From NCBI GenBank assembly GCA_009840445.1, contig VXNS01000049.1:1-32021 (forward strand): 32,021 nt of DNA, in the 5' to 3' direction. Of this stretch, positions 1-32,021 are shown in pieces. The DNA comes from Synechococcus sp. SB0662_bin_14. GTDB taxonomy: Bacteria; Cyanobacteriota; Cyanobacteriia; PCC-6307; Cyanobiaceae. The position numbers and the translations under genes were made by a program. The stretch's first letter is position 1; each line of letters opens with the position of its first letter. Under the pieces are notes generated by a model. The model saw nothing but the letters and a program-made list of their open reading frames with translations, searched no databases and was not told the DNA's origin.

Positions 1-54
1 ACCCCCGACATCAGGTTTTGGAGACCTGCGTTCTACCAACTGAACTAACGGCGC
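1..54 (-). tRNA. trnW: tRNA-Trp (CCA), cut by the window edge
   Basis: Read on the minus strand from base 54, this gives a 7-base acceptor strand, T8-A9, a D-arm with stem GTTC/GAAC, an anticodon stem CAGGT/ACCTG with loop CTCCAAA (anticodon CCA, tryptophan), the variable loop and the first T-stem bases. The 3' third lies outside the window. It sits 25 bases downstream of rplS on the same strand. In picocyanobacteria tRNA-Trp commonly lies between rplS and secE-nusG, so secE would be expected beyond the edge. Confidence 0.93.
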
Positions 55-79
55 ACCGTCCGATGCCTCCCCATCCACC

Positions 80-544
80 TTAAATGTCTCGGTCAAACCG
101 CTGCTTGACGCGGGTCGCTTTGCCCACGCGGTTGCGCAGGTAAAACAATTTGGCGCGGCGCACCTTACCCCGGCGCCGCACCTTTACGGAGGCCGTCTGG
201 GGTGAGTGGAGCATGAAGACCCGCTCAACGCCAATGCCTTGAAAGATGCGGCGCACCGTGATGGTCTCGTGAAGACCGCTGTGGCGCTTGGCAATCACCA
301 CCCCCTCGTAGGGCTGAACCCGTTCCTTGCCCCCCTCGCTGATTTTGACCCCCACTCTCACGGTGTCACCGACGAAAATGTCCGGCAGCGTATCGGCAGG
401 CTTGAGTTGTTCACGCTCAAAAGCCTCGATCAGAGCCTGACCCTTGAGGACGACTGCGGCCGGCTCGGCAGGAGCGGCATTGCTCTCCGTCTCTACTGAT
501 GGCTCGTCCAGGGCATCCGGGCTGATGGGGGGCGGGGCGCTCAT
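80..544 (-). CDS. rplS: 50S ribosomal protein L19
   Basis: L19 is a large-subunit ribosomal protein at the 30S/50S interface. The 154-residue product has a variable acidic/Ala-Pro N-terminus of about 40 residues, then the L19 core: the [16 protein letters not shown] beta region, the YEGVVIAKR segment, the [15 protein letters not shown] segment and a basic tail with [15 protein letters not shown] placed the start at the ATG at 544, preceded by an AGAGG purine run. A TTG at 562 would add six residues. The next features downstream on this strand are tRNA-Trp and probably secE. Confidence 0.96.
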
Positions 545-578
545 GTCACCTCTGCTTCGCAATGAACAGTCATGAACC

Positions 579-905
579 TTAGCGGATCGACTTCCCTTTT
601 GTCCCCGTCAGTCTGGGTCCAAAGCGATTCCAGGCCAGGACGCTCCCCGTGCCCAGTAGCCAGATCACCCCCACCGCTTCCGAGAGTACGTACAGGCTTT
701 TGCCTGGGGTTCCCAGCCACTCCCCCTCATGGAGCACCATCAGCCAGTGGACCTGGTCCCGCTCCAGGCCCAGCCAGTCCTTTCCCAGGCGATAGGTCAC
801 ACCCGTCAAGGCGCTGTTGAGCAGGGGGAGCAGCAGCAGCGGTCCCAGCCGGCCATGCCAACGGCGCATCAGGACAACCATCTGCTGCCAACTCGGCGCT
901 TTCAT
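579..905 (-). CDS. PepSY-type small membrane protein
   Basis: The 108-residue protein begins with a basic patch and the signature [16 protein letters not shown], followed by an Asn-Ser-Ala-Leu-Thr-Gly turn typical of PepSY-associated transmembrane proteins. A loop with the segment [14 protein letters not shown] follows, then a second hydrophobic helix (about residues 75-93). Two membrane segments are therefore likely. Short stand-alone versions of this family occur in cyanobacteria; no reaction is known for them. The gene ends 34 bases before rplS on the same strand and is divergent from map with 65 bases between the starts. ATG start. The family call is by motif only. Confidence 0.72.
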
Positions 906-970
906 GATTGCGGCAGACTCCCTTCCCCGTGCATCTGCTTTAGGTTAGGGAGCCAGGCCACGGCCCAATC

Positions 971-1801
971 GTGAACAAGCTCTTTGCCGACCTCCTCATC
1001 AAAAGCGCAGGAACCGGCGGACCACGCATTCGCCAGAGCAGGCGTGGCATTGAGACCAAGTCAGCCCAGGAACTGGCCAAGATGCGACAAGCCAGCCGGA
1101 TCGTGGCCACGGTCTTGAAAGAAATCATGGCGCTGGTGGAGCCGGGACAGACCACTGGGGATCTTGATGCCCATGCGGAAAAACGCATTCGGGACATGGG
1201 TGCAGCGCCCAGTTTCAAGGGTTACCAGGGCTTCCCCGCCTCCATCTGCGCCAGCATCAACAACGAAGTGGTCCACGGCATCCCCAGCCGCAAGCGGGTG
1301 ATTCGGGACGGGGACCTGCTGAAGGTGGATACCGGGGCGTATTTTGAAGGCTTCCACGGGGATAGCTGCGTCACCATTGCGGTGGGCGCCGCCAGCGATG
1401 CGGCCCAGCGTCTGAGCCGTGTGGCCCAGGAAGCTCTGATGCGTGGTCTGGCCCAGGTGCGGGCCGGCAACACGCTGCTGGACATTGCCGGGGCCGTGCA
1501 GGATCACGTGGAGTCCCATGGCTATGCCGTAGTGGAGGACTACACGGGCCATGGCATTGGCCGCAACCTTCACGAGGAGCCCTCCGTCTTCAACTACCGC
1601 ACCAACCAGTTGCCCAACGTGCGCTTGCGTCCGGGCATGACCCTGGCGGTGGAGCCCATTCTGAACGCAGGCGGCAAGACCTGTCGCACCCTGCGGGACG
1701 GCTGGACCGTGGTGACGGTGGATCACTCCCTCTCCGCCCAGTGGGAGCACACGGTGCTGGTGACCCGGGACGGCTGTGACATCCTCACGGATCGGGGTTG
1801 A
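971..1801 (+). CDS. map: Methionine aminopeptidase, type I
   Basis: Removes the initiator methionine from nascent cytosolic proteins. In the 276-residue product all expected catalytic positions are visible: the substrate His at about 102, and metal ligands Asp120 (VDTGAY), Asp131 (FHGDS), His194 (GHGIG), Glu228 (AVEPI) and Glu259 (QWEHT). The N-terminal extension of about 27 residues before [10 protein letters not shown] is longer than in the E. coli enzyme. The start used is GTG at 971, so the first residues are uncertain. The last 17 bases overlap the convergent SDR gene. Confidence 0.96.
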
Positions 1802-2519
1802 CCACGGCTGTCGGGCGGGTGCAGAGCCGTCCGTAGAGGGCACCCATGAAGCTGGCCAGGGGGGCCAGGAGGTAGGTGCAGGGATTGAAGCTCACGATGA
1901 TTAACCGCAGATCCCAAGCCGCCAGATTCAGAATCCGCTCCGCCACAAAATCAGCAGACATGGGACCGTAGGGATTCAAGCCACTGCGAAACGGTCCCAA
2001 CACCAGGCGCCGGACGATGCAGGGCGCATCCAGACTCTGGAGGGTGAGCAGGGTCCCCAGACTGCGCTTGCTCACCTCGTAGACGGGGCTGAAGGCAGGC
2101 CCCACCTCCGCCTCGGATGTGTTGACCCAGAGTTCGCGGTGGAGCCGCCGCTGGTGTGGAAGTTGACGGGTTTGGAGGAGGAACAGGTCAATCAAGGCCT
2201 GGGCACTCAAGAGATTGGCCTGCAGGGTTTCGGCAATGGCTGTGGCGTCACGGCGCCCCAGGGGATTGACGCCGTGGTTGATCACCAGGATGTCCACGTC
2301 CAGAAGCAGTGCTTCCAGGGCAGCGTCAATCTGCCCGTTCCACACCAGCCACCGCTGACTTGGACCGTCGTCCTGAAGGGCCGGGCTCCGGCTGATGCCA
2401 GTCACCGTGGCCCCTCGGCGTTGTAACCCATGGCGCAGCGCCGTACCCAGGGCGCCGCTGGCGCCCGTGACGGCAATACGCCTTGACCAGAGATTGCGGC
2501 GCTGCGCCATGGGTGTCAT
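1785..2519 (-). CDS. Short-chain dehydrogenase/reductase family protein
   Basis: The 244-residue protein has the Rossmann dinucleotide signature GASGALG near residue 20, an INHG segment equivalent to the SDR NNAG motif near residue 80, and the catalytic-type YxxxK as YEVSK. The catalytic Ser appears as the Thr-Ser of WVNTSEAEV. The C-terminal 60 residues carry a hydrophobic stretch ([14 protein letters not shown]), suggesting membrane association. Substrate unknown. It is convergent with map, overlapping by 17 bases. Two ATGs are possible (2519 and 2510). Confidence 0.85.
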
Positions 2520-2671
2520 GGGTCCTCTACCGGGGAATCCTCGCTTGTATCCCTGCCCAACAGCCCATGGAGACCTCCGCCCGTCATCAGGTTAGTCAGA
2601 GCCGAAAACAGGCGGCCTTATTTTGGCCCTACTGTGCGGCGGCGCCGGGATCCAGCCACTTTAGAGACGCC

Positions 2672-2956
2672 ATGGCCGTGTTCTCCCGAGGAGAACTCAC
2701 GGGGGGCCGGCAGATTCGGGAGGGGGAGCCCATCGGGTTTTCCCTGCGGTGGCGACCTGGACAGCTTCCCGCCGATCCGTGCCCCTGCACCTTGACCATC
2801 CACTCGGTTCCGGGAGCCTGCTACCGGTTCTCCGTCCCCGGTTATCAGGCTGTGCTCTGGCTGCTGGAGGTGTGCCGCAGCCGGGCAGGGCATCCCACCG
2901 GTGAACAGGCGGCCGATCTGCCCCAGGCCTTCTGGACCCAGGTGTTTTCTGCTTAG
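2672..2956 (+). CDS. Conserved small hypothetical protein
   Basis: The 94-residue protein starts at ATG 2672. It is rich in Trp/Pro and has a CPCTL motif and a GYQAVLWLLE helix. I recognise it only as a protein often found beside the BioD-like phosphotransacetylase gene in marine Synechococcus; no function is assigned. The frame is open further upstream to 2483, but that part overlaps the divergent SDR gene antisense and lacks conserved character. It ends 26 bases before the next gene, suggesting co-transcription. Confidence 0.68.
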   Translation: MAVFSRGELTGGRQIREGEPIGFSLRWRPGQLPADPCPCTLTIHSVPGACYRFSVPGYQAVLWLLEVCRSRAGHPTGEQAADLPQAFWTQVFSA

Positions 2957-2982
2957 AGTGCCTTCAGCACCTGGTCCTGGCG

Positions 2983-4068
2983 TTGTCCATCACCATGTTG
3001 ATCGGCTCGGCCGAGCCTTACAGCGGCAAGTCCGCCCTTGTGTTGGGCGTTGCCCAGTGGTTCAAATCCCAGGGGATCAGCTTTCGCTACAGCAAACCGC
3101 TGGCCACCAGCCTGGAGCGCCAGCGCCAGTCCTCGGACCGTCTTTTTGACGATGACGCCCACTTGATCGGGGACATGCTCCAGTTGGCGCCCACGGATTT
3201 GATTCCCTCCCTGGCGGCGTCCGCCTCCGCCGGACAGCTTGACTGTGCCGACCTGGGGCAAGCCATGGAGCGGGATTATTTTCCGGCGCTGCAGAAGGAA
3301 CTGGAGGCCTCCACAGCCCAGGTGACCATCATGGAGGGTCCCGGTTCCTTAGCTGAGGGCTACTGCTTTGGCTTGCACTTGCCGGCCCTGGCCACCCGTC
3401 TGGACGCTCCGGTGCTGCTGATTCATCCCTGGCAGGGCAGCACCAGTCTGGAGCCGCTCCTGGACGCCGTTGATCGCCTGGAAGGACGGGCCATGGGTGT
3501 GGTGCTCAATGCCGTGGATCCGGAGGTTGTTCCCTCCTTGAAGCGTGACCTGGAGCCCCTGCTGAAGCGTTTCAACCTGCCGCTGCTGGGTGTTCTGCCC
3601 CGCAGCCCCCTGTTGCGCAGTGTGAGCGTCCGTGACCTGAGTCAGCGGCTGGATGCGGAGGTGCTGTGCTGTCCGGAGCGGCTGGATCTTCTGGTGGAAA
3701 CCCTGTCCATTGGGGCCATGAGCGTCAATTCAGCCATGCAGGTCTTCCGGCGGCAGCGCAACATGGCCGTGGTGACCGGCGCGGACCGCACCGACATCCA
3801 ACTGGCAGCCCTGGAAGCCTCCACCCAGTGCCTGATTCTCACGGGAGCGTCGTCCCCTCTCCCCGAGCTGATTACCCGGGCTGGGGAGTTGGAAGTGCCC
3901 CTGTTGAAGGTGAGCAAGGACACCTTGAACACGGTGGCATTGGTGGAGCGGGCCTTTGGCCATGTGAGGCTCCATGAACCCGTCAAGGCCAGCTTCGCCT
4001 TGCGCCTGATCCAGGAGAATTGCGACTTCACCCCCCTCATGGAGCGACTCAAGCTGCCCCGCTCCTGA
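2983..4068 (+). CDS. BioD-like/DRTGG-domain phosphotransacetylase family protein
   Basis: The 361-residue protein has an N-terminal BioD-like P-loop NTPase domain (P-loop EPYSGKSALV near residues 11-20) running to about residue 215. A DRTGG-type domain follows (GADRTDIQLAAL near residue 267, then the ILTG strand). This is the regulatory half seen at the N-terminus of large Pta enzymes, standing alone without the catalytic PTA_PTB domain, so it is unlikely to make acetyl phosphate. The usual cyanobacterial label is 'phosphotransacetylase family protein'. The start is TTG 2983 or ATG 2995. It is part of a forward gene run. Confidence 0.83.
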   Translation: MSITMLIGSAEPYSGKSALVLGVAQWFKSQGISFRYSKPLATSLERQRQSSDRLFDDDAHLIGDMLQLAPTDLIPSLAASASAGQLDCADLGQAMERDYFPALQKELEASTAQVTIMEGPGSLAEGYCFGLHLPALATRLDAPVLLIHPWQGSTSLEPLLDAVDRLEGRAMGVVLNAVDPEVVPSLKRDLEPLLKRFNLPLLGVLPRSPLLRSVSVRDLSQRLDAEVLCCPERLDLLVETLSIGAMSVNSAMQVFRRQRNMAVVTGADRTDIQLAALEASTQCLILTGASSPLPELITRAGELEVPLLKVSKDTLNTVALVERAFGHVRLHEPVKASFALRLIQENCDFTPLMERLKLPRS

Positions 4069-4147
4069 ATCCCCGGCCCCTGAAACAGTTGTAAAAGCAC
4101 CCACGGAGCAGGGTGACTGCTACCTTGCAAGGAGCTTTGCATGGCCC

Positions 4148-4660
4148 TTGCCCAGATCCCTTGACGTGCCCCCGGTGGATCGGGTTGATACACTGGCCCA
4201 TGAGTTGGCCCTGCTCAACAGCCAGGCCAAGCGGTCCATCGCCATGCTGGGATCCCGGCATGTGGCCATGACCACGTCCCATCTGGTGGAGTTGCTGGCC
4301 AGCGCCCTGGCGCGAGAAGGCCATAACCTGCTCACCTCTGGCGCCTTGGGAACCAATGCCGCCGTCATCCGTGGCGTTCTGGCGGTCAAGCCCAGCGCCT
4401 TGACGGTGGTGCTGCCCCAGAGTCTCTCACGCCAGACCAGGGAGTCACGCCAGCAGATGGAACAGGTGCTTCACCTGGTTGAAAAGCCCGAGCACGATCA
4501 CCTTCCCTTACAAGAGGCCAGTCGCCTTTGCAACAAGGAAATTATTGACCGGTGCGACCAACTCATCTGCATGGTGTTCCATGATAGCCATACCCTCCTG
4601 GAAACAGCCCGGATGGCGGAAGATCAATGCCGACTGGTGAGTGTTCTGTATTTTGATTAG
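4148..4660 (+). CDS. DprA-like DNA recombination-mediator family protein
   Basis: The 170-residue protein is a compact Rossmann domain of the DprA/LOG superfamily: IAMLGSRH as the first strand and loop, GHNLLTSGALGTNAAVIRGVL as the GG-like nucleotide or DNA-binding turn, a PQSLSRQ segment, and a final strand SVLYFD. It is conserved in marine picocyanobacteria as 'DNA recombination-mediator protein A'. Whether it loads RecA or has another role is not shown here. The best start by family length is the TTG at 4148, since no suitable ATG exists. Confidence 0.78.
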   Translation: MPRSLDVPPVDRVDTLAHELALLNSQAKRSIAMLGSRHVAMTTSHLVELLASALAREGHNLLTSGALGTNAAVIRGVLAVKPSALTVVLPQSLSRQTRESRQQMEQVLHLVEKPEHDHLPLQEASRLCNKEIIDRCDQLICMVFHDSHTLLETARMAEDQCRLVSVLYFD

Positions 4661-4664
4661 GGCC

Positions 4665-4763
4665 ATGGGCATCTGGCTGACCAGTTGGGGACTGATCGAC
4701 CTGGGGGCCGTCCTGCTGGTGCTGGTGCTGGTGGTAGCGTTTCTTGCCCGCTGGCGTCGCTGA
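4665..4763 (+). CDS. 32-residue single-span membrane peptide
   Basis: An ATG five bases after the DprA-like stop opens a 32-codon frame: a short N-terminus with WLTSWGLIDLG, one hydrophobic helix (about residues 14-27, Leu/Val/Ala), and a basic end RWRR before TGA. Size and topology resemble photosystem or cytochrome small subunits, but I cannot match it to PsbX, PsbY, Psb30, PetL, PetM or PetN. The upstream AGGG is a weak ribosome-binding signal. It ends 25 bases from the convergent hemL stop. Confidence 0.5.
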   Translation: MGIWLTSWGLIDLGAVLLVLVLVVAFLARWRR

Positions 4764-4788
4764 CCAGCGTCAGGCTCTCCGCAAAGGG

Positions 4789-6135
4789 TCAGGCAATTTC
4801 CGCAAAGGACTCGCGGAAGGCCTCCAGAGTGGTGTCGATGTCGTTGTCACTGTGGGCCAGGGAGGTGAAGCCCGCTTCAAAGCCACTGGGCGCCAAGTAG
4901 ACACCGCGCTCCAACATGGCCCGGTGGAGCCGGCCAAACCGCTCGTGGTCCGCCTCTTTGGCATCGGCAAAGTTGCGCACGGGCTGGTCACGGAAGAAGA
5001 AGCCGAACATGCCGCTGATGCTGCCGCCGCTGATGGGGAGCCCCGCCTCTCGGCCCGCTTCCAGGATCCCTGCCACCAACCGCTTGGTGATGGTCTCCAG
5101 ATGCTCATAGGCGCCCGGGCGCTTGAGGAGTTCCAGGGTGGTAATCCCGGCGGTCATGGCCAGGGGATTGCCGCTGAGGGTTCCAGCCTGATACATGGGA
5201 CCTTCCGGAGCCACCATGGCCATCACCTCGGCGCGACCGCCGTAGGCCCCCACCGGCAACCCACCGCCGATCACCTTGCCCATGGTGGTGAGGTCGGGGG
5301 TGACGCCAAAGCGGGCCTGGGCACCGCCGTAGCCAATGCGAAAACCTGTCATCACCTCGTCAAACACCAGCAGAGATCCCTGGTCCCGGGTGAGTTCCCG
5401 CAGTCCCTCCAGGAAGCCGGCATCCGGGGGAATGAATCCGGCATTGCCCACCACAGGCTCCAGGATGACGCCGGCAATCTGGTCCTGGTGTTCCGCAAAC
5501 AACGCCTTGACGGCTTCCAGGTCGTTGTAAGGAGCCGTCAGGGTGGAGGCCGTGGCCGCACGCAGCACGCCCGGGGAGTCGGGCAGGCCAAGGGTGGCCA
5601 CGCCGGAGCCCGCCTTCACCAGGAACATGTCCGCGTGGCCGTGATAGCAGCCCTCGAACTTGATCAGCTTGTCCCGACCCGTGAAGGCGCGCATCAGCCG
5701 CAGAACCGCCATGCATGCCTCCGTGCCGGAGTTGACGAAGCGCACCTTCTCCACGGAAGGCACGGCCTCGATCACCATCTCCGCCAAGGTGTTCTCCAAG
5801 AGGCAGGGGGCGCCAAAGGAGGTGCCTTGATCCAGGGCCTCATGGAGGGCGTTGATCACCTCGGCACGGGCATGGCCACAGATGGCCGGCCCCCAACTGC
5901 CCACGTAGTCGATGTAGCGGTTGCCGTCCACGTCCCACACGGACGAGCCTTTGACGTGATCAAAGACGATGGGTTTGCCGATGACTGAACGAAACGCCCG
6001 GACCGGTGAATTAACGCCCCCCGGCATCAGTGCCTGAGCGGCGTCAAAGATCTCTCCGGAGCGGGTCGTATTCAGCGAAGAAGCTGGAGCCACGTCGTCG
6101 AGTTCGATGGGGTCAAACCTACAGGGTAAAACCAT
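4789..6135 (-). CDS. hemL: Glutamate-1-semialdehyde 2,1-aminomutase
   Basis: PLP enzyme making 5-aminolevulinate from glutamate-1-semialdehyde, the C5 entry to heme, chlorophyll and phycobilins. In the 448-residue product the PLP lysine is about Lys287 in [10 protein letters not shown]. Further markers are [13 protein letters not shown] near residue 40, [15 protein letters not shown], and FDEVMTGFR with the cofactor-binding Asp259. It is slightly longer than the usual 425-435 residues because of the N-terminus, and an internal start is possible. It follows xthA on the same strand after 18 bases, suggesting one transcript. Confidence 0.97.
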
Positions 6136-6153
6136 ACCCCTGGCACCATGCCT

Positions 6154-6966
6154 TTAACGGTCCATCGTGGCCCCGGCAGTCAGGTCCACCACCACAGGGG
6201 CATGGTCACTGGGCCGGGGCAGACCCCGCGGCTGACGATCAATCCAGCAGTCCTTTGCGGTGTGGTGGAGGTCCCGGGTCAGGTAAATGTGGTCCAGACG
6301 CCATCCCCGGTTCCGCCGCCAGCCCCCACTGCGGTAGTCCCACCAACTCCAGTGGCCGCTCTCCGGATGGAATCGCCGAAACACGTCCTTCAGTTCCGAT
6401 CCCAGCACCACTTGCAGGGCCTCCCGCTCCTGTTGGCTGGCCATGACGTGGCCCTTGAACTGCTGCGGGTCATGCAGATCCCGGTCCTCAGGGGCAATGT
6501 TGAAGTCCCCAACCATGCAGAGGGGTTCACCCTGCTCAAGCTGGGTGGCCACGTAGCGGCCAAGGCAGTCCAACCAGTTCAACTTGAAGCTGTAGCTCTT
6601 GCTGCCGACGGACGCCCCGTTGGGAACGTAAAGGTTAAGAAGCCGCAGGGGACCCAGGCGGGCACTGATCACACGTTTTTGCCCACTGAGGACCACGGCT
6701 TCTTCGTCTTCCTCCAGCAACCCGTCAAAACCAATGCGCACGTCCTCCAACGGTTGGCGGCTGACGAGCGCCACGCCGTTGGAGGTCTTCTGACCACTGA
6801 CGGCGGCCCTGTAACCCACGGCCTTCAGCAGGTCGTGGGGGAACAGGTCGTCGGTCACCTTGGTTTCCTGAAGGCAGAGCACGTCCGGCTGGTGTGTCTC
6901 CAGCCAGCGGATCACCTGCTCCAGCCGGACCCGCAGGGAGTTGACGTTCCAAGTGGCGATGCGCAT
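6154..6966 (-). CDS. xthA: Exodeoxyribonuclease III (AP endonuclease)
   Basis: Base-excision repair nuclease of the ExoIII/EEP family. The 270-residue product starts at ATG 6966 with MRIATWNVNSLR, the exact family N-terminus. The longer frame from TTG 7011 adds 15 unlike residues and is rejected. Catalytic signatures: LQETK (Glu34), LYVPNG, VGDFNIAPEDRD, the WRLDHIY helix and the terminal SDHAPV catalytic His. It is upstream of hemL on the same strand and divergent from a secreted-protein gene at 7063. Confidence 0.96.
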   Translation of the reverse strand: MRIATWNVNSLRVRLEQVIRWLETHQPDVLCLQETKVTDDLFPHDLLKAVGYRAAVSGQKTSNGVALVSRQPLEDVRIGFDGLLEEDEEAVVLSGQKRVISARLGPLRLLNLYVPNGASVGSKSYSFKLNWLDCLGRYVATQLEQGEPLCMVGDFNIAPEDRDLHDPQQFKGHVMASQQEREALQVVLGSELKDVFRRFHPESGHWSWWDYRSGGWRRNRGWRLDHIYLTRDLHHTAKDCWIDRQPRGLPRPSDHAPVVVDLTAGATMDR

Positions 6967-7062
6967 GGACTTCACAAACAAAAGCCTGGATGAACGGGGA
7001 TCCGGGGCCAAGGACCCGGTCTCTCTTCATACAGTTGGGGAACAGACCCTAGTGAACGTGCC

Positions 7063-7467
7063 GTGGTGCGCTGGAAACGCCTCATGCTGCTCGCCCTGCC
7101 AACCTCTCTCCTGAGCGTCCCCATGGCGCGGGGGGATACACCGTCCTCTTCCCCAGGCATCACACGGGATGATCAGCGGGAGGAGCGTTTCTATAACTTT
7201 GACAACGGTCGCCAGTCGGGAGGGGGATTCAAGGATCCCTCCGACCTGATCCGCAAGCTCCAGGGCGCCCGTAACCTGCAGCGCGCCACGGAACCGACGG
7301 ATGCCCTGGATACGGCCCTGGACGGCTTTACCTGGCCGGACGAGGAGGGGGACACCGACGACCCCTGCCTCGTGTGGACTCCCCCGTGTCTTTACCCGAC
7401 AACGACGGCCTTGGAGGAGGAGGGAGATACCGGCAACAGCATGTCACCACCGTCCACCACGCCTTGA
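7063..7467 (+). CDS. Small secreted hypothetical protein
   Basis: The 134-residue protein has a classical signal peptide: basic VRWKR, a hydrophobic core LMLLALPTSLL and a likely cleavage after SVPMARG. The mature part is acidic and Pro/Thr-rich, with a conserved-looking segment ERFYNFDNGRQ...GFKDPSDLIRKLQGA that I associate with a hypothetical family next to glycolate dehydrogenase genes in marine Synechococcus. No function is known. The start is GTG 7063 (7066 is equivalent; ATG 7084 would shorten the signal). It ends 15 bases before glcD. Confidence 0.68.
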   Translation: MVRWKRLMLLALPTSLLSVPMARGDTPSSSPGITRDDQREERFYNFDNGRQSGGGFKDPSDLIRKLQGARNLQRATEPTDALDTALDGFTWPDEEGDTDDPCLVWTPPCLYPTTTALEEEGDTGNSMSPPSTTP

Positions 7468-7482
7468 TTTCCTCTGCTTCCT

Positions 7483-8940
7483 GTGGCCCATTCCCCCCCT
7501 CCTGCCTGGCCCGCCATCCACAAGCGGTTTACTGCCGTACTGGGGGCCAGCCGCGTCCTCAAGCGCCGTGAGGATTTGCTGGCCTACGACTGTGACGGTC
7601 TCACCCTGCACCGTCGCGCCCCCAACCTGGCAGTGCTCCCCCGCACCACTGCCGAGGTGGTGACTGCCGTGAAGCTTTGCGCCGAATTGGGGCTTCCGTT
7701 TGTGGCCCGCGGCAGTGGGACCGGACTCTCCGGCGGGGCAATCCCCGGGGAAGGGGCGGTGCTGATCATCACCAGCCGGATGCGGCGCATTCTGGAAGTT
7801 GACGTGGATAACCAGACCGTTCTCGTGGAGCCCGGCGTCATCAACAACTGGGTCACCCGGGCGGTGGCGGGGGACGGCTTCTACTACGCTCCCGACCCGT
7901 CCTCCCAGAACGTGTGCAGCATCGGCGGTAACGTGGCCGAGAACTCCGGCGGCGTCCATTGCCTGAAGTACGGCGTCACCAGCAACCACGTGCTGGAGCT
8001 GGAGGTGGTGCTGCCCGACGGCAGTCTCACCCGCTTTGGCGGCCATGTGGCGGAAATGCCCGGCCTGGATCTGCGGGGCCTCTTCATCGGTAGCGAGGGC
8101 ACCCTGGGCATTGCCACGGCCATCCGCCTGCGGCTGTTGCGTCAGCCAGAGACGGTACGGGTGCTGCTGGCTGATTTTGCGGCTGTGGAGGCGGCAGGGG
8201 ACGGGGTGCGGCGCATCACCGCGGCCGGCATTTTGCCCACCGGAATGGAAATCATGGACAACTTCACCCTTAACGCCACGGAGGACCTCCTCCAGACCGG
8301 TGTCTACAACCGGCAGTCGGCAGCGGCCCTGTTGGTGGAACTGGACGGCCAGGCCGCCGAGGTGGAAGCTGCTTGCCAGGCGACGAAAGAGCTGCTGACG
8401 GCCGCCGGCGCCCAAGGCCTGCGGAAAGCCGATTCCCCTGCTGAGTGTGAGCGTCTGTGGAAGGGCCGCAAGGCGGCCTTTGCCGCCATGGGTCGCATCA
8501 GCCCCAGCTACTACGTGCAAGACGGTGTGGTGCCCCGCAGCGCCCTGCCCAAGGTGCTCCAGGCCATTGCTGCCATCAGCAGCCGTTACCGCCTCCCCAT
8601 TGCCAACGTGTTCCACGCCGGGGACGGCAACCTCCACCCGCTGATTCTTTACGATCACCAGGAACCGGGCATCATCCAGCGGGTGGAGCAGGCCGGTGCG
8701 GATATCCTGCACCTTTGCGTGGAGATGGGGGGCAGCATTACGGGAGAACACGGCATCGGCGCTGATAAGCGCAGCGCCATGACCTTGATGTTCAGCACCA
8801 TGGACCTGGACACCATGACCCGTGTGCGCCAGGCCATCGACCCCCAGCAACGGGCCAACCCCAACAAGCTCTTCCCCACCCCCACCGGCTGCGCGGAAGC
8901 CTCCCGCCGCTCCGTGCGGGTGCCGGTAGAGGTGTATTGA
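7483..8940 (+). CDS. glcD: Glycolate dehydrogenase, FAD subunit GlcD
   Basis: Oxidises glycolate from Rubisco oxygenation to glyoxylate. The 485-residue product has the FAD-binding PCMH-type domain (VLPRTTAEVV, then the GSGTGLSGGAIP glycine motif and PDPSSQNVCSIGGNVAENSGG) and an FAD-linked oxidase C-terminal domain with NVFHAGDGNLHP and the GEHGIGADKR ending. GTG start. The stop overlaps the possible TTG start of glcF, so the pair is one transcriptional unit. No GlcE gene is seen, which fits cyanobacterial two-subunit GlcDF. Confidence 0.95.
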   Translation: MAHSPPPAWPAIHKRFTAVLGASRVLKRREDLLAYDCDGLTLHRRAPNLAVLPRTTAEVVTAVKLCAELGLPFVARGSGTGLSGGAIPGEGAVLIITSRMRRILEVDVDNQTVLVEPGVINNWVTRAVAGDGFYYAPDPSSQNVCSIGGNVAENSGGVHCLKYGVTSNHVLELEVVLPDGSLTRFGGHVAEMPGLDLRGLFIGSEGTLGIATAIRLRLLRQPETVRVLLADFAAVEAAGDGVRRITAAGILPTGMEIMDNFTLNATEDLLQTGVYNRQSAAALLVELDGQAAEVEAACQATKELLTAAGAQGLRKADSPAECERLWKGRKAAFAAMGRISPSYYVQDGVVPRSALPKVLQAIAAISSRYRLPIANVFHAGDGNLHPLILYDHQEPGIIQRVEQAGADILHLCVEMGGSITGEHGIGADKRSAMTLMFSTMDLDTMTRVRQAIDPQQRANPNKLFPTPTGCAEASRRSVRVPVEVY

Positions 8941-8960
8941 CGCCCCATGGAGCCGTGCCG

Positions 8961-10346
8961 ATGGCCACACCCACCCAGTCCTCCCAACCTCCCACCCAGG
9001 ACCTGACGGACCCCTGCGTTCACTGCGGCTTTTGCTTGAGCACCTGTGCCAGCTACAGGATTCTGGGCGCCGAGACCGACTCCCCCCGTGGGCGCATCCA
9101 CTTCCTCAAAGCGGTGGAGGCGGGTGAAATCAGCCTGACGGACGTGGCGGACCATTTCGACTCCTGCCTGGGTTGTTACGCCTGTGTGACGGCCTGCCCC
9201 TCCGGGGTGCGCTACGACCAACTCATTGCCCAGGTGCGGCCCCAGTTGAACGATCTGCCGGTGCGCAGCCCATGGCAGCGCCTCCTGCGCCAAGCCCTGT
9301 TTACCTTGCTTCCCTACCCTGGCCGGTTGCGCTGGCTCCTGGCGCCGCTGCGGTGTTACGGCGGCTCATGGCTGCAAACCATGGCCCAGCGTAGTGGCCT
9401 GACCCGGTTGTTCGGGCCGGAGATCAGCGCCATGGAGCGCCTGCTGCCCCCCCTCTCCGCCGCCAGCTTTCAGGACGGCTTTCCCTTGATTACCCCTGCC
9501 CAGGGAGAACGTCGGGCGCGGGTGGGCCTGGTGCTGGGGTGTGTGCAACGCCTGTTTGAGCCGGAGGTGAACGGCGCGGTGGTGCGGGTGTTGGCGGCCA
9601 ACGGGGTGGAGGTGGTGATCCCGCCTCGGCAGGGCTGCTGCGGCGCCGTGACGGATCACCAAGGGGAGACGGCCCACACCCAGGTCCTGGCCAGGGATCT
9701 GGTGGCGGCCTTTGCCAAGGTGGTGGGGCTGGGCAAGCCCGCCGGCGCCGAACCGTTGGATGCCGTTCTGGTGGCGGCCTCCGGCTGCGGCCATACCCTC
9801 AAGCAGTACCACCGCATCCTGGACACCGACGCCCCATGGGCAGAGGCGGGGCGTCCCTTTGCCGGTGGCGTGAAGGACGTGCAGGAGTTTCTGGCGGAAC
9901 TGGGCCTCAGCGCTCCGCTCAAGCCCCTGGCGCCCCAGCCCCTGAAGGCCGTCGTCCACGACCCCTGCCATATGCTCCACGGCCAGGGTATCGCCGCCGC
10001 GCCACGGCAACTGCTGGCCGCCATTCCCGGCCTCACCCTGGCCTCACCCCTGGATGCCGGGGTGTGTTGCGGCAGCGCCGGAATTTACAACATCATTCAG
10101 CCGGAGATTGCCTCCCAGTTGGGGGAGGAAAAATGCGCCGACCTGGCGGCCACGGGCGCCCAATTCTGCGTCTCCGCCAACATCGGCTGCACCTTGCAAT
10201 TGCGCCAGGGTTTTGAAGCCGAAGCCGTGGGGGCGCCCTTGCCGGTGTTTCATCCGGCCCAACTGCTGGATTACAGCATTCGGGGCGTGGGGCTGGACCA
10301 GGTCAGCCCTGGGCTACCGCCAGGCGGAAACACAGCAGGGCATTGA
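8961..10346 (+). CDS. glcF: Glycolate dehydrogenase, iron-sulfur subunit GlcF
   Basis: Electron-transfer partner of GlcD. The 461-residue product has two 4Fe-4S motifs, CVHCGFCLSTC near residue 19 and CLGCYACVTACPSG near residue 69, then a middle region with paired Arg/Leu helices and two CCG-type domains with QGCCGAVTDH and GVCCGSAGIYN. These carry the cysteine clusters expected for a heterodisulfide-reductase-like fold. The start is set at ATG 8961; GTG 8955, or TTG 8937 overlapping the glcD stop, are alternatives. Confidence 0.94.
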   Translation: MATPTQSSQPPTQDLTDPCVHCGFCLSTCASYRILGAETDSPRGRIHFLKAVEAGEISLTDVADHFDSCLGCYACVTACPSGVRYDQLIAQVRPQLNDLPVRSPWQRLLRQALFTLLPYPGRLRWLLAPLRCYGGSWLQTMAQRSGLTRLFGPEISAMERLLPPLSAASFQDGFPLITPAQGERRARVGLVLGCVQRLFEPEVNGAVVRVLAANGVEVVIPPRQGCCGAVTDHQGETAHTQVLARDLVAAFAKVVGLGKPAGAEPLDAVLVAASGCGHTLKQYHRILDTDAPWAEAGRPFAGGVKDVQEFLAELGLSAPLKPLAPQPLKAVVHDPCHMLHGQGIAAAPRQLLAAIPGLTLASPLDAGVCCGSAGIYNIIQPEIASQLGEEKCADLAATGAQFCVSANIGCTLQLRQGFEAEAVGAPLPVFHPAQLLDYSIRGVGLDQVSPGLPPGGNTAGH

Positions 10347-10389
10347 TCCGTCTGCGGGGTGCTACGCCTGGCTCAGGAGGTACACAACC

Positions 10390-10731
10390 ATGACCAGACC
10401 GCCAACAGACTCTGAATTGTGTCAATCGCTCCAAGATCTCCAACAGAAGGAAGCATGGGGTTCAGTTGTTGCCGACTGGAAGGTGGAGACGGGGGACGAT
10501 CCCTTTAACGATCCGGCCATCTGGGTCTGGGTCATTCTTGAGAACATGCAAGAGTTTGAGCAACTGGGATTTGAGCAACGAGATAAAATCCGTAGACGAG
10601 TTCTTGAAACAATTGACAAGACGGACGAGACGCGCTGGGTCTATGTACAATTCAGCACAAAGGAGGAGGAAGAACTGGGGGATGAACCGGAAGAGGAAAA
10701 AGACCAGCAAGCCCAGACGGTTTCATCATGA
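10390..10731 (+). CDS. Acidic small protein, putative partner of the HEPN-like gene
   Basis: The 113-residue protein starts at ATG 10390 behind a strong AGGAGGT site eight bases upstream. This is the best ribosome-binding site I noticed in the window, in contrast to the weak or absent sites of the neighbouring genes. It contains two aromatic strands, AIWVWVILEN and RWVYVQFST, separated by a charged helix, and ends in a Glu-rich tail. Its ATGA overlap with the next gene implies translational coupling. I infer a two-gene toxin-antitoxin-like accessory module; the family is not one I can name. A/T content is higher than in glcF upstream. Confidence 0.66.
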   Translation: MTRPPTDSELCQSLQDLQQKEAWGSVVADWKVETGDDPFNDPAIWVWVILENMQEFEQLGFEQRDKIRRRVLETIDKTDETRWVYVQFSTKEEEELGDEPEEEKDQQAQTVSS

Positions 10732-11030
10732 GTCTTGCTAAAGACCTGCTGAAGCTGGCAAGGGATCTTCTCCAACCGGATCGGCCTGATAGGAGGGGCA
10801 GGCCCCAGCAGGCCAAGCTGAGGAGATCCATCTCAACAGCCTATTACTCCTTGTTTTCTCTCCTTGTCAAGGAAGCCGCCATAAAGATGGTTGGCGGTGG
10901 GAAGGAGAACAAAGGTCTACGAGGTTACACGATGCGGGCTGTTAGCCATGCGACCATAAGAGATGTCTGTAAGGGGTTTGCCAGCAGGAATCCTTTACGA
11001 CCTCTACAATATCAACAGCAAAAAGCTTGA
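10728..11030 (+). pseudogene. HEPN-like domain gene, 3' end lost
   Basis: The frame encodes about 88 residues resembling a HEPN domain protein: a basic first helix, then RRSISTAYYSLFSLLVKEA, the hallmark long helix of small HEPN proteins, and RGYTMRAVSHATIRDVCKGFAS. After about base 10990 the sequence stops looking like this family and reads into a few random residues before TGA. At the same point another frame becomes a GIY-YIG nuclease tail. HEPN proteins often act as RNases in toxin-antitoxin or defence pairs. I see no clean Rx4-6H motif, so activity is doubtful. Confidence 0.6.
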
Positions 11031-11229
11031 AACTCTCCTCCACCACGTTTTTCAGCCCGCACAGCTTGCCGTTGAAGTGAAGGATCGTTTTGGGAATGCC
11101 GTAGTTCCACGGGAGTGGTTTCTGGTTCCCCTCCCCGTGATTGACCAGGCCGTTGCAAGAATCCAGGACGGCACCATCACGGGCTACATCTACGATCCCC
11201 AGGGGTCATGCTTGAAGCCCTTGGGTTAA
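10996..11229 (+). pseudogene. C-terminal remnant of a GIY-YIG nuclease family gene
   Basis: In the frame shifted by one relative to the HEPN-like gene, the translation from 10996 begins YDLYNINSKKLETLLHHVF and continues through VKDRFGNAVVPREWFLVPL to DGTITGYIYDP before TAA. I recognise this as the conserved C-terminal half of a GIY-YIG nuclease family protein of the T5orf172 kind. The N-terminal catalytic GIY-YIG part is absent. The fragment is joined directly to the HEPN-like remnant, so one deletion probably removed the end of one gene and the start of the other. Confidence 0.62.
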
Positions 11230-11300
11230 GCCCCCCTGACCCGCTCAACACGACCCATGCCAAGCTGCAAGAGGGGCCAGGAGTTGGCCGCGTCTGGTCT

Positions 11301-11537
11301 TCAGACGACGGACGCCACCTGATCCCCAGCCAGGAGAAACGTTCCCCGCCGGAAGCGCACAGCCAGCATGTTCCGGGAGCGCAACTCCACCACCACCCCT
11401 TCATCTCCCACCTCCACCAGGTCCGGGGGACGGAGCATGGGCATGGGATCGGCGGTTTTCAGGTAGGGTTGGGTCTCCACCAAGCGCACCAAGGCCCCTG
11501 TGTCAAAAGCTTGGCACGACTCATCGGCCTGCTCCAT
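11301..11537 (-). CDS. sipA: SipA-like regulator (DUF3148)
   Basis: SipA binds the histidine kinase NblS (Hik33) and modulates light and nutrient stress signalling in cyanobacteria. The 78-residue product from ATG 11537 shows the family core: LVRLVETQPYLKTADPMPMLRPPDLVEVGDEG, then a VRFRRGTFLL beta segment. The frame is open for 26 more residues upstream but that part is unlike the family. It is divergent from bioY with about 80 bases between. Confidence 0.85.
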   Translation of the reverse strand: MEQADESCQAFDTGALVRLVETQPYLKTADPMPMLRPPDLVEVGDEGVVVELRSRNMLAVRFRRGTFLLAGDQVASVV

Positions 11538-11618
11538 GGATTTCACCAGCGCCAGGGCGCTTGAGTGTAGACCCAGCCCCCACCTTCTCGCCAGTCGCCC
11601 CAGTCCCCCACACATGCC

Positions 11619-12185
11619 ATGACGGCTCTGACTAACCTGGTGGCCGTTGTGATGGGTCTGCTGCTCACCATTGTGGTGGGGTTTCTCCAGCCCACGATTG
11701 CGGTGCCAGCCTTTGGGGGCCTCAGTCTGGTGGAGTTACCCACCAGTGGCCAGTTGGCGGCAGTGCTGCTCACCGCCCTGCTCTGCGGCGCCCGGGTTGG
11801 TCTCATGACCGCCGTGGCCTATCTGGCTTTCGGGCTGACGCAGTTTCCCGTGTTCCATGCCGGGGGTGGTCTGGATTACGTGCTGGAGCCGGGATTTGGC
11901 TATTTGCTGGGCCTGATGCCCGGTGCATGGCTGGTGGGACGCATTGGGCAACAGGTCTCCCTACGGGACCCCTTCAGCCTCTGGTTTGTGGCCATGGTCG
12001 GGGTGGTGGTGGTCTCCCTGGTTGGCGGGATGCACTTGCTCCTGGGGGCCGTGGTGGGCCACTGGTCCCTGTCCTGGCTGGAGTTGACCATCGGTCATTG
12101 GCTCATCCCCCTGCTGCTGCAAGCGGTCATGGCCTGTCCCGTGGCCGTTGTTGCCGCAGTGCTCCGCCGTTTCCTGCTGTACTGA
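11619..12185 (+). CDS. bioY: Biotin transporter substrate-binding subunit BioY
   Basis: S-component of a biotin ECF transporter, acting in the inner membrane. The 188-residue product is almost entirely hydrophobic with about six helices. The FGGLSLVELPTSGQLAAVLL and CGARVGLMTAVAYLAFGLTQFPVFHAGGG segments, with GFGYLLG, are the conserved BioY core. No EcfA or EcfT genes lie beside it, as usual for cyanobacteria. It is followed by lspA after nine bases. Confidence 0.9.
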   Translation: MTALTNLVAVVMGLLLTIVVGFLQPTIAVPAFGGLSLVELPTSGQLAAVLLTALLCGARVGLMTAVAYLAFGLTQFPVFHAGGGLDYVLEPGFGYLLGLMPGAWLVGRIGQQVSLRDPFSLWFVAMVGVVVVSLVGGMHLLLGAVVGHWSLSWLELTIGHWLIPLLLQAVMACPVAVVAAVLRRFLLY

Positions 12186-12194
12186 ACCAAGGCC

Positions 12195-12695
12195 GTGCCC
12201 AATCCACAACCCTCCCCTGATCGTCGGCATCGGAAGCGGCGGCTTGCTGCTGTCAGCCTGCTGGTGGGTGCTGGTGGCACGGTGCTGGACCAGTTCACCA
12301 AGGCGCTGATGGTGGAGCGGCTCCCGTTGGGGCAGGTGCAACCGGTCCTGCCGGGGCTCCTGCAGTGGCGACGGGTGGAGAACACCGGCGCCGCCTTCAG
12401 CCTGTTCCACGGCGGTGTGGTGTGGCTGGGGTTGATCTCGTTGCTGGTGAGCCTGGGGCTGGTGCTGTGGCTGCTGAATCGCCCGCCCCGGCGGCGGCTG
12501 AATGCCGTGGCCTACGGGTTGGTGTTGGCTGGCGCCCTGGGAAACGGCCTGGACCGGTGGTTTCGGGGGGCGGTGGTGGATTGGATTGAATTGGTCCCCG
12601 TTACCTTCCCCGTGTTCAACCTGGCGGACGTGGCCATCAACGTGGCGGTGGCCCTGCTCCTGCTGGATGCGTTGGTGCAAAGTCGCAGGTCATGA
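12195..12695 (+). CDS. lspA: Lipoprotein signal peptidase (signal peptidase II)
   Basis: Aspartic membrane protease that removes signal peptides from diacylglyceryl-modified prolipoproteins. In the 166-residue product the catalytic aspartates are Asp129 (GAVVDWIELV) and Asp145 (FNLADVAIN). Further family markers are DQFTKALM near residue 33, the NTGAAFSLF motif and GNGLDR. Four membrane helices are visible. GTG start. The stop overlaps the next ATG (ATGA). Confidence 0.95.
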   Translation: MPNPQPSPDRRHRKRRLAAVSLLVGAGGTVLDQFTKALMVERLPLGQVQPVLPGLLQWRRVENTGAAFSLFHGGVVWLGLISLLVSLGLVLWLLNRPPRRRLNAVAYGLVLAGALGNGLDRWFRGAVVDWIELVPVTFPVFNLADVAINVAVALLLLDALVQSRRS

Positions 12696-14290
12696 AGAAG
12701 CGGACCCGTCGGCTCGTCCGGAGTGGGGCCGTGGTGCTGGGGTCTCTCCTGGCCCTGTGGATGGTCATCACCTTGTTGGCGGGGCTGGCCCAAAGTCTGC
12801 AAACCCTGGCGGGTGGCTGGGGGGCGCCCCTGTTTCTGGTCATCCTGGCGGCCCTGGGCTGGTTGGGCTGGACCACATGGCAAGGGCAACAGCAGGGCTC
12901 ACGACAGGGCAGGCGCGCCAGCGGCAAAGCCGGCAGCCAGGCCCTGCCCATGGCCTTCGACTCCAAGCGGGAAGCCGCCGGGGAACACCTGGACAGCATT
13001 GGGCGGCAGTTGGAACTGGTGCAGGATCAGGTGATGCGCCAGGCCTTGGAGAGTGAGCGACGCCAAGTGGCGGCGGAGTTGGAACGGGGGGATCTGGTGG
13101 TGGTGGTGTTCGGCACAGGCTCCAGCGGCAAGACCTCCCTGATCCGTGCCCTCCTGGGGGAGATGGTGGGTTCCGCGGAGCCTGCCATGGGTTCCACCCA
13201 GGCCAGCCACACCTACCGACTCCCCATGGCAGGTCTCAACCGTGGCGTGCGGCTGGTGGATACGCCGGGCATCCTGGAAAGCGGCGTCCAGGGACAGCGG
13301 CGGGAAGACATGGCGCGGCGTCAAGCGGTGCAGGCGGATCTGCTGTTGTTTGTGGTGGACGGTGACCTGCGGGACAGCGAGTTGCGCATGGTGCGGTTGC
13401 TGCTGTCCCTGGGCAAGCGTCTCCTGCTGGTGCTCAACAAGTGCGACCTGCTGGGGCAACGGCAGGAACAGCGGCTGTTGCAGGTGCTGCGGCAGCGCTG
13501 CGCCCCCCAACTGCCGCCGGAGGACGTGATTCCCGCCAGCAGTGCGCCACCCCGGTTGGCCGCTGCACCGGGGATGCCCCCACCCGTCCCCGAGGTGGCG
13601 GCCCTGTTGCGGCGCCTGGCCCAGGTGCTGCGCCTTGAGGGGGACGAACTGATGGCCGACAACATCCTTCTGCAAAGCCGCCACCTCTCCGTGGATACCG
13701 AGGCGGTGCTCACCAACCAGCGGGAACGGGCCAGCCGCACCGTCGTTGAGCGCTATGCCTGGATTGGCGGCGGCATCATCGCCCTGACACCCCTGCCGGG
13801 GCTGGACCTTTTGGGTGCGGCCGCGGTCAATGCCCAGATGGTACTGGAGCTGGGGCGGATCCATGGGGTGAAGCTGGGCCGGGACCAGGGGCGGGAACTG
13901 GCCCTGGCGGTGGGACGCACCATGACGGGTTTGGGCTTGGTGAAGGGGGGCACCCTGCTGCTCACCACAGCCCTCAGCGCTGCGTGGCCCGCACTGGTGG
14001 TGGCCAAGGCGCTGCAAGGGGTGAGCGCCGCATGGCTCACCCGGGTGGCCGGCGCCAGCCTGACGGAGTACTTCAGCCGTAACCAGGACTGGGGGGACGG
14101 GGGCATGGCCGCCGCCATCCGCAAGCACTACGACCTCAACCGCCGCCACACCCAACTCAACGACTTCCTCACCATGGCGGTGGAGCGGATCGTGGAGCCC
14201 CTGCAACGACGCCTGAAAGGTGTGCCGCCAGGCCAGCAGACAAACCAACCACCGGCGCCGGCGTCAGGGCGGAGCGATGATCCAGAATGA
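12692..14290 (+). CDS. Membrane-linked GTPase with DUF697 domain
   Basis: The 532-residue protein has two N-terminal membrane helices (about residues 14-34 and 45-61) and a coiled linker. A Era/YeeP-type G domain follows, with P-loop GTGSSGKTS at 141-149, DTPG at 190-193 and NKCD at 249-252. The DUF697 region, with GGGIIALTPLPGLDLLG and hydrophobic helices, spans about 350-470. The role of these proteins is not established. It is translationally coupled to lspA. Its last about 15 codons lie inside the left copy of a duplicated sequence, antisense to a small gene remnant, so the extreme C-terminus may not be ancestral. Confidence 0.85.
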   Translation: MKKRTRRLVRSGAVVLGSLLALWMVITLLAGLAQSLQTLAGGWGAPLFLVILAALGWLGWTTWQGQQQGSRQGRRASGKAGSQALPMAFDSKREAAGEHLDSIGRQLELVQDQVMRQALESERRQVAAELERGDLVVVVFGTGSSGKTSLIRALLGEMVGSAEPAMGSTQASHTYRLPMAGLNRGVRLVDTPGILESGVQGQRREDMARRQAVQADLLLFVVDGDLRDSELRMVRLLLSLGKRLLLVLNKCDLLGQRQEQRLLQVLRQRCAPQLPPEDVIPASSAPPRLAAAPGMPPPVPEVAALLRRLAQVLRLEGDELMADNILLQSRHLSVDTEAVLTNQRERASRTVVERYAWIGGGIIALTPLPGLDLLGAAAVNAQMVLELGRIHGVKLGRDQGRELALAVGRTMTGLGLVKGGTLLLTTALSAAWPALVVAKALQGVSAAWLTRVAGASLTEYFSRNQDWGDGGMAAAIRKHYDLNRRHTQLNDFLTMAVERIVEPLQRRLKGVPPGQQTNQPPAPASGRSDDPE

Positions 14291-14386
14291 GCATCAACGC
14301 CAGGTAGAGCACCGCCAGGGCAATGGAGAGGATGCCTGTGATCAGGGCAACCAACTTGGGACGATCCATGGCTGAACGGGAACCGA
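14245..14386. repeat. Left copy of a diverged direct repeat flanking the defence cassette
   Basis: This segment matches 19509-19650 in direct orientation without gaps. I count nine mismatches over the first roughly 137 aligned bases. On the minus strand it contains a copy (ATG at 14369) of the small membrane-protein gene found intact at 19469-19633. The first 42 codons agree apart from three residues, after which the reading runs into the antisense of the GTPase gene end. Confidence 0.9.
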
Positions 14387-14390
14387 GTCA

Positions 14391-14441
14391 AAGCTTCAGC
14401 ACCTCCGCCGGACGGGTACCCTGGAGGCTACAGTCTCCGCC
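14391..14441 (-). pseudogene. Fragment of the PLP decarboxylase gene
   Basis: About 50 bases here match 19987-20036 inside the intact decarboxylase gene, with four substitutions and a three-base gap. It sits directly next to the left repeat copy. The 335 or so decarboxylase bases that should separate the two (19651-19985) are missing. It is therefore a remnant of a second decarboxylase copy with an internal deletion. From 14442 to 14501 I see no feature. Confidence 0.8.
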
Positions 14442-14501
14442 ACCGTGGCCCATGCGGACTTCGCTTCCCCCCGTCTCACATTTCATCTGACCTGCACTCA
14501 G

Positions 14502-16163
14502 CTAAAATCGCCATGTTTGCAACGCCAGATTGCTCAGTTCTCTTTGACGTTCCTCAATCGCTGATGTCGTCCATTCGTCCATTTTGGCAATCTGGTTCGT
14601 CAATTTATATTCAGAATTATTGTAAACAGGTTTCTTGTCCCTGTAAGGAGAGCTCTTCAGAGTCGAGTTGTCGCGGGACCTGAGCAGACAAAGATTCCCG
14701 ATCCGTTTGCAATACTGCCTCCTTTCATCTTCCGAAAACTGCGGCCAATTTCCCTCTGTTCTCTCTGGAAGCACATGTTCCAGGTTGATTTCGTCACTGT
14801 TATCATTAGGTATATGCCATGGCTGATCAACACTAACTGCTGCTAATTCCAGAGAGCGCAAGTAGTACCGTGCAAGTTTCGCGTTTGATACACGTGCAAT
14901 AGCGAATGACTGCGAAAACTCTGTGTTCGATGGTATGAAACCTGAAAGCTCCTCGCGCAGGTCACTAGCCGTTTTAATTGTCCCAGAGTAGATGTTTTTG
15001 GCCACATCCGCGAATCCTTTTTCAACGCTTCCCGTTCGCGTTTTTCCCGCAATCACTACTCGGACCATTGCGGACACACACAATGACATTGTCTGATTCA
15101 TTTCCTTATCTAGCATCTTCTCCGCGATCACTAATATCAGAGGGCGCATCGGCTTGACATCAACCAAATTGAATACATTGACCGCTTTTCTTGTTTCAAT
15201 TAAGTTATTCCATCTCTCATGACCAGTGTTGTAGATTGCCGCATACGTTGCCGCTGTTTTTGACAACTGACTTGCCAGTGTCGCAACTGTCTGTGGACTT
15301 TTTGCTATACCCTGAATAACGTCATGCACTTCTTTTTCGCGAACAAGGCCTCTCCTCAGCGTTAGTGCATGTCTCAGGAACTGGATTGTCAAATCTCCAT
15401 CCTCAATCGTCTCTAATGCACCCTGCATCTCCGACCAACTATGCTTAACCTCATTTATACGATCATCTGCTCTTCCAAACAGATAGTTCTTCACAAGATC
15501 CGCTTGTGTCGTTCGCAACCCACGATCATTTAGTGTCTCGAACATTCGGTAGGCATCTGCTTCGCTCGGTGCCTCAAGTCCTACAGCCATCGCACGGCTT
15601 TCGAGAAAGGTAATCCAGTCATTTAGCCTATCGCCGTGATCATTTTTATCAAAAGTCGACACAATGTTTCTTACTTATTTGTTAATTTCTGTAAACGCAT
15701 CTTTGAGAAGACGTTGTGAAGGCTTTACTGTCGAAGATGTCAATGGTTCTCCTGTCAATTGCGTGCGGAAATAGTCGTTGTCGTCCAGATTGAGCGTTAG
15801 CCTAGGTACTCTCTCCCTTCTTTTGCGATCAATTGTGAACAGAAACTCATGAATGGACTGACAGAGCTCGGGCTCGTTGCATTCTTGAAGATAGCTGTGG
15901 ATCTCGGCCAGCAGAATTGCGGTCGTCGCGAGCCTCTGCTGGCCGTCCACCACTTCAAGCATGTTGTCACTCTTACGGACCGTGACGATTGTCCCGACGA
16001 AGTAGGGAGTATCCTCGCTCCTGATTGACCGGGCAAAGTCCTGAAGCAAGGTGGTGACTTCCTCTTTAGTCCAAGAGTAGTTCCTTTGATTTGGTGGCAC
16101 GATCAGCCTGCTCTGCTTCAAGATGCTTGCCAGTCCCAGTTGCGAGAATTTGAATCCAGACAC
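14502..16163 (-). pseudogene. GmrSD-like DUF262/DUF1524 endonuclease, interrupted by an in-frame stop
   Basis: A 553-codon frame with one internal TAA at codon 163 (bases 15675-15677). The start is GTG 16163 behind an AAGGAG site. The N-terminal DUF262 part has VPPNQRNYSW near residue 22 and the NTPase hallmark DGQQR at 73-77. After the stop the same frame continues with FETLNDRGL, the second conserved DUF262 block, and a DUF1524 HNH-type end with EHVLPE (His at about 463), IGNLCLL and the final LQTW. The stop splits the DUF262 domain. GmrSD proteins are type IV restriction enzymes against modified phage DNA. A restart at GTG 15662 could make the C-terminal part separately, but a nonsense mutation or sequence error is more likely. 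AT-richer than its neighbours, suggesting transfer. Confidence 0.85.
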
Positions 16164-16197
16164 CAGTTTGCTCCTTCAGCATTACCGACCCAGGCTA

Positions 16198-17244
16198 TCA
16201 CCTTGTCGGGGAAACTGTACGAAAATCTCGCAGGAGTGTCTGGTCCATAAGATCGGGGACCTTATTCAAGGTGAACACCTTGCCCCGTGTGGCGAGGAGC
16301 AGTTTCCTCATGTCCTCACGGCGAACACCAAACCCCCTGCCCGCAATACAGGCAACCACCTGGAATCTGGGCTTGCCTGGGGGTTGACCGTCCATGCTGA
16401 GAGATCCAAGATGCTGGACCCGGGTCACCTTGTCCCGTGCTGTGCCGTCGTCTTCGGTCAGCTTCGCCTCAATCACAACTTTGGGGTTGAACTCGTTCGG
16501 CACCACGAAATCCGGTGCCTGGTCGAAGCCTGCCAGCCGCTCTGCCCGGCCTGTTCTCCGAAAGCTGATCCCTGCCTCCGTCAATACGGCCTCAATGGCG
16601 TTCTCAACCACGTTGCCAATCAGTTCGCTGATGGAGTCACGATGTCCGGCAAAAGGCCGTCCCAGGAGGCGTTCGTACAGGAGAACAGAATAGGGAATTC
16701 CAAGGTTGGCGGATGCCCTGACGCTGACCAGCCCTGCCTTGGTATCAGCCTTATCCAGGCGGTGCAGGGTATCGGCAGCCTGTCGAGGGACACCGGATGC
16801 CAGGGCATGGCAGGCAGCAGAGATCAAAGCACCAATACGCCGCCCCTGCACGGTCCCTGGCTTTGGCAACGGAGCTTGCGGATCCATGCGGATATTGCGA
16901 TCAACGGCGCGAGCTGCATTCTGGGTCACGCTGATACCAGTCTGGTGACTGGCGTAGTATGCCCATTCCGGAGGCGTGAAGCCAATCATGCACCGGAGAA
17001 CAACAAGTGCAATCGGGGTGTCGTACACGGCGGAGACAAGCGTCTCGGGCGTTACCTCACAAAACCCTCCTGTTGCACGTTTCAGGCACTCGTATCCCTC
17101 TTCAAACACTGCAAACTCGACGAATCCCTTGCCCTTGGGCATGACAAGAAACTCGGACGTCAGGCAACTGAATATGGCATCAATATAAACATCCAGGTCG
17201 GCCTGGATCTCCTCAAACGAGACTTCAAACGGAAACTTCACCAT
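16198..17244 (-). CDS. PD-(D/E)XK-type restriction endonuclease, putative
   Basis: The 348-residue protein starts at ATG 17244, which overlaps the methylase stop (ATGGTGA). The C-terminal third has a PD-(D/E)XK core: a helix with ELIGNVVENAIEAVL near 207-220, then Asp245 in APDFVVPN, and Glu259-x-Lys261 in VVIEAKLT. A conserved Arg/Gln helix (DKVTRVQHLGSL) follows. The N-terminal two thirds match nothing I recognise and may bind DNA. Overlap with a DNA methylase gene implies a restriction-modification pair, in which this would cut unmethylated target DNA. An upstream extension of the frame is antisense-like to conserved methylase sequence and is rejected. Confidence 0.78.
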   Translation of the reverse strand: MVKFPFEVSFEEIQADLDVYIDAIFSCLTSEFLVMPKGKGFVEFAVFEEGYECLKRATGGFCEVTPETLVSAVYDTPIALVVLRCMIGFTPPEWAYYASHQTGISVTQNAARAVDRNIRMDPQAPLPKPGTVQGRRIGALISAACHALASGVPRQAADTLHRLDKADTKAGLVSVRASANLGIPYSVLLYERLLGRPFAGHRDSISELIGNVVENAIEAVLTEAGISFRRTGRAERLAGFDQAPDFVVPNEFNPKVVIEAKLTEDDGTARDKVTRVQHLGSLSMDGQPPGKPRFQVVACIAGRGFGVRREDMRKLLLATRGKVFTLNKVPDLMDQTLLRDFRTVSPTR

Positions 17245-19418
17245 AGTGTCCCCACGATTTTCCGGACCGGCGCCGTGGGCACGGGTGGTTTGGGTTTGTG
17301 TGAAGCCTCGGCTGCTTGGCGGGCAAGGGCTTCTACGTCGCCAAAAGCCACCATTCGGTTCCGTAGGTGGGAGAGCTTCTCGGCTGTCGTTGCGGATCGG
17401 TTCCAGTGCGGGCGCAGTTGCTCCACGGCAACCCGCGTCAGATGTCCGAACAGAACGCATCGGGCATCCCCGTGGGTTGGGGTCCTCCCCGCCATTGCCA
17501 ACTGGGCCAGGTCATGGGCCACCACCGCCACCAGGTCTGCAACCGTGGCCGGGGTCTTCCCGACGGGCCTGACCCTGGAATCCCGGCATACAAAGACGGT
17601 GTCCACAATCGACGAAGCTTTTCCGTGGATATGAATGGATCCCCCCATCTCCGCGGGACACGGCAACACAGCCGAACAGGCGAGGCCGGCATCAAGGATC
17701 GCGAGCCCTACGGCGCAATAGGCATTCAACTTGTTGTGGTGATAGGTGAAAGCCAGGGGCGCTTCGGGCTTCAGCGCGTCTGCCATGCGGCAATAGACGT
17801 TGGCCAGTCCCTCGGCAAAGTGCTCAAGGCCACGCAACTGGGTAACGTTGCCGGTCAGTTCATCCGTGGACCGTGTGGAAGGCCGATCAAATCCCTCCGT
17901 ACCCGGCGGAGCCAGTCGCCGCAGCCACACATAGCAGAAATCCATGAGTTCCCCGTACTGGACGTTGCCGAAGTAGGGTGGGTCCGTAAACACGGCATCC
18001 AGCGTTCCGGCAGGCAGCGCCACCTGGGCCGAATCTGCACAGTGGATGGCGACGCTCCGGTGCGTGCTGTTCGGGCAATCCCCGATCCACTCGCCGTCAA
18101 TGGGGACGCGCACCTTGTGCTTCCCCTTGGAGCGAACTTCAAAGGGAGCTTGGCAGTAACTCTTCGCCTTGGTGTATTTCTGGATGATGTTCCACCAGCC
18201 TCCCGACCCCACGTTGCCGCCGGCGTCATTGGTGATACCCAAAAGGTTCGATTCGCACTGCACGAGACCCACCGGAAAGCCATGAACAGAAAAAATATCC
18301 AGTGACTTCAGCGCCATGGTGTCGTAGCGGCACAACATGTTCTGGTATCGCAAGAGGTCCGACAGGTTGGTGGCCAGTGCTGCACGGATCCTCTCGTTCG
18401 GTATCTCCGCAATCAACCGGCAACTGAGTTCCAGTCCTAACAATTGGCGAGGATTGAACAGTTGCCGATACCGGCTGTAGCCCCAGCGGTGCAGTCGTGA
18501 GGTTTCATCACCAGGGGGAATGGATTCATCGGGCACAAAGCGTGCGCCCAGGCGCCGCCAATGTTCACAGGCGGCATCAACCCGGGCGAGATCGTCAGGA
18601 TCAGGCTTCTTGAAGAAGCGGCCCTTATGCGCCGGCTTTCTCTTGGGGTTGTGGTACTCGATGGCAAAGAGACGATGCTCCAGAGGAGCGCGTCGCTCGC
18701 CCGGGTAGCTGTTATCGGCCCCGCAGCGGGGACACATGCACCGGCCCCGACGAGCGGGGGGTCCCGCGATGGAAAGAGTGGCGCCACACCCATGACAGTC
18801 CCCTGGGGCACGCCGTTCGGCAACCTCGTTCAGGGCGCCACACTGATGACAGACCACCAGGTTCTTCGGGTGGCGACGATCTTCAGCAAGTAGATACCCT
18901 GGAAACAGGTCGAAGGTGAAACCACAGGCGTCACACGTCAGCACCTTGACCCAGAGAAAAGATTTGACGGGAACGTCAGGGTCGCCGTAAAGGGGGCAGG
19001 ATGTGCGGTAGTAGACGCCCACTTGGCTCCCCAGGGTTGCTACAAGCTCGGTGGCAGCTTGTTTGTAGCGCTTAAGGTCGAGCCCTTGAATTTCTTCCCG
19101 GACAATCCACGCGGCCATCGGATTCACGTCAAAGCCGATAACGTCAAAACCGAGGCGGTTGGCCTCGATCAAGGGCGTGCCGCCGCCCATGAAGGGGTCG
19201 GCAATCCGCAGGCCCGAGAAATCGTTGGCTTCAAAGAACAGCCGCTCCAGGTGGTCGTCTCCAAATTCCGCCAGCATCAGCCCACGGAACAGCGTCCCGG
19301 GACGGCGGGCAAACCACTTGTGGACAGCGATAATGGGCCGGTAATTCTGCTGGATCTGCTTTTCCTTCAGCGCCATCCCGGCAATGAACGGGACGTTGAA
19401 GCGCTCCTCAATGCCCAT
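17238..19418 (-). CDS. COG1743-type adenine-specific DNA methylase with zinc ribbons
   Basis: The 726-residue protein opens with a HKWFARRPG block (about 33-41) typical of COG1743/DUF1156-related methylases. AdoMet-binding motif I is DPFMGGGT (74-81) and catalytic motif IV is TDPPY (478-482). Between them lie four CxxC pairs at about 162, 190, 208 and 229, forming two zinc ribbons. DPPY indicates exocyclic amino (N6-adenine or N4-cytosine) methylation; the target site is unknown. It overlaps the nuclease gene by seven bases and heads the three-gene cassette. ATG start with a GAGAG run eight bases upstream. Confidence 0.9.
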   Translation of the reverse strand: MGIEERFNVPFIAGMALKEKQIQQNYRPIIAVHKWFARRPGTLFRGLMLAEFGDDHLERLFFEANDFSGLRIADPFMGGGTPLIEANRLGFDVIGFDVNPMAAWIVREEIQGLDLKRYKQAATELVATLGSQVGVYYRTSCPLYGDPDVPVKSFLWVKVLTCDACGFTFDLFPGYLLAEDRRHPKNLVVCHQCGALNEVAERRAPGDCHGCGATLSIAGPPARRGRCMCPRCGADNSYPGERRAPLEHRLFAIEYHNPKRKPAHKGRFFKKPDPDDLARVDAACEHWRRLGARFVPDESIPPGDETSRLHRWGYSRYRQLFNPRQLLGLELSCRLIAEIPNERIRAALATNLSDLLRYQNMLCRYDTMALKSLDIFSVHGFPVGLVQCESNLLGITNDAGGNVGSGGWWNIIQKYTKAKSYCQAPFEVRSKGKHKVRVPIDGEWIGDCPNSTHRSVAIHCADSAQVALPAGTLDAVFTDPPYFGNVQYGELMDFCYVWLRRLAPPGTEGFDRPSTRSTDELTGNVTQLRGLEHFAEGLANVYCRMADALKPEAPLAFTYHHNKLNAYCAVGLAILDAGLACSAVLPCPAEMGGSIHIHGKASSIVDTVFVCRDSRVRPVGKTPATVADLVAVVAHDLAQLAMAGRTPTHGDARCVLFGHLTRVAVEQLRPHWNRSATTAEKLSHLRNRMVAFGDVEALARQAAEASHKPKPPVPTAPVRKIVGTLW

Positions 19419-19468
19419 GACCAGTCTCTCGACGCTGTTCCTTGATCACGGGGCGCCCACCGGCCTGT

Positions 19469-19633
19469 TCACTGAGTCCTCACCACTATACCTTGCACCG
19501 AACCGGCCCCAACCACCGGCGCCGGCGTCAGGGCGGAGCGATGATCCAGGATGAGCACCAAGGCCAGGTAGAGCACCGCCAGGACAATGGAGAAGATGCC
19601 TGTGATCAGGGCCACCAACTTGGGACGATCCAT
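19469..19633 (-). CDS. Small membrane protein (intact copy)
   Basis: A 54-residue protein: MDRPKL start, one long hydrophobic helix (about residues 7-29), LDHRSALTPAPVV, then a 12-residue end. I recognise the first 42 residues as a small conserved cyanobacterial protein without known function. A second copy of those 42 residues is present on the minus strand from 14369. The two sequences diverge after the same Val-Val-Gly, which is the repeat boundary, so the last 12 residues here may have been acquired at the junction. It follows the decarboxylase gene on the same strand after 17 bases. Confidence 0.7.
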   Translation of the reverse strand: MDRPKLVALITGIFSIVLAVLYLALVLILDHRSALTPAPVVGAGSVQGIVVRTQ

Positions 19634-19650
19634 GACTGAGTGGGAACGGC
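19509..19650. repeat. Right copy of the diverged direct repeat
   Basis: Matches 14245-14386 in direct orientation at an offset of 5264 bases with no gaps. This copy is continuous with the intact decarboxylase gene, while the left copy jumps 335 bases. Similarity stops at 19509, immediately inside the cassette edge. Confidence 0.9.
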
Positions 19651-21054
19651 TTAACGGGCGAGGCTGGCGGAGACGGTGCCCACCACTGTGGCAATCTGCT
19701 CCACCCCGGTGGCGGGATTGCCCAGCACGGCTTTGAGATAGCGTTGCCCACGATAGAGGGGACGGGAGAGCATCAGTCCTTGGTCCAGCAACTGCTCCCG
19801 GGTGCGGCGGCTCCAGGCCTCGCTGCTGCCGGCCGTGCCGGGGCGGAAGCAGACGATGTGCAAATCCCCCGACGGCATGACCAGGGGCAGGGGGGCCAGG
19901 TCATGCCGCAGGGTTTGGGCCCGTTGCAAGGCCCCGTCCAGCAGTTCGTCAATGCCCTGTTGCCCCAGGTGCCGTAGACCCAGCCACAGCTTCAACACCT
20001 CCGCCGGACGGGTGCCCTGGAGGCCACAATCTCCACCGTGGACCCCACGGGCGGGCTCCATGTAGGCCAGGGGTGCGGCAAAGGTGTCGGCCAATGCCTG
20101 GGGCTGGCGCAACAACACCATGGCCGAAGCCTTGGCAATGCCCAGCCATTTCTGGGGATTCATGGTGAGGGAGTCGGCGCAGCCCAGGTGGGCCACCCGC
20201 CCCTGGTGGCGCTGGCTGAGACCACAGACGGCGCCAATGGCGCCATCCACGTGGAGCCAGAGACCACGGCGGTGGCAGATGTCGGCCATGGGACCGATGG
20301 GATCAACCGCGCCGCGGATGGTGGTGCCGGCGGTGGCCACCACCGCCAGGATGGGCTCCGTCTCCTGCGCCAGGGCCTCATCCAGCCGGTGGGGATCCAG
20401 GCGTCCGCTGGCATCGGTGGGCACCAGCCGCAGGGCCGCCGCAGGCAGGCCCATCACCCGCAGGGCTTTGGCCAGGGAACTGTGGCAATCGGCGCTGGCA
20501 TAGAGGCAGGCCTGTTGCCCGTCCAACCCCCGCTGATGGCGGGCCGTGACCAGGGCCGTGATGGTGCAAAGGGTCCCCCCACTGGCCATGACGCCCCCAG
20601 CACCCTCCCCCATGCCCAGCCGGTGCGCAATCCAGCCCAATAAACGCCGCTCCAGTTGGCTGAGCAACGGTGAAAGCTCCTCCGCCAACATGTTGTTGTT
20701 GAGCCAGGCGCAGACCAGCTCCCCCACCACGGAGGCTGAATTGGGCGGGGGATCCAGGTGGGCCATGGCCCCCGGATGCCAAGGGTTGTAGGACCCCCGC
20801 ACCAGCGGGTCCAGGTCCTCCATGAGACTGGCGGCATCCAGCCCCCGCGGTGCCGGCGCCACGGGGGGCAGGGGAACGGGACCGGGCAAGGGTGACCGCT
20901 GCTGAGCCTCCCCATGCCACCGCTCCAACCAGGTCACCGCCTGACGGATCAGGGCCACCATGGTATGGCTGTGCTGGCCAGGGGGCAAACTGCAGGGGAA
21001 GGCGTCCAGGTCTGTCACCTGTACAGAACGATGGGGCACAGAACGATGGGGCAC
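19651..21054 (-). CDS. Group II PLP-dependent amino acid decarboxylase
   Basis: The 467-residue product has the aromatic-L-amino-acid/glutamate decarboxylase fold: PNSASVVGELVCAWLNNNM near 104, ASGGTLCTITAL near 157, SADCHSSLAKA with a PLP-stacking His191, HVDGA with Asp270, and the PLP lysine Lys302 in NPQKW. Substrate (aspartate, glutamate or aromatic) cannot be decided by eye. The start used is GTG 21054 inside a 15-base tandem repeat shared with the divergent tadA gene, so the first about 12 residues (PHRSV twice) are doubtful. A fragment of a second copy lies at 14391-14441. Confidence 0.9.
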   Translation of the reverse strand: MPHRSVPHRSVQVTDLDAFPCSLPPGQHSHTMVALIRQAVTWLERWHGEAQQRSPLPGPVPLPPVAPAPRGLDAASLMEDLDPLVRGSYNPWHPGAMAHLDPPPNSASVVGELVCAWLNNNMLAEELSPLLSQLERRLLGWIAHRLGMGEGAGGVMASGGTLCTITALVTARHQRGLDGQQACLYASADCHSSLAKALRVMGLPAAALRLVPTDASGRLDPHRLDEALAQETEPILAVVATAGTTIRGAVDPIGPMADICHRRGLWLHVDGAIGAVCGLSQRHQGRVAHLGCADSLTMNPQKWLGIAKASAMVLLRQPQALADTFAAPLAYMEPARGVHGGDCGLQGTRPAEVLKLWLGLRHLGQQGIDELLDGALQRAQTLRHDLAPLPLVMPSGDLHIVCFRPGTAGSSEAWSRRTREQLLDQGLMLSRPLYRGQRYLKAVLGNPATGVEQIATVVGTVSASLAR

Positions 21055-21067
21055 AGAACGATGGGGT
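21023..21067. repeat. Three tandem 15-base repeats over two divergent gene starts
   Basis: The unit acagaacgatggggc occurs at 21023, 21038 and 21053 (last base differs in the third). Each unit contains an ATG in the tadA frame (21031, 21046, 21061), and on the other strand two units begin with GTG in the decarboxylase frame. As 15 is a multiple of three, copy-number changes would lengthen or shorten both proteins without a frameshift. Confidence 0.92.
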
Positions 21068-21555
21068 CAAGCTGGGATGAGGATCTCGCCACCCTGTGGA
21101 TGGGGCGCTTGTTGCGCCGGGCGACCATGGTGGGAAGGGCTGGTGAGGTTCCCGTGGCCGCGGTCATTCTGGATGGTGGCGGGCGCAGCGTTGGTTGGGG
21201 GGCCAACCGGCGGGAGCGGGACGGTGATCCCCTCGGCCATGGAGAACTGGTGGCCCTGCGGCAGGCTGCCGCCCTGCGGGGAGATTGGCGATTTAACGAC
21301 TGCACCCTGCTGGTCACCCTGGAGCCGTGCATCATGTGCGCCGCGGCCCTCGTTCAAGCGCGCATGGGGTGTGTGGTGTTTGGCGCGGCGGACGGGAAGC
21401 GGGGGGGGCTGGGGGGTGTCCTGGACCTGAGCAAAAGCCCCGCCGCCCACCATCACATGGTGTGTCGAGGCGGGGTCCTGGCCAAGGAATGCAGGGTGCT
21501 GCTGCAGGACTGGTTCAGGCAGCGCCGGGAAGGCGCTGGCGCAGCAGGTCAATGA
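21061..21555 (+). CDS. tadA: tRNA-specific adenosine deaminase
   Basis: Deaminates A34 of tRNA-Arg(ACG) to inosine. The 164-residue product has the deaminase core with zinc ligands His60, Cys90 and Cys93 (LEPCIMCAAALVQAR) and proton-shuttle Glu62. The usual HAE motif reads HGE here. Downstream markers are RMGCVVFGAAD and GG(V/L)LDL. The start is placed at ATG 21061; two in-frame ATGs in the tandem repeat would add 5 or 10 residues (MGHRT units). The last 41 bases overlap the convergent aminotransferase gene. Confidence 0.92.
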   Translation: MGSSWDEDLATLWMGRLLRRATMVGRAGEVPVAAVILDGGGRSVGWGANRRERDGDPLGHGELVALRQAAALRGDWRFNDCTLLVTLEPCIMCAAALVQARMGCVVFGAADGKRGGLGGVLDLSKSPAAHHHMVCRGGVLAKECRVLLQDWFRQRREGAGAAGQ

Positions 21556-22687
21556 GCCGCTCCACGTTCTCGGCGGCGCTGTTTTGCCCCATCAGCCCGA
21601 TGCGCCACACCTTGCCGGCAAAATCCCCCAGCCCACAGCCAATCTCCACACCTTCTTCATCCAGGAGAGAGCGGGCAAACGCCTTGCCGTCCACCCCCTC
21701 GGGAATGCAAACCGTGGTGAGGGTGGGCAGGCGCAGACGCTCCTCCACAGCCAGCCTCAGGCCCAGGGATTGCAGGCCCTCCCACAACAATTCGGCATTG
21801 CGGCGATGGCGCTGCCAGGCGGCTTCCAGCCCCTCCTCCGCCAGCAGCCGCAGGGCTTCCCGCAGGCCGTAGTTCATGTTCACCGGCGCCGTGTGGTGAT
21901 AGACCCGATCACTGCCCCAGTACTGGCTCAGAAGAGAGACGTCCAGATACCAGTTGGGCACCTTGCCGTTGCGGGACTTGATTCGCTCCTCCGCCCGTGG
22001 TCCGATGGTCACCGGTCCCAACCCCGGCGGGCAACTCAGGCACTTCTGGCTGCAACTGTAGGACATGTCCACACCCCAGCGGTCCAGAAACAGGGGGACG
22101 CCCCCCAGGGACGTGACCGTATCCAGCAGGAGCAGGGCGCCATGGCGCCGGCAGGCCTGACCCACGCCGTCCATGGGCTGCAGGACGCCGGCGGAGGTTT
22201 CGGCATGGATGAGGCCCAACAGCCTGGGCTGATGCTCCACCAGGGCCGCTTCAAGTTCCTCCAGACTGAAGGCCTGGCCCATGGGCTTTTTGATGGTGAC
22301 CACGTTGGCGCCGTAGCGGCTGGCCATATCCGCCATCCGATTCCCGAAGTAGCCGTTGATGGCCACCAGGAAGGTGTCGCCCCGCTCCACGGTGTTGGCA
22401 ATACAGGTTTCCCAGGCGGCGCTGCCGGTGGCGCTCACGGGGATGGTGAGCCGGTTGTCTGTTTGCCAGGCATAGCGCAGCAACTCCTGCACCTCTTCCA
22501 TCAAGCGGAGAAAGGTGTGGTCCAGATGGCCCACAGGGGGACGGGCCAGGGCCGCCAACACGTCGGGGTGGGCATTGGAAGGGCCGGGACCAAGGAGCAG
22601 GCGCTCCGGCATGGCCAGAGGGTCCAGGGACAGGCGATGGGCCTGGGCCACTGCGGACGTGGTGGGAGGGGGCAGGGTCTGGGTCAC
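21515..22687 (-). CDS. Alanine/serine-glyoxylate aminotransferase (class V)
   Basis: The 390-residue PLP enzyme converts glyoxylate to glycine in photorespiration, with alanine or serine as donor. Visible markers are LLLGPGPSNAHPDVL near residue 31, GHLDHTF, VSATGSAAWE, ETSAGVLQPM, LLLDTVTSLGG with the PLP-binding Asp189, and the PLP lysine Lys215 in SCSQKCLSCPPGL. It continues the pathway started by GlcDF elsewhere in this window. GTG start at 22687. It overlaps tadA by 41 bases in convergent orientation. Confidence 0.94.
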   Translation of the reverse strand: MTQTLPPPTTSAVAQAHRLSLDPLAMPERLLLGPGPSNAHPDVLAALARPPVGHLDHTFLRLMEEVQELLRYAWQTDNRLTIPVSATGSAAWETCIANTVERGDTFLVAINGYFGNRMADMASRYGANVVTIKKPMGQAFSLEELEAALVEHQPRLLGLIHAETSAGVLQPMDGVGQACRRHGALLLLDTVTSLGGVPLFLDRWGVDMSYSCSQKCLSCPPGLGPVTIGPRAEERIKSRNGKVPNWYLDVSLLSQYWGSDRVYHHTAPVNMNYGLREALRLLAEEGLEAAWQRHRRNAELLWEGLQSLGLRLAVEERLRLPTLTTVCIPEGVDGKAFARSLLDEEGVEIGCGLGDFAGKVWRIGLMGQNSAAENVERLIDLLRQRLPGAA

Positions 22688-22729
22688 GAAGGGCGGCCGA
22701 TACCGGAGGGGGCAGAGGACAGGCTAAAC

Positions 22730-23248
22730 TCAGCGGTTGCGCACGTTGGCTTCCGCCAAGCCCCGCGCCAGATGCTGAAACGGAGCGCGGACCAGGGGTC
22801 CAGCCGGGATCCCGGCATCCACCAGCATTTCCTCCACCACGTCGGCCAGCAACGTGATGCTGCGGGCCGTGGGACCTGTGGGCACACCCAGGGATTTGTA
22901 GGTCTCGTTCAGACCGGCAAGGACCCGCTCATCAAGGATCCGGTTATCGCCGGCCACCAGCGCATAGCTGGCGTAGCGAAGGAAGTAGTCCATGTCCCGC
23001 AGGCAGGCGGAGAGGCGTCTGGTGGTGTAGGCGTTGCCTCCGGGATTGAGCAGGTCCGGTTCGGCAAGAAACAGGCGGGCGCTGGCCTCGCGAACAATGG
23101 CCCCGGCCGCGCCGCTGATCTTCTCCGCTGCCGCCAGGCGCTGCTCTGCCGCACTGAAGTAGTCGCCAATCCGGTCCACGGCATCCCGGTCCAGATAACG
23201 GCCGTTGAGGTCGTACCGGCCGATCAGAGCAGCAAGCGCGTCTGCCAT
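22730..23248 (-). CDS. apcF: Allophycocyanin beta-18 subunit
   Basis: Phycobilisome core subunit in the terminal-emitter trimer. The 172-residue product from ATG 23248 has YDLNGRYLDRDAVD near residue 12, NPGGNAYTTRRLSACLRDMDYFLRYASYAL with the bilin-binding Cys82, and ILDERVLAGLNETYKSLGVPTGPT. The YDxxGRYLDR segment distinguishes it from ApcB. An ATG at 23269 would add seven residues absent from the family. Presence of apcF indicates a phycobilisome-bearing Synechococcus rather than Prochlorococcus. Confidence 0.93.
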   Translation of the reverse strand: MADALAALIGRYDLNGRYLDRDAVDRIGDYFSAAEQRLAAAEKISGAAGAIVREASARLFLAEPDLLNPGGNAYTTRRLSACLRDMDYFLRYASYALVAGDNRILDERVLAGLNETYKSLGVPTGPTARSITLLADVVEEMLVDAGIPAGPLVRAPFQHLARGLAEANVRNR

Positions 23249-23374
23249 GAAACTCAATTGACGGGCCATGCCAGGCTATCACCGACGTTTGCCGGGGTGC
23301 TCTCCGGACCCCGGGACCGAGGGGAATTTGACAGAAATGGTTACGGTGACCCCCACGCTTCTTTGGATGAAACT

Positions 23375-23416
23375 GTTGTCCTTGCTACAAAAATCACGTT
23401 CCTGCCTTCCTAAAAT
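23375..23416 (+). promoter_or_regulatory. NtcA-activated promoter of glnA
   Basis: GTT at 23375, eight bases, then TAC ending at 23388 gives GTT-N8-TAC, one base from the NtcA consensus GTA-N8-TAC. Exactly 22 bases later is TAAAAT at 23411-23416, fitting TAN3T. This is the canonical class II NtcA promoter layout described for cyanobacterial nitrogen genes. It lies 40 bases before the glnA ATG. Confidence 0.85.
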
Positions 23417-23455
23417 GGATCTTCGGGGCAATTCCCTTTGTTTCTAGCCTGATCT

Positions 23456-24877
23456 ATGGCCAAAACTCCTCAGGACATTCTGGATCTGATCCGCAAGGAA
23501 AGCATTGAGCTGGTGGATCTGAAGTTTGTCGATCTGCCAGGAATGTGGCAGCACCTCACGGTCCATGCGTCTCAGATCACTGAGGACGCCTTCCACGACG
23601 GCCTGGCCTTTGACGGGTCTTCCATCCGTGGCTGGAAATCCATCAACGAATCCGATATGGCCATGGTGCCCGATGCGGACACGGCATGGATTGATCCCTT
23701 CTACCGGGACAACACCCTCAGCCTCATCTGCTCCATCAAGGAGCCCCGTTCAGGCGAATCCTACGAGCGCTGTCCCCGCAGTCTGGCCCAGAAGACGGTG
23801 AAGTACCTGCGGGAAACCGGCATTGCCGATCAAGCATTCTTCGGTCCCGAGCCGGAATTCTTCATCTTTGACGACGTGCGTTACCAGTCCGCTGAAAGTG
23901 GTTGCTATTACAAGGTGGACTCCATTGAAGGGCAGTGGAATACAGGTCGGGAAGAAGAAGGAGGCAACCTGGCCTATAAACCTCGCTACAAGGAGGGCTA
24001 CTTCCCGGTGCCCCCCAGCGACACTTTCCAGGACATGCGCAGCGAGATGTTGCTGACCATGTGCCAACTGGGGTTGTCCATGGAGAAGCACCACCACGAG
24101 GTGGCCACCGCCGGGCAGAACGAAATCAACTTCAAGTTTGACGAGTTGTTGGCCACCGCCGACAACGTGATGATTTACAAGTACGTCATTCGTAACGTGG
24201 CGCGGAAATACGGGAAGACCGTGACGTTTATGCCCAAGCCGGTCTTTAACGACAACGGCACCGGGATGCACGTGCATCAAAGCCTCTGGAAAGACGGCGC
24301 CCCCCTGTTCTTCAGTGAGGCGGGTTACGCCAACCTCTCCCAGACGGCGCGCTGGTACATCGGCGGGATCCTCAAGCACGCCCCCGCATTTCTGGCCTTC
24401 ACCAATCCCACCACCAACAGCTACAAGCGCCTGGTGCCAGGATTTGAAGCGCCGGTGAATCTGGTCTACTCCCAGGGCAACCGTTCTGCGGCGGTGCGGA
24501 TTCCCCTCACGGGTCCCGATCCCAAAGCCAAACGTCTGGAGTTCCGCCCTGGTGATGCTTTGGCCAATCCCTATCTGGCCTTTAGTGCCATGGTGCTGGC
24601 GGGTCTGGACGGCATCAGGAACCAGATCGACCCCGGCGAGGGGACGGAGATTGACCTGTTCGAGGCGTCCGCTGAGGAGTTGTCACGGATTCCCACGGTG
24701 CCCGCTTCCCTCAACGAAGCCCTGGAGGCTTTGGAAAACGACAAGGACTTCCTCAAGCAGGGGGACGTTTTCACCGACGACTTCATCGAGAACTGGATTG
24801 CCTACAAGTACGAGGAGGTGCAGCAGTTGCGCCAACGGCCTCACCCTTACGAGTTCACCATGTACTACGACGGTTGA
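23456..24877 (+). CDS. glnA: Glutamine synthetase type I
   Basis: Condenses glutamate and ammonium with ATP, the entry of the GS-GOGAT cycle. The 473-residue length is the type I norm. Markers: FDGSSIRGW near residue 53, PEPEFFIFD metal-binding Glu residues near 131, [13 protein letters not shown] near 216, GMHVHQSLW near 268, and NRSAAVRIP with catalytic Arg near 345. ATG start without a clear Shine-Dalgarno site. It is preceded by an NtcA-type promoter. The coding end carries a 16-base near-duplicate repeated just after the stop. The gap to the convergent glmM stop is three bases. Confidence 0.98.
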
Positions 24878-24880
24878 GGA

Positions 24881-26266
24881 CTACGACGGCTGAAGTTCAG
24901 CCGCGGCCAGGGAGGCCAACCGTCGGGACCAGTCTTCCACCATCCCTGTCTCCCTGGCTTCCACCATCACCCGCAACAGCGGCTCCGTGCCGCTGGCGCG
25001 AATCAAAACCCTGCTGTCCTGGCCCATGGCGGCTTCCGCAGCCGCAATCCCGTCTTGCAGACGGGAGTTATGTTTCCATTCCTCTCTTGCCCGCTGGTCC
25101 GGTAGTCTCACGTTCACCAATTTCTGGGGGTAGGGGTAGAAACTCTCCCCAGCCAATTCCGCTAGAGAGCGGTTGCTTTTGGCAATCAGTTGTGTCAACT
25201 GCAAGGCCGTCATCAAGCCGTCGCCGATGGCGTGGTGTTGCTTCCAAAGCACGTGACCCGACTGCTCGCCCCCCAGCGCTGCGCCGGTGCGTTCCATGGT
25301 GGCGTACACGTGCTGGTCCCCCACCGGAGTTTCCTCCAAGACCCCGCCCCGTGCCATCCAGGCCCGCCGAAAGCCCAGGTTGGCCATTTGGGTAATCACC
25401 AGACGATGCTCCGGCAGCCGGCCACAGCCATCCAGCATCCCGCCCCAGATGTACAAAATATGGTCCCCATCGACAGGCTGGCCCCGGTGATCCACCGCCA
25501 GGCAGCGGTCCGCATCCCCGTCAAACGCAATGCCCAGATCCGCCCCCTGCTCCACCACGGCCTGTTGCAACAGGTCCAGGGCGGTGCTGCCACAGCCCAC
25601 GTTGATCCGGTTGCCTTCCGGCTGGCCGTGGAGGGTGGTCACCTCCGCGCCAAACCGCTCAAACAGACCGACCGCGCAGGCGGTGGCCGCACCCCAGCAC
25701 AGATCCAGAACCACCCGTAAGCGTCGTCCCTGCCCAGGCTCCAACTGCCCCAGTAGTCCCTCTTCGTAGACCTTGAGAAGGTCATGGCGTGGGTGGCTGC
25801 TGCCCCCCGCATGGCATCCCAGGGGTGCTGAACGCTTCAGCCACCGCTCCAGCTCCCGCTGCCGGCGGCGGGGCAACTTGCAACCGTCCTGGGCAAACAC
25901 TTTGATGCCGTTGTCTGCCGGGGGGTTGTGGCTGGCGGAAATCATGAGTCCCCCTGCCGCCCGCTGGTGGCGGGTCAGCCAAGCCACTGCCGGGGTGGGG
26001 CAGAGGCCCAGATCCCACACCTCCCGCCCCGCCGCCAACAGGCCTGCCTGGAGGGCCGCCACCAGCATGGGGCTGCTCTCGCGGGAATCCCGACCCAGCA
26101 CCACAGGCCGGTCCCGGCCCAGCACGTGGCCACAGCCATAGCCCAACTGGAGCGCTAGGCTAGGCGTCAACTCGACCCCCACCCGCCCACGGATGCCGTC
26201 AGTCCCAAAGACCGGTGCGGGAGGCTCCACAGCCAATTCAGGTTCAGCGAGAAGCAGGTTGCCCAT
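24881..26266 (-). CDS. glmM: Phosphoglucosamine mutase
   Basis: Converts glucosamine-6-phosphate to glucosamine-1-phosphate for peptidoglycan and lipopolysaccharide precursors. The 461-residue product from ATG 26266 has FGTDGIRG near residue 20, the phosphoserine motif SASHNPPADNGIKVF (Ser112), metal-binding FDGDADRC, GGEQSGH and the phosphate-binding RASGTEPLLRVMVE near the end. The frame is open upstream to 26530, but that part is antisense to the transglycosylase gene and lacks family character. It is divergent from that gene. Confidence 0.96.
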   Translation of the reverse strand: MGNLLLAEPELAVEPPAPVFGTDGIRGRVGVELTPSLALQLGYGCGHVLGRDRPVVLGRDSRESSPMLVAALQAGLLAAGREVWDLGLCPTPAVAWLTRHQRAAGGLMISASHNPPADNGIKVFAQDGCKLPRRRQRELERWLKRSAPLGCHAGGSSHPRHDLLKVYEEGLLGQLEPGQGRRLRVVLDLCWGAATACAVGLFERFGAEVTTLHGQPEGNRINVGCGSTALDLLQQAVVEQGADLGIAFDGDADRCLAVDHRGQPVDGDHILYIWGGMLDGCGRLPEHRLVITQMANLGFRRAWMARGGVLEETPVGDQHVYATMERTGAALGGEQSGHVLWKQHHAIGDGLMTALQLTQLIAKSNRSLAELAGESFYPYPQKLVNVRLPDQRAREEWKHNSRLQDGIAAAEAAMGQDSRVLIRASGTEPLLRVMVEARETGMVEDWSRRLASLAAAELQPS

Positions 26267-26330
26267 AAGGCTCACAAGAAAACTCCCGTGGTTGGACCTT
26301 ACCCAACGGGACCAAGGGTCTGCCAGTCCG

Positions 26331-28184
26331 TTGGCGTTCCGCGTCAATGGTCGATATCCCGCTTCTTCTCTACTCGCCCGCAGGCGCGGGCGGCACGGCC
26401 TGCGGCTGGGGGTAGCCCTGCTGGGGGGCATCAGCCTGTTGAGCTTGGTCCTGCTGGTGGCGGGGCGCACTGTTCTGGCCCAACGCCCCCTCCTCAATCG
26501 CTGGAGCTCCCCGGCGCTGCTGCGCCGCACAGCCCGCTATAGCCCTGATCCGTCACGACGACGGCAAGCCCGCCTGGTGCTGGCGGCCGCATCAGACAGC
26601 CCGGACGAACAACGCTATTGGCTGGCGGGACAGGCTTGGGGCCAACACCGTGGCCTGCGGACAGAGCCCTCCGTGGTGCTGGCCCTGTCCGCCATGGCGG
26701 AGCAACGCCGCGGACGGAAGGACGGCGCAGAGGCCCATTGGCGCAGCCTGTTGCGTCGCTTCCCGAACACCCCGGCCAGTGCCGATGCCCGCTACTGGCT
26801 GGGGGAGCCTGGCGACGCCCTTCATCAAGAGCTGCTGGAACAGTTCCCGGCCCATCCATCCAGCCTGGCCTCGGCCCTCACCACAGCCCAAACCGCCGGT
26901 CCTCGCCAGTTGGACGGCGCCCTGCACCTGGCCCGCTGGGGACCACGGCAGGTGGGGAGTGAATACCTCCTGGCGAACCTCTGCTTCCAACAGGGGGGGC
27001 AGCTTCCCGCCGCTGCCGCCGCCGTCCTGGCGGATGCCCTGCTGCAGGTGGACAATCCCGGAGCGGCGGAGGCCTGCCAGCCTGGCGCTGCCGCGTCCGG
27101 CGGCGCCACGGACGATCCCTGGTCCACCATTCGTGAATTGCTGCTGCAGCGGTCCTGGTCCCAGGCCCGGCAGGCACTGGCCAGTGCCGCCGACAACCCC
27201 CGTCTCACCCTGGCGGAGGCCAGCCGCCTTGACTTTTGGCATGGTTTTGTCCAGCAGCAACTGGGGCAGCCCCAGGAGGCGCGGCGCCTCTGGCAGCGGG
27301 TCACCCGGTTGGCCCCGTGGAGCTATTACGGCTGGCGCAGCCAGGTGCGTCTTGGACAGGTGGGCTGGCCGTCTCCCCTGCAGCGGGTCCCCCCACGCTC
27401 CCCGGCGGCCTCTTTGGGGCGCACCAGACGAGACGATGCCGTGACCTGGTTGTGGAACACCGGCCTGGAGGTGCTGGCCTGGGAGCACTGGCGCCATTGG
27501 CGCGGCGCCAAGGCGCCCCAGGACCTGGACACGTTCTGGATCGAGGGGCAACTCCGTCTGGCCGTCATGGATCCCTGGATGGGGCTGGAGCAACTGGATG
27601 CCGCCAGTTGGAACCGTCCAGCCCATGAAGGTCAACTCCTGCCCCTTGAGCAGGTGCGTCACCCGATCTTCTATGGCCGGATTCTGAGGGCGGCAGCCCA
27701 GCGTTACGGACTCGACCCAGCCCTGTTGTTGGCCACGGCCCGTCAGGAAAGCCGTTTTCGGCCGGCTCAACGCTCTGTTGTGGGCGCCCTGGGCCTGCTC
27801 CAGCTCATGCCCGCCACAGCGGCCCAGCTTATGGCCAGCACGTCTGTTCCGGCGGAGTGGGCAGACCAGAACCTGGAGACCCAACTCCTGGATGCCGAGA
27901 TCAATGCAGACCTGGGGGCCCGTTATTTGGCGCAGCAGTTGCGGAACTGGCGCCAGCAGCCCATTCCCGCCATTGCCAGCTACAACGCCGGGCCTGGGGC
28001 AGTGGCCAGTTGGGGCACGGACAGCCTGGAAGAGCAGCCGGAACTGTGGATCGAGGCCATCCCCTACGAGGAAACCCGCCTCTACGTCAAAACGGTTCTG
28101 GGATCCTGGTGGGCCTATAGCTGTCTCCACGGCACACCCTGCTTTCCATCAACGCAACAGGGGCTGGGCAGGGCCAGGCGGTGA
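26331..28184 (+). CDS. Slt-type soluble lytic murein transglycosylase
   Basis: Cleaves peptidoglycan glycan strands to 1,6-anhydro products in the periplasm. The roughly 617-residue protein has a basic N-terminus and a membrane/signal segment (LGVALLGGISLLSLVLLVAG). A long helical Ala/Leu/Gln-rich superhelix of TPR-like repeats follows. The C-terminal SLT domain has catalytic Glu473 in ARQESRF, then GALGLLQLMPATA, and ASYNAGPGAV. The start is uncertain: TTG 26331 or TTG 26292; an upstream ATG at 26193 would overlap glmM antisense. Confidence 0.9.
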   Translation: MAFRVNGRYPASSLLARRRGRHGLRLGVALLGGISLLSLVLLVAGRTVLAQRPLLNRWSSPALLRRTARYSPDPSRRRQARLVLAAASDSPDEQRYWLAGQAWGQHRGLRTEPSVVLALSAMAEQRRGRKDGAEAHWRSLLRRFPNTPASADARYWLGEPGDALHQELLEQFPAHPSSLASALTTAQTAGPRQLDGALHLARWGPRQVGSEYLLANLCFQQGGQLPAAAAAVLADALLQVDNPGAAEACQPGAAASGGATDDPWSTIRELLLQRSWSQARQALASAADNPRLTLAEASRLDFWHGFVQQQLGQPQEARRLWQRVTRLAPWSYYGWRSQVRLGQVGWPSPLQRVPPRSPAASLGRTRRDDAVTWLWNTGLEVLAWEHWRHWRGAKAPQDLDTFWIEGQLRLAVMDPWMGLEQLDAASWNRPAHEGQLLPLEQVRHPIFYGRILRAAAQRYGLDPALLLATARQESRFRPAQRSVVGALGLLQLMPATAAQLMASTSVPAEWADQNLETQLLDAEINADLGARYLAQQLRNWRQQPIPAIASYNAGPGAVASWGTDSLEEQPELWIEAIPYEETRLYVKTVLGSWWAYSCLHGTPCFPSTQQGLGRARR

Positions 28185-28186
28185 GG

Positions 28187-28633
28187 TCACCCCTGGACGC
28201 GGCGGCGGGCCTTGCTGTCCGACGGGGCCGGCAGGTTCAGACGAATGGCCCCCAGAGGGCAACTGGGAATGCATTGCTCGCACACCACACAGCGGCGGGC
28301 TTCAAACTGGAGCTTCCAATGGGGCCGTTGCATGTGCAGCGCGCCGGTGGGACAGACCGTGGTGCAGATGCCGCAATCCACACAGCGGTCCGGGTCAATG
28401 CTGAGTTGGCCCACCGCCGTGGTGACCACCAACCCCTGCTGCCGCAGCCATGCTGTCGCAGCCGCCAGGTCGTCAATGTCTCCCGCCAGTTCCACCACCA
28501 TCACCCCCTCCTGGTTGGGGCCGATCTGGGCGCGGATGATTTTGGAAGCCACGTCGTAGTCGATGGCCAGCCGGTAGGTGATGGGCTGGTTCAAGGCTTC
28601 CCGAGGCAGGCTCAACGTCAATCGCTGCTTCAT
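28187..28633 (-). CDS. NIL-domain 4Fe-4S ferredoxin
   Basis: The 148-residue protein has an N-terminal NIL domain (about residues 5-75; ISR-like hydrophobic pattern VMVVELAGDID) and two complete 4Fe-4S motifs: Cys84/87/90/94 in CVDCGICTTVC-P and Cys115/118/121/125 in CVVCEQCIPSC-P. It is probably an electron carrier. NIL domains elsewhere bind small ligands such as methionine, and the role here is unknown. ATG start. The stop lies two bases from the convergent transglycosylase stop. Confidence 0.88.
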   Translation of the reverse strand: MKQRLTLSLPREALNQPITYRLAIDYDVASKIIRAQIGPNQEGVMVVELAGDIDDLAAATAWLRQQGLVVTTAVGQLSIDPDRCVDCGICTTVCPTGALHMQRPHWKLQFEARRCVVCEQCIPSCPLGAIRLNLPAPSDSKARRRVQG

Positions 28634-29129
28634 GACGAGCCAAGCGCTGACACGAGCCTAGGATCGGAACTCGTCAACCGTGGGGGAGATCCCCCTCGGC
28701 AGGGAGAGCGTCCCAAGAAGCCTTCAGGAGCGGGATGGGGACTTGGATCTCCTGATCCAGAGTTCGATTCAGGGAAGGGGAAGGTAAACTTCTGCTTCTA
28801 AGGAGCATCCGGGTATCAAAAGTTACTAGGGCGCATGACCAAACGGGGCGATTGCTTCTCAGGCCCTTGCAAGGGGCCTCCTGAAAAGGTTGAATTGGCT
28901 ATTAAGATTGGCTAACGAAACCATTGGAGAATCCTCCTTGCCTTGCCCCACTGCTCGGCTTTTTGAAAAACCCTGCCTCAATAACCATGCCTAATCACGA
29001 ACAGAGCAAGCTAGGGGAGCAGCATCCTCGTTTCAGAAGGCGGGGCAGGCATGGGCGGACCTGTGGGAACGGTTCCAATCGGGTCAATGTTTCACCCTCG
29101 GGATTGCCCCAACTCGGTAAGCTTTCTGC
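28634..29129. other. Intergenic stretch without a recognised gene
   Basis: About 500 bases. I see a tight GGGGG/CCCCC hairpin with a four-base loop near 28682-28695, a CCCTTGCAAGGG palindrome inside AGGCCC/GGGCCT at 28861-28879, and a GGATC/GATCC hairpin near 28745. Short open frames exist on both strands but carry no conserved features. No tRNA or known riboswitch is recognised. Confidence 0.6.
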
Positions 29130-29135
29130 TATAAT
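29130..29135 (+). promoter_or_regulatory. Perfect -10 element TATAAT upstream of the surface-protein gene
   Basis: TATAAT directly abuts the CGGAT repeat array. The only -35-like hexamer is TTGCCC at 29104-29109, at a long 20-base spacing, so promoter strength is doubtful. A start point about seven bases on would fall in the repeat array. Confidence 0.5.
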
Positions 29136-29168
29136 CGGATCGGATCGGATCGGATCGGATCGGATCGG
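29136..29168. repeat. Pentanucleotide tandem repeat (CGGAT)6 plus CGG
   Basis: Six perfect CGGAT units run from 29136 to 29165, followed by CGG, ending five bases before the ATG of the large exported protein. It lies between a TATAAT box and the start codon. Confidence 0.97.
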
Positions 29169-29173
29169 CGGCC

Positions 29174-32021
29174 ATGAGGAGTCCGTCCGCTCCATGGCGC
29201 CGCTATCTGGGGTGTCTGCCGTTGGCCCTGGGCTTGGCGACAAAACAACCGCGCCGCCCCCCTGCTAACACATGCACAACAGGCGGCCCCGGTGGCGCGT
29301 TCTTCCTGGCGCCGCTGCTGGCGCTGCCCTTCCTCGCCCTCGCCCCGGACGCCGCCGCAGAAGCACGTTTGATCAGCAACCTAGGCCAGCCGACACTTAC
29401 TAGTCTAATTGTTACCCTCGGAAATGCTGACTTAGCCCAGAGCTTCACGACCGGGGGCGACGCCCTTACCGTCAGAAGGGTTGATGTCCCATTCAGTAGG
29501 TTCGGGTCGCCAACCGCGGGGGGATTGACCGTGAAGATTGTGGGTGCTTCCGGTAGCAAGCCGGGCACCACCGTTGTGGGTACCTTGACGAATCCCACCT
29601 TTTCCACCGTTAATAACGGCGCGGGCACATATGCGTTTACGTCGTCGTCGGGCATTATGCTCGCGGCGAATACCACGTATTTCGTGTTTCTGGATTCTTC
29701 CTCCTCCGCCTTACGCGTTCCATTAACTACTACTAGTACAGCCACGGATGCGAGTAACCTAGGTGCCGGGACGATCGGGGCTACTTCTACCAAAGGGCGG
29801 AGCGTGGGCGCCTGGGTCAGTTTGAACCGTCAGCTAAAGATCGGCATTTATGGTACGATCAACGGCGTGGATCATCTTTCCCTTGGTGCGCCGAATCCGG
29901 CCTCAGTGAACGAAGGGACCGGTGACGGGGCCACTTCGGTACTTGACTTCACCTGGACGGGGAGTGGGAACACGTCAGCAGCTTACGTATACATCAAGGC
30001 TGGCGGCACAGCTAGTTATCAGGCGAACGACTTTGATCTATCCGTTCTACTGGATGGTGCTCAGAGGAGGTCTGGCTTGGCGTGCTGCACCAAACAGGGG
30101 GAGTTCTCGGTTGCGCTTAAAGGGAAAAAGAGCTTCAAGTTGTACGTGAAGGGCTTACGAGATCGGATATCGCCGGAGGCCGACGAGACTGTGGAGTTGA
30201 GCCTTTCCAGAGTGTTTGGCGTTGGAGTGCCGTCGAGACTGACCATCAACAAAGACACGCGCACAATCACGATCAAGAACTCGGATCCCCCGCCCCTACC
30301 TCCACCCCCCACGCCGGTGGCGCAGTTCGCTGCCGCCACATCCAGCGCGGCGGAGAACGCGGGTACCCGGAACGTGCAGGTGAACCTGAATCCCCCGCCC
30401 GCGTCGCCCATCACGCTGGATTACACCGTGAGCGGCACGGCGGTGGCGGGCAGCGGCAACGACTTCACCATTACGGGTTCCGGCTCGGTGTCCGTGCCCG
30501 CCAACACAACAAGCGTGAACATCCCGGTGGCCATCCTCGACGATAGCGATGACGAGAACGACGAGACGGTGATTCTGACGCTGTCGGACGGCAACGGCTA
30601 CAGGGTGGGCTCCACGAATGTCCACACCCTCACCATCACGGACAACGACGGCAACACCGCACCGACGGTAGACAACGTCATCACCAACCAGAGTGCGACA
30701 GCGGGCACGGCGTTCAGCTATGCGTTTCCAGCCAATACCTTCAACGATGCCGATGGTGACACGCTGAGCTACACGGCCACGAAGGGTGACGGCAGTGCCC
30801 TACCCACTTGGTTGACTTTTGCTCCTGCTACCCGCACCTTCAGCGGCACGCCTGCATCAGGTGACGTGGGCACCCTGACAGTGAAGGTGACTGCCAGCGA
30901 CGGCAACGGCGGCACGGTCTCCGACAGCTTCGACATCGTGGTGAGTGCGGCTGGCACGCCGGTGGCCCAGTTCGCGTTGTCCGTGTCGAGGGCGGCGGAG
31001 AACGCGGGTACCCGGAACGTGCAGGTGAACCTGAATCCCCCGCCCACGTCGCCCATCACGCTGGTTTACACCGTGGGCGGCACGGCGGTGGCGGGCAGCG
31101 GCAACGACTTCACCATTACGGGTTCCGGCTCGGTGTCCGTGCCCGCCAACACAGCAAGCGTGAACATCCCGGTGGCCATCCTCGACGATGGCGATGACGA
31201 GAGCGACGAGACCGTGGTGTTGACCCTGAGCGGCAGCGGCACCGGCTACACGGTGGGCTCCACGAGCGTCCACACCCTCACCATCACGGACAACGACGGC
31301 GGCGGCGATGGCGGTGGTGGTAATGGTGGTGGTGGTGGTGCCGGGAATAGCGATGGCAGTACCGGCAATGATGCTGGCGGTGGCGATGGTGGTAACACCG
31401 GTGATGGCGTCACCGCAAAGCCCACGGTCAGCATCAGCGGCGGCAGTACCGTCACCGAGGGGGAGGCTGCGGTGTTCAACCTGAGCCGCAGCGGCGCCGT
31501 CACGGCAGCACTGACCGTGCTGCTGGACGTATCGGAGAACGAAGCGGAGGGTCAGGACTTCGTGACCCCTGCCAACCAGGGCAACCAGCAGGTGGTCATT
31601 CCAGCGGGCGCCACGACAGCGACCTACAGAGTATCAACGGACGACGACGCTGTGGACGAACCGGACGGCGCGGTGACCGTGGCGTTACGCAGCAGCACGG
31701 CCTACGACAACGGTGCGACCGCCACAGCGGTGGTGAGGGTGAGCGACAACGACACGGCGGGGCTGTTGCTCTCCACCTCCCGTCTGAGAATGGGTAAAGG
31801 CGGCAGCGCCTCCTACACCGTGGCCCTCTCCAGCCAACCCCCTGCCGGGGACGTGGTGACGGTGCAGATCAGCAGTCAGCAGGGGACAGGGTTGACAGTG
31901 GATACGGATGCCACCATGGCGGGCAACCAGAACACGGTCACCTTCGACAGCCTCCAACTGGAACGTTCCCCAGAGGGTGACGGTCACTGCGCCCCAGCGG
32001 GCAGTCAGCGGCAGGCTCAGC
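29174..32021 (+). CDS. Large exported Calx-beta/cadherin-like repeat protein, partial
   Basis: Open to the window end, about 949 codons so far. In order: a hydrophobic export-type stretch at residues 41-60 (FFLAPLLALPFLALAP) placed unusually far from the ATG; a choice-of-anchor-like beta domain (about 65-230, with ANTTYFVFL); a degenerate Calx-beta-like unit (about 231-370) ending in a Pro-rich linker; a Calx-beta unit (380-492); a dystroglycan-type cadherin-like/putative Ig unit (494-592, LSYTATKGDG...FSGTPASGDVG); a second Calx-beta unit nearly identical to the first (595-709); a Gly/Asp linker; a third Calx-beta (749-861); and a further repeat. DNDG/DDxDxE acidic calcium-type loops recur. 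It is probably a cell-surface or secreted adhesin. The reading frame appears broken near 31950, and perhaps near 29300. Confidence 0.82.
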   Translation, partial: MRSPSAPWRRYLGCLPLALGLATKQPRRPPANTCTTGGPGGAFFLAPLLALPFLALAPDAAAEARLISNLGQPTLTSLIVTLGNADLAQSFTTGGDALTVRRVDVPFSRFGSPTAGGLTVKIVGASGSKPGTTVVGTLTNPTFSTVNNGAGTYAFTSSSGIMLAANTTYFVFLDSSSSALRVPLTTTSTATDASNLGAGTIGATSTKGRSVGAWVSLNRQLKIGIYGTINGVDHLSLGAPNPASVNEGTGDGATSVLDFTWTGSGNTSAAYVYIKAGGTASYQANDFDLSVLLDGAQRRSGLACCTKQGEFSVALKGKKSFKLYVKGLRDRISPEADETVELSLSRVFGVGVPSRLTINKDTRTITIKNSDPPPLPPPPTPVAQFAAATSSAAENAGTRNVQVNLNPPPASPITLDYTVSGTAVAGSGNDFTITGSGSVSVPANTTSVNIPVAILDDSDDENDETVILTLSDGNGYRVGSTNVHTLTITDNDGNTAPTVDNVITNQSATAGTAFSYAFPANTFNDADGDTLSYTATKGDGSALPTWLTFAPATRTFSGTPASGDVGTLTVKVTASDGNGGTVSDSFDIVVSAAGTPVAQFALSVSRAAENAGTRNVQVNLNPPPTSPITLVYTVGGTAVAGSGNDFTITGSGSVSVPANTASVNIPVAILDDGDDESDETVVLTLSGSGTGYTVGSTSVHTLTITDNDGGGDGGGGNGGGGGAGNSDGSTGNDAGGGDGGNTGDGVTAKPTVSISGGSTVTEGEAAVFNLSRSGAVTAALTVLLDVSENEAEGQDFVTPANQGNQQVVIPAGATTATYRVSTDDDAVDEPDGAVTVALRSSTAYDNGATATAVVRVSDNDTAGLLLSTSRLRMGKGGSASYTVALSSQPPAGDVVTVQISSQQGTGLTVDTDATMAGNQNTVTFDSLQLERSPEGDGHCAPAGSQRQAQ

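Follow-up and report, generated by a model that had tools for sequence, protein, structure and literature searches.

The window analysed here, a stretch of 32,021 nt from Synechococcus sp. SB0662_bin_14, encodes a large DNA methylase whose gene overlaps that of a predicted nuclease, raising the question of whether the two proteins form a restriction-modification system and, if so, of which kind. An initial annotation had proposed a candidate little-described restriction-modification type, unlike the standard types I-III.

The gene pair and its recurrence

The following features define the pair.

17238..19418, minus strand: COG1743/DUF1156-related DNA methylase, predicted N6-adenine, 726 aa
19176..19199, minus strand: methylase motif I, DPFMGGGT (SAM binding), residues 74-81
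18723..18935, minus strand: methylase double zinc ribbon with four CxxC pairs (C162-C232), within the insert that separates motifs I and IV
17973..17984, minus strand: methylase motif IV, DPPY, residues 479-482
17238..17244, minus strand: overlap of methylase stop and nuclease start, ATGGTGA, 7 nt
16198..17244, minus strand: predicted PD-(D/E)XK restriction endonuclease, 348 aa, with a helical N-terminal part (about 1-181) and a core (about 185-330)
16510..16512, minus strand: predicted catalytic Asp245
16462..16470, minus strand: predicted catalytic Glu259-x-Lys261, on strand 256-262

Both proteins, their motifs and the seven-base overlap had been described in the initial annotation and were found as described, as was the lack of a specificity subunit or helicase beside the pair in the window. 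An in-frame GTG start in the nuclease gene would shorten the overlap to 4 nt, as in sister genomes. Judged from the sequence, the overlap may couple translation of the two proteins.

One genome per species (84,980 species) was searched with a nuclease profile. From the 364 loci that passed, the best 80, those most similar to the window nuclease, were kept, and in 80/80 of these the next gene upstream, on the same strand, encodes a homologue of the window methylase. Overlap of the two genes is seen in almost all homologous loci read, usually by 17 or 20 nt among the best 80. These 80 loci cover 18 phylum groups and are nearly all bacterial, with one from a methanomicrobial archaeon; all four viral contigs in the main clade likewise have the methylase immediately before the nuclease. 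Cultured hosts of the pair include Halochromatium roseum DSM 18859, Desulfacinum hydrothermale DSM 13146 and Heliophilum fasciatum DSM 11170. A phage collection yielded no nuclease homologue. In the reverse direction, a survey of 247 genomes of one phylum showed that all ten methylases scoring above 900 bits adjoin the nuclease, which in one case (G150) runs off the contig end. Pairwise divergence of the two proteins is correlated (Mantel r 0.80; best of 999 permutations 0.13). The initial annotation had named recurrent pairing as the mark of a system and nucleases that never pair with the methylase as evidence against one; the surveys bear out the former, and the methylase and nuclease are a recurrent, real unit.

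When 522 ORFs flanking the pair were clustered in search of a third conserved gene, no family occurred in more than 4 of the roughly 82 loci; several of the loci in these small families come from close relatives that share a site. In the same loci neither an ATPase nor a helicase gene family recurs beside the pair, nor does a specificity subunit, and no NTPase family was found in the methylase or the nuclease. Phyla are intermingled repeatedly in the tree, which has 32 label changes where the minimum would be 17. A unit that moves horizontally would give such a pattern, to which mixed bins could also contribute.

The methylase

The methylase has a DUF1156 N-terminus, motif I, an insert and DPPY, in that order, and DPFMGGG and DPPY are invariant in the alignment of homologues. 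The insert holds the CxxC pairs C162/165, C190/193, C208/211 and C229/232, and all eight cysteines are kept in 80/80 methylases, in agreement with the two zinc ribbons first noted between the motifs. The available text of PMC12839542 places the target-recognition insert of DUF1156/COG1743 methylases between motif I and motif IV, which is where the insert of the window methylase sits. The least conserved region is the C-terminus (621-726).

Matches to HmaB/DUF1156_MTase were obtained for 44/44 family members. DUF1156 itself matched 44/44 at E≤0.1 (best 2.7e-6), the window methylase scoring 17.8 bits, below the 24-bit cut-off. Profile-profile comparison with Hma-type DUF1156 methylases aligned 640 columns (probability 100, E 2.5e-90), and these methylases run about 200 residues past the end of the window methylase. 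The PADLOC MTase_II model PDLC03233 (731 positions) resembles the family in length and in the motif IV region in 44/44 members, but is a partial, remote match, at 59 bits for the window methylase. Searches of PDB sequences gave short SAM-site matches only, and the AF2 model is good (pTM 0.88). By sequence comparison the protein is a true COG1743/DUF1156 relative, as had been suggested, and m6A is its most likely product.

The window genome also offers a direct comparison, since elsewhere it carries a complete operon of an SNF2 helicase, a 941-aa DUF1156 methylase and a large DUF499-type ATPase (L014, G000:C44:44000-60000). This layout is Hma-like and separate from the window pair, so that both kinds can be examined side by side in one genome. 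After this operon lie a 405-aa methylase and a 250-aa protein (L014:13035-14917, minus strand), probably a separate type II pair.

The nuclease

Asp245, Glu259 and Lys261 are each invariant in 89/89 homologues, so that the loss of the E-x-K residues across the family, which the initial annotation had named as contrary evidence, was not seen. E214 is kept in 88/89 and the DxGTARDKxxR stretch is near invariant; the search patterns used APDF and GTARDK stretches, which biases the set toward D245 and residues 265-272 and leaves E259 and K261 unbiased. Conservation is lowest in residues 61-185.

An AF2 model, folded from an alignment without the plasmid homologue row, had a mean pLDDT of 87.7 and a pTM of 0.58. 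In the model the core consists of a helix (185-223), two strands (246-248 and 256-262), a further helix (266-284) and a strand (295-301); E259 and K261 share a strand. An order of helix, strands, helix and strand with E and K on the same strand is the PD-(D/E)XK arrangement, and the modelled core fits it. Among the best PDB fold matches (Foldseek) are BstEII, BsoBI and EcoT38I, which are type II enzymes, with E values of 0.006-0.05, a likeness that is suggestive only. Because of the pTM of 0.58 and because all fold matches lie above E 0.001, the placement of the domain is unsure. Profile-profile comparison matched the core to nucleases that Pfam places near DpnII and BanI (probability 97) and whose genes neighbour that of a small methylase.

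Curated restriction endonuclease families did not take in the nuclease. None of the family members scanned reached a Pfam family cut-off (the top match of the window nuclease, TPD, scored 16 bits against a cut-off of 27), an NCBIfam scan of the window nuclease was empty, a PADLOC scan of 50 members matched no family, and PDB sequence searches found nothing credible. By its sequence the nuclease is thus unclassified in Pfam, NCBIfam and PADLOC, a statement of class that extends to those libraries alone.

The island and its history

The pair lies within a small block that holds a second, interrupted gene and is flanked by direct repeats.

15675..16163, minus strand: GmrSD-type (HEC-06/Orf5-like) gene, N-terminal fragment, ending at an in-frame TAA (15675-15677)
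14502..15662, minus strand: GmrSD-type gene, C-terminal fragment, resuming in the same frame beyond the stop
14245..14383, plus strand: direct repeat copy 1, flank of the inserted block, 139 nt, 94% identical to 19509-19647
19509..19647, plus strand: direct repeat copy 2

A further flanking direct repeat of 60 nt, 87% identical, was seen in the regions 14245-14441 and 19509-20037. In the sister genome G008 position 14381 is joined directly to 19514, the 139-nt repeat occurs once and there is no insert; positions 14382-19513 of the window (5.1 kb) behave as an insert. The GmrSD gene, inside the insert with the pair, has a low G+C content (46.7%). It was considered as a component of the system and rejected, being present in 2 of about 82 loci.

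The host is a sponge symbiont of the Candidatus Synechococcus spongiarum type, and within its genus set the pair is present in 4 of 10 genomes, G004 among them. G007 carries it at the same site, with GmrSD cut down to its two ends, and G003 carries it near the same genes in a different order. In G005 the pair was not found and the first 12 codons of the methylase remain at the same place (L219:7687-7840); given this stump, the pair was probably lost there. The best reading of these data is that the pair was acquired horizontally, along with the GmrSD gene that is now broken, at the site which is unoccupied in G008. Among 244 cyanobacterial genomes the pair was found in the window's own genome only, which, together with its presence in 4 of 10 genomes of the genus, makes it look confined to this lineage within the cyanobacteria. 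Its nearest relatives outside the genus include several MAGs, presumably of sponge origin from their bin names (APA, COS and RHO), which would fit exchange of the pair inside sponges.

Relatives with other partners

Both proteins have distant relatives that keep other company. Nuclease homologues at 24-30% identity, on a Microbacterium plasmid, three viral contigs and two genomes (L010, L098-L100, L110, L111), adjoin instead an N6_N4 methylase of about 300 aa, compared with the 726-aa, double zinc-ribbon COG1743 methylase of the window. Conversely, relatives of the methylase (about 30% identity) are partnered by another nuclease-like protein, of about 255 aa (SYPDF...EGYExKG), encoded upstream, in a second kind of two-gene unit:

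L121:4965-7839: short zinc-ribbon COG1743-like methylase with the ~255-aa protein upstream
L199:1-3120: the same arrangement
L203:2302-5306: the same arrangement

These units resemble the window pair in having two genes and a methylase of about 720 aa with four CxxC pairs, which matches the window methylase with a profile probability of 100; they differ in that their nuclease looks unrelated and lies upstream, whereas that of the window lies downstream. The zinc ribbons, which the initial annotation had named as part of an arrangement unlike standard systems, are shared with other short COG1743 methylases and are not special to the window pair.

Two further arrangements were noted. In L198 and L201 a short COG1743 methylase adjoins a conserved protein of about 900 aa with a cysteine cluster (CQLCDYVRYC), possibly another system, and in L116-L118 DpnII/BanI-like nucleases related to the family of the window nuclease have E-x-S in place of E-x-K and lie beside a small methylase.

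Class of the system

A stand-alone methylase and a stand-alone nuclease, with no helicase, ATPase or specificity gene, constitute a type II layout, and the swapping of partners by both proteins fits type II as well. The type II systems DpnII, BanI, BstEII and BsoBI, the nearest relatives of the nuclease by profile or fold, likewise consist of a separate adjacent methylase and PD-(D/E)XK nuclease, lack an ATPase or specificity gene and mix and match their partners. Very probably, then, the pair is an ordinary, self-sufficient type II-style restriction-modification system, undescribed in the libraries searched, working as proposed below. Of the original proposal, a recurrent system that goes unnamed in the libraries and papers searched has stood; a new type, or one unlike types I-III, is not supported, the pair being a variant of the type II-style layout.

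No library model or paper naming the pair was found; what the literature searches on COG1743, DUF1156, Hma and zinc-ribbon methylases brought up either concerned multi-gene systems or was unrelated. As far as the available text of PMC7641849 and PMC12839542 extends, the COG1743 systems they treat are all of the multi-gene kind. The COG1743-DUF499-SWI2/SNF2 operons of PMC7641849 and the Hma/DUF499-centred BREX-related systems of PMC12839542 have methylases homologous to that of the window, over 640 columns for the latter. Unlike these systems, the window pair has a small nuclease in place of the helicase and DUF499 ATPase, and its methylase lacks their long C-terminal part.

The invariable pairing in the best 80 of 364 loci, the near-constant overlap, the matched divergence and the large, conserved methylase insert would all suit an obligate complex that relies on the zinc-ribbon methylase for all DNA recognition, the nuclease itself lacking specificity; such a complex would stand closer to type IIB/IIH or to a motorless type I enzyme. 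The nuclease, however, has distant relatives that sit beside a small methylase of another type, and the methylase family is also partnered by other nucleases; such swapping on both sides is not expected of an obligate, fixed complex, and we regard this explanation as improbable. As cleavage by the nuclease is a prediction, and as GmrSD on the same island belongs to type IV, we also weighed whether the nuclease might serve in repair or be modification-dependent (type IV), beside a methylase with a regulatory role. The one-to-one coupling with the methylase, the swapping of methylase types and the DpnII/BanI-like kinship fit restriction instead, and GmrSD adjoins so few of the loci that this alternative appears very improbable. 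Scarcely credible is a reduced Hma/DUF499-centred, BREX-related system with its helicase and ATPase encoded elsewhere: homology to HmaB-type methylases extends over nearly the whole methylase, and helicase and DUF499-type ATPase genes do exist elsewhere in the genome, but those genes flank a 941-aa methylase of their own, no such family recurs near the pair in the roughly 82 loci and the window methylase is without the Hma C-terminal part.

The recognition site

Motif-avoidance tests for the recognition site of the pair yielded no site. CAGCTG was the most avoided palindromic hexamer in the pooled pair loci, and it was avoided equally in 20 control genomes (0.49 vs 0.47). In the window genome 36 sites occur in 2.16 Mb (in 217 kb, 6 where about 61 would be expected); the hexamer is nearly absent also from the pair-less genomes G006, G008 and G009, and abundant in G001 (2257 occurrences). 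Because its scarcity does not follow the pair and the controls are equal, CAGCTG cannot be assigned to this system and was rejected as its site. As a separate observation, CAGCTG is almost absent from most genomes of the genus, with or without the pair, and a past or present PvuII-like system might be the cause.

Proposed mechanism and significance

In the type II-style system that we propose, the methylase would modify a short host DNA sequence, most likely by N6-adenine methylation, and the PD-(D/E)XK nuclease would cut the same sequence when unmodified, in a type IIP-like manner, using D245, E259, K261 and a metal ion and requiring no ATP. The overlap of the genes may serve to coordinate production of the two proteins, the methylase being made first. 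The pair would move horizontally as a unit, and the sponge-symbiont Synechococcus would have acquired it on a small defence island.

The cutting half of the pair goes unrecognised by the libraries searched in hundreds of genomes (364 loci, of which the best 80 were read for pairing), and for the marking half the match to Hma methylases is remote or partial. Recognition of the pair would add a restriction enzyme family with new, testable specificities and would guard against taking lone DUF1156 methylases for Hma remnants. With the same methylase lineage and no motor, the pair might even be a simple ancestor or a stripped-down descendant of the BREX-related/Hma complexes, an idea we consider unlikely and which in its strongest form would have the zinc-ribbon methylase also target the nuclease. 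The pair may in any event serve as a simple two-gene relative in which to study the origins of BREX-related systems.
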